This document shows, piece by piece, positions 1-64,000 of a DNA stretch of 64,000 nt (within the stretch, counting starts at the first letter, position 1; each line of letters opens with the position of its first letter). The DNA is from Sphingomonas sp. (GTDB lineage: Bacteria; Pseudomonadota; Alphaproteobacteria; Sphingomonadales; Sphingomonadaceae). Under the pieces are notes generated by a model. That model saw only the letters and a list, made by a program, of their open reading frames with translations, was not told where the DNA came from and did no database searches. The position numbers were made by a program, and so were the translations under genes. The DNA is taken from the NCBI GenBank assembly GCA_013001055.1, contig JABDNH010000003.1:124001-188000 (forward strand). Reading direction: 5' to 3'.

Positions 1-623
1 CGACCAAGGATCCATCCCTGTTCGAGCGCGCGCTCACGCACGGATCGCGACAGGGCGAAGGTAATTACGAGCGGCTCGAATTTCTTGGCGACCGCGTGCT
101 CGGCATCGTCATCGCAGAATGGCTTTATCATCGGTTTCCCAAGGAGGCCGAAGGCAAGATGAACCGCCGTTTTGCCTCGCTGGTATCGCGCGAGACATGC
201 GCGGAAGTCGGACGCAGCATCGATCTGCCGCGCTTCATCCGTCTGTCGAAGCAGGCGCGTGAAGGTCGAGCGGAAGCGAGCGACAACGTTATCGGCGATG
301 TCATCGAGGCGCTGCTCGGCGCGCTCTATCTCGATGCCGGACTGGACGCTTGCAGCGATTTCGTACGCGAGCATTGGGAACCGCTTCTCAGTGACCAGCG
401 CAAGGCACCGGTGCACCCGAAGAACGGCTTGCAAGAGCTCGCTGCAGAAAAGAAGCTGGGCACACCGCGCTACGAAGATATCGGCCGGACCGGCCCTCAC
501 CATGATCCCCGGTTTCGCGTGAAGGTCACCCTGCCGGGCGACCGCGAGGCGGTGGGCGAAGGCGCCAGCAAGCAGGAAGCGCAAACCGCCGCTGCTGCCG
601 CCCTGTTGGAGCAACTATCATGA
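1..623 (+). CDS. rnc: Ribonuclease III (5' end outside window)
   Basis: Double-strand-specific endoribonuclease that processes rRNA precursors and structured mRNAs. The reading frame is open from base 3. The RNase III signature NYERLEFLGDRVLG is at the very start of the window, followed by the second acidic catalytic region (DNVIGDVIEALLGALYLDAG). The C-terminal third is a double-stranded-RNA-binding domain (NGLQELAAEKKLGTP through SKQEAQTAAAAALLEQL). Only a few dozen N-terminal residues are missing. The stop overlaps the era start by 4 bp (ATGA), the usual rnc-era coupling. Confidence 0.97.
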   Translation, partial: TKDPSLFERALTHGSRQGEGNYERLEFLGDRVLGIVIAEWLYHRFPKEAEGKMNRRFASLVSRETCAEVGRSIDLPRFIRLSKQAREGRAEASDNVIGDVIEALLGALYLDAGLDACSDFVREHWEPLLSDQRKAPVHPKNGLQELAAEKKLGTPRYEDIGRTGPHHDPRFRVKVTLPGDREAVGEGASKQEAQTAAAAALLEQLS

Positions 624-1510
624 CCAAATGCGGTCTCGTCGCCGTGCTCGGCGCGCCCAATGCGGGCAAATCCACGCTGGTGAATGCGCTGGTCGGCCAG
701 AAGGTCGCGATTACCAGCCCCAAGGCACAGACCACTCGCACGAGACTGATGGGCATCGCCACTCACGACGACGTGCAAATTCTCCTGCTCGATACCCCCG
801 GCATTTTTTCTCCCGGCCGCCGGCTCGATCGCGCGATGGTCAAGGCCGCCTGGGAAGGCGCCGAAGATGCGGACCGCGTGCTTGTAATGATCGATGCTGC
901 TGCCAGCATCTCAAAGAAGACGCAGATGCTGCTCGATGGCGTCGCGAACCGGCCCGAACCCAAAATCCTGGTCATCAACAAGACCGATATCGCAAACAAG
1001 CGCGAACTGCTGGTGCTCGCCCAGTCGCTATCCGACCAGCTCGATCCCGAAGCCGTGTTCTTCATCAGTGCCACTACGGGCGAAGGGGTCGACGATCTCA
1101 AACAGCATCTCGCGGGATGCATGCCCGAAGGCCCGTGGCACTTCCCCGAAGACCAGTTGTCTGACGCGACCGACCGCATGATCGCGGCGGAGTTTACGCG
1201 TGAGCAGCTTTACAACCAGCTCCACCAGGAACTGCCTTATGCCAGCGCTGTGGTGACCGAAAAGTGGGAAGAACGCCCCGACGGGTCCACCGCAATCCAC
1301 CAGCAAATCCGCATTGCGCGCGACAGCCAGAAGGGCATCGTGCTCGGCAAGGGCGGCTCGAAGCTCAAGAGCATCGGTGAAGCCGCGCGCAAGGAAATTG
1401 CCGAGCATCTCGGTCGCAAGGTGCACCTGTTCCTGCACGTAAAGGTCGATCCCAAGTGGGACGAGGACCGCGAGATATACGAAGAAGTCGGGCTGGACTG
1501 GTCAGCCTAG
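620..1510 (+). CDS. era: GTPase Era
   Basis: Essential Ras-like GTPase that binds the 3' end of 16S rRNA during 30S maturation. The 296 residues have the family's normal length. Visible are G1 (GAPNAGKST, residues 11-19), G3 (DTPG), G4 (NKTD) and a C-terminal KH domain around GKGGSKLKSIGEAARKEI. The ATG overlaps the rnc stop by 4 bp, so the two are translationally coupled. The 3' end overlaps the convergent sirtuin gene by 9 bp and no terminator lies between them. Confidence 0.97.
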   Translation: MTKCGLVAVLGAPNAGKSTLVNALVGQKVAITSPKAQTTRTRLMGIATHDDVQILLLDTPGIFSPGRRLDRAMVKAAWEGAEDADRVLVMIDAAASISKKTQMLLDGVANRPEPKILVINKTDIANKRELLVLAQSLSDQLDPEAVFFISATTGEGVDDLKQHLAGCMPEGPWHFPEDQLSDATDRMIAAEFTREQLYNQLHQELPYASAVVTEKWEERPDGSTAIHQQIRIARDSQKGIVLGKGGSKLKSIGEAARKEIAEHLGRKVHLFLHVKVDPKWDEDREIYEEVGLDWSA

Positions 1511-2203
1511 CAATTCGTCGACGAACGCCGGCACCAGTTCGCTTGCAGCTCCCATGCGGCTTTCATCGAAGAAAATACTGCCCTGGCTGGGGTCGAGGTT
1601 GAGTTCGACGCAATATGCGCCTCGATATTTCGCGCTCTGAACGAACCCGGCTGCCGGATAGACCGCGCCCGACGTCCCGATCGAGACGAACAGGTCGGCG
1701 CGCATCAGCGCGTCTTCGATCCGCTCCATTTCGTAAGGCATCTCCCCGAACCATACGATATCGGGGCGCAGCATTCGCTGGTCGCATTGAGGGCAAGGGG
1801 GGAAGTCTATCAAGTCGCCCTTGATGCGCGATCGGTCGCCGCAGGACAGGCAGAGCGCGCTACGCAACTCGCCATGCATGTGCAGCAAGCGCTTAGCCCC
1901 TGCCCGCTCGTGCAGGTCGTCGACGTTCTGGGTGACAATCAAAAAATCGCCGCGCCATTCTGCATCGAGCCGCGCCAGCGCATCGTGCGCCGCATTGGGC
2001 TCCACTGTCGCCAGGGCCGCGCGCCGTGCGTCGTAGAAACGCTGCACCAGATCCGGGTCAGCCACAAAGGCGCCAGGCGTCGCGACATCTTCGACCCGAT
2101 GCCCTTCCCACAGCCCTTCCGCTCCGCGGAATGTCGCCAGCCCGCTCTCCGCACTAATGCCGGCGCCTGTCAGGATCACGATGTTTTGAAGGTCTTTTTT
2201 CAT
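1502..2203 (-). CDS. NAD-dependent protein deacylase (sirtuin, CobB-like)
   Basis: Removes acyl groups from lysine using NAD. The 233-residue protein has the NAD-binding motif GAGISAESGLATFR, the TQNVDDLHERAG motif, the catalytic His in HMHGEL, and a C-x2-C...C-x2-C zinc site (CLSC...CPQC). The start is set at the ATG of MKKDLQNI, about 10 nt after GAAAG. An extension to base 2239 is possible but unlike the family. It is convergent with era. Confidence 0.93.
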   Translation of the reverse strand: MKKDLQNIVILTGAGISAESGLATFRGAEGLWEGHRVEDVATPGAFVADPDLVQRFYDARRAALATVEPNAAHDALARLDAEWRGDFLIVTQNVDDLHERAGAKRLLHMHGELRSALCLSCGDRSRIKGDLIDFPPCPQCDQRMLRPDIVWFGEMPYEMERIEDALMRADLFVSIGTSGAVYPAAGFVQSAKYRGAYCVELNLDPSQGSIFFDESRMGAASELVPAFVDELLG

Positions 2204-2282
2204 CAGTGACACGCTTTCACAGGCCATCCATCGGAACAAGGCGACCGTTCATCCATTGGCAACACATTCCTGCCACATTTCC

Positions 2283-2300
2283 ATTGACACTTCTGTCAAT
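2283..2300. promoter_or_regulatory. Perfect inverted repeat, possible operator
   Basis: ATTGACA-CTTC-TGTCAAT is a perfect 7-4-7 palindrome. It lies 18 bp before the ATG of the thioesterase gene. The size suits a dimeric repressor of TetR or GntR type, but no regulator gene is adjacent. A related half-conserved site is at 38479-38494. Confidence 0.45.
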
Positions 2301-2318
2301 AAGCCCATGGTGACACCT

Positions 2319-2711
2319 ATGAGTAACGAAGCGTTTCATCATCAGATAGGCATCCGCCCCGATGACATCGATTTCATGGGTCATGTCAACAATTCGGTAT
2401 ATCTGAAGTGGGTGCAGGACGCTGTCGTCGACTATTGGACCAAGATTGCACCGCCCGATGCGGTGGCCAAGCATCTGTGGGTCGCGCTCAAGCACGAGAT
2501 CAGCTACCGCCGCCCCGCTTTCCTCGACGACAAGGTCGTCGCCGACGTCATTGCGGAACGCGTGCAGGGCGCGCGCGCGATATTCACGACGGTGATCAAG
2601 CGCGGCGAAGATGTCATCGCGGAAGTGAAGAGCACTTGGTGCTGCCTCGACAGCGCAACACAGCGCCCTGTCCGGCTCGCCAAGGACATCGTCAAACGCT
2701 TCGTCGACTGA
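2319..2711 (+). CDS. Acyl-CoA thioesterase (YbgC/4-hydroxybenzoyl-CoA thioesterase family)
   Basis: Small hot-dog-fold thioesterase of about 130 residues. The motif DIDFMGHVNNSVYLKW carries the conserved Asp and the GHVNN turn of the 4HBT family, and the remainder has the family's alternating pattern. The start is placed at MSNEAFHHQ because the homologous region begins there. An upstream in-frame ATG at 2256 would run through the palindrome at 2283-2300. Substrate unknown. It is monocistronic, 116 bp after the divergent sirtuin start. Confidence 0.85.
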   Translation: MSNEAFHHQIGIRPDDIDFMGHVNNSVYLKWVQDAVVDYWTKIAPPDAVAKHLWVALKHEISYRRPAFLDDKVVADVIAERVQGARAIFTTVIKRGEDVIAEVKSTWCCLDSATQRPVRLAKDIVKRFVD

Positions 2712-2861
2712 CGGGGTGGCGCGAATCGCGCAAATGTGATTAACGCAGATTAGGAACGACGCCGGCCCGAGTGGTTGCGTTGCTAGAGTTCGCCTTGTTC
2801 GGGCGACGCCGTTCCCGGGAGCCGACGCCACCAAAGGTCGTCGGCAACAGGGAGACGACCA

Positions 2862-3305
2862 ATGATGAAGCATATTCTTGCCGCGGCCACCGCCGCGACG
2901 ATGATACTTGCCGTGCCCGTACAGGCGCAAAGTGCACCGCCGATGATCGGCGGTGAATATTGGGAAGTGACCGGCATTGATGTCGCCGACGGAGCGGGGC
3001 CGCGTTATGCCAACTGGCTGGCAACCGAATGGCGGCGCTTTAACGACTTCTCGATGGAGCAGGGCTGGATCACCAGCTACACGATACTCTCGAACGTCCA
3101 CAACCGGCATGACGAGCCCGATCTGTATCTCATCAGGACCTATGCGAGCCTCCCCGACGGCGCCGAAGGGGACCGCCGCCGCGAAGCCTTTCAGGCTTTC
3201 GTCCGGCGCACGAACGACCAGCTCGCCTCCGAAAGCGGTAACCGCGCCGCGTATCGCACAGTGATGAGCACGTCGCTGCTGCAGGAAATGAAGTTCCGCG
3301 ACTAA
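2862..3305 (+). CDS. Secreted protein of unknown function
   Basis: A 147-residue protein with a clear Sec signal peptide (MMKHILAAATAATMILAVPVQAQ, cleavage after AQA or so). The mature part is about 125 residues, rich in charged and aromatic residues, with no Cys pair or transmembrane segment. GGGAG precedes the first ATG by 7 nt, and MKHIL one codon later is equally possible. Not recognised. It lies alone before dapB with a 61-bp gap. Confidence 0.75.
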   Translation: MMKHILAAATAATMILAVPVQAQSAPPMIGGEYWEVTGIDVADGAGPRYANWLATEWRRFNDFSMEQGWITSYTILSNVHNRHDEPDLYLIRTYASLPDGAEGDRRREAFQAFVRRTNDQLASESGNRAAYRTVMSTSLLQEMKFRD

Positions 3306-3366
3306 GAGGCCCCGGTCCCGGGCAATCGCAGTTGCGGATTGTCCGGGGCTACGCCAAACACGAACC

Positions 3367-4059
3367 ATGAAAATCGCATTAGTCGCCGCCGAGGGCCGCA
3401 TGGGCCGTGCCATCACCGCCGCTGCTGCGGAAGATCACACGACCACAATCGTCGAAGACGGCGCAGACGTCCTCATGGACTTTTCCGCACCGGCTGCGGT
3501 CCGCGACAGCATCGATCGCGCCATCAGCGGCAAGATGGCATTGCTCATCGGGACGACCGGACTGGATGATGGTCATCACGACCTGCTTCGATCGGCAGCA
3601 GAAGAAATACCCGTCCTCGTCGCCCCCAATACGTCGGTGGGCGTCGCGCTCCTATCCGATCTGGTCGAGCGGGCGGCGGCTATCCTTGGCCGCGATGAAT
3701 GGGACATCGAAATTATCGAAGCCCATCACCGTCACAAGGTCGACGCGCCTTCCGGCACCGCTCTCCACCTCGGACTTGCTGCAGAACGGGGCCGCGATGA
3801 AGATGCCAAGGACGAGATCGGACGCTGCGGCAGCGACGAAAAGCGCGAAACCGGCGCGATTGGCTACAGTGCCGTTCGCGGCGGTACCGTGGCGGGCGAC
3901 CATGACGTGATGTTCCTCGGACCCGACGAGCGCCTCATCCTATCCCACCGCGCCGAAAGCCGCGCGATTTTTGCCCGCGGCGCGCTGACGGCAGCCCGCT
4001 TCCTCAGCCGCCAAGATCCTGGCTATTATACGATGAAAGACGTCATCGGCGACGCATGA
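3367..4059 (+). CDS. dapB: 4-hydroxy-tetrahydrodipicolinate reductase
   Basis: NAD(P)H-dependent reductase of the diaminopimelate/lysine pathway. It has the Rossmann turn EGRMGRAI, MDFSAPAAV, IGTTGL, APNTSVGVALL and the catalytic segment EAHHRHKVDAPSGTAL. At 230 residues it is shorter than many DapB proteins. The first Gly of the usual nucleotide-binding GxxGRMG loop is replaced (AAEGRMG). The stop overlaps the nth ATG by 4 bp. Confidence 0.95.
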   Translation: MKIALVAAEGRMGRAITAAAAEDHTTTIVEDGADVLMDFSAPAAVRDSIDRAISGKMALLIGTTGLDDGHHDLLRSAAEEIPVLVAPNTSVGVALLSDLVERAAAILGRDEWDIEIIEAHHRHKVDAPSGTALHLGLAAERGRDEDAKDEIGRCGSDEKRETGAIGYSAVRGGTVAGDHDVMFLGPDERLILSHRAESRAIFARGALTAARFLSRQDPGYYTMKDVIGDA

Positions 4060-4697
4060 AAAAAGCCGACATTTTCGAATTTTATCGCCGCCTGGCCGAG
4101 GCCAATCCCGAGCCCGAAACCGAGCTGGAATATGGCAATCCCTACCAGCTGGTCGTCGCGGTTGCCCTGTCTGCCCAATCGACCGATGTCGGCGTCAACA
4201 AGGCAACGCGCGCCCTCTTCGAAAAGGTGAAGACGCCGCAGCAAATGCTCGACCTCGGCGAAGAGGGCCTCAAGGACCACATCAAGACGATCGGCCTGTA
4301 CAACACCAAGGCCAAGAACGTCATCAAGGCGGCGCAGATCCTCGTCGACGAATATGATGGCGAAGTGCCCGACGATCGCGCTGCGCTCGAAAAGCTCCCG
4401 GGCGTCGGACGCAAGACCGCCAATGTTGTTTTGAACTGCGCGTTCGGACACGAAACCTTCGCGGTCGACACGCATATTTTCCGTGTCGGCAATCGCACCG
4501 GGCTGGCCCCCGGCAAGACCCCGCTCGCGGTCGAAAAAAAGCTCGACAAGCAGACACCCGAACCCTTTCGCGTGGGCGCACATCACTGGCTGATCCTGCA
4601 CGGCCGCTATGTCTGCAAGGCGCGCACGCCCGAATGCTGGCGCTGCGGCGTCGCCGACCTTTGCCGCTTCAAGAAAAAAACGCCCGCTCCCAAATAA
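4056..4697 (+). CDS. nth: Endonuclease III
   Basis: DNA N-glycosylase/AP lyase of base-excision repair that removes oxidised pyrimidines. Its 213 residues include the helix-hairpin-helix LPGVGRKTANVVLN with the catalytic Lys, the catalytic Asp in AVDTHIFRV, and the 4Fe-4S ligands C-x6-C-x2-C-x5-C (CKARTPECWRCGVADLC). It is coupled to dapB by an ATGA overlap. Confidence 0.97.
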   Translation: MKKADIFEFYRRLAEANPEPETELEYGNPYQLVVAVALSAQSTDVGVNKATRALFEKVKTPQQMLDLGEEGLKDHIKTIGLYNTKAKNVIKAAQILVDEYDGEVPDDRAALEKLPGVGRKTANVVLNCAFGHETFAVDTHIFRVGNRTGLAPGKTPLAVEKKLDKQTPEPFRVGAHHWLILHGRYVCKARTPECWRCGVADLCRFKKKTPAPK

Positions 4698-4754
4698 TAG
4701 CATCGCCGCAAGCGCCTGAAGTACGACCGGAATCTATCTGTGCGACGGCCATTT

Positions 4755-4816
4755 GTGACAGCAAGATGACCAATTTCTTGCATAAAAGCGTCATCTTGGT
4801 GTAACAATGCTGTCAC
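4755..4816 (+). promoter_or_regulatory. Promoter-like hexamers inside nested inverted repeats
   Basis: TTGCAT (4779-4784) and TAACAA (4802-4807) are separated by 17 bp. Around them are two inverted repeats: GTGACAGCA (4755-4763) with TGCTGTCAC (4808-4816), and CAAGATGAC (4762-4770) with GTCATCTTG (4790-4798). The arrangement is that of a regulated promoter for the gene at 4838. The regulator is unknown. Confidence 0.45.
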
Positions 4817-4837
4817 GAAACATTCTGGAGACGGCGT

Positions 4838-5209
4838 ATGAACATGATCTTTTCGCTCGCAGCAGCTGTCCTGCTGGCCAATCCCAGCATCGGCGTCGAC
4901 CCCAAGGGCTATGGCACTGATCAGAATGAAAATGGCTATAACGCTATCGAAGCGGGTGATCTTGAGGCCGCCGAAATGGCCATCATGGCGAGCGGCCGCG
5001 AAGACGCGGCTGCCAAGCTCAACCTTGCCTATATCTACGCGAAGACCGACCGCCAGGCCGAAGCCGGCGCACTCCTACGCGACGTTCTCAGCGAGGATGC
5101 GGTCGACCTTGAAGCGATGAGCGGGAATGTTCATTCGAGCCACGCCGTCGCCGCCACGCTGATGCAGCGGCTTGGCGATGCCGGGTCGCGCGCCGCCAGC
5201 GTCGACTAG
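4838..5209 (+). CDS. Small exported TPR-like protein
   Basis: A 123-residue protein with a short signal-like N-terminus (MNMIFSLAAAVLLANPSIG). Helical repeats follow that resemble one or two degenerate TPR units (GYNAIEAGDLEAAEMAI; AAKLNLAYIYAKTDRQAEAGALL). GGAG precedes the ATG. No enzyme motif. The 3' end overlaps the convergent alr gene by 4 bp. The promoter region has unusual nested inverted repeats, so regulated expression is likely. Confidence 0.75.
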   Translation: MNMIFSLAAAVLLANPSIGVDPKGYGTDQNENGYNAIEAGDLEAAEMAIMASGREDAAAKLNLAYIYAKTDRQAEAGALLRDVLSEDAVDLEAMSGNVHSSHAVAATLMQRLGDAGSRAASVD

Positions 5210-6237
5210 CGCCAGACCCGCTCGAACCTCGGACCGAGCCCGGTCAGCGCTTCATATTGCGAAATGCCCGCCGCCGCAGCGATCTCGGGCAGCTTGTAAT
5301 CGAGCGCGATCCAGTCGCCCTCGCGTACGTCGCCCGCGCGGCTGATATCGACCGTCACCAGATCCATCGACACCCGCCCCAACAAGGGCAGCAGCGTATT
5401 ACCGCGCACCGCGTGCGCCTTGCCTGAAAGATTGCGCACAAACCCGTCGGCATAGCCGATATTGAGCGTCGCGATCGGCATGTCGTGATCGGCGGTGAAG
5501 GTGGCGCCATAGCCCACGCTCTCGCCCGCCTTTAGCGTGTCGACCCGCAGCACTTGCGCTTCGGGCGTGACGACCTGCTCGATCATCAATTCTGCCTCGC
5601 GCCGCGGCACGCCGCCATAAAGCGCAATGCCAGGCCGCACGAGATCGAAGGCATAGTCATCGCCAAGCAGGATTCCCGCCGAATTGGCGAGGCTATAGCG
5701 CTTGGCCGCGACCTGCGCCTTGGCCGCGCGAAACCGCTCGAGCTGCTGCGCATTCATCGGATGATCTTCATCGGCGCAGGCCAAGTGTCCGTGTAGCGTG
5801 TCGATCTGGAGCCCCGCCAGCCCGTCGAGCGCGTCCATCGCCACGCCGAGCCGATTCATGCCCGTATCGATCATCACGTCGCAGGGCCGTTCCCCGAAGG
5901 CCGCGCGCCAGCGCTGCACCTGGCTCATCGTGTTGAGCACGGGCCGGTGCGGACTATCCTTGGCGGCCGGCGCATCGTCGGGGCCGAGCCCGTGCAGGAT
6001 GGCCAGCCGCGTGCCATCGGGCAATGCGCCCAAGGCCGCGGCCTCATCCCACGTCGACACGAAAAAATCCTTCGCGCCTGCCGCAGCCAAAGCCGCTACG
6101 ACTTCGCGCGCGCCCAGCCCATAACCGTTGGCCTTGACCGCCGCCCCCGTTTCCACACCAGACTGCGCGGCCAGCCAGCGCCAGTTGGACACGAGTGCCT
6201 TGCGGTCGATCATGAGACGGAGCGGTTTGTGGGTCAC
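5206..6237 (-). CDS. alr: Alanine racemase
   Basis: PLP enzyme interconverting L- and D-alanine for peptidoglycan. Its 343 residues have the PLP-Lys motif AVKANGYGLG near residue 35, NRLGVAMD, YGATF and the C-terminal catalytic region GRVSMDLVTVDIS. The chosen start is GTG (MTHKPLRLMID). An internal ATG at MIDRKAL is an alternative. It stands alone between convergent and divergent neighbours. Confidence 0.93.
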   Translation of the reverse strand: MTHKPLRLMIDRKALVSNWRWLAAQSGVETGAAVKANGYGLGAREVVAALAAAGAKDFFVSTWDEAAALGALPDGTRLAILHGLGPDDAPAAKDSPHRPVLNTMSQVQRWRAAFGERPCDVMIDTGMNRLGVAMDALDGLAGLQIDTLHGHLACADEDHPMNAQQLERFRAAKAQVAAKRYSLANSAGILLGDDYAFDLVRPGIALYGGVPRREAELMIEQVVTPEAQVLRVDTLKAGESVGYGATFTADHDMPIATLNIGYADGFVRNLSGKAHAVRGNTLLPLLGRVSMDLVTVDISRAGDVREGDWIALDYKLPEIAAAAGISQYEALTGLGPRFERVWR

Positions 6238-6295
6238 AGCATTGCCCTAGCCAGCGCCCTCGCCTCCGTCGAGTGAGAGAATAGCCTCGCGTGGA

Positions 6296-6661
6296 CTATT
6301 CGAGCGGAAGATCCTCGCGCGAGCCTTGCCAACTGCGGCCATCGAATTCTACGATTTCCACCGCAACATCCTCATCGAGACAGGCGGCATGGACGCTCCA
6401 GTCGTCGGGATGGCTACGCGGCTGGTAGAAGCTCTTGATCCCGCAATGGCGGCAGAAAAGATGCTCTGCCGAACCGCTGCCGAAGCGATAGCCGGTGAGA
6501 TCATCCTTGCCCGAAAGCAGGGTGAAATCGGAATGCGGCACGAAGATATGGACATAGCCGGTTCGCTTGCAGATCGAGCAATTGCAACGCCACGCCTCGA
6601 TCGGCTCGTCCGGCAGTTTCGCCTCGAAGCGCACCGCGCCGCAATGACACCCGCCCTTCAT
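6296..6661 (-). CDS. GFA/CENP-V family zinc protein
   Basis: A 121-residue glutathione-dependent formaldehyde-activating-enzyme-type fold. The zinc ligands are in GGCHCGAVRF, CNCSICK and FCRHCGI. The family binds two structural zincs and its enzymatic role is generally uncertain. The ATG overlaps the upstream hydrolase/OsmC stop by 4 bp (ATGA), so the two form an operon. The ORF extends upstream inside the neighbour, but MKGGCHCG is the family's start. Confidence 0.9.
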   Translation of the reverse strand: MKGGCHCGAVRFEAKLPDEPIEAWRCNCSICKRTGYVHIFVPHSDFTLLSGKDDLTGYRFGSGSAEHLFCRHCGIKSFYQPRSHPDDWSVHAACLDEDVAVEIVEFDGRSWQGSREDLPLE

Positions 6662-7875
6662 GAGACGAGCGTCGAATGAATGTGCAGGTCGCCCGTGATG
6701 GTGCGGTGCACGGGGCATTTGTCGGCAATTTCCAACAAGCGTGCCCGCTGCTCGTCATCAAGGTCGCCTTCGAAGCGGATTGCCTTGTCGATTACCTCGA
6801 TCTTGTCGTCGCCCCCCGCTGCGTCGCTTAGGCAATCCTGCCCGTGGTCGCGATTATGTTCCAGCTCGACCGTTACTTTCTCGAGGGACCACTTCTTGCG
6901 GTCAGCATACATCTGCACCGTCATTGCCGTGCAGCCACCGATCGCGCCCAGCAGCATGTCATAGGGCGTCGGACCGTCGTCATTGCCGCCTATCGACTTG
7001 GGTTCGTCGAGGATGAATTCGTGGCTTGGCGTGGCGAAAAGCTGCGCGAACTTTCCGCCTGCTGTCTCGACCCGTACCGTGCCGTCGAGCGTCGGATTAT
7101 CGTCCATTTCTTCAAGGCTCGGCATGAACTTTTCAGACCACGCTGCGATAACATTGGCGGCATAGCGCGCATCCTTGTCATCCATCAGCAAATGATCGGC
7201 TCCGTCGAGTGAAAAGAAGCTCTTGGGGTGCTTGGCGGCGTTGAAAATCTTCGACGCATTGTCGATCGACACCAGCTCGTCGGTCGGCGAATGCATGATG
7301 AGGATGGGCTTGTGCATATTCGCGATATGCTCTTCTTGTAGCTGGCCCGCCGTCTCCTCGATGAATCGCTTTTTCACCTCGAAGTCGCGCCCGGCGATCT
7401 TTACAACCGCCTCGCCCTCGCGTTCGACGACTTCGCGCTTGTCGCCAAGGTTGTTGAGTACGTGATCGGTGTCCGCCGGGGCGCCGAGCGTCGCGACCGC
7501 CGTGATGCTGTCGATCTGGCCAGCAGCAGCGATCACGGCAGCGCCGCCAAGGCTATGTCCGATCAACAGGCTTGGCGGGTGACCGTTTTCCGTCAGAGCA
7601 TCCGCAGCTGCCTTGAGATCATCGACATGCGTCGCAAATCCGGCAAGGTCGCCCTCCGATCCTCCTAGACCGGCAAAGTCGAAGCGCAGCACCATCACGC
7701 CTCTGGCCGCCAGCGCCCGCGTGATAAAGGTCGCGGCACGGCTATCCTTGCCACATGTGAAGCAATGCGCGAAAATAGCGACCGCGCGCGGCGTCCCGTA
7801 TCTTGGTCGTTCGAGCCGACCGTCCAGCTGCGTGCCGTCGCTGCCAGTGAATTTGAAAGTCTCGGTACTGTGCAT
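6658..7875 (-). CDS. Bifunctional alpha/beta-hydrolase / OsmC-family protein
   Basis: A 405-residue fusion. Residues 1-250 are an alpha/beta hydrolase with nucleophile elbow GHSLGG, Asp in HSPTDELV and His in GADHLL. Residues 260-405 are an OsmC-like peroxide/thiol-reduction domain with the Cys pair in GAIGGCTAMTV and DKCPVHRTI. An ideal AAGGAGG lies before MHSTETF. Sphingomonads commonly carry this fusion. Its likely role is detoxification of organic hydroperoxides, with the hydrolase substrate unknown. It is followed by the GFA gene. Confidence 0.92.
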   Translation of the reverse strand: MHSTETFKFTGSDGTQLDGRLERPRYGTPRAVAIFAHCFTCGKDSRAATFITRALAARGVMVLRFDFAGLGGSEGDLAGFATHVDDLKAAADALTENGHPPSLLIGHSLGGAAVIAAAGQIDSITAVATLGAPADTDHVLNNLGDKREVVEREGEAVVKIAGRDFEVKKRFIEETAGQLQEEHIANMHKPILIMHSPTDELVSIDNASKIFNAAKHPKSFFSLDGADHLLMDDKDARYAANVIAAWSEKFMPSLEEMDDNPTLDGTVRVETAGGKFAQLFATPSHEFILDEPKSIGGNDDGPTPYDMLLGAIGGCTAMTVQMYADRKKWSLEKVTVELEHNRDHGQDCLSDAAGGDDKIEVIDKAIRFEGDLDDEQRARLLEIADKCPVHRTITGDLHIHSTLVS

Positions 7876-7909
7876 GGTGCCTCCTTGCTGCGGCCAGCAA
7901 GGCCACACT

Positions 7910-9733
7910 CTATTCTACGGTCACCGACTTGGCGAGGTTACGCGGCTGGTCGACATCCGTGCCCTTGGCCACCGCCACATGGTAGGCGAGCAGCTGCACC
8001 GGCACCGCGTAAACGATCGGTTGGATAAGTGGATGCGCTTCGGGCATTTCGATCGTTGCCACGCAGCCGTCGCCCGCTTCTTCGAGACCCTTGGCATCGG
8101 AAATCAAAATGATCTTTCCGCCGCGCGCCCGTACTTCCTGCATGTTGGATACGGTCTTTTCGAAATAAGGCCCCGAAGGCGCGAGGACGATAACGGGCAC
8201 GTCTTCGTCGATCAGCGCGATGGGACCGTGCTTCATCTCGCCGGCAGCATAGCCTTCGGCATGAATGTAGCTGATTTCCTTGAGCTTTAGGGCACCTTCG
8301 AGCGCCAACGGGTAATCGGGACCACGACCCAGATAAAGCACGTCACGCGCTGGCGCGACGAGATGCGCCATGGCCGCAATGTCATCGTCGTGATTGAGCG
8401 CCTCGTTGATGGCTTCGGGCGCTTCTTGAAGATGTTTCACGATCTCCGCTTCTTCCTCGGCGCTTATCAGTCCCTTCGCGCGGGCAAGATTTGCGGCAAA
8501 GGCAGCAAGCACGGCGAGTTGGCAGGTAAAGGCCTTTGTCGATGCGACACCGATTTCGGGGCCCGCGTGCGTCGGCAGCAGTAAATCGGCCTCGCGTGCC
8601 ATCGCGCTGGTCGGCACATTTACGACGGCAGCAATGATCTGCCCCTGCTCACGACTATGATCGAGTGCGGCAAGCGTGTCCGCGGTCTCGCCGCTCTGCG
8701 AAATGAAAAGCGCTAGTCCGCCTTTTTCGAGGACCGGATCGCGATAACGAAATTCGCTTGCAACATCGATGTCGACGGCGACGCGCGCAAATTTCTCGAT
8801 CCAGTATTTGGCGACCATGCCGGCATAGAAGCTGGTGCCGCAGGCAACGATGGTCACGCGATCGATCGTCGACAGGTCGAGATCGTTGTCGGGCAGCGCC
8901 ACCGTGCCATCGATCGGGCGCATGTAGCTCGCCAGCGTGTTGGCGACGACCGCAGGCTGCTCGAAGATTTCCTTCTGCATGAAGTGGCGATAATTGCCTT
9001 TTTCGACCGCACTGGCCGAGGCGCCGCTTTCCACGAGCTCGCGTTCCACCGGTTCGTTGTCGCTGTCATAGATCTGGAAATCGTCGCGCTTGACCACGAC
9101 CCAGTCGCCATCCTCGAGATAGGCGATTTTCTGTGTCAGCGGAGCCAGCGCGATGGCGTCGGAACCGAGATAATTCTCGCCCTCGCCCGCCCCCACCGTC
9201 AATGGCGCACCGCGGCGCGCGCCAATCATCAATTCGGGCTCGTCCTGAAACAGAAAGGCAATCGCGAAGGCACCATGCAACCGCGACAGGATGGCGGCGA
9301 CCGCCTCTTGCGGGTTCTTGCCGCGCTGCAATTCGCGGTCGACCAGGTGCGCGACCACTTCGCTATCGGTCTCGCTCAGAAATTCGCGGCCATCGGCCTG
9401 CAATTCCTCGCGCAGCGATTTGAAATTTTCGATGATGCCGTTGACCACCAGCGCAACCTTGCCAGCGATATGCGGATGCGCGTTGGGAACATTGGGAACA
9501 CCGTGCGTGGCCCAGCGTGTGTGGGCAATGCCGAGCGTGCCGGGGAGGTCTTTTTCTTCCAGCTCGGCTTTCAGGTTGTGCAATTTGCCCTGCGCTCGAG
9601 CCCGCGAAAAATTGCCCTCTTCGAGCGTACAGATACCGGCGCTGTCATAGCCTCGATATTCGAGGCGCTTCAACCCGTCGAACAGACGCTGAGCGACCGG
9701 CTCCTTGCCGATAATGCCGACGATACCGCACAT
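7910..9733 (-). CDS. glmS: Glutamine-fructose-6-phosphate aminotransferase (isomerizing)
   Basis: Makes glucosamine-6-phosphate, the first committed step to UDP-GlcNAc. It has 607 residues. The N-terminal glutaminase begins MCGIVGIIG with the catalytic Cys2, then come two SIS domains (TSFYAGMVAK, SQSGETADTLAAL) and the C-terminal KSVTVE. The ATG abuts the glmU stop with no spacer, and AAGGA for glmS lies within the glmU 3' end, so the genes are co-transcribed. No glmS ribozyme fits in this arrangement. Confidence 0.97.
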   Translation of the reverse strand: MCGIVGIIGKEPVAQRLFDGLKRLEYRGYDSAGICTLEEGNFSRARAQGKLHNLKAELEEKDLPGTLGIAHTRWATHGVPNVPNAHPHIAGKVALVVNGIIENFKSLREELQADGREFLSETDSEVVAHLVDRELQRGKNPQEAVAAILSRLHGAFAIAFLFQDEPELMIGARRGAPLTVGAGEGENYLGSDAIALAPLTQKIAYLEDGDWVVVKRDDFQIYDSDNEPVERELVESGASASAVEKGNYRHFMQKEIFEQPAVVANTLASYMRPIDGTVALPDNDLDLSTIDRVTIVACGTSFYAGMVAKYWIEKFARVAVDIDVASEFRYRDPVLEKGGLALFISQSGETADTLAALDHSREQGQIIAAVVNVPTSAMAREADLLLPTHAGPEIGVASTKAFTCQLAVLAAFAANLARAKGLISAEEEAEIVKHLQEAPEAINEALNHDDDIAAMAHLVAPARDVLYLGRGPDYPLALEGALKLKEISYIHAEGYAAGEMKHGPIALIDEDVPVIVLAPSGPYFEKTVSNMQEVRARGGKIILISDAKGLEEAGDGCVATIEMPEAHPLIQPIVYAVPVQLLAYHVAVAKGTDVDQPRNLAKSVTVE

Positions 9734-11092
9734 TTACTTGTTATCCTTCTTACGCTGCGCACGGTCGCGAAATGCCTGCGCCTTGCCTTCCAAATTCTTC
9801 TGGTCGCCGCGCGCGACCGCGATCGCGCCTGCGGGCACATCGGAGGTAATGACGCTGCCTGCGCCGACGATTGCGCTGGAGCCGATGGTCACCGGCGCCA
9901 CCAGCGCGCTGTTCGACCCGATGAAAGCCGTCGCGCCGATCTGCGTCTTGTGCTTGCCGAAGCCATCATAGTTGCAGGTAATCGTGCCGGCACCGATATT
10001 GGCCTGCTCCCCGACATCTGCGTCGCCGATGTAAGAAAGGTGGTTGGCCTTGGCCCCGGCGCCAAGCATCGTTTTTTTCATCTCGACGAAATTGCCGACT
10101 TTGGCACGCGCGCCGATCGTCGTGCCGGGGCGAATGCGGGCATACGGGCCGACTTCGGCTTCCGCGCCGATCGAGCATCCTTCGAGATGCGTGAACGCGC
10201 GCACCTTGGCGCCTTCTCCGATCGAGACGCCGGGACCGAACACGACGTTGGGTTCGATCACGACGTCGGCCATCACTTTCGTATCGTAGCTAAAAAAGAC
10301 GGTTTCCGGTGCACGCAGCGTGACGCCGTTGGCCATCGCCTCTTCGCGTTTGAATTCCTGCCACTGCGCTTCGGCTGCGGCCAGTTCGGCGCGGCTGTTG
10401 ATGCCGGTGACTTCGCGTTCACTGCCTTTGACGACCACGGGCCGTGCACCTTCGCGGCGCGCGATCCGCACGATGTCGGGAAGGTAATATTCACCGGCCG
10501 CATTGTCGTTTCCGACCTTGTCCAGCCAGGCGAACAGCTGCGCTCCATCGACCGCCATGATGCCCGAATTGCACAAACGACATTTCAATTCTTCGGGAGT
10601 GGCATCACGCGCTTCGACCATCTTGTCGATCGTGTCGTCGCCCAGCGTGATGATACGCCCATAGGCCTTGCGATCTTCTGGTTCAAAACCCAGCACGACG
10701 ATACCCGGATTGTCGTCAGCACCAAGCCGATCGACCATCCCGCGCATCGTGTCGGCCGAGACCATCGGAACATCGCCGAAGAGGATAAGGACGGGGCCGT
10801 CCTGGCCGGCAAGTGCATCTGCACTTTGCTGTACTGCATGGCCGGTGCCGAGTTGTTCGTCCTGCACGGCGAAGGCGCAGCCTCGCGACGCCAGCGCGTC
10901 TTCGACCTGTTCGCGCCATTGGCCAACGACCACGACGGTGCGCGCAGGTTCTAGCGTTTCCACGCTGTCGAGAAGGTGATCGATCATCGGCTGACCCGCG
11001 ATCGGGTGCAGCACCTTGTGGAGGCGCGACTTCATACGGCTGCCGACGCCGGCCGCCAGAATCACGACGCTGGGACGCTTTGCTTCACTCAT
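9734..11092 (-). CDS. glmU: Bifunctional GlmU (uridyltransferase / GlcN-1-P acetyltransferase)
   Basis: Makes UDP-GlcNAc from GlcN-1-P in two steps. The 452 residues comprise an N-terminal nucleotidyltransferase (LAAGVGSRMKSRLHKVLHPI) and a C-terminal left-handed beta-helix acetyltransferase with hexapeptide repeats (around GAEAEVGPYARIRPG and CNYDGFGKHKT). It lies between the H1-like gene (35-bp gap) and glmS (0-bp gap) in one operon, which supplies the precursor for peptidoglycan and lipid A. Confidence 0.97.
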   Translation of the reverse strand: MSEAKRPSVVILAAGVGSRMKSRLHKVLHPIAGQPMIDHLLDSVETLEPARTVVVVGQWREQVEDALASRGCAFAVQDEQLGTGHAVQQSADALAGQDGPVLILFGDVPMVSADTMRGMVDRLGADDNPGIVVLGFEPEDRKAYGRIITLGDDTIDKMVEARDATPEELKCRLCNSGIMAVDGAQLFAWLDKVGNDNAAGEYYLPDIVRIARREGARPVVVKGSEREVTGINSRAELAAAEAQWQEFKREEAMANGVTLRAPETVFFSYDTKVMADVVIEPNVVFGPGVSIGEGAKVRAFTHLEGCSIGAEAEVGPYARIRPGTTIGARAKVGNFVEMKKTMLGAGAKANHLSYIGDADVGEQANIGAGTITCNYDGFGKHKTQIGATAFIGSNSALVAPVTIGSSAIVGAGSVITSDVPAGAIAVARGDQKNLEGKAQAFRDRAQRKKDNK

Positions 11093-11127
11093 GATGGCGC
11101 CCCTTTGGCACGCCAGAAGGCGGCGCG

Positions 11128-11691
11128 CTAGGCCTTAGGCTTGCGTGTCGCCGGCTTCCTTGACGTGGTCTTTTTCGCAGCGGTCTTGCGTGCCGCGGGC
11201 TTCTTGGCAGTCGCCTTCTTGGTGGCCGGCTTCTTGGTCGCGGTTTTCTTGGCAGGTGCCTTTTTCGCAACGGCCTTCTTCGCCGGTGCCTTGCTTGCGG
11301 ACTTGGCTGCCGTTTTCTTGGCCGCAGACTTTTTCTTTGCAGTCGTCTTCTTCTTTGCGCTTTTTGCCTTGGCGGACTCACCGTCATCCCAGTCGCCCGA
11401 CAGGACACGCTGCGCGGCATCGGCGACGGCTTCGGCAATGATCGCGCCGAGCTTGGCGGTGCTGGCTACTGCAGTGGTGGCGGCCTTGTTGGCATTCGCC
11501 GCAGCGTCGATGCTGGCTTCCTGGATCTTCTTGCGTGCCTTGGGGCTCGCCGCGAGCGCGGCGGCGGCGGCGGCAAGACCGGCAGCGATAACCTCGGGGC
11601 TCATCGCGACCTGTGCAAAATTCTTTGACTTTGCGGAAGCCTTGCTGGTGCGCTTCGCGCTAGTCTTACGAGTGGTCTTCTTGGTAGCCAT
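11128..11691 (-). CDS. Histone H1-like / AlgP-like Lys-Ala-rich protein
   Basis: A 187-residue basic, low-complexity protein. The N-terminal half has an Ala-rich helix (SPEVIAAGLAAAAAALAAS). The C-terminal 75 residues are AKK/APAKK/ATKK repeats resembling eukaryotic H1 tails and bacterial AlgP/Hc1 proteins. A DNA-binding, nucleoid-associated role is inferred from composition only. The start is at MATKKTT because GAGGGG precedes it by about 8 nt. Probably first gene of an operon with glmU-glmS. Confidence 0.82.
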   Translation of the reverse strand: MATKKTTRKTSAKRTSKASAKSKNFAQVAMSPEVIAAGLAAAAAALAASPKARKKIQEASIDAAANANKAATTAVASTAKLGAIIAEAVADAAQRVLSGDWDDGESAKAKSAKKKTTAKKKSAAKKTAAKSASKAPAKKAVAKKAPAKKTATKKPATKKATAKKPAARKTAAKKTTSRKPATRKPKA

Positions 11692-11765
11692 AACAAATCC
11701 CCTCTTGGAACGCGTCTTATGCCGACAAGACGGCCATAGCAGAAATTCGTTCCCGCACACGAAAA

Positions 11766-11792
11766 AAGGGCCGCCTGCCCGAGGCGACCCTT
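11766..11792 (-). terminator. Rho-independent terminator
   Basis: AAGGG-c-CGCCT, loop GCCCG, AGGCG-a-CCCTT, followed on the minus strand by TTTTTT. It ends transcription coming from phaR and/or the tiny ORF at 11841-11900, and separates them from the H1-like/glmU/glmS operon. Confidence 0.8.
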
Positions 11793-11840
11793 CTTTACAT
11801 GGTCAGCGACCGGAAGCCCGGCCCGGAGAGACCATGGCGA

Positions 11841-11900
11841 CTAGGCGAGCCGCACCCTCCGAACTGCTTTGACCGACCCCTCTGCTGAACCATGAGACAT
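11841..11900 (-). CDS. Putative 19-residue peptide or leader ORF with perfect Shine-Dalgarno
   Basis: The ORF reads MSHGSAEGSVKAVRRVRLA. The 13 nt AAAGGAGGTGATC lie on the minus strand 2 nt upstream of the ATG, giving the optimal 7-nt spacing from GGAGG. This is the exact complement of the 16S rRNA 3' tail, the strongest ribosome-binding site in the window. A second ATG opens a 32-codon ORF in another frame (11795-11893). A terminator follows at 11792. It may be a small protein, a leader peptide or a short RNA. Confidence 0.4.
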   Translation of the reverse strand: MSHGSAEGSVKAVRRVRLA

Positions 11901-12020
11901 CCGATCACCTCCTTTCGCTGCGTTGAAGCTGATAGCAGGTTTGCCCGTTTTAAGGTGCGAAACAAGTCTTGAATTGGCAGAAAAAATGACGAGAATTACG
12001 CGCTTCGCAGACGCGAACCC

Positions 12021-12527
12021 CTAGAGCTTGTCGACCTTCGCCTTGAGCGCCGCCAATTCGGCCTTGAGCGCCGCGACATCGTCATCGCCATCCTCGCTTT
12101 TGGCTGCTCCACCGGTGAAGGCCTGCGCCGCAGTGCCGAACATTTCCATATTCCGCTTTGCCATTTCGGCGATCATGTTGTTGTCGAACGCGCCGGTCAT
12201 CAAGGCTTTCTGGTTCTTCTTGAAGGCTTCCATCGCCGCCTCGAGATAAGATGGTACCGCGGGCTGCATCGCGCCGCCGTAGAGACTGATAAGTTCCTTG
12301 AGAAACGCGACTGGGAGCATGTTCGCGCCGCCTGCTTCTTCATCGACGATGATCTGCGTCATGACGTTGTGCGTGATATCCTCGCCCGATTTGGCATCGA
12401 TGACTTCGACATCGCGGCCCTCACGGATCATCTCTGCAAGTCGGTCGAGCGTGATGTAGGACGAGCTCTCCGTATCGTAGAGGCGACGGTTCGCATACTT
12501 TTTGATGATTACCTTGGGTCCGGCCAC
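12021..12527 (-). CDS. phaR: Polyhydroxyalkanoate synthesis repressor PhaR
   Basis: Regulator that binds both PHA granules and phasin-gene DNA. The 168-residue protein has the N-terminal PHB_acc_N domain (VIIKKYANRRLYDTESSSY, LDRLAEMIREG) and the PHB_acc domain (QIIVDEEAGGANMLPVAFL). The start is GTG with GGGAG 9 nt upstream. No PHA synthase or phasin gene is in the window. A CTGC-N5-GCAG element upstream could be its own operator. Confidence 0.94.
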   Translation of the reverse strand: MAGPKVIIKKYANRRLYDTESSSYITLDRLAEMIREGRDVEVIDAKSGEDITHNVMTQIIVDEEAGGANMLPVAFLKELISLYGGAMQPAVPSYLEAAMEAFKKNQKALMTGAFDNNMIAEMAKRNMEMFGTAAQAFTGGAAKSEDGDDDVAALKAELAALKAKVDKL

Positions 12528-12556
12528 GAACTAACACTCCCTCTTGTGCACTTTTG

Positions 12557-12591
12557 CTGCACCTAGCAGGCGCAACATAGCAGGCGCAACA
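12557..12591. repeat. Tandem 14-bp duplication and CTGC-N5-GCAG element upstream of phaR
   Basis: TAGCAGGCGCAACA occurs twice head-to-tail (12564-12577, 12578-12591). CTGC-ACCTA-GCAG at 12557-12569 overlaps the first copy. PhaR proteins of other alphaproteobacteria bind CTGC/GCAG-type dyads, so autoregulation is possible. The usual spacer there is 3-4, not 5. Confidence 0.4.
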
Positions 12592-12638
12592 TGAAGCTTT
12601 GGCCACGCTTCGCCGACATGCGATTGGTCCGGGCTGAT

Positions 12639-12664
12639 GTAACCTTCCCGGCACCGAAGACGAA
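12639..12664 (+). promoter_or_regulatory. SigmaF-type promoter of the first bufferin gene
   Basis: GTAACC (12639-12644), 16 bp, CGAA (12661-12664). This equals the Caulobacter SigF consensus as I recall it (GTAACC-N16-CGAA). It lies 56 bp before the ATG of the first DUF2282 gene. The cognate sigma factor is encoded at 15476-16000 in the same gene row. Confidence 0.75.
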
Positions 12665-12719
12665 CAAGTTTTCAGCGGCGGCACATGGCTGGCCGTAGAT
12701 ACTGTTTGGGGAGAAGATC

Positions 12720-13070
12720 ATGAAAAGAACCATTCCTGCGATCGCGGCCGCTTCTGCGCTGCTTGCGGCCTGTACGGATTCGCCAACTTATGCTGACGAG
12801 GATGGCGTCGCGGACGATACGGCGACCGAAGTTGCCGATGGCGACGTCACCGAAGCTGCAGCAGATGAAGATAAGGTCAAATGCTATGGTGTGGCGCTCG
12901 CTGGCGAAAATGATTGCGCTGCCGGCGAAGGTACGACCTGTGCCGGCACCTCGACCGTCGACTATCAGGGCAACGCCTGGAAATATGTCGATGGTGGCGA
13001 AGCCGGTTGCGCCGATACGGGCGGCACGCTGGTTGCCCAGGACAATAATGAGCAGGGCCTTCCGGCTTAA
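12720..13070 (+). CDS. Bufferin-like DUF2282 precursor with predicted lipobox
   Basis: A 116-residue DUF2282 protein with core [16 protein letters not shown]...[17 protein letters not shown] and four core cysteines. Unlike ordinary BufA1, the signal sequence ends in a lipobox, LAAC, with Cys18, followed by an acidic linker of about 33 residues. This suggests a lipid-anchored bufferin. Signal peptidase I cleavage after TYA is the alternative. It has its own SigF-type promoter, and GGGGAG precedes the ATG. It is separated by 111 bp from the second precursor. Confidence 0.85.
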
Positions 13071-13103
13071 ACCTTTCGCTGTCGTCGCCGCTCGGTAAAT
13101 CGT

Positions 13104-13129
13104 GTAACATTTGACCGGGCGGCTCCGAA
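13104..13129 (+). promoter_or_regulatory. SigmaF-type promoter of the second bufferin gene
   Basis: GTAACA (13104-13109), 16 bp, CGAA (13126-13129), 53 bp before the ATG of the second DUF2282 gene. It has the same spacing as the promoter at 12639. Together they indicate that both precursors belong to the SigF regulon. Confidence 0.72.
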
Positions 13130-13181
13130 CTTCGGGGTGCAAGACGATCTTGCGAAGCTCGATAAAAGAGGAAATTCACCA

Positions 13182-13475
13182 ATGAAAAATCTCGCTGCCA
13201 TCTCCGCCGCTTCCGCGCTCCTTGGCCTCGCCGCCGTTGCGACGCCTGCAGCGGCCGATCATCACGGCAAGAAAGCCGACAAGGAAAAATGCTACGGCGT
13301 CGCCAAGGCCGGTCAGAATGATTGCGCGGCCGGGCCCGGCACGAGCTGTGCCGGCACTTCGAAAATCGACTATCAAGGCAATGCCTGGAAATATGTCGAA
13401 GCTGGTAAGTGCGTGAAGATGGGTGGTTCCTTGAAGCCCAAAGAAGGCAACAAGAAGCCTGTCCCGCAGGCCTAG
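13182..13475 (+). CDS. bufA1: Bufferin precursor BufA1 (DUF2282)
   Basis: A 97-residue secreted RiPP precursor: Sec signal peptide (cleavage near TPAAA-DHH), then core [16 protein letters not shown]...[17 protein letters not shown] and GKCVKMGG, four cysteines in all. In this family BufB, with BufC, oxidises core cysteines, and the product sequesters copper in the envelope. AGAGGA precedes the ATG. The stop is followed within 6 bp by bufB, so expression is coupled. The core is nearly identical to the lipobox paralogue just upstream. Confidence 0.92.
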
Positions 13476-13481
13476 GTGCGC

Positions 13482-14351
13482 ATGACCGGCGCTGCGCGAC
13501 ACGAGCCCCCTCCGCCGCGGGCGGGGATTGGTCTGAAGTCCGCTCACTTCAGCGAATTCCTCGATGCGGCGGCGCGCGGCGCCGGTCCTCGCTGGGTGGA
13601 AGTCCACCCCCAGAACTACATGATGGACGGCGGCCCCATGCACCGCTGGCTGACCGCCGTGCGCGAAGCCGTCCCGGTTTCGTTCCATAGCGTCGGCCTG
13701 TCGCTCGGCGATCCCGATGGAGTGGACCGCGCAGAGCTCGAGCGGCTTGCAAATCTGTGCGAGCGCTACGAGCCCAATCTTGTGTCGGACCATCTCAGCT
13801 GGTCGAGCCTCGATGGGGAGAATGTGCCCGATCTGCTCCCGCTTCCGATGACCGCTGCGACGCTGGCGCACTTCGCCGAGCAGATCGATATCGTCCAGGA
13901 ACGGCTTGGTCGCACGATGTTGATCGAAAATCCCAGTCGCATGATCGCCTTCGCCGGCGACACTTACGACGAGCCCGACTTTCTCGGCGAACTGACCCGC
14001 CGCACGGGCTGCCGGCTGATCGTCGACGTCAACAATATCCTCGTCCAGCGCACCAACCTGGGGATCGACCCCCATGCCTATGTCGACGGTTTGGATGGCG
14101 CGATGGTCGGCGAGATTCATGTTGCGGGCCACACGGTCGAGGAACATGGCGCGGATCGTCTCGCCATCGATGACCACGGCAGTGAGGTAGACGACGAATG
14201 CTGGGCGTTGCTCCAGCGTTTCATTGCGCGCATCGGCCCGCGCCCTGTCCTGCTCGAACGCGACAATGACGTGCCCTCTTTCCAGCAACTCGCTGCCGAG
14301 GCCGCACGCGCCGACGACATGCTCCTCTCGCTCCATGCCGACGCCGCCTGA
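13482..14351 (+). CDS. bufB: MNIO-family bufferin maturase (DUF692)
   Basis: A TIM-barrel multinuclear non-heme iron oxidase that modifies cysteines of BufA precursors. About 289 residues with the expected metal ligands in FHSVGLSLGD, SDHLSW, IENPS, VDVNN, EIHVAGH, DDHG and LERDND. The start is at ATG 13482, 6 bp after the bufA1 stop. A GTG at 13476 is equally possible. There is no independent ribosome site, so translation is coupled. It overlaps bufC by 17 bp. Confidence 0.94.
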   Translation: MTGAARHEPPPPRAGIGLKSAHFSEFLDAAARGAGPRWVEVHPQNYMMDGGPMHRWLTAVREAVPVSFHSVGLSLGDPDGVDRAELERLANLCERYEPNLVSDHLSWSSLDGENVPDLLPLPMTAATLAHFAEQIDIVQERLGRTMLIENPSRMIAFAGDTYDEPDFLGELTRRTGCRLIVDVNNILVQRTNLGIDPHAYVDGLDGAMVGEIHVAGHTVEEHGADRLAIDDHGSEVDDECWALLQRFIARIGPRPVLLERDNDVPSFQQLAAEAARADDMLLSLHADAA

Positions 14352-15027
14352 CCCGCGCGCGGCGATGAAAATCTCGCTCGATCGCGGGCCTGATTTCGTT
14401 CCCGAAAACCTGTTCGCCGGCAGCCGCGCGGCGCAGTTCCGCGCGCTCAGGGCTTATGCCAACACGATCAGTCACGGACGGTTCGCGGCGCTGGAAAACA
14501 GTTTCCCGAAAACCCGCGAAGCAATCGGCGAGGAAGTCTTTCACGCGCTCGCCGAAGGCTATCTCACAGGCGAAGTTCTCATGCGCCCGATCCGTTTGAT
14601 CGGTAAGGGATTTCCGGCGCGGCTGGAAAAGGACGATCCCATCGCTGCCGACCTGGCTGACAGCGAATGGGCGATGCTGATGGCGCACGGCGCCGCCGAT
14701 GCCGAAGCCTTGACGCCCGATGCGATCAAGAACCACACCCCCGAAAGTCTCGTTGAAATCAAAGCAGTGCAGCATCCGGCGACACAAATCGTAAGATTGC
14801 GTAACGCTTCGCGCTTTTCTTACGAATATGCAGGTGATGGCCCGCTGCTGCTCATCACGCGCCCCCAAGCGAGCGTCCTGTTCGCCCGAATCGGGGAATC
14901 CGAGGCAGCGCTGCTGGCCATGGCATCCGAGCCGATCATGCTCGGACGTCTGTTGGAAGCCGATGGACCGGCGGTGACACCGCTGATCAACCAAGGCGCT
15001 TTATGCGCCGCTGAGGAGCAACAATGA
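14335..15027 (+). CDS. bufC: Bufferin maturation partner (DUF2063)
   Basis: A 230-residue DUF2063 protein, annotated as putative DNA-binding but in buf operons the substrate-recognition partner of the MNIO enzyme. The N-terminal part FAGSRAAQFRALRAYANTI...ALENSFPKTREAIG is typical. The C-terminal half is less conserved. The start at ATG 14335 overlaps bufB, and ATG 14365 (MKISLD) is an alternative. The stop overlaps the DoxX gene by 4 bp. Confidence 0.88.
   Translation: MPTPPDPRAAMKISLDRGPDFVPENLFAGSRAAQFRALRAYANTISHGRFAALENSFPKTREAIGEEVFHALAEGYLTGEVLMRPIRLIGKGFPARLEKDDPIAADLADSEWAMLMAHGAADAEALTPDAIKNHTPESLVEIKAVQHPATQIVRLRNASRFSYEYAGDGPLLLITRPQASVLFARIGESEAALLAMASEPIMLGRLLEADGPAVTPLINQGALCAAEEQQ
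14801..14826 (+). promoter_or_regulatory. Possible internal SigmaF-like promoter inside bufC
   Basis: GTAACG (14801-14806), 16 bp, CGAA (14823-14826) fits the same pattern as the two bufferin promoters. It lies inside coding sequence, about 200 bp before doxX. It could give extra transcription of doxX-sigF-nrsF, but a chance match of this quality is not unlikely in 64 kb. Confidence 0.3.
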
Positions 15028-15479
15028 TCGAGGGTCTTTACCGGAAGATTGCAGCCAGCCAGCTTGCCAGGGATATCAGCCTGCTGTTCCTGCGCATCGG
15101 TTTTGGCGCCGTCTTCTTTCGCTCCTATCAGACCAAGGTCGAGGACGGCACGTTTTTCGACTTGACCGACACCACATTTTTCCTCTTCGAAGAAGAATAT
15201 GCCGGCGTGCCGATACCTGCCGACATCGCCGCGCCGCTCGCCACCTATGCCGAGTTTTTCCTGCCACTCCTGCTGCTGCTCGGGCTCGGCACTCGGGTGG
15301 CGGCAGCGGGTCTTGTCATCATGACGCTGGTCATCCAGATCTTCGTCTATCCGGACGCGTGGTGGAACCCGCATATGAGCTGGGTCGCGATGGGACTTAT
15401 CCTCATCGTGTTCGGGCCGGGGCGCATTAGCCTTGACCACCTGATTGGCAAGGTCCGCGACAGGCATGCTGCCACATGA
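15024..15479 (+). CDS. DoxX-family membrane protein
   Basis: A 151-residue four-helix membrane protein (helices near residues 17-35, 70-90, 95-112, 118-135). The N-terminal LFLRIGFGAVFF is typical of DoxX. It is part of the buf operon, coupled by ATGA overlaps on both sides. DoxX proteins occur in many buf operons and may serve redox or electron supply, which is not proved. Confidence 0.88.
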   Translation: MIEGLYRKIAASQLARDISLLFLRIGFGAVFFRSYQTKVEDGTFFDLTDTTFFLFEEEYAGVPIPADIAAPLATYAEFFLPLLLLLGLGTRVAAAGLVIMTLVIQIFVYPDAWWNPHMSWVAMGLILIVFGPGRISLDHLIGKVRDRHAAT

Positions 15480-16000
15480 TCCTGTCCGATCACGATATGC
15501 GCACACTGATGGCGAAAGGGCAGGAAGGCGACAAGCCGTCCTACCGCGCCGCGCTGTCGGCAGCGACGGACTGGCTCAAACGTTTCTACGCCAAACGGAT
15601 CGCGTCGACGATGGTCGATGACCTTGTGCAGGAAACGCTGATCAGCCTCCACACGAAGCGCGCCAGTTATGACCCCGCGCGGCCATTCTACCCGTGGCTG
15701 GCGGCGATTGCGCGCTATCGCTGGATCGACCTGCTGCGCAAACTTGAGCGCACGCCAGAGGACGAATTGGCTTTTGATCCTGCGATCCCTTCGGTTGAAG
15801 AACCCGTCATATCGCGCCTCAGTCTCGACCGGTTGCTCGACAACCTGCCCAAGGCGCAGGCCAACGCCATCCTCCTCACCAAGGTCGAGGGTCACAGCAT
15901 CAAGGACGTGTCGGTCATGACCGGCCAGTCCGAGAGCCTTGTCAAAGTCAATGTGCATCGCGGTCTCAAGAAACTCGCTGCGCTTGTAGAAAGCGAATAA
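15476..16000 (+). CDS. sigF: ECF RNA polymerase sigma factor (SigF-like)
   Basis: A 174-residue two-domain sigma factor. Region 2 is around VDDLVQETLISLHTKRASYDP and PWLAAIARYRWIDLLRK. Region 4 is around LPKAQANAILLTKVEGHSIKDVS and VKVNVHRGLKKL. It is encoded 2 bp before nrsF and overlaps doxX by 4 bp. This is the Caulobacter SigF-NrsF arrangement, in which the pair controls a small regulon including the bufferin operon. SigF-type promoters in front of both precursors suggest positive autoregulation. Confidence 0.92.
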   Translation: MILSDHDMRTLMAKGQEGDKPSYRAALSAATDWLKRFYAKRIASTMVDDLVQETLISLHTKRASYDPARPFYPWLAAIARYRWIDLLRKLERTPEDELAFDPAIPSVEEPVISRLSLDRLLDNLPKAQANAILLTKVEGHSIKDVSVMTGQSESLVKVNVHRGLKKLAALVESE

Positions 16001-16002
16001 AC

Positions 16003-16632
16003 ATGAATAGCCAAGCCCTCATCGACCAGCTCAGCGAGGACATGACCTCCGTCAAGCCATTGTCGGTGCGAAACAGTCGGTTGCTCGCGCTCGCCGCAGC
16101 GGCTTCGTCGACCGCAGCAGTGCTCGCCTTTCTTGGCGTGCGTAGCGATATCGCCGCTGGCGCCCCCTCGCCTGTCATCCTGCTGGTTGCCGGTCTCTTT
16201 GCGCTAACCGCAATTTCCGCCGGCATCACCGCCACGCGGCTCGCACGGCCTGCCGTCGGTGGCGGCCAGGGCGGCGCCTTGTGGATGGCGGCAGCGATCG
16301 GGCTATTGCCCGCGATCAGCCTGATCGAATATCTGCTTGGCGCCGGGCAACCGACGTCGAGTGAAGTGGCATTGCGCTGCCTCTATTGGGGCATCGCTGC
16401 AAGCCTGGTGACGCTTGGCGTCCTGACGCGGCGTCTCAAGCAGGGTGCGCCGGTGCTACCCGAACGCGCCGGGCTGTTCGCCGGGCTTGCTGCCGGTGCC
16501 GTGGGCGCGTTCGCGATCACGCTCGAGTGCAACAATAGCCAGTTTGTCCACCTTGCGCTCAGCCATGCCGCGATCGTCGCCACGATGGCGCTGGCCGGGC
16601 GGACGCTGATACCCCGCTTCATCCGCTGGTAG
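16003..16632 (+). CDS. nrsF: NrsF-type anti-sigma factor (DUF1109)
   Basis: A 209-residue inner-membrane protein with six predicted helices that holds SigF inactive. Two cysteines, Cys126 (ALRCLYWG) and Cys176 (TLECNNS), are 50 residues apart, at the ends of helices where the family's stress- or metal-sensing pair lies. The N-terminal cytoplasmic segment (about 25 residues) would bind the sigma factor. It is the last gene of the buf row; tRNA-Arg follows 48 bp downstream. Confidence 0.92.
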   Translation: MNSQALIDQLSEDMTSVKPLSVRNSRLLALAAAASSTAAVLAFLGVRSDIAAGAPSPVILLVAGLFALTAISAGITATRLARPAVGGGQGGALWMAAAIGLLPAISLIEYLLGAGQPTSSEVALRCLYWGIAASLVTLGVLTRRLKQGAPVLPERAGLFAGLAAGAVGAFAITLECNNSQFVHLALSHAAIVATMALAGRTLIPRFIRW

Positions 16633-16680
16633 TGCTTGCCCAGCCTGTCCCGCTAAGTTAGGGGGCGAAGAGCTGGACAG

Positions 16681-16757
16681 GCACCCATAGCTCAGCTGGA
16701 TAGAGCGCTGCCCTCCGAAGGCAGAGGTCGCAGGTTCGAATCCTGCTGGGTGCGCCA
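16681..16757 (+). tRNA. tRNA-Arg (anticodon CCG)
   Basis: A full cloverleaf of 77 nt with encoded CCA. The acceptor stem is GCACCCA/TGGGTGC, the D arm AGCTCAGCTGGATAGAGC, the anticodon stem CTGCC/GGCAG with loop CTCCGAA (anticodon CCG, reads CGG), and the T arm GCAGG-TTCGAAT-CCTGC. No variable-loop extension. Confidence 0.97.
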
Positions 16758-16844
16758 GCATCTCTGAGATTTAAGCTGTACTGACCAGCCACTCGACCGT
16801 GCCTGCGGTGCGATCAAAGCGGAATGTCGCTCGGCGCAAGCGAG

Positions 16845-16870
16845 GGAACTGCGGTTGCCGCCAAATCATT
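16845..16870 (+). promoter_or_regulatory. EcfG-like promoter of the DUF892 gene (near-consensus)
   Basis: GGAAC (16845-16849), 17 bp, CATT (16867-16870). One base differs from the general-stress -10 CGTT. It lies 38 bp before the ATG. Confidence 0.4.
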
Positions 16871-16908
16871 CTGATCCTGAGCGGGGGCCAAAGCATAGGA
16901 GCGTTATC

Positions 16909-17421
16909 ATGTCTGCCCCATCGAATTTGAAAGATTGCTACGTACACGAATTGAAAGATCTCATCTCGGCGAACGACCAGATGGCGAAAATACTTCCCGA
17001 ATTGCATGACGCCGCGAAGAATGAGGACTTGAGAAAGCATCTCAAGAAATCGCTCGACGGGATCGAAAAGCATACCAGCACGACCGAGCAACTGCTTGGA
17101 GACATGGGTGAAAGCGGCAAGAAGCACTGCAAGGGCATGGAAGGCCTGGTCAAGGAAGCCAAGAAGCACGCCATCGAGGAAGCACCGCACTACAACGCCG
17201 TGCAGGACGTCGTCATCCTCGCCCAATATCAGCGGCTTTGCCATTACGGGATTTGCGGCTTCGGGACATCGAAAGCCTATGCCGAAGGGCTTGGCAAGGA
17301 TGACCACGTCCAAAAACTCGACCAGATTACCGCGGATATTTACTCGTCGGATGAAGAAATGACCAAGCTCGCCGAGAATTGCGTCAACGAGGCTGCGACC
17401 AAGGAAGAGGTCACCGCCTGA
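16909..17421 (+). CDS. Ferritin-like DUF892 protein (YciE/YciF family)
   Basis: A 170-residue four-helix bundle of the DUF892 family, typical of stationary-phase or osmotic-stress proteins. Helical segments with carboxylate/His residues include YVHELKDLISANDQM, GIEKHTSTTEQLL, HYNAVQDVVILAQYQRL and SDEEMTKLAENCVNEA. AGGAG lies before the ATG. The promoter resembles EcfG sites. It is followed by a 10-bp hairpin (17435-17457). Confidence 0.9.
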   Translation: MSAPSNLKDCYVHELKDLISANDQMAKILPELHDAAKNEDLRKHLKKSLDGIEKHTSTTEQLLGDMGESGKKHCKGMEGLVKEAKKHAIEEAPHYNAVQDVVILAQYQRLCHYGICGFGTSKAYAEGLGKDDHVQKLDQITADIYSSDEEMTKLAENCVNEAATKEEVTA

Positions 17422-17434
17422 TTTGTCTGAATGT

Positions 17435-17457
17435 GCGAGCCGCCATCGGCGGCTCGC
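17435..17457 (+). terminator. Hairpin after the DUF892 gene (no T-run)
   Basis: GCGAGCCGCC-ATC-GGCGGCTCGC, a perfect 10-bp stem with a 3-nt loop, 13 bp after the stop codon. There is no T tract, so it may be a transcript-stabilising hairpin or a weak terminator. Confidence 0.55.
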
Positions 17458-17484
17458 AACCATAATACGTCTCAAACGTCGTAC

Positions 17485-17502
17485 GGAAAACAGGGGTTTT
17501 CC
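17485..17502 (+). promoter_or_regulatory. Hairpin enclosing the ribosome-binding site
   Basis: GGAAAAC-AGGG-GTTTTCC is a perfect 7-4-7 inverted repeat ending on the base before the GTG start at 17503. The only Shine-Dalgarno candidate, AGGGG, is in its loop. Such a structure can gate translation, for example by temperature or by a bound factor. Confidence 0.5.
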
Positions 17503-17988
17503 GTGAACCGATACAAAATCGTACCTTCAATCGCCTTTCTGGCTGTCGTGGCGCTTGGCTTGAGTGCCCGGCTCGTGATCGGGAAAATCTACGGACAGGG
17601 TGACGCGGTCGACTTGCTGGTCTCTCTTACCGACAGTGGCCTGTATATCGGATCGGCAACTCTTGGCGGGAGTGCGACGATCCTGGCCTTGATCCTGACA
17701 CTGACCAGCCTGGTCCGACGCGATGACACCGAATTGTCGCGCGACATCTACGCGGATGTGCGCAAAGTGGCTCGCAATGCAACGACGGCCCTCTTTTCCA
17801 GCATTCTGTTGTTACTGACGTTGACGGTTCCCACCAGTGACTTCAACGAACTCCCCTCGAACTGGTATCCGATGCTCTACAACATTCTTTACGGCCTGAT
17901 CGTCGTGACGCTGGCGACCATCGGCGCCACCATCGCTCGACTCTATCTTACGATCTCCTGCGTGCTTGCCGCCTATCGCGACGCATAA
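17503..17988 (+). CDS. Four-helix membrane protein of unknown function
   Basis: A 161-residue protein with membrane segments near residues 5-25, 45-72, 93-112 and 125-150. It has a basic/acidic cytoplasmic stretch (TSLVRRDDTELSRDIYADVRKVARN) and no recognised motif. The start is GTG 17503 (MNRYKIVPS), directly after a hairpin. The longer frame to 17431 would translate through two hairpins. The stop codon abuts a bidirectional terminator. Confidence 0.7.
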   Translation: MNRYKIVPSIAFLAVVALGLSARLVIGKIYGQGDAVDLLVSLTDSGLYIGSATLGGSATILALILTLTSLVRRDDTELSRDIYADVRKVARNATTALFSSILLLLTLTVPTSDFNELPSNWYPMLYNILYGLIVVTLATIGATIARLYLTISCVLAAYRDA

Positions 17989-17992
17989 AAAA

Positions 17993-18015
17993 GGGCGGCC
18001 CATGACGGGCCGCCC
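17993..18015 (-). terminator. Bidirectional terminator
   Basis: GGGCGGCCC-ATGAC-GGGCCGCCC, a perfect 9-bp stem, with six A on the left that read as TTTTTT on the minus strand. It ends the minus-strand gene at 18037 and lies just after the plus-strand stop at 17988. Confidence 0.85.
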
Positions 18016-18036
18016 AGGTGAGAAGAAAAGAAGGGG

Positions 18037-18300
18037 TTACTCTTCTTCTTCGAAGCTCGCGCTCGGCGCGTTTGAATCATTCCAGCCAACTGCGCTTTTT
18101 TTGCCGTCCGAAGGGGTGCCGGTTGCATTGACCGATCGCGCTGATGCTTCGGCCTCCATCACTTCGCCATCGATCCTCGGCCCACCACTGTTCGGATCGA
18201 TCGACGGATCGTTCAGCGAGTCGCCGGACTGCTGTTCGCCGACGGTCCGCTGGCTCTTGTCCTGATCGTAGCTCGGGTTCGTGTCTTTCACGTTTTTCAT
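18037..18300 (-). CDS. Small acidic, probably disordered protein
   Basis: An 87-residue hydrophilic protein rich in Asp, Glu, Ser, Gly and Asn. It ends in FEEEE and has no hydrophobic core. GGAGAAG precedes the ATG by 6 nt, and a strong terminator follows. Its composition resembles small stress-induced hydrophilins, which is an inference. Not recognised as a family. Confidence 0.65.
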   Translation of the reverse strand: MKNVKDTNPSYDQDKSQRTVGEQQSGDSLNDPSIDPNSGGPRIDGEVMEAEASARSVNATGTPSDGKKSAVGWNDSNAPSASFEEEE

Positions 18301-18412
18301 TTGAACTTCTCCACTTCAACGCGCCCCCGCGCTGCAGGTAATCAACCGAGCAACTGATGAGCGGTGCCAAAGAAAACGCTGTGACGTGGCAAGCCGGGGA
18401 TAAGCGGCTTGT

Positions 18413-19159
18413 TCAGCGGCCCGGCCAGGGGCATTCCCAGTCCTCACCGACAATACGGCCCGAATATTGCCGGGCCTCGGACTCTTCGCCGTGCCGCGCC
18501 AGCATCGGGTTGATCGAGCCGGCGAGCTGCTCATCGCGCTCCAGGATCGACGCGCGCAACTTCTCGTATCGTCCCATCTCGCGCAGCCTCTCGAACTGGT
18601 CGTGAAGATTGAACACAAGGACGGGCACATCGAACTGTCGCGCAGGGCGCGATGCCGCCGGATGCATGCCGACTACGAAGAATGACTGGCCGCCAAAACT
18701 CAACGAAAATTTTGGCGATGAAGGATCATCACTCACTTTGGCATCATAATCCTGCCCTAGCCATTCGTCCTTCGACTGGAGTGAGGCGATCCGGGCCCAC
18801 AAGGCTTTCTCGAATTGCTCCTCGGTCAAATCGCGGGTTTGCGGAAAGAAGGACACGAAGGTCGCGAACATCGGTCGGTGATCGCGATAGAAGTGCGCGA
18901 AGGATACGAGTTCACGGACGAGCGCGACATCATCCCATGCGGATTCCAGGTCGCTGCCGATAAAAGCGGTCATCTGGTTGCGACCCAGAGCGCTTTTGGC
19001 ACCAACGCATGGAAACGCGCGCTCCTGGATGAACTCCTTGAACCGGACCGCCAACTCTACCGCCTTGGCGTTATCGGCCGATGGTTCCGATGGGCGTCGC
19101 GAGACGTAAACGTCATCGGCACGATCGCGTTTGCCGTATTGCGTCCTAGGGGGCTTCAT
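18413..19159 (-). CDS. YqcI/YcgG (GntA-like) heme-dependent N-oxygenase family protein
   Basis: A protein of about 248 residues in the YqcI/YcgG family, whose characterised member GntA hydroxylates a guanidino nitrogen using heme. Family motifs are FPCVGAKSALGRNQ, VVGMHPAASRPARQF, VLVFNLHDQFERLRE and the C-terminal DWECPW. The start is taken at MKPPRTQ, and ATG 19174 (MPLSAMKPP) is equally possible. It overlaps the TIGR02588 gene and is last in a four-gene operon. Substrate unknown. Confidence 0.8.
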   Translation of the reverse strand: MKPPRTQYGKRDRADDVYVSRRPSEPSADNAKAVELAVRFKEFIQERAFPCVGAKSALGRNQMTAFIGSDLESAWDDVALVRELVSFAHFYRDHRPMFATFVSFFPQTRDLTEEQFEKALWARIASLQSKDEWLGQDYDAKVSDDPSSPKFSLSFGGQSFFVVGMHPAASRPARQFDVPVLVFNLHDQFERLREMGRYEKLRASILERDEQLAGSINPMLARHGEESEARQYSGRIVGEDWECPWPGR

Positions 19160-19547
19160 AGCTGACAATGGCATGATCGACGCTCGTTACTGGCTGAGGT
19201 GCGGAAATCACGAAGGTGATCGTTTCCTGTTGGCCGATCATCGTGAGATCGACCTCTGTGGTCTCGGTCCCGGTATCGAGCTCGAGCGTCACCTCGCGCG
19301 CGGCCTTGGTGCTCTTGTTCGTAATATCGACAGGGATCAGGTAACGGCCGTTCTGCTCGCGGATATCTTCTGCAACCACACTAACATCGAATTCGATGTC
19401 CCTCTCCGGCTGGACAATCTGCAATACGATAGAACCGACCAGGATCAGCAGCAAAGCTATACTAACGATCCTCGCCACCCAGCCTAACGCTGTCGGCGGC
19501 ACATCTTCGACTTTCTCGCTGTCACATTCGTTCTTACTGCTGCTCAT
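19146..19547 (-). CDS. TIGR02588-family single-pass membrane protein
   Basis: A 133-residue protein with a cytoplasmic N-terminus, one membrane helix (VARIVSIALLLILVGSIVLQIV) and an extracytoplasmic beta-rich domain of about 85 residues. It contains IPVDITNKSTKAAREVTLELD, typical of TIGR02588. The family regularly sits next to TIGR02587, as here, with a 4-bp ATGA overlap. Function unknown. GGAG lies before MSSSKNEC. Confidence 0.83.
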   Translation of the reverse strand: MSSSKNECDSEKVEDVPPTALGWVARIVSIALLLILVGSIVLQIVQPERDIEFDVSVVAEDIREQNGRYLIPVDITNKSTKAAREVTLELDTGTETTEVDLTMIGQQETITFVISAPQPVTSVDHAIVSYEAP

Positions 19548-20407
19548 AGGATTAATCTCCCTGCCGCGCCGCCAAGCGTGGTCGCGTACGCAAGTGCTAT
19601 GGCTTGCGGCAACCAAACCTCCAAAGGATCAAAAGGCGTCCCATACCCAAATACCCACAAAAGAAGCAGGCTGATCAGGAATGACATAAGGTATGCGATA
19701 ATCGTCTCTAACCATTCCGACGTGATAACCTTGCGCTCCGTAAGGTCGCGCTCTTCGAAGGCGGCGATTGCGACTGTCATGTAGGACACGGCTAATGTCA
19801 GTAAGAAAGTCAGGCCGACCAAAATCCAGGTCTGGTTAAGAACGATGACTTTGGTCTCGATCGTCGGTGCCACGTTGAAAGCGAACAAGAAGCCGCCAAG
19901 TGCCGTTCCCAGGATCACCGTCATGTCTGGAGAGAATGGCAACTTTGACGACTCTCGCGCATCCCCTCCACCCAATTGATTGATGGCCACTGCCGCGCCG
20001 ATGCCTGTCGGGACTGACTCCAACGCGACGAGTTTTGTCACCAGATAGAAATCCATCGATGGGCTGATGAGCGCGGTTACGGCCAGCGTGATAATGCTTG
20101 CGATGGCACCGAGCCCCATTGCCACAAGAGCGTCCCACCATCGCGACCGCTGCCACGCCGTGCGACGATACCCAGCGAAGTCCAGAAAAAACTTGATGGC
20201 TACAAAAGCCACGCCGAGAAACATTAAAAGTACCGTGTCGGGTATCGTCCTCGCGATCTGCCACATTTCCATCGTGAACAGCAGCGGAAGAGATACGAAC
20301 AATGCGCCCGCCAAACCGCGGGCCAGATCGCGTATCTCGACTTCACCCGCGGGACATTCGATGCCCCCATCGCAGATCGGATAATCCCAGGAAGTGACGG
20401 CGACCAT
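19544..20407 (-). CDS. TIGR02587-family polytopic membrane protein
   Basis: A 287-residue integral membrane protein with about seven helices, including LAGALFVSLPLLFTMEMW, VLLMFLGVAFVAIKFFL and ITLAVTALISP. TIGR02587 proteins pair with TIGR02588. The start MVAVTSWDYP overlaps the upstream small gene by 1 nt (TGATG). The N-terminal 25 residues hold the Cys pair ICDGGIEC. Function unknown. It may form a membrane complex with its partner. Confidence 0.83.
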   Translation of the reverse strand: MVAVTSWDYPICDGGIECPAGEVEIRDLARGLAGALFVSLPLLFTMEMWQIARTIPDTVLLMFLGVAFVAIKFFLDFAGYRRTAWQRSRWWDALVAMGLGAIASIITLAVTALISPSMDFYLVTKLVALESVPTGIGAAVAINQLGGGDARESSKLPFSPDMTVILGTALGGFLFAFNVAPTIETKVIVLNQTWILVGLTFLLTLAVSYMTVAIAAFEERDLTERKVITSEWLETIIAYLMSFLISLLLLWVFGYGTPFDPLEVWLPQAIALAYATTLGGAAGRLIL

Positions 20408-20646
20408 CAGCGGTCGCTTACCGCTTTGATGGCCGAAACCGGCGGGCACTTCTTCGAACGACCCATTGTCCAGTTTGCCTGCATGCGCACCTGCGGATTG
20501 GCGGCACACCAGATTTCACCGCCGTCATCGAGCGCGGTGACCCAGATCAGATGATGCTCTGCACCGTAATCGATCACGCCAAACGCCTGGCCACTACCCT
20601 TGTCGCTGACATGTAAGGGAACGGGGGGATCGAGACGCGTAAACAT
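20407..20646 (-). CDS. Small protein of unknown function heading the TIGR02587/88 operon
   Basis: A 79-residue soluble protein with pattern GQAFGVIDYGAEHHLIWVTALDDGGEIWCAANPQVR (shown in part) and no known motif. The start is at MFTRLDPP with AGGGG 9 nt upstream. GTG 20685 is a longer alternative with GGAGG only 3 nt away. The stop overlaps the TIGR02587 start by 1 nt, so it is the first gene of a four-gene operon. Confidence 0.65.
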   Translation of the reverse strand: MFTRLDPPVPLHVSDKGSGQAFGVIDYGAEHHLIWVTALDDGGEIWCAANPQVRMQANWTMGRSKKCPPVSAIKAVSDR

Positions 20647-20747
20647 GGTAGTTTTACCCCTGATAGCGGATGCTGATTCATGCACCAGCCTCCGCGGATT
20701 TAACGTTGGCCTATCAATAGTTTGGCGTTCGTAATGTTCCGGGGGGG

Positions 20748-21332
20748 TTACTTTATCCCGTAGTGTATCGGCTTGAAACTACCGCCGTTGGATAGCGGCG
20801 CAGAGCAGGCCGTGAGACCGACGAGCAGGTCCATTCTTGCATGAAACTCGGTGCGATCACCCGCTTTGGATAGCGGCGGGAGAACTTCCAATTCACCGGT
20901 TTCCCCATTTACCGGCACGTTCATGAAAACGTTGAATGCCGTCGGAATCTGATCCTGCTCGACACCGTGGGGGGCGAGCGCCGAGGCAAGGTTGCCAAAA
21001 CAGCCTTGGTGCGGATCTTCATGTTTGTACAAGATCCTGAACATCGCGGCGCTGCACGGCGTGAGAAGGAAGTCATGCCGTTTCACGTCGTCATGACCGA
21101 TTTCAAGCATGACGTTGGATCGGTTGGAATAAAGCGGGTCGCCTTCGCCAAGGTAAATGCGCGAGGCATAGTCGATGGTTCGACCCGAACTCAGCACCTC
21201 GCCAAGATCGTCCGCATTGAAAGCCAGAAGGTCGGCCACTTGTCCGCCTTGCGGGTCGATGACGACTAGTGTGTCACCCTTCTTCAGGTGGAAGGCAACA
21301 CCGCTGCGCGGTGCAATTTCATGTGTATCCAT
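20748..21332 (-). CDS. DUF1989 / urea-carboxylase-associated family protein
   Basis: A 194-residue protein of the DUF1989 family: GDTLVVIDPQGGQVADLLAFN, YASRIYLGEGDPLYSNRSN, TPCSAAMFRILY, HQGCFGNLASAL and the C-terminal region around LLVGLTACSA. The conserved Cys/His residues suggest a metal site. The family is often linked to urea or guanidine degradation and to YqcI-type proteins. Physiological role not established. It is 101 bp upstream of the YqcI operon on the same strand. Confidence 0.85.
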   Translation of the reverse strand: MDTHEIAPRSGVAFHLKKGDTLVVIDPQGGQVADLLAFNADDLGEVLSSGRTIDYASRIYLGEGDPLYSNRSNVMLEIGHDDVKRHDFLLTPCSAAMFRILYKHEDPHQGCFGNLASALAPHGVEQDQIPTAFNVFMNVPVNGETGELEVLPPLSKAGDRTEFHARMDLLVGLTACSAPLSNGGSFKPIHYGIK

Positions 21333-21388
21333 AATGCCCGAAGCGATCCGTGGCGGTCATTGTTCCCGAGCATTTGGACAAAACAAAA

Positions 21389-21418
21389 GCCGGCCGCGAG
21401 CATGTGCTGGCGACCGGC
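21389..21418 (-). terminator. Terminator after the DUF2383 gene
   Basis: GCCGG-c-CGC-g-AGCA, loop TG, TGCT-g-GCG-a-CCGGC. On the minus strand it is followed by TTTTGTTTTG. It separates the DUF2383 gene from the DUF1989 gene. Confidence 0.75.
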
Positions 21419-21437
21419 CTTTGCGCGAGGAAATCAC

Positions 21438-21869
21438 TCAATCGTGTTCAAGCACCAAAGATTTGGCGATTTGCTCGCTCGCACGAATGTTGACGAGTGC
21501 GCTTTTCACGACTTCTTCTTCACTCGTACTCATCACGCCGCTTTCAAGAGCTTCCTCGAATTTCGACGCTAGGAAAGACTCGCCTTCGGATAGGCGCTCT
21601 GCAGCATTTTCGTCGCCATTTTCGAACAGGCCGACGATATCGATCCAGGCACGATGCAGCGCGCCGGTCGCAGTACCCTTGGTGACCAACTCGTCACCTT
21701 GTTTTTGGAGTTCGGCATTGAGCTGCGTCAGGGTGTCGTTGCGGTTAGCAAGCAGCTTCTCGAGTTCGCTTTTCAAATGCGGATCGGAAGCTTTCTCGAT
21801 GACCTTCTTATAGCCTTCGATCGAGTCATAAGTCGTATCGACAAGCGACTTGAAAAATGTGGACGCCAT
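21438..21869 (-). CDS. PA2169/DUF2383 four-helix-bundle protein
   Basis: A 143-residue helical protein of the DUF2383 family (ferritin-like, often stress-induced). Helices include LVDTTYDSIEGYKKVIEKA, LKSELEKLLANRNDTLTQLN, HRAWIDIVGLFENGDENAA and EEVVKSALVNIRASEQIA. GGAGAA lies before MASTFFK. Upstream are a near-consensus EcfG promoter (21902-21926) and a 13-bp palindrome GGTAACAGTTACC (21884-21896) at the likely transcription start. It is divergent from ku. Confidence 0.85.
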   Translation of the reverse strand: MASTFFKSLVDTTYDSIEGYKKVIEKASDPHLKSELEKLLANRNDTLTQLNAELQKQGDELVTKGTATGALHRAWIDIVGLFENGDENAAERLSEGESFLASKFEEALESGVMSTSEEEVVKSALVNIRASEQIAKSLVLEHD

Positions 21870-21883
21870 ATATTTTCTCCATT

Positions 21884-21896
21884 GGTAACAGTTACC
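21884..21896. promoter_or_regulatory. Palindrome in the 5' leader of the DUF2383 gene
   Basis: GGTAAC-A-GTTACC is a perfect 6-1-6 palindrome. It lies 15 bp before the ATG and just below the -10 element of the putative EcfG promoter, so it could be an operator. Confidence 0.35.
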
Positions 21897-21901
21897 TAGC
21901 C

Positions 21902-21926
21902 AACGTGCGGGGGGCTGATGGTTTCC
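21902..21926 (-). promoter_or_regulatory. EcfG-like promoter of the DUF2383 gene (near-consensus)
   Basis: On the minus strand GGAAA (21926-21922), 16 bp, CGTT (21905-21902). It has one mismatch in the -35 element and lies 33 bp before the ATG. Confidence 0.5.
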
Positions 21927-22014
21927 GGCAGGCAACGAGAATTGCGACGATGCGCACGGTTTTTCCGACCGCCGGACCCCGGTCGGTCGATATGGGCATC
22001 GCCGCATGCGCAGC

Positions 22015-22040
22015 GGAACGCCAAACGCTGGAAACCGTTT
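22015..22040 (+). promoter_or_regulatory. EcfG-type general stress promoter of ku-ligD
   Basis: GGAAC (22015-22019), 16 bp, CGTTT (22036-22040). It matches the alphaproteobacterial EcfG consensus exactly and is 36 bp before the ku ATG. It implies PhyR-NepR-EcfG control of end joining. Confidence 0.8.
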
Positions 22041-22076
22041 CGGGCTTACTTGGACAAATTCGAAGAAGGGTCGAAA

Positions 22077-22901
22077 ATGGCAGCAAGAGCCTATTGGCGC
22101 GGACATATTCGCCTGGCCCTCGTCAGCATCGCTGTCGAGCTTTTTAGCGCGACGAAGAGCGGCGCCAAGATCAGTTTTCGCCAAATCCATGAACCCAGCG
22201 GAAAACGCATCAATTACGAAAAGGTCGTCCGCGGCCTCGGCCCTGTCGATCGCGACGAGATCGTGAAGGGCTTTGAAAAATCAAAGGGCAATTACGTCCT
22301 GCTGACCGACGAGGAAATCGAGGCAGTAAAACTCGAAAGCAAGAAGACACTCGAACTCGTCCAATTCGTCGAAGCTTGCGAGATCGACCCACTCTACTTT
22401 GAAAAGCCGTACTACGTGGCGCCGCAGGACGAGCTGGCCGAGGAAGCATTCGTCGTCCTGCGCGACGCGCTTCGAAAAGCCAAAAAGGTCGCGCTTGGGC
22501 AGCTTTCGGTGCGCGGGCGCGAAAAACTCGTCGCCATCAAGCCTTGCGGTGACGGCTTGCTATTGGAAACGCTGCGCTATGCAGACGAGGTACGCGCCGG
22601 CCAGGCCTTCTTCGAGGACATCGATGACGCCAAGCCGGCCAAGGAACTACTCGACATGGCGGGTAAACTTATCGAGCAACGCAGCGCGCCCTTCGATGCC
22701 AGCGAGTTCGAGGACCGCTATGCGACGGAACTCAAAAAGCTCATCGACAAGAAAGCGAAGTCCAAGTCCAACACCGCTATTATCGAGGAAGACGAGGATA
22801 GTGGCAGCAGCGGCGGCAACGTCATCGACCTGATGGCCGCACTCAAGAAATCGGTCGAGGAAAAGCCAAAGAAAACGAGCCGCAAGCGCAAGCGGGCCTG
22901 A
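22077..22901 (+). CDS. ku: Ku protein, non-homologous end joining
   Basis: Homodimeric DNA-end-binding protein that recruits LigD. The 274 residues have the Ku core start RAYWRGHIRLALVSIAVELF, FRQIHEPSGKRI, GYNY-type segment KGNYVLLTDEEIE and YYVAP. The C-terminal tail is basic (KPKKTSRKRKRA). The start at MAARAYW has GAAGAAGGG upstream. The frame extends further up through the promoter and is not used. ligD begins 1 bp after the stop. Confidence 0.96.
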   Translation: MAARAYWRGHIRLALVSIAVELFSATKSGAKISFRQIHEPSGKRINYEKVVRGLGPVDRDEIVKGFEKSKGNYVLLTDEEIEAVKLESKKTLELVQFVEACEIDPLYFEKPYYVAPQDELAEEAFVVLRDALRKAKKVALGQLSVRGREKLVAIKPCGDGLLLETLRYADEVRAGQAFFEDIDDAKPAKELLDMAGKLIEQRSAPFDASEFEDRYATELKKLIDKKAKSKSNTAIIEEDEDSGSSGGNVIDLMAALKKSVEEKPKKTSRKRKRA

Positions 22902-22902
22902 C

Positions 22903-25395
22903 ATGGCGGGCAAGTCTACCCTCACCGAGTATAATCGCAAACGCGATTTCAAAAAGACTGCAGAGCCAGCAGGCGAGATCTTGCCGAGCGCTAGCGGCAA
23001 TCTTTTCATCGTGCAGAAGCACGACGCCACCCGGCTGCACTGGGATTTGCGACTTGAAATCGACGGGGTGTTGAAAAGCTGGGCGGTGACAAAGGGCCCG
23101 TCCATCGATCCTGATATCAAGCGTTTGGCAGTGCGCACTGAAGATCATCCCATGGCTTATGCCGAATTCGAGGGCACGATACCCAAGGGCGAATATGGCG
23201 GCGGCACCGTCATGCTGTGGGACCGCGGGACCTGGGCCCCCATCGAGGGCAAGAGCGCCGATGATCTGACCGAGGGGCACCTTCACTTTTGCCTCGATGG
23301 CGAGCGAATGAAGGGAGAGTGGCTGCTCATACGCTTGAAGCCACGCGAGGGAGAGAAGCGCGAGAATTGGCTTCTGCGTAAACTGGATGACGAGCACGCC
23401 GGAACTGGCGACGTGCTCGTCAACCGCGAACTACGCAGCGTGCTTACCGGCCGATCGATGGCCGAGATCGCAGCCGACAAGAAGGGCAGCTACTCGCTCG
23501 CGGGAAAGGATGACGAAGCGTTCTCGAAAACGATGAGCCGCGCTGCCGAACGCAACCGGAAAACGAGTCGCAAGAAAAGCGCCAAACGTCCGGGATATCG
23601 CAAGCCGCAGCTGGCAAAGCTCGTCGACGAGGTGCCTGAAGGCAATGGGTGGGCGCACGAGATCAAATATGACGGGTATCGCGCTCTTGTCAGCGCTAAA
23701 GGCCGCGACGTCCGGCTGTACACGCGCAACGGCAAGGACTGGAGTGAGAAGTTCTCGCCGCTCTTGAAGGCAGTCGCCGATCTCGATCTGCCCGCCTGCC
23801 TGATGGATGGCGAGGTCATCGCGCCCGACAAGGACGGAAATCCCGACTTTTCGACCTTACAGGCAATTCTCAAGCGCGGCCATGGGGCCCAGCAATCTGT
23901 CGACCAGCTGCAATATCATGTCTTCGATCTACTCGAGCTCGATAGTCAGGACCTTGTCGGCCATACGCTCCTCGAGCGCAAAGACGAGTTGGCGGCGCTG
24001 CTACACGATGCCAAGCCACCGATATTCTATTCGGACCACATCATAGGTGCCGGCGAAAAATTGCTCGAGGCGATGTGCGCCGCGCGACAGGAGGGAATTA
24101 TCTCCAAGCGCGTTGACGCCCCTTATCGGCACCGTCGCAGCGATGACTGGCTCAAGGTCAAATGCGTGCAACGCAATCAATTCCTCATCGTCGGCATGAA
24201 GCGTTCGTCGGCACGGGGCCGTCCGTTCTCCTCACTGCTTCTGGCCGAGAAAGTCGATGGCGAACTGACGTATCGCGGCAATGTCGGGACGGGCTTTTCA
24301 AACACCGATCTCGACACGATTTCCAGGAAATTGAAGCGCTATCATCGCAAGACGGCGCCGGTAGAGGTCTCCCCATCGCAGGCACGCCAGGTGCAATGGG
24401 TGACGCCCAGGCTTTACGCCGAGGTCGCCTATGCCGAAATCACGGCGGAAGGCCGCATTCGTCACGGCAGCTTCCTCGGTCTTGTCAATGCGAAGGCCGC
24501 AAACCGCCGCAAGAATGTGCAAGCAAAAGGCGAAGCCGATGTTCGTATATCGAGCCGCGACCGCGTCGTGTTTCCGGATAGCGGCCAAACCAAGGGCGAC
24601 CTCGCCGACTATTACAACGCCATCGCGCCGCTTTTTCTGACCATCGGAGCCAACCGCCCCATAAGTCTGGTGCGGTGTCCGCAGGGTCGCGCCAAGAATT
24701 GCTTCTATCAGAAACATGCCGGCGACGGCTTCGGCGACGCTGTTCGCGGCGTGCCCATCAAGGAGAAAGACGGCGGCGCCGAAGAGTATATCTTCATCGA
24801 TAGTCGTCGCGGCCTGATGCAGTGCGTGCAAATGGGCACGATCGAATTTCACGGGTGGGGTGCCAATGTCGACAATGTCGAGCGTCCTGACCGCATGATC
24901 TTTGACCTCGATCCCGATGAGGGCCTCGATTTTTCCGCCGTCGCCGATGCCGCGGAGTTTCTGCGCGAAACGCTGGGCGACATCGGACTGGCCAGTTTTG
25001 CGATGCTGTCTGGCGGCAAGGGCGTTCATGTCGTCGTGCCACTGGCCCGAGGACATGATTGGGATACGCACAAGGACTTCGCGCGCCGCTTTGCCGAAGC
25101 GTTGGCGATGGCGCATCCCGATCGTTTCACGGCGTCAATCCGCAAGGCGCAGCGCAAGGGCCGGATATTCATCGACTGGCTCAGAAATCAGCGCGGCGCG
25201 ACAGCCGTGCTCCCGTACAGTGCCCGGGCAAGGTCAGGCGCGCCGGTCGCGGCACCAGTAACGTGGGCCGAGCTGAAGAAACTGGACAGTGGCGGGCGCT
25301 ATACGATCGATGACGTGGACGTGCTAAAACGCAGGGCGTCCAGCAAGTCGTTGGCAAGGTGGGGCCAAGCCAACCAGGAACTTCCGGAGATTTGA
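22903..25395 (+). CDS. ligD: Multifunctional DNA ligase D
   Basis: An 830-residue three-domain enzyme that processes and seals breaks held by Ku. Residues 1-190 are the 3'-phosphoesterase (HDATRLHWDLRLEI, EGTIPKGEYGGG). About 210-520 are the ATP-dependent ligase with nucleophile Lys255 in EIKYDGYR and the OB-fold end. About 540-830 are the primase-like polymerase (RPISLVRCPQG, FDLDPDEG with Asp668/Asp670, LSGGKGVHVVVPL). The order PE-LIG-POL is that of many alphaproteobacterial LigD proteins. It is co-transcribed with ku. Confidence 0.96.
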   Translation: MAGKSTLTEYNRKRDFKKTAEPAGEILPSASGNLFIVQKHDATRLHWDLRLEIDGVLKSWAVTKGPSIDPDIKRLAVRTEDHPMAYAEFEGTIPKGEYGGGTVMLWDRGTWAPIEGKSADDLTEGHLHFCLDGERMKGEWLLIRLKPREGEKRENWLLRKLDDEHAGTGDVLVNRELRSVLTGRSMAEIAADKKGSYSLAGKDDEAFSKTMSRAAERNRKTSRKKSAKRPGYRKPQLAKLVDEVPEGNGWAHEIKYDGYRALVSAKGRDVRLYTRNGKDWSEKFSPLLKAVADLDLPACLMDGEVIAPDKDGNPDFSTLQAILKRGHGAQQSVDQLQYHVFDLLELDSQDLVGHTLLERKDELAALLHDAKPPIFYSDHIIGAGEKLLEAMCAARQEGIISKRVDAPYRHRRSDDWLKVKCVQRNQFLIVGMKRSSARGRPFSSLLLAEKVDGELTYRGNVGTGFSNTDLDTISRKLKRYHRKTAPVEVSPSQARQVQWVTPRLYAEVAYAEITAEGRIRHGSFLGLVNAKAANRRKNVQAKGEADVRISSRDRVVFPDSGQTKGDLADYYNAIAPLFLTIGANRPISLVRCPQGRAKNCFYQKHAGDGFGDAVRGVPIKEKDGGAEEYIFIDSRRGLMQCVQMGTIEFHGWGANVDNVERPDRMIFDLDPDEGLDFSAVADAAEFLRETLGDIGLASFAMLSGGKGVHVVVPLARGHDWDTHKDFARRFAEALAMAHPDRFTASIRKAQRKGRIFIDWLRNQRGATAVLPYSARARSGAPVAAPVTWAELKKLDSGGRYTIDDVDVLKRRASSKSLARWGQANQELPEI

Positions 25396-25397
25396 TT

Positions 25398-26573
25398 GTG
25401 TCGCAAGCAGCATCAGAGGCGTATGAAATTACCATCCTCAAGATGGACGTGGAGGGCAAGGACAGCAATCGCTTCTCTCGCATCGTCAACCGTGCCGTCG
25501 ATCGGTTTCGTGAAATTTTGGAACGCGAGAACAGTCTGAGCGTCACGATCCAGACTCTTGACGGGCCACACCTCGTCCCCGGCGCGGGTGCCTACGCACC
25601 GCTCGATTTTCTGGAGCTTGGTTTCGCCGAGAAGACGGAGAGGAACCTAGACTTCCTCATCGCGGTCACCGAAGTCGACCTCAGCGCTAGAGGGGCCGCC
25701 TATACGCTCGCATTCACGAGCCCGGTCACGAACGTTGCCATCACATCGACCCGTCGGCTCGAACCTTCCTTCTGGGGCAACGATGCTAATGACGATGTCG
25801 TGGTCGACAGACTTTCGAAGCTTTTGCTTTTTGCGTTTGGCAAGCTGGTCAATCTGGCGTCATCCCCGGACTCCACCAACGCGATGCACACCATCTCCGA
25901 TGTCACCGATCTGGACGCTTCGCGTACGATGCGCGAGGAGCAGTGGGAAACTATGCGGAACCAGCTACCGCGAGAAGCGCACGACATGCGCACTTCGCAA
26001 AACTTCGCCTGGTTCTTCGCGAAGCAGATCGCGCGCAACGTGCCGGAGATCGCCAAGGCGATTACAAACGCAAATCCCTTCGCGCTCATGTTCAAATTAC
26101 CGACGATGATCGCAGCAGCGCTATCGGTCATCGTCGTGCTGCTCTTCAGTGCGGAAACGTGGGACGTAGCCAACGCAATGACCACTGGCCAATCCGTTCT
26201 GTTTTCGGCGGTAAGCATCGCCGCGGCCCTGTTCCTGCTCTATCGGGCGTTCGCGCTAGAGGCTGTGGTGAGCCGTCAGGGATTTTTCACCGAGTCCATG
26301 GTCGTCACCATGGCAGCGACCTTCCTGACGCTGTTATTGACGATCCTGCTGCTGTTCGCGGCATTCGCTTTCATCATGTATGTCGGCGTCGTTAGCGTCT
26401 TCCCTCCTGCCCTCATGGACAATTGGCCGACGACAGGTGAAGCCGACAGCCAATTGGATCACATCAAGCTATCCGCATTTCTCGCTGCCATGGGTGTTCT
26501 TGCAGGCTCGCTGGGTGGCAGAAGCGACAGCAAGACGATTATCCGCAACGTGCTGTTCTCCAATTCGCGTTGA
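25398..26573 (+). CDS. Membrane protein of unknown function downstream of ligD
   Basis: A 391-residue protein. The N-terminal 200 residues are soluble, beginning MSQAASEAYEITILKMDVEG, and contain ALDFLELGFAEK-like and EVDLSARGAAYTLAF segments that faintly recall archaemetzincin-type folds but lack HExxH. The C-terminal half has four membrane helices (near 245-262, 270-290, 300-330, 365-380). The GTG start has GGAG 8 nt upstream, inside the ligD end. Not recognised. Confidence 0.7.
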   Translation: MSQAASEAYEITILKMDVEGKDSNRFSRIVNRAVDRFREILERENSLSVTIQTLDGPHLVPGAGAYAPLDFLELGFAEKTERNLDFLIAVTEVDLSARGAAYTLAFTSPVTNVAITSTRRLEPSFWGNDANDDVVVDRLSKLLLFAFGKLVNLASSPDSTNAMHTISDVTDLDASRTMREEQWETMRNQLPREAHDMRTSQNFAWFFAKQIARNVPEIAKAITNANPFALMFKLPTMIAAALSVIVVLLFSAETWDVANAMTTGQSVLFSAVSIAAALFLLYRAFALEAVVSRQGFFTESMVVTMAATFLTLLLTILLLFAAFAFIMYVGVVSVFPPALMDNWPTTGEADSQLDHIKLSAFLAAMGVLAGSLGGRSDSKTIIRNVLFSNSR

Positions 26574-26579
26574 CCGCCA

Positions 26580-26834
26580 TCAGCAAGCTTTGGGCATGCG
26601 TTCTTCCCGGAAAAGGTAGCGATAAACACCCCATGCGTTGATGAGCAAAAGGACACCGTTCATCACGGCGATCGGCATGGCGTCGCTCGTGAGGCCTGAG
26701 TAGATCCACATCACCGACACGATACAAAATAGCACGAAAGCATAGCCGGTCATCCTGCGACCGATGTCGGCGGCTATGAGCCCTGCGGCAATCATGGCGC
26801 CGATCGACGCGGCCCACTCGACCATTCCTTCCAT
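26580..26834 (-). CDS. Small membrane protein of unknown function
   Basis: An 84-residue protein with three hydrophobic segments (IGAMIAAGLIAADIG, YAFVLFCIVSVMWIYSGL, IAVMNGVLLLINAWGVYRYL) and a basic C-terminus. AAGGAG precedes the ATG. An EcfG-like promoter at 26860-26885 places it in the stress group. It is convergent with the gene ending at 26573. Confidence 0.75.
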   Translation of the reverse strand: MEGMVEWAASIGAMIAAGLIAADIGRRMTGYAFVLFCIVSVMWIYSGLTSDAMPIAVMNGVLLLINAWGVYRYLFREERMPKAC

Positions 26835-26859
26835 ATTCTCACTCCTTCGTGCATTGATA

Positions 26860-26885
26860 GACGCGTCCGGCGAGGCGTCAGTTCC
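26860..26885 (-). promoter_or_regulatory. EcfG-like promoter (near-consensus)
   Basis: On the minus strand GGAAC (26885-26881), 17 bp, CGTC (26863-26860), 26 bp before the ATG at 26834. One base differs from CGTT. Confidence 0.5.
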
Positions 26886-26970
26886 GCATTCGGGTTAGCG
26901 GGCACGTTGCACCGATCACTTGCAAATCGGCATTTGATCTTCAGGCCGACATCGTCCTTGGTACGTCTCG

Positions 26971-30584
<3,614 letters not shown>

Positions 30585-30588
<4 letters not shown>

Positions 30589-31796
30589 TCAGACGATTGC
30601 GCAATATGGGTCCTGGCGCGCTGGTTGCGGCCGCCTTTATCGGGCCCGGGACGGTCACTGCCTGTACGCTGGCCGGCGCAAATTTCGGCTATGCGCTGTT
30701 ATGGGCGCTGCTCTTCGCCACCGCGGCAACCATCATCCTGCAGGAAATGGCGGCGCGGCTCGGCGTGATCACGCAAAAAGGCTTGGGCGAAACGCTCGCC
30801 GAATTGTTCGGTCATTCGGTGTGGAAATGGCCGCTGTTCGTACTCGTCGGACTTGCGCTTTACCTCGGAAACGCCGCGTACGAAGCCGGTAATCTCGCCG
30901 GCGCTGCACTCGGCATTTCGGCGATTGCCGGTGAGTCGCAAACCGTATTCCGCTTTTCGATAATCGGCATCGCGTTGCTCGCAGCGGCGCTGCTACTGCG
31001 CGGAACCTACAAGCAGGTCGAACGCGTATTGCTGGCGCTCGTCGTGATCATGGCGGCAGCCTTTGTCGCGACATTTGCGATCGTCCGCCCCGACATCGCC
31101 GCGCTATTCGCCGGTCTTGTCGTGCCCTCGATCCCGGACGGCGCGCTGCTGACCGTTATTGCGCTGATCGGCACTACCGTTGTGCCATATAATCTTTTCC
31201 TGCATGCTTCCGCCGTGAAGGCGAAGTGGTCCGGCCCCGAAGACCTCCGCGCTGCGCGCGCCGACACGGGCATTGCTATCGGTCTGGGCGGTATTATCGC
31301 CATTCTGATTGTTTCGACCGCGGCAGCCAGCCTGTTCGCCATGGGATTGAGCGTGACCACTGCCGGTGAAATGGCGAGCCAGTTCGAACCGTTGTTCGGC
31401 AGCTTTTCGACATACTTGCTCGGCATCGGTCTGTTTGCCGCGGGCCTCACCAGCGCGATCACCGCACCGCTAGCTACGGGCTATGCGATTACGGAAATCC
31501 TGCAATTTGGCGGCGGGCAGCAATCACGGATGTTTCGAATGGTGGCGCTTAGCGTGATCCTGATTGGCGCAGCGATTGCGCTGACCGGCATCCGCCCCAT
31601 TGAGATCATCTTCACCGCGCAGATCGCCAACGGCATCCTGCTACCCGTGATCGCGATCGTCCTTCTTTACGTGATGAACCAGTCGAAGCTGCTCGGCCAT
31701 TACGCCAACGGAAGGCTTGGCAACGTCATGGGCGGCGCAGTGGTCATGGTCGCAACTGCTCTTGGGGCGCGTCTGGTCTGGCTTGCGATCTCCTAA
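30585..31796 (+). CDS. Nramp-related transporter lacking the DPGN metal motif
   Basis: A 403-residue, 11-helix Nramp-fold protein. In canonical Nramp, helix 1 has DPGN and helix 6 has MPH. Here they read GPGT (AAFIGPGTVTACTLAG) and VPY (GTTVVPYNLFLHASAVK), so the transition-metal ligands are missing. This resembles the Nramp-related magnesium transporter (NRMT) branch. The ATG overlaps the oxoprolinase stop (ATGA), so the two work together or at least are co-expressed. True substrate unknown. Confidence 0.85.
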
Positions 31797-31835
31797 GTAC
31801 ACATCGCCCCAGCGCGCAGGGTCAACTTTTGCTGA

Positions 31836-33539
31836 TTATGGAATGTCGAGACCCGCGGCCCTGAGGTCTTCCAGGATCATGCGTCGGAGCCGCGGCTGCG
31901 CAAACATCCAGGCATTGAGATGTAGTTCGCGAAATTGCTCGAGGCCGCCGGGTAACAGGCGTTCGAAGTCGGCCGCCGCGCGCCGCGCTTTGTCCATTCT
32001 CCCCAGCCTGACCATGACGATGGTCTTCGTATAGGGATCTGCAAAATAATCCGGCTGATTGACCCGCTGCTGTATTTCCAGCGCTTCCTCATACCGACCG
32101 TCAAGATAGGCATCGAAGAAATGACTGAAGCGATACCATCCTGGGTGGTCAGGATTGAGCGCCATGGCCCGTGCCGTCCAATCACGACCACGATCCCAAT
32201 CACCCGCATATCCCGCCAGGATACCGAGCATGGCCACGGCCTCGCTGTCGTAGGGATTGAGTTCGTAAGCGCGTTCCGAAGCCGCCCTGAAGGCACCCAG
32301 ATCCTTGAGAAAGAACTGAACCTCAGCCAGCTCAAAATAGGCGTAACTATTCTTAGGATCGGCGCGCACTGCGTTGCGCGCCGCCTCGAGTGCCTTGGCG
32401 CCTGCATCGGGGCGACGATTATAGTGATGCTTGACTTCTTCGATGCGTACCGCCGCCAGTGAAGCCCACACATTGGCATCGTGCGGCGCCTGAGATGCGG
32501 CCCTTTCCAAAGCGTCGCGCGTGATCAAATGGTCTTCCGGCGACAATCGCTGCCGGTAAATGCTGTGGCGCAAGACCGCTTCGAAAGGCGCGAGCGAAGC
32601 AGGATCCTTGGTCGCAACTTGTTGTTGGAGATTCCTGAGCATGGCGCCGTAAGGATCACCCACGGCCGCGATGACCTTCGCTGACAGATCGTCCTGAAGC
32701 GCGACCGCCGACTGGTCCTGGATGTCGCGGTCGAACGTCTTGCCCCAAACCTGCTCGCCTGCATCGATATTGATCAGGCGGGTCGAAAGGCGCAGCCTTT
32801 CATCATCGACTTGCAGCGTGGCATCGAGCCGATAATCGACCTGCCCTTCCGCGGTCGACGGGGTCGCAACGGACAAGGTGGAAAAGCGCGAAAGGCCCGA
32901 GGCAATGTGATCGCGCAATCCCTGCGCCATGCCCTCCAAAAGCGCATCTTCGCCGACAATTCCGATTGGCGCGACTTGAACGCGCGGTGGTTCGATGGAG
33001 ACACTCTGGGCCTCATTCGAAGATGACTCAAGCAAGCCGCCGGACAGCGCGAAGCCAATACCCGAAAAAATCAGCAAGGAGAGCGCGACGATAGCACCAT
33101 AGCGGTGCCAGGACTTCGGCTTCCTGGCTTGTGGCGGCTCATGATGCTCGCCGGTAAGCTGGGTCTTGACCGCTGCCAGCAACCGCTGAAATGCGGGTTT
33201 GTCGCGCTGACCATGCCAATGCTGCAGATCGTCGCAATGAAACTGGCCGAAGCCCAGTGGCGGCATGGTCCCATCGATCGTGATCGACAAGATCTTACCG
33301 TCCTCTGCCCCGCGATTGGCTTCGTCCTTTACCCATCGCGAAGCGGCCGCGGCCTGCGACCAGCAAACGAGTACTGCGCGTGCGCCATCGATTTCGCGTT
33401 CAATGTTCTCGGCGAAGGCTGCGCCGCTCTGTATTCTGTCGTCCCACCAGACCGAAAAGCCTTCTTCCTCCAATGCAGGAGCCAGACGTTGCACGAACTG
33501 CCGGTCGGCGCGTGCATAAGAGATGAAGATGTCCGCCAA
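31836..33539 (-). CDS. TIR-domain protein with membrane anchor and TPR region
   Basis: A 567-residue protein. Residues 1-130 are a bacterial TIR domain (DIFISYARADRQFVQRLAPA, FSVWWDDRIQSGAAFAENIE, WVKDEANRGAEDGKILSITID). About 147-168 are a membrane helix. 180-285 form a TolB/FlgO-like segment (AQGLRDHIASGLSRF, LINIDAGEQVWGKTFDRD). 330-567 are TPR-like repeats. The start is TTG because no ATG or GTG fits the TIR start. Proteins of this type are described near adenylate-cyclase TPR proteins. Role in signalling or defence is not determinable here. Confidence 0.82.
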   Translation of the reverse strand: MADIFISYARADRQFVQRLAPALEEEGFSVWWDDRIQSGAAFAENIEREIDGARAVLVCWSQAAAASRWVKDEANRGAEDGKILSITIDGTMPPLGFGQFHCDDLQHWHGQRDKPAFQRLLAAVKTQLTGEHHEPPQARKPKSWHRYGAIVALSLLIFSGIGFALSGGLLESSSNEAQSVSIEPPRVQVAPIGIVGEDALLEGMAQGLRDHIASGLSRFSTLSVATPSTAEGQVDYRLDATLQVDDERLRLSTRLINIDAGEQVWGKTFDRDIQDQSAVALQDDLSAKVIAAVGDPYGAMLRNLQQQVATKDPASLAPFEAVLRHSIYRQRLSPEDHLITRDALERAASQAPHDANVWASLAAVRIEEVKHHYNRRPDAGAKALEAARNAVRADPKNSYAYFELAEVQFFLKDLGAFRAASERAYELNPYDSEAVAMLGILAGYAGDWDRGRDWTARAMALNPDHPGWYRFSHFFDAYLDGRYEEALEIQQRVNQPDYFADPYTKTIVMVRLGRMDKARRAAADFERLLPGGLEQFRELHLNAWMFAQPRLRRMILEDLRAAGLDIP

Positions 33540-33615
33540 CGCTCCCCCGCGCCCAAGCTTGATGTTTGGTCTGCAGAAGCTTGTAACAGAAGCTCGTCGG
33601 ACTACAAATCGACCC

Positions 33616-34707
33616 TTAGGGCAAGATCACCAGGCCCTTGTCGGGCGGCCAGCTCCCGTCGACGAAAGAGGGATAGGCCTTGTCGAGTTTGGCCAGGCCT
33701 TCACGCTCGTCGACATCCATCCAGCTGAATGTCGCAATGCCGGCTGCCGACACATAGTCGCGCGACTGCTTGTCGAATTCAGCGGCACCCCACTCCTTGA
33801 CGAGACCGAGAACATAGCTGGGCGCGAAGAACATCTCCGCGTCGCCAGAGGACTTCTCGCCGTCTTTCTTGTCGGGCTTTTGCATGCCGTCCTGCCAATG
33901 GGTGATCCCGACATTGTAGCGATATTTTAGATCGTCACCGAAAACGCGATAGAGATCGGCGACAAGCGTGCGGCTTCCCGCCATGTCCACGAGAACGCTG
34001 GGCATGACCTCAAGACCTGACAGCGAATCATAATCCACTACAAGATCATAAAGCCCGGTTTTGCGGACAAAATCGCCATTGTGCCGGGACGTAAGGCCGA
34101 TGACGGGGGGCGCATCCTCGTCGCGCTTGAGGCCGAAGGCCAAACCGAGACTGGTCTTGGACGAAGCGCTGGCGATCAACACCTGCTCGGCACCCTTATA
34201 GTCGGCTTGCTTCAATGCTTCATAAAGACAAAAAGAGGTGATGTGCAGCGGGGCCAGCAGGACGCGGGCGTTGAGCGAGCCCTTGCTACGTTCGCCCATA
34301 CCCATTCGGGTATAGCGATTGTAGAGCGGCGGCAGGTCCTGGCGATGTTCGGCCATGTCGGAAAAGCCGCTGTCGCTGACCTTGCCCGGCGTCAGGTCGC
34401 AGCGCTGCGCGGGCGGAAAATAGCCGTAGAGCCGCTCGCCCGTGTTGAGCGCATTGCATCGGCTTTCGACAATTCGCGCGATCGCCCAGACGGGGATCAT
34501 GCCCCACCCGCGTCGTTCGACGGGAAAGAACTTCCAATAGCCGAGCATGTCACCGGCAACGCCGTACGTCATATTGTTGGCGGTGAAGGCGAAGCGTTCG
34601 ATCACGACGCGGATGTCGCCGTCTGCCAGCGTGCCTTCGGGCACCTGCGCGACATGATGATCGCCCAAGGCATTGCGGCACACTTCGAATTGGCTGACTT
34701 TCCCCAT
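33616..34707 (-). CDS. DUF2855 family protein
   Basis: A 363-residue DUF2855 protein with an MDR-like outline: FTANNMTYGVAGDMLGYWKFFP, GWGMIPVWAIARI, GYFPPAQRCDLTP, and a nucleotide-site-like stretch EQVLIASASSKTSLGLAFGLK. The start at ATG 34707 has GAGGGG 5 nt upstream. GTG 34713 is too close to it. Function unknown; possibly an oxidoreductase or a protein acting on lipid-like substrates. It is monocistronic, separated from the TBDR by a terminator. Confidence 0.85.
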   Translation of the reverse strand: MGKVSQFEVCRNALGDHHVAQVPEGTLADGDIRVVIERFAFTANNMTYGVAGDMLGYWKFFPVERRGWGMIPVWAIARIVESRCNALNTGERLYGYFPPAQRCDLTPGKVSDSGFSDMAEHRQDLPPLYNRYTRMGMGERSKGSLNARVLLAPLHITSFCLYEALKQADYKGAEQVLIASASSKTSLGLAFGLKRDEDAPPVIGLTSRHNGDFVRKTGLYDLVVDYDSLSGLEVMPSVLVDMAGSRTLVADLYRVFGDDLKYRYNVGITHWQDGMQKPDKKDGEKSSGDAEMFFAPSYVLGLVKEWGAAEFDKQSRDYVSAAGIATFSWMDVDEREGLAKLDKAYPSFVDGSWPPDKGLVILP

Positions 34708-34777
34708 CGACACCCCTCATAGCCGCGCAAACGTTAAGGGAATGGTGACAGGGCGATGCCGTAGACGCAAAGAAAAA

Positions 34778-34805
34778 GCCCCCGCCCGGTTTCCCGGACG
34801 AGGGC
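34778..34805 (-). terminator. Terminator of the TonB-dependent receptor gene
   Basis: GCCC-c-CG-c-CCGG, loop TTTC, CCGG-a-CG-a-GGGC, flanked by A5 on the left and T5 on the right. It works in both directions. It follows the receptor stop by 27 bp on the minus strand. Confidence 0.85.
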
Positions 34806-34832
34806 ATTTTTCCCTTAGTCTGTCGCTAGAGC

Positions 34833-37800
34833 CTAGAACTCGTAGCGGATACCGACCTTCATGCGCCAGGTCGACGAAGTCACGCGGACTTCGTTGTCGC
34901 CGGCATCGGGCATGTCGAAGTCACGGATCACGTAGAGACCGTTATCATCGACACCGCCATCGATCAGGCCGAGCGTCGAACCGTAGGTGCGCAGCTCGTT
35001 CCAGTCGCCGTTCAGGAAGTTCAGGAAGTTATCCATCGTGGCATAGAGTTCGATCTTGTCGTTGACACCGAACAGGTTGCCCGGACCCGGGATTTCCTGG
35101 CTGAAGCGCAGATCCATGTCGAAGAACCAGTCGTTCGAGCAGGTGTTGGCTTCGGCCGAGCGACCCAGCTCGAGCTCACAATCGAGCGTCGGCAGGAACT
35201 GAACGAAGTCCGCAACCGCACCGAAATCGCTGTCAGGCGACAGGTTCGGATCGTCCACACCCGTGGGGATGTAGGCAAGCGCGTTGAAGTCACCCGACGA
35301 GCTGTCGTGGAAAGCGATGCCACGGTTGGCACCTTCCTGGAACACGATGCTGTACGGACGACCCGACGTGGCGCGGAAGAACATGCCGAGCGAGGTGTCG
35401 TTATCACCGAAGAACTGCTCGCGCACGTTGATGCTGGCCGAGAAGTTGTGCTTCACCGAGTAGGTCGACGTACGAACCGCCGGGTTCTGGCGGTCGAACG
35501 CAGCCGTACGATCAAAGCCCGACGTTGCGGTCGAGTTGTCGTTGGTACGACGCTCGTTGGCATCGGTGAACGCGTAACCCAGATTGACATAGGTCCGACC
35601 ACCGTCAGTGAAGATCCCGCTGTCGAAGCGCTTGCGCAGCAGCAGCGACACGACGTGGCTTTCATAGCCATCAGCATTGGTCAGCTGAATTTCGTCATCG
35701 CGCCCGGTGCGGAAACAGTCCGCCGTCACGCCTTCATAGGTCGGCGGGGTGCCGCCCTGGTTCAGGAGAACCGCGTTACAATCGTCCCGGCTCGGATCGA
35801 TCGCCGCGTAGAGCGGACGACCGTCGATGGCGAAACCGCCATTGGGACGTTGAATGTCGGGCACCATCGACAGATCGACGAAGTTGAACGGGTTTTCGTA
35901 CCGGCTGAAGATATAGTCGATATTGGCTTCCCAGTTATCGAGGAAGCCGCCATCGCCGTTACCGAAGCGGGTTGAGATTCCAAGGTTGCTACGAATGACC
36001 GTCGGGACCTTGAGGTTGGGGTCGGTCGACTGGGTGTCGGCTAGGCCGCGAGCCGCCGAGTCCGAACCGCTGGCGCGGACGCAATCCGGGAAGCCCTGGA
36101 ACTGGCCGTTCACGACGACGTCGATCTGGCCGTTATCCATCGGCAGCGCCGAACAATCGGCGAAACGGGTCGAGCCGAGGCCAGCCGAGAAGCCATTGTT
36201 CGAGAAGGCATTCGACAGCCAAACTGTGGGGTCACCACCGGCAAAGACGCCGACACCGCCCTTGACGGTCGTGTCGTAGAAGAAACCGTCATTGTCGAGG
36301 CTGTAGGTGAATGCCGCACGCGGCAGGAACACCGGATCGAGATCGCTGAAGCTGAAGTCGTTGCCGAAGCCATAACGCTCAACGAAGTTCGGGTTACGAC
36401 GCGGCGCATCACCGTCGTAGAAGTCCATCCGCGCGCCCAGCAGTACGTTGAGTTGGTCGGTGACCCGCCAATCGTCCTGAATATAGGCGGTGTAGATGTT
36501 GCGGCTCCATTCGGCGGCCGCTTCGAACGGATCACCAGTCGGCGTCGCGTTGATGTCCGCGCCCCAGCCATCGCCGTTCAGCAGGTCTTCGGCATCCGGG
36601 AAGAAGCCGCGACCCGAGGCCAGGCGGCCTTCGCGCAGGTCATCGAAGTTTTCGAAGTAGAGCGTGCCGGTGGCGTTGATGATGAACAGGTTGAACACGT
36701 CGAGCATGTTGGCTTCACCACCGATGGTGATGGTGTGGTTGCCGGCCTCGAGATTCGCCGCTGCCTTGAACTGCTGGACCGTGGTGTCGAGCTGGTTGGC
36801 CGAACGGAAGATGCCCGGGCCCGAAACCAGCAGGCCGACATCGCAGCCCGGATCGCCATAAAGATCCGAATCGGTCGGATCGGGGCAGGTGTCTTCGACC
36901 TGCGCGACGACGAGACGCGTCAGCGGGTTTTCCGACTGCGCTTCACCGCCGCCGACCGGGCCCTGTACGTCGCCGACTTCGGCGCGCGAGTAGCGCAGTT
37001 CGGTCGAGAAGCTGTCGCTCCACTGCGAGAAGAGGCGGCCCGAATAATAATCCGAGATCGTGCCTTCGAGTTCGAAACTGTTGAGACCGCCAAACTGGCC
37101 GCCGCCGAAATCAGGCTCGATATTGTCTTCTTCGAGGCGCTGGTAGGTCAGTTCGAGACGGTGGTCGTCGGTGATGTAGGCATCGACGCGACCGAAGTAG
37201 CGCTGGTTGGCTTCCTGCGCCGAACGCGGGATCGGGCCGATGTCGTAACCATAAACCGAGCTCAGGATGCTGGCATATTCATTGAACTGCGCTTCGTTGA
37301 CGAATTCTGCTTCGTTCGGGAAGCCGAGGCCCTTCGGACCGAATTCGACGACCGAGGAGCTGTCGAGTTCTTCATAGCCGAGGAAGAAGAAGAGGCGATC
37401 CTTGATGATCGGGCCGCCCAGCGTCGCGCCGAAGCGCTTTTCGTCGAATTCGGCAGGTTCGAAGGTGATGCCGCCAGCGGTATCGCCGCGGAAGTTTTCG
37501 TCGCGATATTCGAAGAAGGCCGAGCCCGAGAACTTGTTGGTGCCCGACTTGGTGACGACGTTGATGGCGCAGCCCGTAAACTGGCCATATTCGACGTCGA
37601 ACGGAGCAAACTCGATCGAGGTTTCGCGCACCGCATCAAACGGCAGCGGCAGCGAGTTACGCGAAGCAAACGGCGTGCCGTTGAGACCGAACACGTCAGC
37701 CTGTGCGATGCCGTCGACGGTGAAGGTGTTGCCGCGATCGTTGCCGCCAAGGCAGCTGATGCGGTCGACTTCGTCACCCGAACGCTCGATGTTGACGCGC

Positions 37801-38303
37801 GGGTCGATGCGGATGAAGTCGCGGACGTCGCGGTTGATCGTCGGCAGTGCTTCAAGCGTCTCGGCGCCGATCGAGGTCGACGGACCGATGGCCAGCGTCG
37901 TGGCCTGTGCGCGCGCGCCGGTGACGATGATGACGTCTTCGGTAACTTCGCCTTCGACCGAAGCCAGTTCGAAGGTCAGGCTGGTCGCACCCGAAAGGTT
38001 GATGAAAAGATCATTGACCGTCTGGCCCTGGTAGCCACTGGCGGTTGCGGTGACGGTGTAAGGCCCCCCCGTGGGCAGGTTGGTGACCGAGAAGCGGCCA
38101 TCGCTATTGGCAGTCAGCGCGCTGGTCTGGCCGGTACGCGTATCGGTAACGATCACGCTGGCGCCGGCAAGTTCGGAGCCGTCTTCAGCAGTTACCGTGC
38201 CCTGAATGCCCGACGTGGTTTGCTGCGCTGCGGCCGGAGCGGCCACGATCATCGAACCAGCTGACAACGCGCTCGCGGCCAGCAGGAATGGAAGCTTTTT
38301 CAT
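34833..38303 (-). CDS. Oar-like TonB-dependent receptor with carboxypeptidase-regulatory domain
   Basis: A 1156-residue outer-membrane protein. It has a signal peptide (cleavage near VAAPAAAQ), residues 32-115 a carboxypeptidase-regulatory-like beta sandwich (IQGTVTAEDGSELAGASVIV), then a plug (VIIVTGARAQAT, NTFTVDGIAQADVFG, EYGQFTGCAINVVTKSGTN) and a 22-strand barrel ending in GIRYEF. ATG 38303 is chosen, with GGGGA 10 nt upstream; the frame extends to a TTG at 38321. Substrate unknown. A palindrome sits between its -35 and -10 region. Confidence 0.92.
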   Translation of the reverse strand: MKKLPFLLAASALSAGSMIVAAPAAAQQTTSGIQGTVTAEDGSELAGASVIVTDTRTGQTSALTANSDGRFSVTNLPTGGPYTVTATASGYQGQTVNDLFINLSGATSLTFELASVEGEVTEDVIIVTGARAQATTLAIGPSTSIGAETLEALPTINRDVRDFIRIDPRVNIERSGDEVDRISCLGGNDRGNTFTVDGIAQADVFGLNGTPFASRNSLPLPFDAVRETSIEFAPFDVEYGQFTGCAINVVTKSGTNKFSGSAFFEYRDENFRGDTAGGITFEPAEFDEKRFGATLGGPIIKDRLFFFLGYEELDSSSVVEFGPKGLGFPNEAEFVNEAQFNEYASILSSVYGYDIGPIPRSAQEANQRYFGRVDAYITDDHRLELTYQRLEEDNIEPDFGGGQFGGLNSFELEGTISDYYSGRLFSQWSDSFSTELRYSRAEVGDVQGPVGGGEAQSENPLTRLVVAQVEDTCPDPTDSDLYGDPGCDVGLLVSGPGIFRSANQLDTTVQQFKAAANLEAGNHTITIGGEANMLDVFNLFIINATGTLYFENFDDLREGRLASGRGFFPDAEDLLNGDGWGADINATPTGDPFEAAAEWSRNIYTAYIQDDWRVTDQLNVLLGARMDFYDGDAPRRNPNFVERYGFGNDFSFSDLDPVFLPRAAFTYSLDNDGFFYDTTVKGGVGVFAGGDPTVWLSNAFSNNGFSAGLGSTRFADCSALPMDNGQIDVVVNGQFQGFPDCVRASGSDSAARGLADTQSTDPNLKVPTVIRSNLGISTRFGNGDGGFLDNWEANIDYIFSRYENPFNFVDLSMVPDIQRPNGGFAIDGRPLYAAIDPSRDDCNAVLLNQGGTPPTYEGVTADCFRTGRDDEIQLTNADGYESHVVSLLLRKRFDSGIFTDGGRTYVNLGYAFTDANERRTNDNSTATSGFDRTAAFDRQNPAVRTSTYSVKHNFSASINVREQFFGDNDTSLGMFFRATSGRPYSIVFQEGANRGIAFHDSSSGDFNALAYIPTGVDDPNLSPDSDFGAVADFVQFLPTLDCELELGRSAEANTCSNDWFFDMDLRFSQEIPGPGNLFGVNDKIELYATMDNFLNFLNGDWNELRTYGSTLGLIDGGVDDNGLYVIRDFDMPDAGDNEVRVTSSTWRMKVGIRYEF

Positions 38304-38385
38304 CTTTTTGAGTCCCCGCAAAATAGAATTTCGCGCCGCATCTCACGCGCGGCGTTGGAGGCGCGCTAGGGGACTCATATTACAG

Positions 38386-38398
38386 GATTGTTACAATC
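38386..38398. promoter_or_regulatory. Palindrome upstream of the receptor gene
   Basis: GATTGT-T-ACAATC is a perfect 6-1-6 palindrome just upstream of a minus-strand TAATAT -10-like hexamer (38382-38377). It is positioned like an operator in the receptor promoter. No -35 match is convincing. Confidence 0.35.
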
Positions 38399-38478
38399 GG
38401 TTTGCCGGAAGAATTTTGCCGGGTAGTGCGACGAAAAAACCCCAGATTTTTGGCAGAAATGCGCGCCTGCAGGCCACC

Positions 38479-38494
38479 GACAATTCTGTCAATT
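38479..38494. promoter_or_regulatory. Partial palindrome related to the one at 2283-2300
   Basis: On the minus strand ATTGACA-GAAT-TGTC, the same half-sites and 4-bp spacer as the thioesterase operator candidate. It lies between the E2 stop and the receptor promoter. Confidence 0.3.
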
Positions 38495-38502
38495 AGTGTG
38501 GC

Positions 38503-39699
38503 TCAATCCGCTGGCCAATGTTCCAGTATCTCGACGAACCGACTCAGCCAGCCATTGGTCTGGTGGCCATCCACGACGCGGTGATCGATGGTCAGCGTGA
38601 CGTAGGCCATCGGACGGATGACCATGACGTCCTGACCGTCAAGTTCGCGCACCACCACGCGCTTTTCCAGCTTGCCCACGCCCAGGATTGCCGCCTGCCC
38701 CTGGTGCAGGATGATCGGCGCGGCCAGGAGACTGCCCGACACGCCGTGATTCGAAATGGTGAAGCTGCCGCCGGAAACATCCTTGCGGTCGAGTTTGCCT
38801 TCACGGGCCTTGGTCGTGAGTTGATCGAGTTTTGCGCCGATCTGTTCTAGCGACAGGCTGCCGCTATCCCTGACCACGGGCACCACCAGGCCTTTGTCGC
38901 CCAATGCGGTACCCACTCCGATATCGATGGTCGGCGAGATCGCAATGCGATCCTCTTCCCAGCGTCCGTTGATGGCCGGCGCAGCCGCCATCGCATCGGC
39001 GGCCGCCTTGACGATATAGGCAGTGTAGCTGAGCTTGACGCCCTTCTCTTTCATCGCCGCCTTGTGCGCCGCGATGGCGGAGAAATCGGCTTCGAACAGC
39101 GCGGTCACATGCGGCGCATCGGAGACTGCCTTGACCATGTTGTCGGCGATTGTCTTGCGCATGCGGTCATGCGGGATGTCCGTCGGCGCGAACGGTGCCA
39201 CCGACGACGACACCGCAATCGCCGGCCCCTCTGCGAGCACACGCTGCACGTCTTCCAGCGTGACGCGGCCATCACGGCCGGTCCCCTCGATGCTAGCCGG
39301 ATCGACTTCGTGCTGCAGGCAGGCGCGCCGCACGGCGGGTGACAGGCGCGTTTCCTTGAGGACTGCGGCCTTATCGACAGTCTTTGCCGGCGGTGCCGTG
39401 CCGGGTGACCTGGGCTCGCTCTTGGTCGGCTCTGCGGCTTTCGCTGGTTCGCTAGCCTCACCGGCCGGATCGATCCGCGCAAGCAGCGCGCCAGGCTCGG
39501 CCTCGGCATCGGTGTCGAGGATGATCTCGGTGAGGACGCCGGTGGCCGGTGCGGGCACTTCCTGCGTGACCTTGTCGGTCTCCAGCTCGACCAGCGGATC
39601 ATTTTCCTCAACGCGTTCGCCAATGGTTTTCAACCAGCCGCGCACAACCGCCTTGGTGCCTTCCTGCTCTTCGGGAACGACGACATCGATCAAGCTCAA
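38503..39699 (-). CDS. 2-oxoacid dehydrogenase complex E2 (dihydrolipoyl acyltransferase)
   Basis: A 398-residue E2. The lipoyl domain has Lys43 in ETDKVTQEV, an Ala/Pro/Glu linker follows, then the E1/E3-binding domain (LSPAVRRACLQHEVDPASI, GRDGRVTLEDV) and the catalytic domain with DHRVVDGHQTNGWL. The start is TTG, overlapping the E1 stop by 4 bp (TTGA). It transfers the acyl group to CoA. Position in a paa/aminotransferase operon suggests phenylacetyl transfer. No E3 gene is adjacent. Confidence 0.92.
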   Translation of the reverse strand: MSLIDVVVPEEQEGTKAVVRGWLKTIGERVEENDPLVELETDKVTQEVPAPATGVLTEIILDTDAEAEPGALLARIDPAGEASEPAKAAEPTKSEPRSPGTAPPAKTVDKAAVLKETRLSPAVRRACLQHEVDPASIEGTGRDGRVTLEDVQRVLAEGPAIAVSSSVAPFAPTDIPHDRMRKTIADNMVKAVSDAPHVTALFEADFSAIAAHKAAMKEKGVKLSYTAYIVKAAADAMAAAPAINGRWEEDRIAISPTIDIGVGTALGDKGLVVPVVRDSGSLSLEQIGAKLDQLTTKAREGKLDRKDVSGGSFTISNHGVSGSLLAAPIILHQGQAAILGVGKLEKRVVVRELDGQDVMVIRPMAYVTLTIDHRVVDGHQTNGWLSRFVEILEHWPAD

Positions 39700-41744
39700 A
39701 ACTCCAGCATGTCGGTTATTTTTGCGCGGATATCCTCGGCCGAGGGCACCGCTGCTTCGAGCAATTTCGGATGGTGCGGCGAAGGAATGTCGGGCATCGT
39801 CACCCGCTCCACCGGTGCATCGAGATCGAGAAAGGCCTCGTCCGCGACAACGGCCGCGATCTCGGCGCCGAAGCCACCGGTGCGCAGATCTTCATGGACA
39901 ATCAAGCAGCGATGCGTCCTTTCGATGCTGTCGAGCACCATGTCCTTGTCCCATGGCTGCAGCGTCCGGAGGTCGATAATGTCGGCGCTGACATCCTTGG
40001 CCGCTTCTTCGCAGCGGGGTACCATCGCGCCCCACGTGACGATGGTGATTTGATCGCCCTCGCGCGTTTTCTTCGCTTTGCCAAACGGCAGTACATAACC
40101 ATCGCCCGGATAAGGCCGCCGCGCCCAGCTTTCATCGAGCATTGCGCGGTGTTCGAAGAAAATGGTCGGATCATTGCCGCGCAGCGCCATGCGCAGCAGC
40201 CCCACCGCGTCCTCGGCGTTGGACGGTACCGCGACCTTCCAGCCGGGATTGTGAACGAACTGCACTTCATTGGTCTGGCTGTGCCAGGGATCGCCGCACT
40301 TGAAGAAACCGCCCGGGATTCGCAGCACCATAGGTGCAGCAAATCGGTTATGCGTGCGCCAGCGGATCGTCCCGCAGTCGTTGATCTGCTCGGTCGCCGG
40401 TTCGGCATATTTACGGAACTGGATTTCAGGCACGGGCAGCAGTCCGGCCATCGCCATTCCGACTGCTCGGCCGACGATGCCTTCCTCGTTCAGAGAAGTG
40501 TCGAATACGCGCTCGTGGCCGTATTTCTCTTGCAGGCCCAGGGTCACGGCATGGACTCCGCCTTTGGGCCCCACGTCCTCGCCAAAGACACTCATCTTCG
40601 GATTGGCCGCAAGTTCCTGGTCCAGCACCTTGCGGATCGCGGTGACCATGTTGATGCGCTGCCCTTCGGGACGCGGGTCTTCGTGCGTGCCTTCGAGGCC
40701 GAGCCCTGCCTGCCCGCCGACGTCCGCATGCTCGCCCTCAAAATATACACCTTCGGCAACATGTTCGGGGTCTGAAACGCCGCGCGCCTCGGCCTGCTCG
40801 CGCGCCTTGTCGACCTCGAGCGCGACTGACTGCTCGATCATGTCCCAGTCGAGATTGTTATTGAGCGCCTTCAGCTTGGGTAGCGGATCGCGCGCCCATT
40901 CCGCAGCGATCTCCTCTTCTGACTTGTACGTCTGCGTGTCTTGCGCCGAATGGCCTTCGAGACGCGGCACCGTCAGGCGGCACAGCGCGGGCCCCTTGCG
41001 TTCGCGGACATGGGCGACGGCCTTGCCGATCAGATCCGCAGCCTCTTCGGGCTCAGTGCCGTCACCATCGAATATCGTCAGGCCCTTGAAGCTGGCGAGG
41101 TTCGCCGCGATGTTCTGCCCAGGCGTCTGATAAGTCGAGGGCACCGAGATGCCGTAGCCATTATCCTCGATGAAAAAGAGCAATGGCAGTTGCTGTGTCG
41201 TCGCGATGGTCAGCGCCGACCAGAAACCTCCGGTTGCACAGCTCGCGTCACCGCCGAGCACAACAGCGATGGCACCGTCATCCTCTTCGCCAAGCACCTT
41301 GGTCTTATAGGTAATGGACTGGGCCCAGCCGGCCGCGGGCGTGTATTGCGCCCCCACTCCGCCACACATGGGCAGGGCGTGGCAGCCGCCCGGATTGGGA
41401 TAGTTGAAAACGACGCCGATATCGCGGCCGTCCGAATAGCCGCCTTCGCGCCCCATGCCCGAACCCAGCGCGTCAGCCTTGTCGACCCCGAGTGCGAGCA
41501 ACATCGGGCGCGAGCGATAATAGCCGCACGCCGCATCGCCATCGCGCAGATGCAGGCCGAGGATCACCTGCGCCATGTCGTGCCCGCGGGCGGAGAATTG
41601 GTAGAGCACCTTCTTGGAAGGGACGAGCTCCTCTTCCTCGAGTCGATCCATCTCGCGGCTGGTCAGCACCAGGCGCGCGACGTCTTCCCAGCTGAAGGCC
41701 GGGTCCTTTGCTTCCACGGGGCGATCTTCGGCGACGCTAGCCAT
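39696..41744 (-). CDS. Fused 2-oxoacid dehydrogenase E1 (alpha+beta)
   Basis: A 682-residue thiamine-diphosphate enzyme. Residues 1-330 are E1-alpha (HDMAQVILGLHL, TPP motif GGDASCATGGFWSALTIA...EDNGYGIS). 365-682 are E1-beta (VTAIRKVLDQELAANPKMSV, GEDVGPKGGVHAVT, PMVLRIPGG). It decarboxylates a 2-oxoacid and acylates E2. The resemblance is to branched-chain-type E1. It overlaps the aminotransferase by 8 bp and E2 by 4 bp. Phenylpyruvate is a likely substrate from context. Confidence 0.92.
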   Translation of the reverse strand: MASVAEDRPVEAKDPAFSWEDVARLVLTSREMDRLEEEELVPSKKVLYQFSARGHDMAQVILGLHLRDGDAACGYYRSRPMLLALGVDKADALGSGMGREGGYSDGRDIGVVFNYPNPGGCHALPMCGGVGAQYTPAAGWAQSITYKTKVLGEEDDGAIAVVLGGDASCATGGFWSALTIATTQQLPLLFFIEDNGYGISVPSTYQTPGQNIAANLASFKGLTIFDGDGTEPEEAADLIGKAVAHVRERKGPALCRLTVPRLEGHSAQDTQTYKSEEEIAAEWARDPLPKLKALNNNLDWDMIEQSVALEVDKAREQAEARGVSDPEHVAEGVYFEGEHADVGGQAGLGLEGTHEDPRPEGQRINMVTAIRKVLDQELAANPKMSVFGEDVGPKGGVHAVTLGLQEKYGHERVFDTSLNEEGIVGRAVGMAMAGLLPVPEIQFRKYAEPATEQINDCGTIRWRTHNRFAAPMVLRIPGGFFKCGDPWHSQTNEVQFVHNPGWKVAVPSNAEDAVGLLRMALRGNDPTIFFEHRAMLDESWARRPYPGDGYVLPFGKAKKTREGDQITIVTWGAMVPRCEEAAKDVSADIIDLRTLQPWDKDMVLDSIERTHRCLIVHEDLRTGGFGAEIAAVVADEAFLDLDAPVERVTMPDIPSPHHPKLLEAAVPSAEDIRAKITDMLEF

Positions 41745-42927
41745 CCATCAACGCCCTTACCGCGTTCGTGAAGCTATCGACCTGATCGTCTCCCATTCCG
41801 CACACGTTAAAGCGACCGTTATTGGCGACGTAGATCGCGTGCTCCTCGCGCAGTTTCACGACTTGTTCGGGCGTCACTGGAAGCATGGAGAACATGCCTT
41901 CCTGCTCGCCGATATAGGCCAGGCGTGGGTCGCTCTCAGCCACTCGGCGGCGCAGGTCGATGATCCGCCCGCGCATTTCGTCCAGCTCGGCCCGCCACAT
42001 CGCGGTGAGTTCAGGATCGCTCAGGACGATGCGCACCAACGCTGCGCCATGATCGGGCGGCATCGACCACATTTCGCGCGCGATTTGCTGGATATGCTTC
42101 ATTGTCAGCGCTGCCGTCTTGGCATCGCTGGCCTTGACGAACAGGGCGCCGACGCGGTCACGATAGACGCCAAAATTCTTGTCGCAGCTTTGCGCCACGA
42201 TCACTTCGGGGCAGGCATCCATGACGATGCGCAAGCCAGCAGCGTCTTCCTCAAGCCCGACGCCAAGCCCCTGATAGGCAATGTCGATCACCGGAACAAC
42301 GCCGCGATCGACCAGAATTGCTGCGACCTCATGCCATTGATCGACGGTCAAGTTGGCGCCCGTCGGATTATGACAACAGCCGTGGAGCAGCGCGACATCG
42401 CCGCTTCGCGCGCTTTTCAGCGCTTCGACCATTGCGTCCCAGCACAGACTGGTATCCGCCTTGTCGTAATACGGATATTCGATGATCTCGAGGTCGGCAC
42501 CCGCGATCAGCGGTTGGTGATTGGCCCAGGTCGGCGTGCCGACAAAGACCCGCGCTTGCGGTCGCGCCGCTTCGACCAGCTTGAACGCCAGTGTCAGCGC
42601 GCCGCAACCGCCCGGCGTTTGCAGACCGATCATGTTGTCACCAAGCTCTTCACCGAAAACGATCGGCGCCAGCAACTTGGGAAACAGCTTGTCCCCCGCC
42701 ATGCCGAGATAAGCCTTGCTGTCCTGTTCCTCGTGGAGGCGCTTTTCGGCTTCCTTGATTGCGCGCATCACGGGCGTCTTGCCCTCGCTCGTCTTGAACA
42801 CGCCAACACCGGCATCAATCTTGCCCTGACGTTCGTCATCGCGCGCCATCACCATTAACTGGAGCAGCGCGTCGGGTTCGATGTGCTCGAGACCGTCGAG
42901 CAGACGAGACTTCGTGTCGGTCAGCAT
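41737..42927 (-). CDS. Aromatic/aspartate aminotransferase (class I, PLP)
   Basis: A 396-residue fold-type I aminotransferase of the AspC/TyrB type: QTPGGCGALTLAF, HGCCHNPTGANLT, DIAYQGLGVGLEEDA and PLP Lys250 in QSCDKNFGVYRDRVG, with a C-terminal Arg segment GRFNVCGM. Its position between paaE (40 bp) and the E1/E2 genes (overlap) fits conversion of phenylalanine to phenylpyruvate. No terminator separates it from the paa genes. Confidence 0.92.
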   Translation of the reverse strand: MLTDTKSRLLDGLEHIEPDALLQLMVMARDDERQGKIDAGVGVFKTSEGKTPVMRAIKEAEKRLHEEQDSKAYLGMAGDKLFPKLLAPIVFGEELGDNMIGLQTPGGCGALTLAFKLVEAARPQARVFVGTPTWANHQPLIAGADLEIIEYPYYDKADTSLCWDAMVEALKSARSGDVALLHGCCHNPTGANLTVDQWHEVAAILVDRGVVPVIDIAYQGLGVGLEEDAAGLRIVMDACPEVIVAQSCDKNFGVYRDRVGALFVKASDAKTAALTMKHIQQIAREMWSMPPDHGAALVRIVLSDPELTAMWRAELDEMRGRIIDLRRRVAESDPRLAYIGEQEGMFSMLPVTPEQVVKLREEHAIYVANNGRFNVCGMGDDQVDSFTNAVRALMDG

Positions 42928-42967
42928 GGCCGCGTGGCTAGCCTAAAAAGACGCCCGGCGCAAAGTC

Positions 42968-44047
42968 TCAAGCGTCATAATCGACCTTCACGCCGTCGCC
43001 TTTGGGAACCGATTGGCACGTCAGGATATAGCCTGCTTCGATCTCTTCGTCGGTGAGCCCGTAGCGCGCGCCCATTTCGACTTCGCCTTCAAGGACCTTG
43101 GCGCGACACGTCGCGCAAACGCCCGCCTTGCAGGCAAAGGGCGCGGGCAGCCCGGCCTCGCGCGCGCTGTCGAGGATATTGTCGCCATCGAACGCGACCT
43201 TGCGCGCGCGGCCGTCGAGCGTGACCCACAGCGTCGTGCCAGAGGCATCTTCCTTGAGCTTGGCGACTCGTTTCGATGCCGCTGCGGACGGCGTGCCTGC
43301 CGTGAAGCGCTCGATATGGATCCGGGGCTTGTCGACCCCCTTGTCGAGCAGGGCCGTTTCGGCAGCGTCCATCATCGGGCCGGGGCCGCAAATGAAATAG
43401 CCTTCGACCGCTTTGGGATCCTGGACGAACGTGTCGAGGATCATGTCGCACGTCTCGCGCGTCAGCATACCATTGAAGAGATCCACCTCACCCGCTTCGC
43501 CGGAGAGGAAATGATACAGCTCGAAGCGGCCCATGTAGCGATCCTTCAGATCACTGAGCTGGTCGAGAAAGATGATCGAATTGCTGTCGCGGTTACCATA
43601 AAACAGCGAGAAGCGGCTTTCCGGTTCGCTGATGAGCGCGGTGCGTATGAGGCTCATCACCGGCGTGATCCCGCTGCCGCCAGCAAATGCTACGTACTGC
43701 CGCGCTCCTGCCTTGGCATCGAACTGTGCAGTGAAACTGCCATGCGGCGGCATGACCTCCAGCGAATCGCCGGGCTTCAATTCATCGCCGACCCAATTGG
43801 AGAAAACGCCGCCCTCGATCCGCTTTACAGTGACTTTCCACACGCCCTCGTGTGGCGCGACGCACAGCGAATAGTTGCGCCGTATCTCCTCGCCATCGAT
43901 CTCTGCCTTCAGCGTGAGATGCTGCCCCGCCTTGAAGGCGAACAGCGGCTGGTGCTGCTGCGGCACTTCGAACAGGATCGAATTGGCGTCGTCGGTTTCG
44001 GCAATCACGTCGGCGACGCGAAGCTCGATAAATTCGTCCCTGCTCAT
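42968..44047 (-). CDS. paaE: Phenylacetyl-CoA 1,2-epoxidase reductase subunit
   Basis: A 359-residue NADPH-dependent reductase of the PaaABCE complex. It has an N-terminal FAD domain (RRNYSLCVAPHEG, FSNWVGDELKPGD), an NADP domain (AFAGGSGITPVMSLIRTAL, GYFICGPGPMMDA) and a C-terminal plant-type 2Fe-2S domain (CKAGVCATCRAKVLEG...C). The start is at MSRDEFIEL. The paaC stop is 4 bp upstream. The usual paaD between paaC and paaE is absent. Confidence 0.95.
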   Translation of the reverse strand: MSRDEFIELRVADVIAETDDANSILFEVPQQHQPLFAFKAGQHLTLKAEIDGEEIRRNYSLCVAPHEGVWKVTVKRIEGGVFSNWVGDELKPGDSLEVMPPHGSFTAQFDAKAGARQYVAFAGGSGITPVMSLIRTALISEPESRFSLFYGNRDSNSIIFLDQLSDLKDRYMGRFELYHFLSGEAGEVDLFNGMLTRETCDMILDTFVQDPKAVEGYFICGPGPMMDAAETALLDKGVDKPRIHIERFTAGTPSAAASKRVAKLKEDASGTTLWVTLDGRARKVAFDGDNILDSAREAGLPAPFACKAGVCATCRAKVLEGEVEMGARYGLTDEEIEAGYILTCQSVPKGDGVKVDYDA

Positions 44048-44051
44048 TGTC

Positions 44052-44903
44052 CTACCACTCCGCGTCCGGATACGTGCGGGGCAGGAACTGCATGACCGCG
44101 AGCAGGTGACCGAGATGTTCGGAGTGATGCCCGCGCCGGCCGCCCAAGATCGGGCGCTGGTCATCAGGAACATCAAGCTGCGCTTCGCCCAGCACCGACG
44201 CAATGGCATCGCGATATTCGCTCTCGAAGCCAAGCGGATCGACCGCGATGCCGCGCTCGATCAGGTCTTGCTTGTCCTCTGTGACCTCGAACAGTTCAGG
44301 GATGAAGCGCCAGTTCCAGTCCAGTCCTTCGGCCATGCGGCGCGCGCTTTCTTCGGTGCCGTCGCCGAGACGTATGACCCAGTCGCTCGCCAGTTCGCGG
44401 TGATAGGCGACTTCCTTCACGCTTTTTGCGGCGATTCCGGCGATCGTCTCGTCCCTCGATTCCGCAAGGCGACCGAGCAGCATGTGCTGCCATGTCGAAA
44501 ATAGCAGCTGGCGCGCCATGGTCTGCGCGAAATCGCCGTTGGGCTGCTCGACCAGCAGGCAGTTCTTGAAGTCCAGGACATCACGGTGAAACGCCAATTC
44601 GTCGGCATCCTTCGCGGCGCTCGATCGAGCCGCCGCTGTCAGGAAATTCGTCGCCTGGCCAATCAAGTCCAACCCCAAGTTGGCAAGGCTAAGGTCGACC
44701 TCGACCGAAGCGGCATGACCGCACCACTCGCCCAACCGCTGGCCGAGGATCAGCGCATCATCGCCAAGCTCCAGCAGGTAGTCCACCGTCGCTGCATCGT
44801 GCGCGCCTTCGCTTGGCGCATCGAAGCTGCCCTTGGGCAGGCGCTTGTCCTTGGCCTCGGCCTTGGCTTCGTCTTTTTCGGAAATAGTCGGCAGGCTGGG
44901 CAT
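44052..44903 (-). CDS. paaC: Phenylacetyl-CoA epoxidase structural subunit PaaC
   Basis: A 283-residue ferritin-like subunit that lacks the diiron ligands and scaffolds PaaA: DYLLELGDDALILGQRLGEWCGH, LGLDLIGQATNFL, AFHRDVLDFKNCLLVEQPNGDFA, SVKEVAYHRELASDWVIRLGD. It has an N-terminal extension of about 30 charged residues. The ATG overlaps the paaB stop by 1 nt (TGATG). Confidence 0.95.
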   Translation of the reverse strand: MPSLPTISEKDEAKAEAKDKRLPKGSFDAPSEGAHDAATVDYLLELGDDALILGQRLGEWCGHAASVEVDLSLANLGLDLIGQATNFLTAAARSSAAKDADELAFHRDVLDFKNCLLVEQPNGDFAQTMARQLLFSTWQHMLLGRLAESRDETIAGIAAKSVKEVAYHRELASDWVIRLGDGTEESARRMAEGLDWNWRFIPELFEVTEDKQDLIERGIAVDPLGFESEYRDAIASVLGEAQLDVPDDQRPILGGRRGHHSEHLGHLLAVMQFLPRTYPDAEW

Positions 44904-45184
44904 CAGATGTGCTTCACCTCGTCCGGAATGTCGTAGAATGTCGGGTGGCGATACACCTTGTCGGCGGCGGGCTCGAAGATCTGGCCGCTTTCATCGGGGT
45001 CGCTGGCAACGATGTCGTCCGATTTGACCACCCAGAGGCTTACGCCTTCCATGCGGCGCGTATAGGTGTCGCGCGCGTGGTTCAGCGCCATTTCCTTGTC
45101 GGGTGCATGGACACTGCCAACGTGGCGGTGGCTAAGCCCGCCGCGCGAGCGAACGAATACTTCCCAAAGCGGCCAATCAGACAT
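44903..45184 (-). CDS. paaB: Phenylacetyl-CoA epoxidase subunit PaaB
   Basis: A 93-residue small subunit: WPLWEVFVRSRGGLSHRHVGS, ALNHARDTYTRRMEGVSLWVV. It bridges PaaAC heterodimers in the epoxidase. The start at MSDWPLWE is the family start. It lies 54 bp after paaA and 1-nt-coupled to paaC. Confidence 0.95.
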   Translation of the reverse strand: MSDWPLWEVFVRSRGGLSHRHVGSVHAPDKEMALNHARDTYTRRMEGVSLWVVKSDDIVASDPDESGQIFEPAADKVYRHPTFYDIPDEVKHI

Positions 45185-45238
45185 GATCTCTCCCGTCACT
45201 ACACGGGCTGGGGCTTAGGCGCTTACGAGCCGGAATGT

Positions 45239-46252
45239 CTAGGCTGCAGCGGCTGCGCGCTTTTTCGCTTGGTGCGCATCGGCAGCTTCGCGGACCCAGG
45301 CCTGCGATTCCCATGCATCGCGGCGCGCCTTCAAGCGCTCCTTGGCGACCGGGCCTTCGCCGCGCACGACCGCGTAGAATTCTTCCCAATCGATGTCGCC
45401 AAAGTCGTAGCCACCCTTCTCCTCGTTCCATTCCAGGTCGGGATCGGGGACCTTAAGGCCAAGATACTCGGCCTGCGGCACGGAAATATCGACAAATTTC
45501 TGACGCAGTTCGTCGTTGGTCTCGCGCTTGATCCGCCAACGCATCGACCGCTCGGTGTTGGGCGACTTGTCATCGGGCGGACCGAACATCATCAAGCTGG
45601 GCCACCACCAGCGGTTGAGCGCATCCTGCGCCATGCGTTTCTGTTCTTCGGTACCGTTGGCCAGCGCAATCATCGCTTCATAACCCTGACGCTGATGGAA
45701 GCTTTCTTCCTTGCACACACGCACCATCGCGCGGGCATAGGGCCCGTAGCTGGTGCGCTGCAGCGGCACCTGGTTCATGATCGCAGCGCCATCGACCAGC
45801 CAGCCGATTGCGGCGATGTCCGCCCAGGTAAGCGTGGGATAATTGAAAATGGTGCTGTACTTGGCCTTGCCCGAATGCAGCGCCTCGATCATCTCCTCGC
45901 GGCTCGTGCCGAGCGTCTCGGCGGCGCAATAGAGGTAGAGACCGTGTCCGGCCTCGTCCTGTACCTTGGCTAGCAGGATCGCCTTGCGGCGCAGCGATGG
46001 CGCGCGCGAAATCCAGTTTCCTTCGGGCAGCATCCCGACAATCTCGCTATGCGCATGCTGCGAAATCTGCCGCACCAGCGTCTTGCGATAGGCCTCAGGC
46101 ATCCAGTCCTTGGGCTCGATGAATTCGTCGGCGGCAACGCGGGCCTCGAATGCATCGACAAGATGCTGCGGTTCGCCCCCGTCGATAGAGGTAACTTTGG
46201 TGGATTTCTTGGGGCCCTCGCCCTTATCGAGTTCGGTCGTGTACATAGCCAT
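45239..46252 (-). CDS. paaA: Phenylacetyl-CoA 1,2-epoxidase catalytic subunit
   Basis: A 337-residue diiron oxygenase subunit. The ligand-bearing helices include [21 protein letters not shown] (E-x2-H) and [16 protein letters not shown] (E-x2-H). It forms the ring 1,2-epoxide of phenylacetyl-CoA. The start is at MAMYTTEL; an in-frame TTG lies further up. The Shine-Dalgarno is poor. It is the first gene of the paaABCE-aminotransferase-E1-E2 row. Confidence 0.96.
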
Positions 46253-46312
46253 GGAATTAGGGATTTTCTGGGGCAAATTCAATCGGGACTTACGACGGTA
46301 GGAGCATCAAGC

Positions 46313-46522
46313 ATGATGAGAGATTGTCCGAAATGCGGATCGAGCCAGATCGAGGAAGGCTACCAGCTCGACAAGGGACATGGTGAAACCCATGTCGGCG
46401 CGTTCATCCGCGGCAAGCCCGACAAGCGCTGGTACGGCTACAAGGTCGCCAAGCAGGACCGGCTCGAAATCACGCAATATCGCTGCAAGCGCTGCGGATA
46501 TCTCGAAAACTACGCGAAGTAG
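46313..46522 (+). CDS. Small zinc-ribbon protein
   Basis: A 69-residue protein with two Cys pairs, CPKCGS near the N-terminus and CKRCGYLENYAK at the C-terminus, forming a treble-clef or ribbon zinc site. GGAG lies 8 nt before the first of two ATGs. It is divergent from paaA across a 60-bp gap that must hold both promoters. Function unknown. Confidence 0.82.
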   Translation: MMRDCPKCGSSQIEEGYQLDKGHGETHVGAFIRGKPDKRWYGYKVAKQDRLEITQYRCKRCGYLENYAK

Positions 46523-46524
46523 TT

Positions 46525-47034
46525 CTATTCATATTCGGCGGTTATCTCGATGATGCCGTCATAATCGCCTGCTGCCGTCTCCGGTACGCGCAGGACGCCT
46601 CCAACACCGAAATCGACCCCTTGGTTACCCGAATTCGGAATGACGACACGTGATGGAGCGATCGGCGTGAAGCTGATCGTGTCGCGCGTGACGCTATTCG
46701 TCAGGTTGCTGGCATTCGATCTGATCACGACGTTCAGGCGGTTGGATCCCCTGATATTGAAAATCCCCGGCAGCGGTGTGCCGGTACACAATAATGGCGC
46801 CGGACAATCGAGCGTGCCGTCGGGCTGGATCGTCACTGCTATCGTGCCAGCACCCTGGGCAAGAATGATGGTACCGAAATCAAGGTCCTGCTGGCGGGTC
46901 AGCACCAACGGCTTGACCAATTTCACCTTCACTTTTGCATCCGTGCGCTGGGCGTATGCCGCTTGCGGCGCCGCAACGAACGCAAGCGCTAACGCAAACA
47001 AGGCGCATAGGCGTGAAAGTGGGCTCATCACCAT
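46525..47034 (-). CDS. DUF4402 secreted protein
   Basis: A 169-residue exported protein with signal peptide (cleavage near AAYAQ). The beta-rich DUF4402 domain carries LDFGTIILAQGAGTIAVTI, NRLNVVIRSNASNLTN and FGVGGVLRVPETAAGDYDG, typical of sphingomonad DUF4402. The start codon is buried in a 12-bp inverted repeat. It is convergent with the zinc-ribbon gene (2-bp gap). Confidence 0.85.
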   Translation of the reverse strand: MVMSPLSRLCALFALALAFVAAPQAAYAQRTDAKVKVKLVKPLVLTRQQDLDFGTIILAQGAGTIAVTIQPDGTLDCPAPLLCTGTPLPGIFNIRGSNRLNVVIRSNASNLTNSVTRDTISFTPIAPSRVVIPNSGNQGVDFGVGGVLRVPETAAGDYDGIIEITAEYE

Positions 47035-47064
47035 AACGGCGCAAAATATGGTCCGTTATGGTGA
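47028..47064. repeat. Perfect 12-bp inverted repeat over the DUF4402 start codon
   Basis: TCACCATAACGG (47028-47039), 13-bp spacer, CCGTTATGGTGA (47053-47064). It contains the DUF4402 ATG and lies in the divergent region to paaG (start 47163). It could be an operator for one or both genes or an mRNA hairpin blocking the start. Confidence 0.75.
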
Positions 47065-47162
47065 AAATCCCGTTAACCACGGCGCCGCACAGCGGACCGG
47101 GTTGCATCGAGGCACCCTGTGATTGAAAAGAAGCATCGTTTCACCGGCAGGAAGTCAGCGCC

Positions 47163-47942
47163 TTGGACTATGAGAATATCAGCGTCGATATTGACCGACA
47201 CATTGCCCGCATCACGCTCAACCGACCCGATCGCCTCAATAGTTTTACAGCGGCGATGCACGCCGAACTGAACGACGCGTTGACTGGCCTCGGGGATGTT
47301 CGCGTTGTCATTCTCACGGGCGAAGGGCGCGGTTTTTGTGCGGGGCAGGATCTCAACGATCGCAACGTCGCGCCGGGCGAATCGGTCGACCTTGGCGAGA
47401 CGGTAGAAGCGAGCTGGAATCCCTTGATCCGCATGATCGCGACGATGCCGCAGATCATTATAGCGCGCGTCAACGGGGTTGCCGCCGGCGCGGGCGCGAA
47501 TATCGCCTTGGCCTGCGACATCGTGATTGCCGCCAAGTCGGCAAAATTCATCCAGGGCTTTGCCAAGCTTGGCCTCATCCCCGACAGCGGGGGCAGCTGG
47601 CATCTTACGCGCCACCTCGGCCAGGCCCGCGCGCTCGGCCTCGCGCTGACCGACGCGCCGCTCTCGGCCCAACAGGCCGCCGACTGGGGCCTCATCTGGA
47701 AGGCAGTCGACGACGACGCGCTCGATCAAGACGTCGATAGCCTCGCGGCCAGACTCGCCGCATCCCCGCCCCTTGGCCTCGCCGCCATCAAGAAATTGGT
47801 GCGGTCGAGCTGGAGCCGCGACCTCCACACCGAGCTCGACCTGCAGCGCGATGAAATGCGTCGTCTCGGATTTTCCGAAGACTATAAGGAAGGTGTCGCT
47901 GCTTTCCTTGAAAAGCGGAAGCCTGCGTTCAAGGGCCGGTGA
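47163..47942 (+). CDS. paaG: Enoyl-CoA hydratase/isomerase, oxepin-CoA-forming (PaaG-like)
   Basis: A 259-residue crotonase. It has the oxyanion-hole motifs GEGRGFCAGQDLNDR and GVAAGAGANIALACD, and FAKLGLIPDSGGSWHL, the PaaG pattern. In the pathway PaaG isomerises the ring epoxide to oxepin-CoA. The start is TTG with AGGAAG upstream. It is separated from the paaABCE row by two small genes. It overlaps the PilZ gene by 14 bp convergently. Confidence 0.9.
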   Translation: MDYENISVDIDRHIARITLNRPDRLNSFTAAMHAELNDALTGLGDVRVVILTGEGRGFCAGQDLNDRNVAPGESVDLGETVEASWNPLIRMIATMPQIIIARVNGVAAGAGANIALACDIVIAAKSAKFIQGFAKLGLIPDSGGSWHLTRHLGQARALGLALTDAPLSAQQAADWGLIWKAVDDDALDQDVDSLAARLAASPPLGLAAIKKLVRSSWSRDLHTELDLQRDEMRRLGFSEDYKEGVAAFLEKRKPAFKGR

Positions 47943-48405
47943 TCAGGGCCGCCTCGACGGCACGCAGCGGCTCGGACAGTGTCGAATAGACGGACTGTCC
48001 GAGCCCGACGGCAACAAGCAGGCCGACCACGCCCAGGCACGCGAATTGAAGCCGCTGGCCGAGCTGCCGCTGCCAGTCCGGCGTACGGGTTCGATCCTTT
48101 CGGCGTTCGACCACCGCGAGGCCTAATTTTCGGCGCGCCGCCGGCCGATCGTTGATGATGTCGAACACCGGCAAGGTGTCTTGCGTCTGCGCTCCGCAGC
48201 GCTTGCCTTCGCTCCAGACGATCCGCGCGACGATGACATGGCTGCCGCGCCGCAATTCGAGGTAGTGGCCGCGCTCGTACCGACCGCCGCTCACGAAACA
48301 CACACCGTGTTCCGAGATATTCGTGATCGTCGCATCGGACCAACCGGCCTGTCCGCGCAGGCGTGCCGGGACATGGGCCGGCACACGTTCCTCGCGCTGT
48401 TTCAT
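47929..48405 (-). CDS. PilZ-domain protein with C-terminal membrane helix
   Basis: A 158-residue protein: a PilZ-like domain (VPARLRGQAGWSDATITNISEHGVCF in part, with NISEHG as the D/NxSxxG motif), then a membrane helix (FACLGVVGLLVAVGLG). The N-terminal Arg motif is REER rather than RxxxR, so c-di-GMP binding is uncertain. GGGAG precedes MKQREER. It is divergent from paaZ. Confidence 0.82.
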   Translation of the reverse strand: MKQREERVPAHVPARLRGQAGWSDATITNISEHGVCFVSGGRYERGHYLELRRGSHVIVARIVWSEGKRCGAQTQDTLPVFDIINDRPAARRKLGLAVVERRKDRTRTPDWQRQLGQRLQFACLGVVGLLVAVGLGQSVYSTLSEPLRAVEAALITGP

Positions 48406-48554
48406 CGCTTCCACTCCCGTCCCCACGGGCAAGGCGGCAAGTAGCACGGGCGGGCTGACAGGTTGCTTCCGACCCGTCCGAAGTGGAGCGAATGCATCCC
48501 CCATTGCGCTCCATCCTGCGGCCCGATAGGCGAAAGGCCGATCAGGAGAGCGTG

Positions 48555-50573
48555 ATGAAGACCATTCAATTGTTGAACTATGCCCGCGGCGAATGGATCG
48601 AGGGCGAAAATGCCCGCGACATCCCGAGCGCGATCGACGGTTCGATCGTCGCGCGCACCGGCTCCGATGGACTAGATTTCAAGGCGATGCTCAATCACGC
48701 GCGCGATGTCGGCGGGCCGGCGCTACGCGAGATGACCTTTCATGAGCGCGCCTGGATGCTCAAGAGCCTGGGCCTGGCCATCATGGAGCGCAAGGAAGAG
48801 CTGTACGCACTCAATCCGCATTCGGGCGCGACCCGCGGCGATGGCTGGATCGATATCGATGGCGGGGCGCTCACCCTGCTCAGCTACTCCTCCACCGGTC
48901 GCAAACACTTGCCTGATGCGCACGTCATACTCGATGGCCCGCAGGAAGCACTGGCCAAGGAGCCCGGCTTCATCGGTCAGCACATCATGACGCCCAAGCA
49001 AGGCGCGGCGGTCCATATCAATGCCTTCAACTTCCCCGTTTGGGGGATGCTCGAAAAGGTCGCGCCGACGCTGCTTGCGGGGATGCCGTGCATCGTCAAA
49101 CCGGCCACCGCCACAAGCTATCTATGCGAAGCGGCCTTCCGCATCATGATCGAAACCGGGGTACTGCCCGAAGGCGCGGTGCAGCTAATCGTCGGCGGCG
49201 TCGGCGACCTGTTTGATCACCTCCAGGGGCAGGATGTCGTCAGCTTCACCGGCTCCGCCTGGACCGCGGGCAAGTTGAAAAACCATCCGACGGTGCTGAA
49301 GGAAAGCGTAACCTTCGTCGCCGAACAGGACAGTCTCAATGCCTCGCTGCTCGGCCCCGACGCCGCACCTGGCACGCCAGAATTCGATCTTTTCATCAGC
49401 GAAGTGGTCCGCGAAATGACGGTCAAGGCGGGCCAGAAATGCACTGCCATCCGCCGCGCCATGGCGCCGGCCGAGCATCTCGACGCCGTCGAGGACGCGA
49501 TCAAGAAGATGCTTGCCGCGCTAACGATCGGCGACCCGCGCGAGAAAGAAACAACGCTTGGTGCTCTCGTCAGCTGTTCGCAACGCGATGACGTGCGCGA
49601 GAAGATTGCCGAGCTGGTCGAAGGCGGCGCACGCATCGTCCATGGCGATCCGGCAGCCACTGTCGGCATCGAAGGCGGCGCCTTTATCGAGCCGACGCTG
49701 CTACGCGCCGACGATCCGTGGAACGCCGACGCCGTCCATGACGTGGAGGCGTTCGGGCCTGTCGCGACGATTATGCCCTACAAGGACATCGACGACGCCA
49801 TCGCACTCGCCAATCGCGGCATGGGCAGCCTCGCACTCAGCTTTTTCAGCCATGACCCGCAAGCCGCCGCGACCTTCGTGCGCGGCGCGGCAGCCTTCCA
49901 TGGCCGCATGCTGGTCATCAACCGCGACAATGCAAAGCTTTCGACGGGACATGGCTCTCCCCTCCCCGTGCTGATCCATGGTGGCCCCGGCCGCGCCGGC
50001 GGCAGCGAGGAGATGGGCGGCGTACGCGGCCTGCACCACTACATGCAGCGCACCGCGATCCAGTCCACGCCTGACATGATCGCTGCGATCAGCGGTCAGT
50101 ACGTACCGGGCGCGAGCAAGGCCAAGAGCGAAGTCCACCCTTTCCGCCTCAAGATGAGCGAGATGAAACTGGGCCAGACCTTCTATTCCGACACGCGCAA
50201 GGTCACGATCGAGGATATCGAGCATTTCGCCAACTTCACGGGTGACACCTTCTACGCCCACATGGATGAAGAAGCGGCCAAGGCCTCGCCAATCTTCGAA
50301 GGACGTGTCGCTCACGGTTACCTCATCCTGAGCTTCGCCGCCGGTCTGTTTGTCGACCCCGATCCCGGCCCCGTACTGGCCAATACCGGCCTTGAGGACC
50401 TCAAATTTCTTACGCCTTTGTACCCCGGCGACGCCATGCGGGTTGAACTGACCGTGAAGTCAAAGTCGATCAAGTCCGAGGAGACCGGCGTGGTCAAATG
50501 GCAGGTCGAAGTCTTCAACCAGAACGACGAACAGGTCGCGACTTACACACTGCTCACCGAAAACACGCCCTGA
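48555..50573 (+). CDS. paaZ: Bifunctional oxepin-CoA hydrolase / semialdehyde dehydrogenase
   Basis: A 672-residue fusion. Residues 1-520 are an aldehyde dehydrogenase (catalytic Cys296 in GQKCTAIRR, Glu in FVAEQDSLN). About 540-672 are a MaoC-like hydratase ([33 protein letters not shown]). It opens oxepin-CoA and oxidises the resulting semialdehyde. AGGAG precedes MKTIQLLNY. It completes the ring-opening steps with paaABCE and paaG. Confidence 0.96.
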
Positions 50574-50577
50574 CCAC

Positions 50578-50603
50578 GGAACGGCCTGCGTAACTCTCTC
50601 GTT
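50578..50603 (+). promoter_or_regulatory. EcfG-type promoter of the CBS gene
   Basis: GGAAC (50578-50582), 17 bp, CGTT (50600-50603) followed by C. It is 35 bp before the ATG and 4 bp after the paaZ stop. Confidence 0.7.
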
Positions 50604-50638
50604 CTATTGACGAAATCCATCGTAGAGGGAGAGATAAC

Positions 50639-51070
50639 ATGCAGATCGACCAGATCATGACCAAGGACATCAAGACGGTAAGCCCGCAGGCTTCCGCCAA
50701 GGAAGCCGCCAGCTTCATGCTGTCGGAAGATACCGGATTCGTACCGGTGTGCGACGGCCAGAAGCTCGTCGGCACGATTACCGATCGCGACATTGCGGTA
50801 CGCGGTGTTGCCGAGGGCAAGGGTGCCGACTGCAGCGTTTCGGAACTGATGAGCGGCGAACCGCAGTGGTGTTCGGCCACCGACACCATCGAACAGGCCG
50901 CGGAAAAGATGAAGGAATGCCAAGTCCGCCGCCTGCCTGTCATCGGCGAAAATCAGGAGCTCGTCGGTGTCGTCAGCCTTGGCGATATCGCGCGCGAAAG
51001 CGGCACGAGCTATGACGAAGTCGCGCTGGAAGGCGTGAGTGAACGTGGTGAACTGCACCAGCAGGGCTAA
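50639..51070 (+). CDS. Tandem CBS-domain protein
   Basis: A 143-residue protein of two CBS domains (MTKDIKTVSPQASAKEAASFM...GTITDRDIAVRGVAEG and MSGEPQWCSATDTIEQAAEKM...GVVSLGDIARES). CBS pairs bind adenine nucleotides. GGGAG precedes the ATG. The EcfG-type promoter suggests stress induction. A strong bidirectional terminator follows. Confidence 0.93.
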   Translation: MQIDQIMTKDIKTVSPQASAKEAASFMLSEDTGFVPVCDGQKLVGTITDRDIAVRGVAEGKGADCSVSELMSGEPQWCSATDTIEQAAEKMKECQVRRLPVIGENQELVGVVSLGDIARESGTSYDEVALEGVSERGELHQQG

Positions 51071-51090
51071 TCGCGAACACCCAGCAAAAA

Positions 51091-51119
51091 GGGCCCGGAA
51101 GCGTTACGCCTCCGGGCCC
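51091..51119. terminator. Bidirectional terminator between the CBS gene and atpF
   Basis: GGGCCCGGA-a-GCG-TTA-CGC-c-TCCGGGCCC, with A5 on the left and T6 on the right. It serves both the plus-strand CBS gene and the minus-strand ATP synthase operon. Confidence 0.93.
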
Positions 51120-51143
51120 TTTTTTATCATGTGCTGACCGTCG

Positions 51144-51647
51144 CTATATCTTGGCGATGGCCTCGTCGATCATCTTCGCATCGGCGTCCGCATCGGCCTT
51201 GTCGGTGATGATCTTGGCCGCCGAAGCCGCCGCAGCGTTGGCTGCCAGCGCCTTGAGTTCATCGATCGCCTGACGCTGTTCAGCACCGATTTTGGCTTCG
51301 GCCATGGCTTTTTTGCGCGCCACCATCTCTTTCGCGTCGGCAGCGGCCTTCTTGACGATGGCGTCGGCATCTTCCGCCGCGCGTTGGCGGATTGCCTCGG
51401 CGTCCTTTTCAGCGGCCTTGGCCTTGGCCTCATACTCGGCCTTCAGCGCTTCGGCTTCAGCGCGCAGCTGTTTTGCTTCGTCGAGCTGCTCCTTGATCGC
51501 ACCGATCTTTTCGTCAAGCGCCTTACCGATCGCGGCAGGCACTTTCTTCCAGACCATCAGGCCGATGACGACCACCATCGACAGCGCCACCCACACCGTC
51601 GTGTCCGTCAGATAGCTGTCACCGGCGGCAAGCATCAGCTTAAGCAT
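51144..51647 (-). CDS. atpF: F0F1 ATP synthase subunit b
   Basis: A 167-residue peripheral stalk subunit: one N-terminal membrane helix (TVWVALSMVVVIGLMVW) then a long Ala/Glu/Lys coiled coil. It is the last gene of the F0 operon, overlapping atpF' by 8 bp. A terminator follows. Confidence 0.93.
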   Translation of the reverse strand: MLKLMLAAGDSYLTDTTVWVALSMVVVIGLMVWKKVPAAIGKALDEKIGAIKEQLDEAKQLRAEAEALKAEYEAKAKAAEKDAEAIRQRAAEDADAIVKKAAADAKEMVARKKAMAEAKIGAEQRQAIDELKALAANAAAASAAKIITDKADADADAKMIDEAIAKI

Positions 51648-52134
51648 GCTTCAGCTCCTTCGAGACAGCGGCCTTGGCGTCGGTCTTTGTCACCTTGAGA
51701 CCCGAAACTTTGGCAACCATGTCCTGCGTAGCCTCGGTCGCGACCGCTTCGAGCTCTTTGAGCGCTGCAGCGCGAGCCGCCGCCAATTCCTCAGCGGCTT
51801 CGGCCAGCTTCTTGTCGATGCTGGTTTCGGCGCGCTTGAGGCTCGCTTCGGTCTTCTTGGCAGCTTGCGCCTTCGCTTCCGACGTCAGCTTGTGCGCTTC
51901 GGCGCGGCTTTCATCGAGCTTGGCACGATAGCCGTCCTCGAGACTGTCTGCGCCTTCCTGCGCTGCCTTGGCTTCGGCAAGGTCGGCCGCGATCTTCGCG
52001 TCGCGATCTTCCACTGTTTTCATGATCTTCGGCAGCATGCCGTAACCGACGATGAAGATGGACAGACCGAAGAAGATCGCCAGCCAGAAGAGCTGCGACG
52101 CGTAGATTTCCGCGATTTGGGCAATCTGCGGCAT
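51640..52134 (-). CDS. atpF': F0F1 ATP synthase subunit b' (second stalk subunit)
   Basis: A 164-residue b-type subunit: membrane helix LFWLAIFFGLSIFIVGYGMLP, then a coiled coil ending in a conserved-hydrophobic tail. Paired b/b' genes are typical of alphaproteobacteria, cyanobacteria and chloroplasts. It lies 29 bp after atpE. Confidence 0.93.
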   Translation of the reverse strand: MPQIAQIAEIYASQLFWLAIFFGLSIFIVGYGMLPKIMKTVEDRDAKIAADLAEAKAAQEGADSLEDGYRAKLDESRAEAHKLTSEAKAQAAKKTEASLKRAETSIDKKLAEAAEELAAARAAALKELEAVATEATQDMVAKVSGLKVTKTDAKAAVSKELKHA

Positions 52135-52163
52135 AGCCGACCCCTAAGAAGCGTTGAGCGTGA

Positions 52164-52391
52164 TTAGACGACGAAGAGCAGGATCATCGCAACGACGAAC
52201 GCCAGCAGGCCGAGAAGCTCGGTCACGGCGAAGCCGATGAGAAGGCGGCCCTGCTGGCCGTCGGCAGCTGCCGGGTTGCGCAGCGCGCTCGACAGGAACG
52301 AACCCCAGATGTTGCCCACACCGAGGGCGGCCATGCCAACACCGATTGCGGCGAGACCGGCACCGATAAGCTTTGCGGCTTCTGCGTCCAT
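52164..52391 (-). CDS. atpE: F0F1 ATP synthase subunit c
   Basis: A 75-residue two-helix proteolipid. The proton-binding Glu58 is in GFAVTELLGLLAF and the polar loop is SSALRNPAAADGQQG. No Na+-binding signature. It is between atpB and atpF'. Confidence 0.96.
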   Translation of the reverse strand: MDAEAAKLIGAGLAAIGVGMAALGVGNIWGSFLSSALRNPAAADGQQGRLLIGFAVTELLGLLAFVVAMILLFVV

Positions 52392-52421
52392 TTTGAAAAC
52401 TCCTAGGTTGAAATCAGGTAA

Positions 52422-53207
52422 TTAGTGAAGATTGATCGCGTCGTTGAGATACGAGGACGCGAGCAGGGCGAAAACATAGGCCTGGATGAAGGCAATCAGC
52501 AGCTCCAGGAGGCTGATACCGATCATCAGGATGAAGCTGGGCAGCGAGACGGCGGCTGCGGTCACCGCGCCGGCCGAACCGGCATTGATCACGAAGCCCG
52601 CCAGCACCTTGAGCAGGACGTGCCCCGCCGTCATGGCGACGAACAGACGCACCGCAAGGCTGAAGGGGCGCACGAGAAAGCTGATCAGCTCGATGAGGAA
52701 AATCATCGGGATCATCACCAGCGGCGTACCGTCGGGAATGAACAGCTTGAAGAATTTTATACCGTGCGTGCCGAAGCCGACCAGCAGGACGATCGCGAAG
52801 GTCGCCATCGCCAGGACACCGGTAACGGTGAGGTGGCTCGTCACGGTGAACGCCTTCACGCCGAAAATGGCGGTCGGGAGCATACCCAGCATGTTCGCCA
52901 CGAGAATGAACATGAAGAGCGAGAAGATATAAGGGACGTAGCGCTTGCCCTTTGGGCCGATATTGGCATCGACCATGTCGGTAATGAAGCCAGTTACGCC
53001 TTCGACCGCCATCTGCCAGCGGCCGGGGATCAGCTCGCGCTTCATCCCGCCCAGCATGAACAGCCAGAGCGCAACCAGCGTCGCCGCCATCCATGCGGCC
53101 GAGTTGGTGAAGGGAATGGCGTAGCCGAGGACTTCCCACTCCTGACCGAACAGGGGGGTCACCTCGAACTGGCTCATTGGATCGATCTTGCCGGCTTCTT
53201 GCGCCAC
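52422..53207 (-). CDS. atpB: F0F1 ATP synthase subunit a
   Basis: A 261-residue membrane subunit with the proton half-channels. The essential Arg is in ELISFLVRPFSLAVRLF, followed by MTAGHVLL. The C-terminal helix holds QAYVFALLASSYL. It is 12 bp after atpI and 30 bp before atpE. Confidence 0.96.
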   Translation of the reverse strand: MAQEAGKIDPMSQFEVTPLFGQEWEVLGYAIPFTNSAAWMAATLVALWLFMLGGMKRELIPGRWQMAVEGVTGFITDMVDANIGPKGKRYVPYIFSLFMFILVANMLGMLPTAIFGVKAFTVTSHLTVTGVLAMATFAIVLLVGFGTHGIKFFKLFIPDGTPLVMIPMIFLIELISFLVRPFSLAVRLFVAMTAGHVLLKVLAGFVINAGSAGAVTAAAVSLPSFILMIGISLLELLIAFIQAYVFALLASSYLNDAINLH

Positions 53208-53219
53208 GTAGCTCTCGTC

Positions 53220-53561
53220 CTAATCAAGTCCCTGGGGTGGCTTGGACGATCCCATCGCCACCCGGATAATACTCCAGAAGCCGCCTACTATCCCGAGGAC
53301 GAGACCGACGATGAGGAGGACCCCACCGCTATCGAACACGCGATCGAGCGCCCATCCGATAACAATCCCGCCTACAAGACCACCGATGAGGAGCGAGATT
53401 ACCCTGCTTCCGACCCGTTCGTTTTCGTCTGGGCCCTTCTGCTTCGTTCCCGTCCGCTCGGCCTCCCTCGCCTGTGCTCGTTCGAGCCGCTCTTCAAGCG
53501 AATCGATCCGCACATCCTCGGGAGTTTTCCGCGGCCCCCCGGCTTCTTCGTTTTTAGCCAT
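53220..53561 (-). CDS. atpI: ATP synthase assembly/regulatory protein AtpI
   Basis: A 113-residue protein with a hydrophilic, charged N-terminal 50 residues and two membrane helices (VISLLIGGLVGGIVIGWALDR, GGVLLIVGLVLGIVGGFWSII). The family helps assemble the c-ring. The start is at MAKNEEAGG with AAGGAAGG before it. It is the first gene of the F0 operon. A hairpin (53581-53608) lies in its leader. Confidence 0.88.
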   Translation of the reverse strand: MAKNEEAGGPRKTPEDVRIDSLEERLERAQAREAERTGTKQKGPDENERVGSRVISLLIGGLVGGIVIGWALDRVFDSGGVLLIVGLVLGIVGGFWSIIRVAMGSSKPPQGLD

Positions 53562-53580
53562 CGTCCTTCCTTTATGAAAC

Positions 53581-53608
53581 GCGCCAACCCTTTGAAAAAG
53601 GCTGGCGC
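53581..53608 (-). other. Leader hairpin before atpI
   Basis: GCGCCA-ac-CCTTT-gaa-AAAGG-c-TGGCGC forms a two-part stem 20 nt before the atpI ATG. No T-run follows on either strand, so it is more likely a transcript-stability or translation element than a terminator. Confidence 0.5.
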
Positions 53609-53648
53609 AAAGGGCGTTGGGATCAAACAAATCCGCCTAGGCGCCGCC

Positions 53649-53683
53649 CCTTTATGAAGGGGGGCTTTGAGTGTCAACACTCT
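53649..53683 (-). promoter_or_regulatory. Sigma70-type promoter of the F0 operon with palindrome
   Basis: On the minus strand TTGACA (53677-53672), 17 bp, TAAAGG (53654-53649). A palindrome GAGTGT-CA-ACACTC (53669-53682) covers the -35 element. Confidence 0.5.
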
Positions 53684-53735
53684 CGCGGCTTGTAACGGTC
53701 CGCACGAGGGAAAAAAGATGCGCGCTCAGGCCGGC

Positions 53736-54107
53736 CTATCGCGCGTCGTTCGTGACCGGGCAATAATCGGGCCTTGGCGGCGGCGCGCCCGCGATCCGCT
53801 GCTGCCAAGCGCGGTTCGCCAGCTGGTACCAGCCGTTTTCGGGCATCCGCGCCATCAACCGGCAAGCCGTGTAGATACCGACCCGTTCGGGCGCGATATT
53901 CCGCCGCTGTCCAAGCTCGGTATAAAGTGACCGCCGCCGCGCGTTCACGTTGCCGACCGCACGGCGTGTCGAAAGGTCGGGGTCGATAACGAAATCGAGA
54001 TAGCCGTCGTAACGCTCGCCCACGCTTCCGTCGGCCAGCGCGATGGTCACGCGCTCGCTCGCGCTCGGCGCCTGCGCCGCCAGCATCAATGCCACCAGCG
54101 AGATCAT
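53736..54107 (-). CDS. ydbL: YdbL-family (DUF1318) periplasmic protein
   Basis: A 123-residue exported protein with a short hydrophobic signal. It carries the DUF1318 pattern YTELGQRRNIAPERVGIYTACRLMAR. In E. coli ydbL follows ydbH-ynbE, as here, and modulates their lipid-transport activity. The start overlaps the YnbE-like stop by 4 bp. It is last in the operon. Confidence 0.85.
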   Translation of the reverse strand: MISLVALMLAAQAPSASERVTIALADGSVGERYDGYLDFVIDPDLSTRRAVGNVNARRRSLYTELGQRRNIAPERVGIYTACRLMARMPENGWYQLANRAWQQRIAGAPPPRPDYCPVTNDAR

Positions 54108-54310
54108 TCGGGTTCTTCCGCCTCATTTGGCACGGGAAAGGCATCAGGATTTTCGCTGATGAGCGCATCAACCTCGCGATCGAGGCGGACAAGCACTTCC
54201 TGCTCGATTTTGACGTTAAGGTTGATGTCGATCGGCTTTTCGGGCTGCTCCAACGTGACGCAACCGCCCAAGCCCAGCAGGGCCGGCAATATGACCAGTC
54301 GTTTCATCAC
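54104..54310 (-). CDS. ynbE: YnbE-like lipoprotein
   Basis: A 68-residue protein. The lipobox is LGLGGC at the end of the signal sequence. The mature domain is IDINLNVKIEQEVLVRLDREVD, the YnbE signature. In E. coli it forms an outer-membrane-side beta stack joined to YdbH. It overlaps both neighbours by 4 bp. Confidence 0.88.
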   Translation of the reverse strand: MMKRLVILPALLGLGGCVTLEQPEKPIDINLNVKIEQEVLVRLDREVDALISENPDAFPVPNEAEEPE

Positions 54311-57300
54311 TCATCCTCCTTGCGGACATCGTCCGTATCTGTCGAGCCTTGCTTTTCCTCGCGTTCTTGGTCGAGTACCACGACGCTCGTCGTCGCATCC
54401 GGGATATCCTCCAGCGGGCGCGGCAATATGTCCGTTATCAATGTACGCGGGTCGCGGAAGCTTTGCAGGGTCGCGATGACCGCGCGCAGCGGGCCGGTAA
54501 TGGTCACGTCGAGATTCACCGGCACGCGCGTGAAGCTCTTCAGGATCGTCGCCGCACGGCTTTCGCCCAGTCTCACCCCTTCGACATCGAGTCGCGTTGC
54601 AAATTCGCCATCGAGATCGCCGTCGAGCCGCACGATCATGCTTTCATAGCGCAGGTTGCTGATGAGCCCCATGGTCAGCCGCGTTGCCAGGCTGCTCTCG
54701 CTCCAGTCGCCATTATAGGCGAGTATCCCGCCGCCAGGCCGCGCATCAAGGCGACCGCCGACGACACGACCGCCCTGGATATCGAAGATGGTGGGCAAGA
54801 CCCCGTCGAAAATGCCGCTCATCGATATCGCGGTAAGCTCCAGCGTATCAGCAAAAATTGCGGCATCGAACCCATCGACCACAAAGGTCAGGCGCTTGGG
54901 CTGGCCGCTCTCGAAATTGAGGACGGTGGTGTCGAGCGTCAGCGTGCCGCCCATGAATGGCCAGCGCCCTTCGTCAATCTTGACCAGTTTGTTGCCGAGC
55001 AGCTGATAGGTGATGACGCCGTCTTCGACCGGGATGCCCGGATTGATAACGTCGACCGTCGCAGTCTGCGCGGGCGCGGTTTGCAATTCGAGGAGGTCCG
55101 TGAAGTGGATCGTGCTGTTGAGCCCTTCGACCGGACCGAACGCGGCCGCAAGATCGGTGTCGATAATGCGGAAAGTGCCGGTCGAACGCACCTCTGCGGC
55201 CCCGCCCCAGTCGATACGTCCCACACCTTCGACGCGCCCGATGACAAGCGCCACCACTCCTTCGGTGAGGGGCGTGATTTCCTCGGGCTGGAGCGCTTCG
55301 CCGAATGCGATGCCTTCCACGACGATATCGGCGCTGCCCAGCCCGCTTTCGAGATCCTGTGCAACGGTCACGTCGGCGATCGAGATGCCGCTATACGGGT
55401 GTCGTAATATGGCCGAGCCGTCGATGCGTCCGTCACCGATGACAAGCCGTGCCGTGTCACTCTCCAAGGGATAGAAGCGAACCGGATCGACGCGATCGCT
55501 CACCGTGATGCTGCCTGCAAGCGTGACTACGCCCGCGCGCTCCTGCCACGTGCCTTCGGCCTCCGAAATGAGCAGCGGCACCTCGCCGATTGTCGCCTGC
55601 GCCCCCGTGAAGGTGCCGTCGATCCCGGCAGCGGCGAAGTCACCCGCGACGCTTTCCGCCTCGATAGAGACTGGGTTAAGCGGACTCCCCAGCGTGGTGG
55701 CAACGCCGTCCAAGGTGAACTGCTCGCTTGCCAGCGCCGCTTCGCTGGCGGTGAGCGCAAACGGATTGCCGCCCAGCGTCCCGTCGAGCGCAACATCACG
55801 GGTGGAAACCGCATAGCGCGTGCCTTCTGGGCCTGCCGTCAGCAGTGCTCCGCGTTGCCCGCACAGGCGAAACGCGGTGCGCGCCAGATCGAGGCTGTTG
55901 AGCACCAGGCGTTCAAATCGTACCGGAATGCAACCCTGGCCGAGCGACAGACGGCCATCGGCAAGCCGCCCTTCCAGCGGCACTTCAAGCCCATCGAGCC
56001 GCCCGCCCTTGAACGGCCCGCTGATGCGCACATCGCCATTGAAGGCATAACCATTGCCGACACTGCGAAAACCCAATTGCGATAGCGCGACCGACGCCGA
56101 GCCGGCGCGGTACGGCGCGATATTGATCACGCCCGACAAGGGCTCGCCCGGCGCGTCACGCAGCGCGAGCTGCGTCGAGGGCATCCCCCCACCATCCAGC
56201 GCCATCCGCCCGTCGATCGTCCACGCTCCGCCCGAGAGCTGCGCCTGCCCGGTGCTCGTCAGCCGGGCGCCTGCTGCCGAACTGCCACGTAGCCCGCGAA
56301 GTCGTAGGTCAAGCGCTGCGCCGTCCTCCCATGCCAGCCGCGCTTCGACCTGGGCGTCGAACTGGCGCATATTGGCCTTGAGCGCACCGGCCAGATGATC
56401 GGCTACCGGTTCGAGCGGCGTTGATCCAAGCGAATCGAGCGCATCGACCAGGTCGGCCATTCTCGCGCCGCTGAGCCGCGCATCGCGTGCAAACAGCGAT
56501 CCTTCGACCAACGCGGAAGGGGCGTTGAGATCGATACGAAAATCGCCATCGCTGGAAAGCGTCCCGGCATCGAGGCCAGCGCCGTCACCTTGGCGCGCAG
56601 TAAACCCGTAATCGCCCATGATCCGGTCGAGCGACCCTGCCCCGGAAAGCCGTAAGGCACTGCGCTGGGCCACAAGGAGATCGCCTGCCTCGAACCCCGC
56701 CGCTTCCAGCCGTAGGTCGCTATCGAATAGGCGGTCGAAGCTCTCGGCCACCTCGAGCCCGAACACCAGGCGCGGCGCCTCGGCCGCCAGCACGTCGCCG
56801 CAAGCCAACGCGTCGGCATCGATCGGCCCGTCCACGCCGATTCGCCGCGCCGTAATCGCAATATCGATCGTACCGCCCAACCCATCGATCCTGCATTGGC
56901 CGGTTGCCAGCCGGCGCGAGGCCAACGCCGCCTTTCCGACAAATCCACCCGTAAGGTTCCCGCTGCCCTCAATCCCGATGCCGAGTGGCCCGTAGGGCGT
57001 CACGAGGGAGATGGAAGTATCCGCAAGATCGACCGAGATCGTGGGAAGCTTGAATGCCTCGTCACTAGGTTCAGGCAGCAGCGGATCGAGCGCGCCGAAG
57101 GTATAGCTTCCGTCTTCGGCGATGACGCCTTTGAGACGAACACCTCGCGCGACTACGCGATAGACCTGCACCTTTCCCAACAGCGAAAAGCGCGTTTGCA
57201 ATTCGACATAGCGTGCGGTGAGATCCGGATCGTCTCTTGGCCCCAACACCAGGTGACGAAAGCGCTGGGTCCGCAGCCCGACGCGCTCGATCGTATAGTC

Positions 57301-57489
57301 GCCCTCGACACCCAGTTCGGCCAGCTGGTCGCGCAGCATGTCGTCGACCAGCCGTTCACGCTGCCACCATGCTCCGGCAAGGATGAAGACCGCGACCAGT
57401 AGCATCAACAGAAGCGAACGCCCCGCTATGCGGCGCTTGCGACCACGCCGTCGCGGCGGTGCTGCAGCTTCTTCCTCGGTCGTCACCAC
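54307..57489 (-). CDS. ydbH: YdbH-like AsmA-superfamily intermembrane lipid transport protein
   Basis: A 1060-residue protein with an N-terminal membrane anchor (SLLLMLLVAVFILAGAWW, about residues 24-42) followed by a long beta-rich periplasmic part. The C-terminal YdbH/DctA-like region is near 830-1000 (GVITYQLLGNKLVKIDEG, FVDGFD-type and GGRLDARPGGGILAYNG). Such proteins bridge inner and outer membrane for phospholipid movement. The gene order ydbH-ynbE-ydbL is that of E. coli. Confidence 0.9.
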   Translation of the reverse strand: MVTTEEEAAAPPRRRGRKRRIAGRSLLLMLLVAVFILAGAWWQRERLVDDMLRDQLAELGVEGDYTIERVGLRTQRFRHLVLGPRDDPDLTARYVELQTRFSLLGKVQVYRVVARGVRLKGVIAEDGSYTFGALDPLLPEPSDEAFKLPTISVDLADTSISLVTPYGPLGIGIEGSGNLTGGFVGKAALASRRLATGQCRIDGLGGTIDIAITARRIGVDGPIDADALACGDVLAAEAPRLVFGLEVAESFDRLFDSDLRLEAAGFEAGDLLVAQRSALRLSGAGSLDRIMGDYGFTARQGDGAGLDAGTLSSDGDFRIDLNAPSALVEGSLFARDARLSGARMADLVDALDSLGSTPLEPVADHLAGALKANMRQFDAQVEARLAWEDGAALDLRLRGLRGSSAAGARLTSTGQAQLSGGAWTIDGRMALDGGGMPSTQLALRDAPGEPLSGVINIAPYRAGSASVALSQLGFRSVGNGYAFNGDVRISGPFKGGRLDGLEVPLEGRLADGRLSLGQGCIPVRFERLVLNSLDLARTAFRLCGQRGALLTAGPEGTRYAVSTRDVALDGTLGGNPFALTASEAALASEQFTLDGVATTLGSPLNPVSIEAESVAGDFAAAGIDGTFTGAQATIGEVPLLISEAEGTWQERAGVVTLAGSITVSDRVDPVRFYPLESDTARLVIGDGRIDGSAILRHPYSGISIADVTVAQDLESGLGSADIVVEGIAFGEALQPEEITPLTEGVVALVIGRVEGVGRIDWGGAAEVRSTGTFRIIDTDLAAAFGPVEGLNSTIHFTDLLELQTAPAQTATVDVINPGIPVEDGVITYQLLGNKLVKIDEGRWPFMGGTLTLDTTVLNFESGQPKRLTFVVDGFDAAIFADTLELTAISMSGIFDGVLPTIFDIQGGRVVGGRLDARPGGGILAYNGDWSESSLATRLTMGLISNLRYESMIVRLDGDLDGEFATRLDVEGVRLGESRAATILKSFTRVPVNLDVTITGPLRAVIATLQSFRDPRTLITDILPRPLEDIPDATTSVVVLDQEREEKQGSTDTDDVRKEDE

Positions 57490-57562
57490 TCACTCCTAGA
57501 CCGGAGTGCCCGCTTATCGCTATGCTCCAAATGCTCGGCCCACCCCAATTTTGCGGGGAAAC

Positions 57563-58243
57563 ATGGCGGATTCCGACAATCGTGACCTAGAAGGCCACCG
57601 TTCGCGCCTTCGCGAGCGCATTTACGCGGCCGATGAATCGCTGCTCGACCATGAACTCATCGAATACCTGCTCGGGCTGCACCTGCGGCGGCGAGACACC
57701 AAGCCAATCGCCAAGAAACTGCTCAAGCAATATGGCGGCTTCGGGCGACTATTGGCGGTGGATCCGGAGATATTGCGTCGGGACGGTGTGTCCGATGCCC
57801 AGATCGGCGCGCTCAACATCGCGCGTCTGACGGCCAGACGATTGCTCGAAACGCGAATCGAAGATCTCCCGCTACTCAACAATTATGATGCGCTGACCGA
57901 TTATCTCCGCGCGACGATGGCCGCGCGCAAAACCGAGGCGGTGCGGGTCTTGTTTCTCGATGCGAAGAACCACCTGCTCGCCAACGAGCAGATGTGGACC
58001 GGCAGCATTGATGAAAGCGCTGTCCATGTACGCGAAATCATCGCGCGCGCGCTGTCGCATGGTGCGGCCGCCATCATTCTCGTACACAACCACCCCTCGG
58101 GCGATACCGCCCCCAGCCCTGCCGATATTCGTATCACCCGCGACCTCGCCGAGGCCGCTCGCCATATGAAAATCAGCCTTCACGATCACATCATAGTCGG
58201 CAGCAAAGGACAGAAAAGCCTGCGCGCCGAGGGCTTGTTGTAG
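57563..58243 (+). CDS. radC: RadC family JAB/MPN protein
   Basis: A 226-residue protein with an N-terminal helix-hairpin-helix (UPF0758) part (FGRLLAVDPEIL, VSDAQIGALNIA) and the metalloprotease-like JAMM motif in AAIILVHNHPSGDTAPSPAD. The family is widely conserved and its DNA-repair role is doubtful. The start is at MADSDNRDL, and the frame extends up to 57506. It is divergent from the ydbH operon, with purB following 28 bp later. Confidence 0.93.
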   Translation: MADSDNRDLEGHRSRLRERIYAADESLLDHELIEYLLGLHLRRRDTKPIAKKLLKQYGGFGRLLAVDPEILRRDGVSDAQIGALNIARLTARRLLETRIEDLPLLNNYDALTDYLRATMAARKTEAVRVLFLDAKNHLLANEQMWTGSIDESAVHVREIIARALSHGAAAIILVHNHPSGDTAPSPADIRITRDLAEAARHMKISLHDHIIVGSKGQKSLRAEGLL

Positions 58244-58271
58244 GCGGCAAACGGGGCTAGTCGGCTGGCCC

Positions 58272-59582
58272 ATGATCACTCGCTACGCCCGCCCCGAAAT
58301 GAGCGCTATCTGGGAAGCCGAAAACCGCTTCCGCATCTGGTGGCAAATCGAAGTCCATGCCGCTGTCGCCATGGGCGAAATTGGCATGATACCAAAGGAC
58401 GACGCGGACAAGATCGGGGCTAAGCTGGATGCCATCGATCCCATCGACGTGAACGCGATCGACGAGATCGAAAAGGTCACCAAGCATGACGTGATCGCCT
58501 TCCTGACCTGGGCGGGCGAGAAATTGGGGCCCGAGCGCCGCTGGCTCCATCAGGGTATGACCAGCTCGGACGTGCTGGACACCAGCCTTGCGGTGCAATT
58601 GACGCAGGCCAGCGACATCCTGATTGCCGGCCTGGAAAAGCTGCTCGACGTGCTCAAGCGCCGCGCCGAGGAGCATAAATATACCGCCACGATCGGTCGC
58701 AGCCATGGCATCCATGCCGAACCCGTCACCTTCGGTCTCAAGATGGCGCAAGCCTATGCCGAGTTCGACCGCAACCTTCAGCGCATGAAGGCCGCGCGCG
58801 CCGAAATCGCGACCGCTGCGATTTCGGGTGCTGTCGGCACCTTTGCCAATATCGATCCGCGGGTCGAAGCCTATGTTGCAGAGCAGATGGGCCTGTCGCC
58901 CGAGCCTACCTCCACGCAGGTGATCCCGCGCGACCGACATGCGATGTTCTTTGCCGTGCTTGGCGTCATCGCCTCGTCGATCGAGCGTCTCGCGGTCGAA
59001 GTGCGCCATCTCCAGCGCACCGAAGTCCTCGAAGCCGAAGAATATTTTTCGAAAGGCCAGAAAGGCTCGTCGGCGATGCCACACAAGCGCAATCCGATCC
59101 TGACCGAAAACCTTACCGGTCTGGCTCGCATGGTGCGCTCGGCAGTCGTGCCGGCCATGGAAAACGTCGCGCTTTGGCACGAACGCGATATTTCGCATTC
59201 GTCGGTCGAGCGCTTCATCGGCCCCGATGCAACGATCACGCTCGATTTCGCATTGGCGCGCCTGACCGGGGTCATGGACAAGCTGCTTGTCTACCCCGAG
59301 CGCATGCAGAAGAATATGGACCGCATGGGCGGCCTTATCCACTCGCAGCGCGTACTGCTGGCGCTGACGCAGGCAGGCCTCAGCCGCGAAGACGCCTATG
59401 CCATCGTCCAGCGTAACGCGATGCAAGTTTGGCAATCCGATGGTGAAAAGCAGCTGCTCGACCTTCTCAAGGCCGATCCCGAGGTCACCGACAAGATCGC
59501 ACCGCAAAAGCTCGAGGAGAGTTTCGACCTCGATTATCACATGCAACGCGTCGACGAGATTTTCGACCGGGTTTTCGGGTGA
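58272..59582 (+). CDS. purB: Adenylosuccinate lyase
   Basis: A 436-residue fumarase-superfamily enzyme of purine synthesis, acting at two steps. It has the signature SSAMPHKRNP near residue 265, GMTSSDVLDTSLAVQL, RSHGIHAEPVTFG and HSSVERFIGPDA. The stop overlaps the heme oxygenase start (GTGA). This coupling of purB to a photoreceptor operon is unusual. Confidence 0.97.
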   Translation: MITRYARPEMSAIWEAENRFRIWWQIEVHAAVAMGEIGMIPKDDADKIGAKLDAIDPIDVNAIDEIEKVTKHDVIAFLTWAGEKLGPERRWLHQGMTSSDVLDTSLAVQLTQASDILIAGLEKLLDVLKRRAEEHKYTATIGRSHGIHAEPVTFGLKMAQAYAEFDRNLQRMKAARAEIATAAISGAVGTFANIDPRVEAYVAEQMGLSPEPTSTQVIPRDRHAMFFAVLGVIASSIERLAVEVRHLQRTEVLEAEEYFSKGQKGSSAMPHKRNPILTENLTGLARMVRSAVVPAMENVALWHERDISHSSVERFIGPDATITLDFALARLTGVMDKLLVYPERMQKNMDRMGGLIHSQRVLLALTQAGLSREDAYAIVQRNAMQVWQSDGEKQLLDLLKADPEVTDKIAPQKLEESFDLDYHMQRVDEIFDRVFG

Positions 59583-60121
59583 GCGCCCACGCGGCTCTCA
59601 AGTTGGCAACGCGCGACGCCCATGACAGGCTGGACGCGCTTTTCTCCGCTTACGATCTGACCCGCCGCGACCATTATATGCGCTTCTTGCAGGCGCACGC
59701 GGCCGCGTTCATCCCCATTGAGACCGCACTCGAAAATGCCCGCGCCGATAAGGTCATCCCCGATTGGCGTAGTCATCGTCGTAGCGATGCCTTGATCGAT
59801 GATCTGGAGGTGCTCGGGCTGGCATTGCCCCCGCTCCTGCCCGCGCCGCCATTCAATAGCGCTGCTGCCGTGGTTGGCGGCGCCTATGTGCTTGAAGGAT
59901 CCCGGCTGGGTGCGAAGCTCATTCGGCGCAGCGTAGGAAGCAGCTTTCCGACCGCATTCCTGGACGCCTCTTCCGGACCTGGCTGGAAAAAATTTGTTAC
60001 TCTCATTGAACGAGCGGTGTCGACAGCCGTTGAGGAAACGCAGGCCCAACGTGCTGCGATCGACACGTTCGCTTTGTTCGAACGTGCTGCCATAGGATTG
60101 CGGGGATATGTCAGCGTATGA
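59579..60121 (+). CDS. bphO: Biliverdin-producing heme oxygenase
   Basis: A 180-residue HemO/BphO-type enzyme. The probable proximal heme ligand is His15 in ATRDAHDRLD; the distal helix is VVGGAYVLEGSRLGAKLI. It supplies biliverdin IX-alpha for the phytochrome encoded next. The GTG start overlaps purB by 4 bp, and its stop overlaps bphP by 4 bp. Confidence 0.93.
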   Translation: MSAHAALKLATRDAHDRLDALFSAYDLTRRDHYMRFLQAHAAAFIPIETALENARADKVIPDWRSHRRSDALIDDLEVLGLALPPLLPAPPFNSAAAVVGGAYVLEGSRLGAKLIRRSVGSSFPTAFLDASSGPGWKKFVTLIERAVSTAVEETQAQRAAIDTFALFERAAIGLRGYVSV

Positions 60122-62721
60122 ACAAGGATGAAGGCTTTCGGGAGGTCGATCTTACCAACTGCGACCGCGAACCGATCCATCTGCTGGGCGCGATCCAGCC
60201 GATCGGCTTCCTCCTTGCGCTGTCGACCGACTGGATGGTCATGCGCTGCTCCAGGAACATCAGTGAATTTCTCCCCGTCTCTTGTAACGATCTGATCGGT
60301 ACACCGGCCTCGGTCTTCCTGACGAGCGATGCGATTCACACATTACGTAACCGCCTAGCCCTTTTGCGCGGCGACGATTCGCTGGAACGGGCCTTTGGCA
60401 TTCAGCTTTCCCATAAAGATGACCGCCGCTTCGATGTCGCCATCCACATGGTCGATGGTGTGATCATCCTGGAGGGGCAGCCAACCGACACGCGCGAGCA
60501 TGGCGATGCCACCGGAACGATTCGTTCGATGATCAATCGACTTGATCTGGCCGACGACATGGAAGGGTTTTTCCGGGAAGGCGCGCGCCAGGTTCGCGCG
60601 CTTACCGGCTTCGATCGTGTCATGGTCTACCGCTTCGATGAGGATGGTTCGGGAGAAGTGGTCGGCGAAGCTGCGAAGGGCGGCATCGGCACCTTCCTCG
60701 GACTTCATTATCCAGCCACCGACATTCCCAAGCAGGCGCGCGAGCTCTACAAGCGCAGCCTGCTTCGCGTGATTACCGATATCGATGCCGAACCCGTCGC
60801 CATCCATCCCGAGCAGGGCGTGGATGGTGATCCTCTCGATCTGTCGCTTTCGGTACTGCGTTCGGTTTCTCCCATTCATATTGAATATCTGCGCAACATG
60901 GGCGTGCAGGCCTCGATGTCGATTTCGATCATCGTCGATGGCGAGCTTTGGGGATTGATCGCCTGTCACCATTATAGTCCGCGCAGCCCCAGTTTCGAAC
61001 GCCGGTCGGTTGCCGAGTTGTTCGCGCAAATGTTCGCGATGCAGGTCGAGACCCGCGAGCGGAAGAAACTTGTCGAATACGAACGCCTCGCGCGCAAGGT
61101 TTCGGATCAATTGCTCGGGGCGGTGGCATCGAATGACAGCCTGCTACGCGATCCCAACTGGCTATCCGATGTGATCGGCCGTGCGATCGATTGTGACGGT
61201 GTCGGCGTCTGGATCAACGGTAGCTATGCATTTGCCGGCCAGACCCCTAGCACCGAACAATTCTCTCGCCTCGTGCGCGCGCTCAACGCCACTAAGGGCG
61301 GCAAGGTGTACGCAACTGATCGCATCAGCGACTTGCTACCCGAGGCCGAGCAGCATGCCGGGACTGCCGCCGGGATGTTGTCGATCCCGATCAGCCGTAC
61401 CCCACGCGACTATGTCGTCCTTTTCCGCGAAGAACGCGTGAAATCCGTGCGCTGGGCAGGCAATCCGCAAAAGCCTGCGAGCTATGGTCCCAATGGGACC
61501 CGTCTGCACCCGCGCAAGAGCTTCGACGAATGGAAAGAACTCGTCCAAGGCCGTTCGCGTCCCTTCAGCGATAGCGAATTGCGCGCAGCTCTGCATATCC
61601 GGTCCACCCTGCTCGAGGTCGTGCTGCGCCTCGCGGACGAGGCATCGCTGGAGCAGAAAGCTGCTGCCGACCGGCAGGAATTGCTCATCGCCGAACTCAA
61701 CCACCGAGTGCGCAACATCCTGTCGCTAATCCGCGGCCTAATTCGCCAGTCGAAGCCCTCGGCCGACATGCCAATCGAGGAATTCGTGAAGCTGGTGGAT
61801 GGCCGCGTCCACGCGCTCGCGCGCGCGCACAACCAGATTACCGATGATCACTGGGGCCCCGCGCCCTTCCAACAGCTTATCGAGGCGGAGGTCGCTGCCT
61901 TCCTCGTTGAACAGGCGGACCGCGTCCATCTCAAGGGCAAGACTGTCCTGCTCAATCCGCAAGCCTATTCGACGATGGCGCTGGTAGTGCACGAATTGGT
62001 CACCAATTCGGCCAAATATGGCAGCCTGTCAGATAAAGGCGAAGTGACGATCCATTGGGCGCGCGATAATGAAGGCACGCTAACGATAGAATGGGAAGAA
62101 CATGGCGGCCCCGCTGTCCAGAAGCCGATGCGCAAGGGCTTCGGCACGACCATCATCGAACATAGCGTTCCTTATGACCTTGGTGGTACGGCCAAGACGG
62201 ATTTCGATCCGGCGGGCCTGAAAGCCATTTTCACGATCCCGACCAGACATCTTCATGACGGGCCAAAGCCGATGGAATCCCAAATGCCACCTTCTCCTTC
62301 AAGCGCAAAAGACGGCGTGCCAGTGATCAAAAGCGAAGTCGATCCGGAGCTGCTCGCCGGCCAGCGGGTGTTACTGGTCGAAGACAGCCTTATCATCGCG
62401 CTCGATGCCGAGGACATTCTGGTTCGGCTGGGCGCGCGCGACGTGGTCACCGAAGCAACAGTAGAAAACGCGCTGGCAGCGATCGATAAAGAAGAACCAG
62501 ATTTCGCGCTGCTGGATATCAATCTCGGCGAACGCGACAGCTTCAGCGTTGCCGACGTCTTGCTGGCGAGAGATATCCCGTTCGTTTTTGCGTCAGGATA
62601 TGGTGAGCAGGCCGCTTTGCCGGAACAGCATGCAGACCGTCTGGTCCTGCAAAAACCTTATACGATCGCTACTGTCTCGCGTCGCCTGACCGCTTGGAAA
62701 GAGGGTGAGAACAAGGCCTAG
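60118..62721 (+). CDS. bphP: Bacteriophytochrome with HWE histidine kinase and fused receiver
   Basis: An 867-residue red/far-red photoreceptor. Cys15 (TNCDREPIHL) is the biliverdin attachment site. PAS is near 20-110, GAF 140-300 (YPATDIPKQARELY), PHY 325-500. The HWE kinase has His529 in ELNHRVRNILSL, N-box HELVTNSAKYGSLS and the W-x-E of IEWEEHGG. A receiver (745-867) has phosphoacceptor Asp800 in LLDINLGERDS. HWE kinases often feed the general stress response, which may link light to EcfG genes in this window. Coupled to bphO. Confidence 0.95.
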   Translation: MNKDEGFREVDLTNCDREPIHLLGAIQPIGFLLALSTDWMVMRCSRNISEFLPVSCNDLIGTPASVFLTSDAIHTLRNRLALLRGDDSLERAFGIQLSHKDDRRFDVAIHMVDGVIILEGQPTDTREHGDATGTIRSMINRLDLADDMEGFFREGARQVRALTGFDRVMVYRFDEDGSGEVVGEAAKGGIGTFLGLHYPATDIPKQARELYKRSLLRVITDIDAEPVAIHPEQGVDGDPLDLSLSVLRSVSPIHIEYLRNMGVQASMSISIIVDGELWGLIACHHYSPRSPSFERRSVAELFAQMFAMQVETRERKKLVEYERLARKVSDQLLGAVASNDSLLRDPNWLSDVIGRAIDCDGVGVWINGSYAFAGQTPSTEQFSRLVRALNATKGGKVYATDRISDLLPEAEQHAGTAAGMLSIPISRTPRDYVVLFREERVKSVRWAGNPQKPASYGPNGTRLHPRKSFDEWKELVQGRSRPFSDSELRAALHIRSTLLEVVLRLADEASLEQKAAADRQELLIAELNHRVRNILSLIRGLIRQSKPSADMPIEEFVKLVDGRVHALARAHNQITDDHWGPAPFQQLIEAEVAAFLVEQADRVHLKGKTVLLNPQAYSTMALVVHELVTNSAKYGSLSDKGEVTIHWARDNEGTLTIEWEEHGGPAVQKPMRKGFGTTIIEHSVPYDLGGTAKTDFDPAGLKAIFTIPTRHLHDGPKPMESQMPPSPSSAKDGVPVIKSEVDPELLAGQRVLLVEDSLIIALDAEDILVRLGARDVVTEATVENALAAIDKEEPDFALLDINLGERDSFSVADVLLARDIPFVFASGYGEQAALPEQHADRLVLQKPYTIATVSRRLTAWKEGENKA

Positions 62722-63608
62722 CGCGGGGAGTAATCGGTCTCGCCCGTCAGGCTCTTGTACACCGCTTCGACGAACTTCGCGCCGGTTATGAAGCCTTCCT
62801 GCGTGTCATAGGGTTGCGTAAGGTCGCGGGACTGCACCTGCTCAAGACTTTCCCCGGCGTCGATACCTGCCTTCACGCCATCGCGGATGGCGATCAGCAT
62901 GTCATGATAGGCCTGCAAATCCGCCCGGGTCGCAAGCGGGCCGTGACCGGGGATGATCCTGGTATCGGCATTGCTGTGGTCGAGCACGCGCTTGGCCGTC
63001 GCGATGACCCCCTCGATCGAGCCGCCGGCCTTGAGGTCGATATAGGGCCAGGTCACCTTGTTGAAAAACGTGTCGCCCATATGGACGACATTGGCGCCGC
63101 GCCAATGCACGATACTGTCGCCATCCGTATGAGCATGGTGCACGTGCATGACGTGAATTTCGTCGCCATTCCAGTGGAAGGTCACGCCGTCGGAAAAGGT
63201 GATGACCGGCAGGCCGCCGTCGCTGTCGCCTTCCTCGAGCGCCGCAGCAAGACGCGCGCGCACATTGTCATGCGCCATGATCAGCGTGCCGCCTTCACCG
63301 AGGTTCTCGTTACCGCCGGTGTGGTCGCCATGATAATGCGTGTTGAAGACGAAGCGGATCGGGTCGTCGTCGAGCGCCATGGCGGCGGCGACGATCTTGT
63401 CGGTCAGCGGAGCATACTGGTCATCAACGAGGATCGTACCGTCATCGCCATAGCTCACACCAATATTGCCGCCGGCACCGAAAAGCACTGCCACACCGGG
63501 GGCAATCTCCTGCGTTTCGATCTCAACGCCGGCAAAACGGTCCTGGTGAGCTGCCGTCGGCACGGTGACTGTAGCCACAGCGGTAGCAGCGAGAATGTGA
63601 CGGAACAT
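62718..63608 (-). CDS. Exported metallo-beta-lactamase-fold hydrolase
   Basis: A 296-residue protein with signal peptide (cleavage near PTAAHQ). The zinc motif is NTHYHGDHTGGNENLG, with further ligands in MHVHHAHTDGDSI, GDTFFN and PGHGP. Substrate unknown; relatives include quinoprotein-relay zinc hydrolases and periplasmic lactonases. GGGGAGG lies before the ATG. An EcfG-type promoter is at 63640-63665. It overlaps bphP convergently by 4 bp. Confidence 0.9.
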   Translation of the reverse strand: MFRHILAATAVATVTVPTAAHQDRFAGVEIETQEIAPGVAVLFGAGGNIGVSYGDDGTILVDDQYAPLTDKIVAAAMALDDDPIRFVFNTHYHGDHTGGNENLGEGGTLIMAHDNVRARLAAALEEGDSDGGLPVITFSDGVTFHWNGDEIHVMHVHHAHTDGDSIVHWRGANVVHMGDTFFNKVTWPYIDLKAGGSIEGVIATAKRVLDHSNADTRIIPGHGPLATRADLQAYHDMLIAIRDGVKAGIDAGESLEQVQSRDLTQPYDTQEGFITGAKFVEAVYKSLTGETDYSPR

Positions 63609-63639
63609 GTAAAGCCTCCCCGAAGAGTGATGGAGGCGT

Positions 63640-63665
63640 AACGAGGCGGGCTTACTCGTTGTTCC
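63640..63665 (-). promoter_or_regulatory. EcfG-type promoter of the MBL-fold gene
   Basis: On the minus strand GGAAC (63665-63661), 17 bp, CGTT (63643-63640). It is 32 bp before the ATG at 63608 and overlaps the last codons of dnaJ. Confidence 0.65.
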
Positions 63666-64000
63666 CCTCGAACAGGGTCTTGATACGCGCGAAGAAGCCC
63701 TGGCTTTGCGGGCATTCATCGCCTGTCTCGGTCTCGCGGAATTTCGCCAGCAGCTCTTTTTGCTTCTTGCTCATCCTGGTCGGGGTTTCGACGAGAATAC
63801 GCGCAACCATGTCACCGCGGCCCTTGCCCTGAAGCACGCTCATGCCTGCGCCGCGTTTCCGCAGCGCCTCTCCCGATTGCGTGCCCGCCGGAATCTTGAA
63901 GGCGATCTTCTCGCCATCGACGCCCGGAACCTCTATCTCGCCGCCCAAGGCTGCGGTGGTGAAACTTACCGGGCAATCGGCGACCAGTGTCGTACCCTCG
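63652..64000 (-). CDS. dnaJ: Chaperone DnaJ, C-terminal part (5' end outside window)
   Basis: The C-terminal substrate-binding part of DnaJ: PVSFTTAALGGEIEVPGVDG, FKIPAGTQSGEALRKRGAGM, GRGDMVARILVETP, then the terminal helix MSKKQKELLAKF and the tail FFARIKTLFEG. The frame is open to the window edge. The J and zinc-finger domains lie beyond it. Confidence 0.95.
   Translation of the reverse strand, partial: EGTTLVADCPVSFTTAALGGEIEVPGVDGEKIAFKIPAGTQSGEALRKRGAGMSVLQGKGRGDMVARILVETPTRMSKKQKELLAKFRETETGDECPQSQGFFARIKTLFEGNNE

Follow-up and report, generated by a model that had tools for sequence, protein, structure and literature searches.

The first of two tandem bufferin precursor genes in the window (the whole 64,000-nucleotide stretch of Sphingomonas sp. 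DNA analyzed here) probably encodes a Buf1 lipoprotein that is modified by BufBC and acts as a tethered copper buffer beside a free twin. Lipidation of the first precursor (P0001) is predicted from its sequence and is highly probable. Modification of its cysteines by BufBC, which in Buf1 bufferins yields 5-thiooxazoles, is expected with good confidence, and P0001 would bind copper by analogy with the Buf1 family, on which the copper role rests. It is very likely that one BufBC pair serves both a membrane-fixed and a free bufferin.

Precursor genes, gene cluster, and regulation

Both precursor genes are on the forward strand (12720-13070 and 13182-13475), and both products belong to Buf1 by domain, matching DUF2282 (PF10048) at 67.8 bits (E = 7.9e-19) for the first and 85.5 bits (E = 2.3e-24) for the second, against a cut-off of 22.4 bits. 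A search of the whole genome found no PF10048 match besides these two. The gene order is also that of Buf1 clusters: precursor, MNIO, and DUF2063 protein, with DoxX and sigF/nrsF close by. All of these genes are on the forward strand and encode BufB (the MNIO; DUF692, PF05114) at 13476-14351, the partner protein BufC (DUF2063, PF09836) at 14365-15027 (start set by eye; scanned frame 14359-15027), DoxX at 15024-15479, an ECF sigma factor that is SigF-like by context at 15476-16000, and NrsF, the negative regulator of sigma F, at 16003-16632. Elsewhere in the window, the open reading frame list includes a 210-residue frame on the reverse strand (11128-11760) that is rich in Ala and Lys and resembles a histone H1-type tail.

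P0001 is 116 amino acids long and consists of a signal with a lipobox, an acidic linker, and a DUF2282 core. The lipobox, L15-A16-A17-C18, is encoded at 12762-12773 (+), with TGT as the Cys18 codon (12771-12773). It is followed by 36 residues of acidic linker (residues 19-54; 12774-12881, +) up to Cys55 of the core (12873-13019, +), which carries four conserved cysteines (C55, C66, C74, and C97). By general rules for lipoprotein signals, P0001 fits the pattern: an n-region, a hydrophobic stretch, and a lipobox near residue 18. The second precursor (P0002, 97 aa) has a signal peptidase I (SPI)-type signal, likely cut between ATPAAA and DHH as judged by eye, and is an ordinary secreted Buf1 (BufA1). 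The first-pass annotation had described two tandem bufferin precursors, the first with a lipobox and a long acidic linker ahead of the core and the second of the usual secreted kind, and each of these points can be read directly from the translations. A Pfam scan of P0001 with E values up to 10 reported no lipid-attachment profile, under HMMER filters that drop most weak matches. Apart from DUF2282, the scan gave a match to Ecm33 over residues 1-20 (E = 0.046), which was below cut-off and was ignored. An AlphaFold model of P0001 built from a 20-row alignment was too poor to use (mean pLDDT 60.7, pTM 0.41).

The sigma-F motif of Caulobacter is given as GTAACC-N16-CGAA in the accessible text of PMC3511200. 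An exact copy is located 81 nt before the first ATG (12639-12664, +), and a sigma-F-type motif with one mismatch, GTAACA-N16-CGAA, is located 78 nt before the second ATG (13104-13129, +). With a separate motif before each precursor gene, expression of the two could be set separately. A third match, GTAACG-N16-CGAA, is inside bufC and upstream of doxX-sigF-nrsF (14801-14826, +), where it may act as an internal promoter for sigma-F. Among the 53 lipobox genes collected in this study (see below), 26 have the exact motif within 300 nt upstream, at 61-87 nt from the start, and single-base shuffles gave an exact motif in about 1 in 10,000. Nine of these 26 genes belong to the 28 loci without bufB in view. 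The other 27 of the 53 have no exact motif within 300 nt upstream; some of these are the second gene of a pair, and many are stand-alone. The EcfG-type motif, GGAAC-N16-18-CGTT, was found upstream of none of the 53. As judged from these motifs, the cluster is probably expressed under sigma-F. At two loci (L290 and L284), a lipobox Buf1 gene without a sigma-F motif is near genes of the general stress response, namely those for an HWE histidine kinase and a NepR anti-sigma factor.

Distribution and gene settings of lipobox precursors

Of 397 Pseudomonadota genomes sampled evenly, 125 had Buf1, with 140 matches, of which 139 were classed. The remaining match (L103; G308:C6:951778-953939) is in a 306-residue frame with one in-frame TAG and gave no row. 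Lipobox precursors were restricted to the window's family, taken as Sphingomonadaceae in the broad sense, where they made up 7 of 19 precursors, compared with 0 of 120 elsewhere (Fisher 3e-7). Counted by genome, the figures were 5/12 and 0/113 (Fisher 3e-6). The window's own genome was bound to be in the sample; with it removed, 6 of 17 precursors (Fisher 1.5e-6) and 4 of 11 genomes (Fisher 3.5e-5) in the family had the lipobox. At one locus (L028), the lipobox depended entirely on an upstream start that was implausible, so the locus was counted as non-lipobox, and 19 of the 20 initial calls were kept.

The even sample, a family sample, and 80 named loci together yielded 53 distinct lipobox Buf1 precursors. 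From the family sample (107 genomes), the analysis covered 30 loci plus 18 further regions or matches with an early-starting hit or next to one. The 53 include precursors of Sphingomicrobium lutaoense (L179), Erythrobacter sp. AP23, and Sphingorhabdus sp. Alg239-R122. The 53 (of 298 distinct precursors) were selected by their lipobox, mostly from searches with the lipobox protein, so neither this fraction nor the sharing of the four core cysteines by all 53 is a frequency. None of the 53 has a cysteine in the linker, and their core shows the same conservation as that of secreted Buf1. Net charge is negative for the linker in 52/53 and for the whole mature protein in 49/53. The residue after the lipobox cysteine (+2) is Ser in 35, Gly in 13, Thr in 3, Asn in 1, and Glu in 1, and it is never Asp. 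Among matches picked by rank and not for a lipobox, the 11 best to P0001 (L003-L013, L003 being the window; alignments from residue 1-9) all have one, and two lower-ranked matches that also start early (L031 and L173) do not.

Lipobox rows were clustered in a tree of 127 Buf1 cores (68 columns), which took from the 298 distinct precursors the rows for the window's family and six outgroups. The lipobox character required 9 changes, compared with 38.7 when shuffled (0 of 500 shuffles as low). In the same tree, 74 of 120 inner branches were open and the starred branches force only two changes, so the tree favours neither a single origin nor several. Of the 53 lipobox precursors, five did not pass the tree filter (L082 twice, L097, and L135 twice).

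Lipobox DUF2282 genes beside bufB, which the first-pass annotation had proposed to look for, were found in two arrangements when loci spanning at most 12 kb were compared. A lipobox and a secreted Buf1 are in tandem before bufB in the window and at ten other distinct loci (L292, L298, L305, L306, L313-L316, L320, and L323); in 8 of these 11, the lipobox gene comes first. At five loci (L304, L317-L319, and L321), a lipobox Buf1 alone directly precedes bufB, and in genomes G001, G005, G051, G055, and G713 the lipobox Buf1 before bufB was the sole P0001 match found. Two more (L311 and L312) are on the bufB contig at a distance of 2-3 kb. At 28 loci, no bufB was in view, and PF05114 (MNIO) was found elsewhere in the genome in 28/28, a set that represents eight genera and is non-independent. 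In a control set of 20 genomes from the family in which no Buf1 match was found, two had an MNIO, so the control says only that the gene is not present throughout the family. These gene settings tie the lipobox form to BufBC as its putative modifying pair.

Some other arrangements were observed. Five loci (L284, L285, L286, L307, and L327; genera g41 and g40) carry a tandem pair of distinct lipobox Buf1 genes, and no bufB was in view there. In two genera (L284 and L303), a stand-alone lipobox Buf1 gene is near queuosine genes (TGT and a QueA-type Queuosine_synth). At L322 (G652:C1:708869-713976), a 249-residue frame contains two P0001 matches, possibly a double Buf1, and is followed by another Buf1 and bufBC.

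Proposed maturation and alternative explanations

In the mechanism we propose, the lipo-Buf1 precursor is co-expressed with BufBC, probably through sigma-F, and BufBC would modify the central core cysteines (C66 and C74) in the cytoplasm. After export by Sec, Lgt would attach diacylglycerol to Cys18, LspA would cleave before this residue, and Lnt would acylate the new N-terminus. The acidic linker would then serve as a tether between the membrane and the copper-binding core, keeping the two apart; the anchoring site is most likely the periplasmic face of the outer membrane. The second gene would give the usual free periplasmic Buf1, and one enzyme pair would thus produce two copper buffers, one fixed and one diffusible.

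Lgt, LspA, and Lnt genes of the host are above cut-off, and host Pal is built alike, with lipobox IAGC and Ser at +2. Two Lnt (apolipoprotein N-acyltransferase) matches above cut-off are present in the window's genome (G000:C18:52868-54052 and G000:C10:1852-3081). In enterobacteria, the +2 residue (Asp or not) indicates the membrane to which a lipoprotein is sorted. Under this rule, the consistent lack of Asp among the 53 precursors suggests an outer membrane location. The LolA match in the host is below the curated cut-off and gives no firm support for outer membrane sorting.

Conservation of the lipobox bears on which signal peptidase would act. Among ten same-genus orthologues, including the window, the lipobox codons showed synonymous change only (pN = 0.000, pS = 0.367), and the Cys18 codon is TGT in seven and TGC in three. 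In the same orthologues, pN/pS was 0.15 for the core, 0.46 for the signal before Cys, and 0.91 for linker positions +2 to +13, the last value being inflated by an ungapped comparison of 12 codons and all values coming from non-independent sequence pairs. By this comparison the lipobox is kept by selection, a claim that rests on the ten orthologues and not on the 53 lipobox rows. The first-pass annotation had allowed for SPI cleavage after TYA, in which case both bufferins would be soluble and Cys18 would be lost with the discarded signal. T23-Y24-A25 (12786-12794) is indeed present, fits the -3/-1 rule of signal peptidase I, and is followed by hydrophilic sequence; AxA-like triplets occur within 14 residues after the cysteine in 46 of the 53 lipobox precursors, and the motif alone does not exclude SPI. 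However, all four lipobox residues, Cys18 included, are invariant in the ten orthologues despite synonymous change, while the TYA positions vary and the rival site is not kept. There would be no reason to expect such conservation of a cysteine in a signal that SPI removes, so evolution speaks against cleavage after TYA. In addition, a cysteine between start and core occurs in just 2 of 241 non-lipobox Buf1 precursors (starts set by a simple rule). On these sequence patterns, SPI cleavage is disfavoured, and we consider it highly improbable.

If P0001 is lipidated, it could still not be a BufBC substrate, and it would then be an unmodified four-cysteine metal-binding lipoprotein or a disulfide protein that travels with the cluster. 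Many lipobox Buf1 genes are apart from bufBC, as this explanation would have it, and preliminary results mentioned in the accessible text of PMC12452194 indicate that BufBC may read the signal peptide, so an altered signal could weaken modification. Against it, the core is like that of secreted Buf1 with its four cysteines in 53/53, the lipobox form is the only match and directly before bufB in five genomes, and an MNIO gene accompanies the stand-alone copy in all 28 genomes. We regard this explanation as unlikely. Another possibility is that lipo-Buf1 is chiefly a membrane metal sensor or relay for NrsF/sigma-F and not a copper buffer. Membrane attachment of a metal binder would be in keeping with this role, sigF-nrsF are in the same cluster, and a sigma-F motif precedes 26 of the 53 lipobox genes. 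However, lipobox genes are often away from sigF, and the two DUF2282 genes with which Caulobacter regulates sigma-F are not described as lipoproteins in the accessible text of PMC3511200. We consider a sensor role quite improbable.

A lipidated, BufBC-modified copper buffer remains our preferred reading for the window. Its extension to the family would be a Sphingomonadaceae lipo-Buf1 branch that acts as a fixed envelope copper buffer beside a free one, with some species having the fixed form only; elsewhere the gene would be off-cluster, often with a sigma-F promoter, and its product modified in trans by the genome's BufBC. We hold the chances of this wider proposal to be evenly balanced.

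Comparison with known bufferins and lipidated RiPPs

Buf1 bufferins are modified at the central cysteines and have a disulfide between the outer two; tandem and stand-alone bufferin precursors have been reported, and lipoprotein signals occur in about 16% of Buf2 (PMC12452194, accessible text). The term "DAG-RiPPs" was coined in PMC12636315, which in its accessible part assigns SPII signals to "a subset" of bufferins and reports proven RiPP-lipoprotein hybrids (DybA and NedA), with SPII MNIO precursors becoming triacylated and NedA made with an MNIO and a partner protein. No word starting with "lipo" was found in the accessible text of PMC12668002. P0001 is an MNIO-linked precursor with an SPII-type signal, by lipobox pattern, and is in this sense a DAG-RiPP. 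The first-pass annotation had proposed a lipid-anchored and a free bufferin from one BufBC as a new form of the RiPP family. The pair is still the best reading, but the claim of a new form is not supported in that wording, since the literature already predicts lipidated bufferins in general. What is apparently new is the branch of lipo-Buf1 proteins, the occurrence of a free twin beside them, and their sigma-F motifs. Our search turned up no publication describing a lipoprotein branch within Buf1 (DUF2282), its spread in the family, or a lipidated/free pair; supplementary tables were outside this search and may hold such sequences.

If the preferred reading is true, the cluster is a natural two-compartment experiment, in which the same enzyme and core give a fixed and a free product, and BufBC would be shown to accept SPII-type signals. 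It could then be asked how bufferins protect: whether they sequester copper in the periplasm, shield the membrane, or leave in vesicles. Test species could be drawn from the genomes in which the lipobox form is the only Buf1 match found.

The system shares with Buf1 bufferins the DUF2282 core with four cysteines, the A-B-C-DoxX order, the sigma-F/NrsF genes, and the sigma-F motif; it differs in that P0001 has a lipobox, a longer acidic linker, and an adjacent SPI-type twin. Buf2 proteins with lipoprotein signals are alike in their predicted membrane anchoring after Sec export. However, Buf2 has 6 or 12 cysteines and another core, and the accessible text of PMC12452194 gives no comparable figure for Buf1. 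DybA (chryseobasin-like) and NedA (a lipidated oxazolin) have different cores (CPACGMG and EGKCG repeats), no free twin is described for them in the accessible part of PMC12636315, and their proof is by mass spectrometry, compared with sequence only here. They are alike in being MNIO-modified precursors with an SPII signal, and NedA is further alike in its MNIO and partner protein and in being a predicted copper binder (PMC12636315, accessible part).
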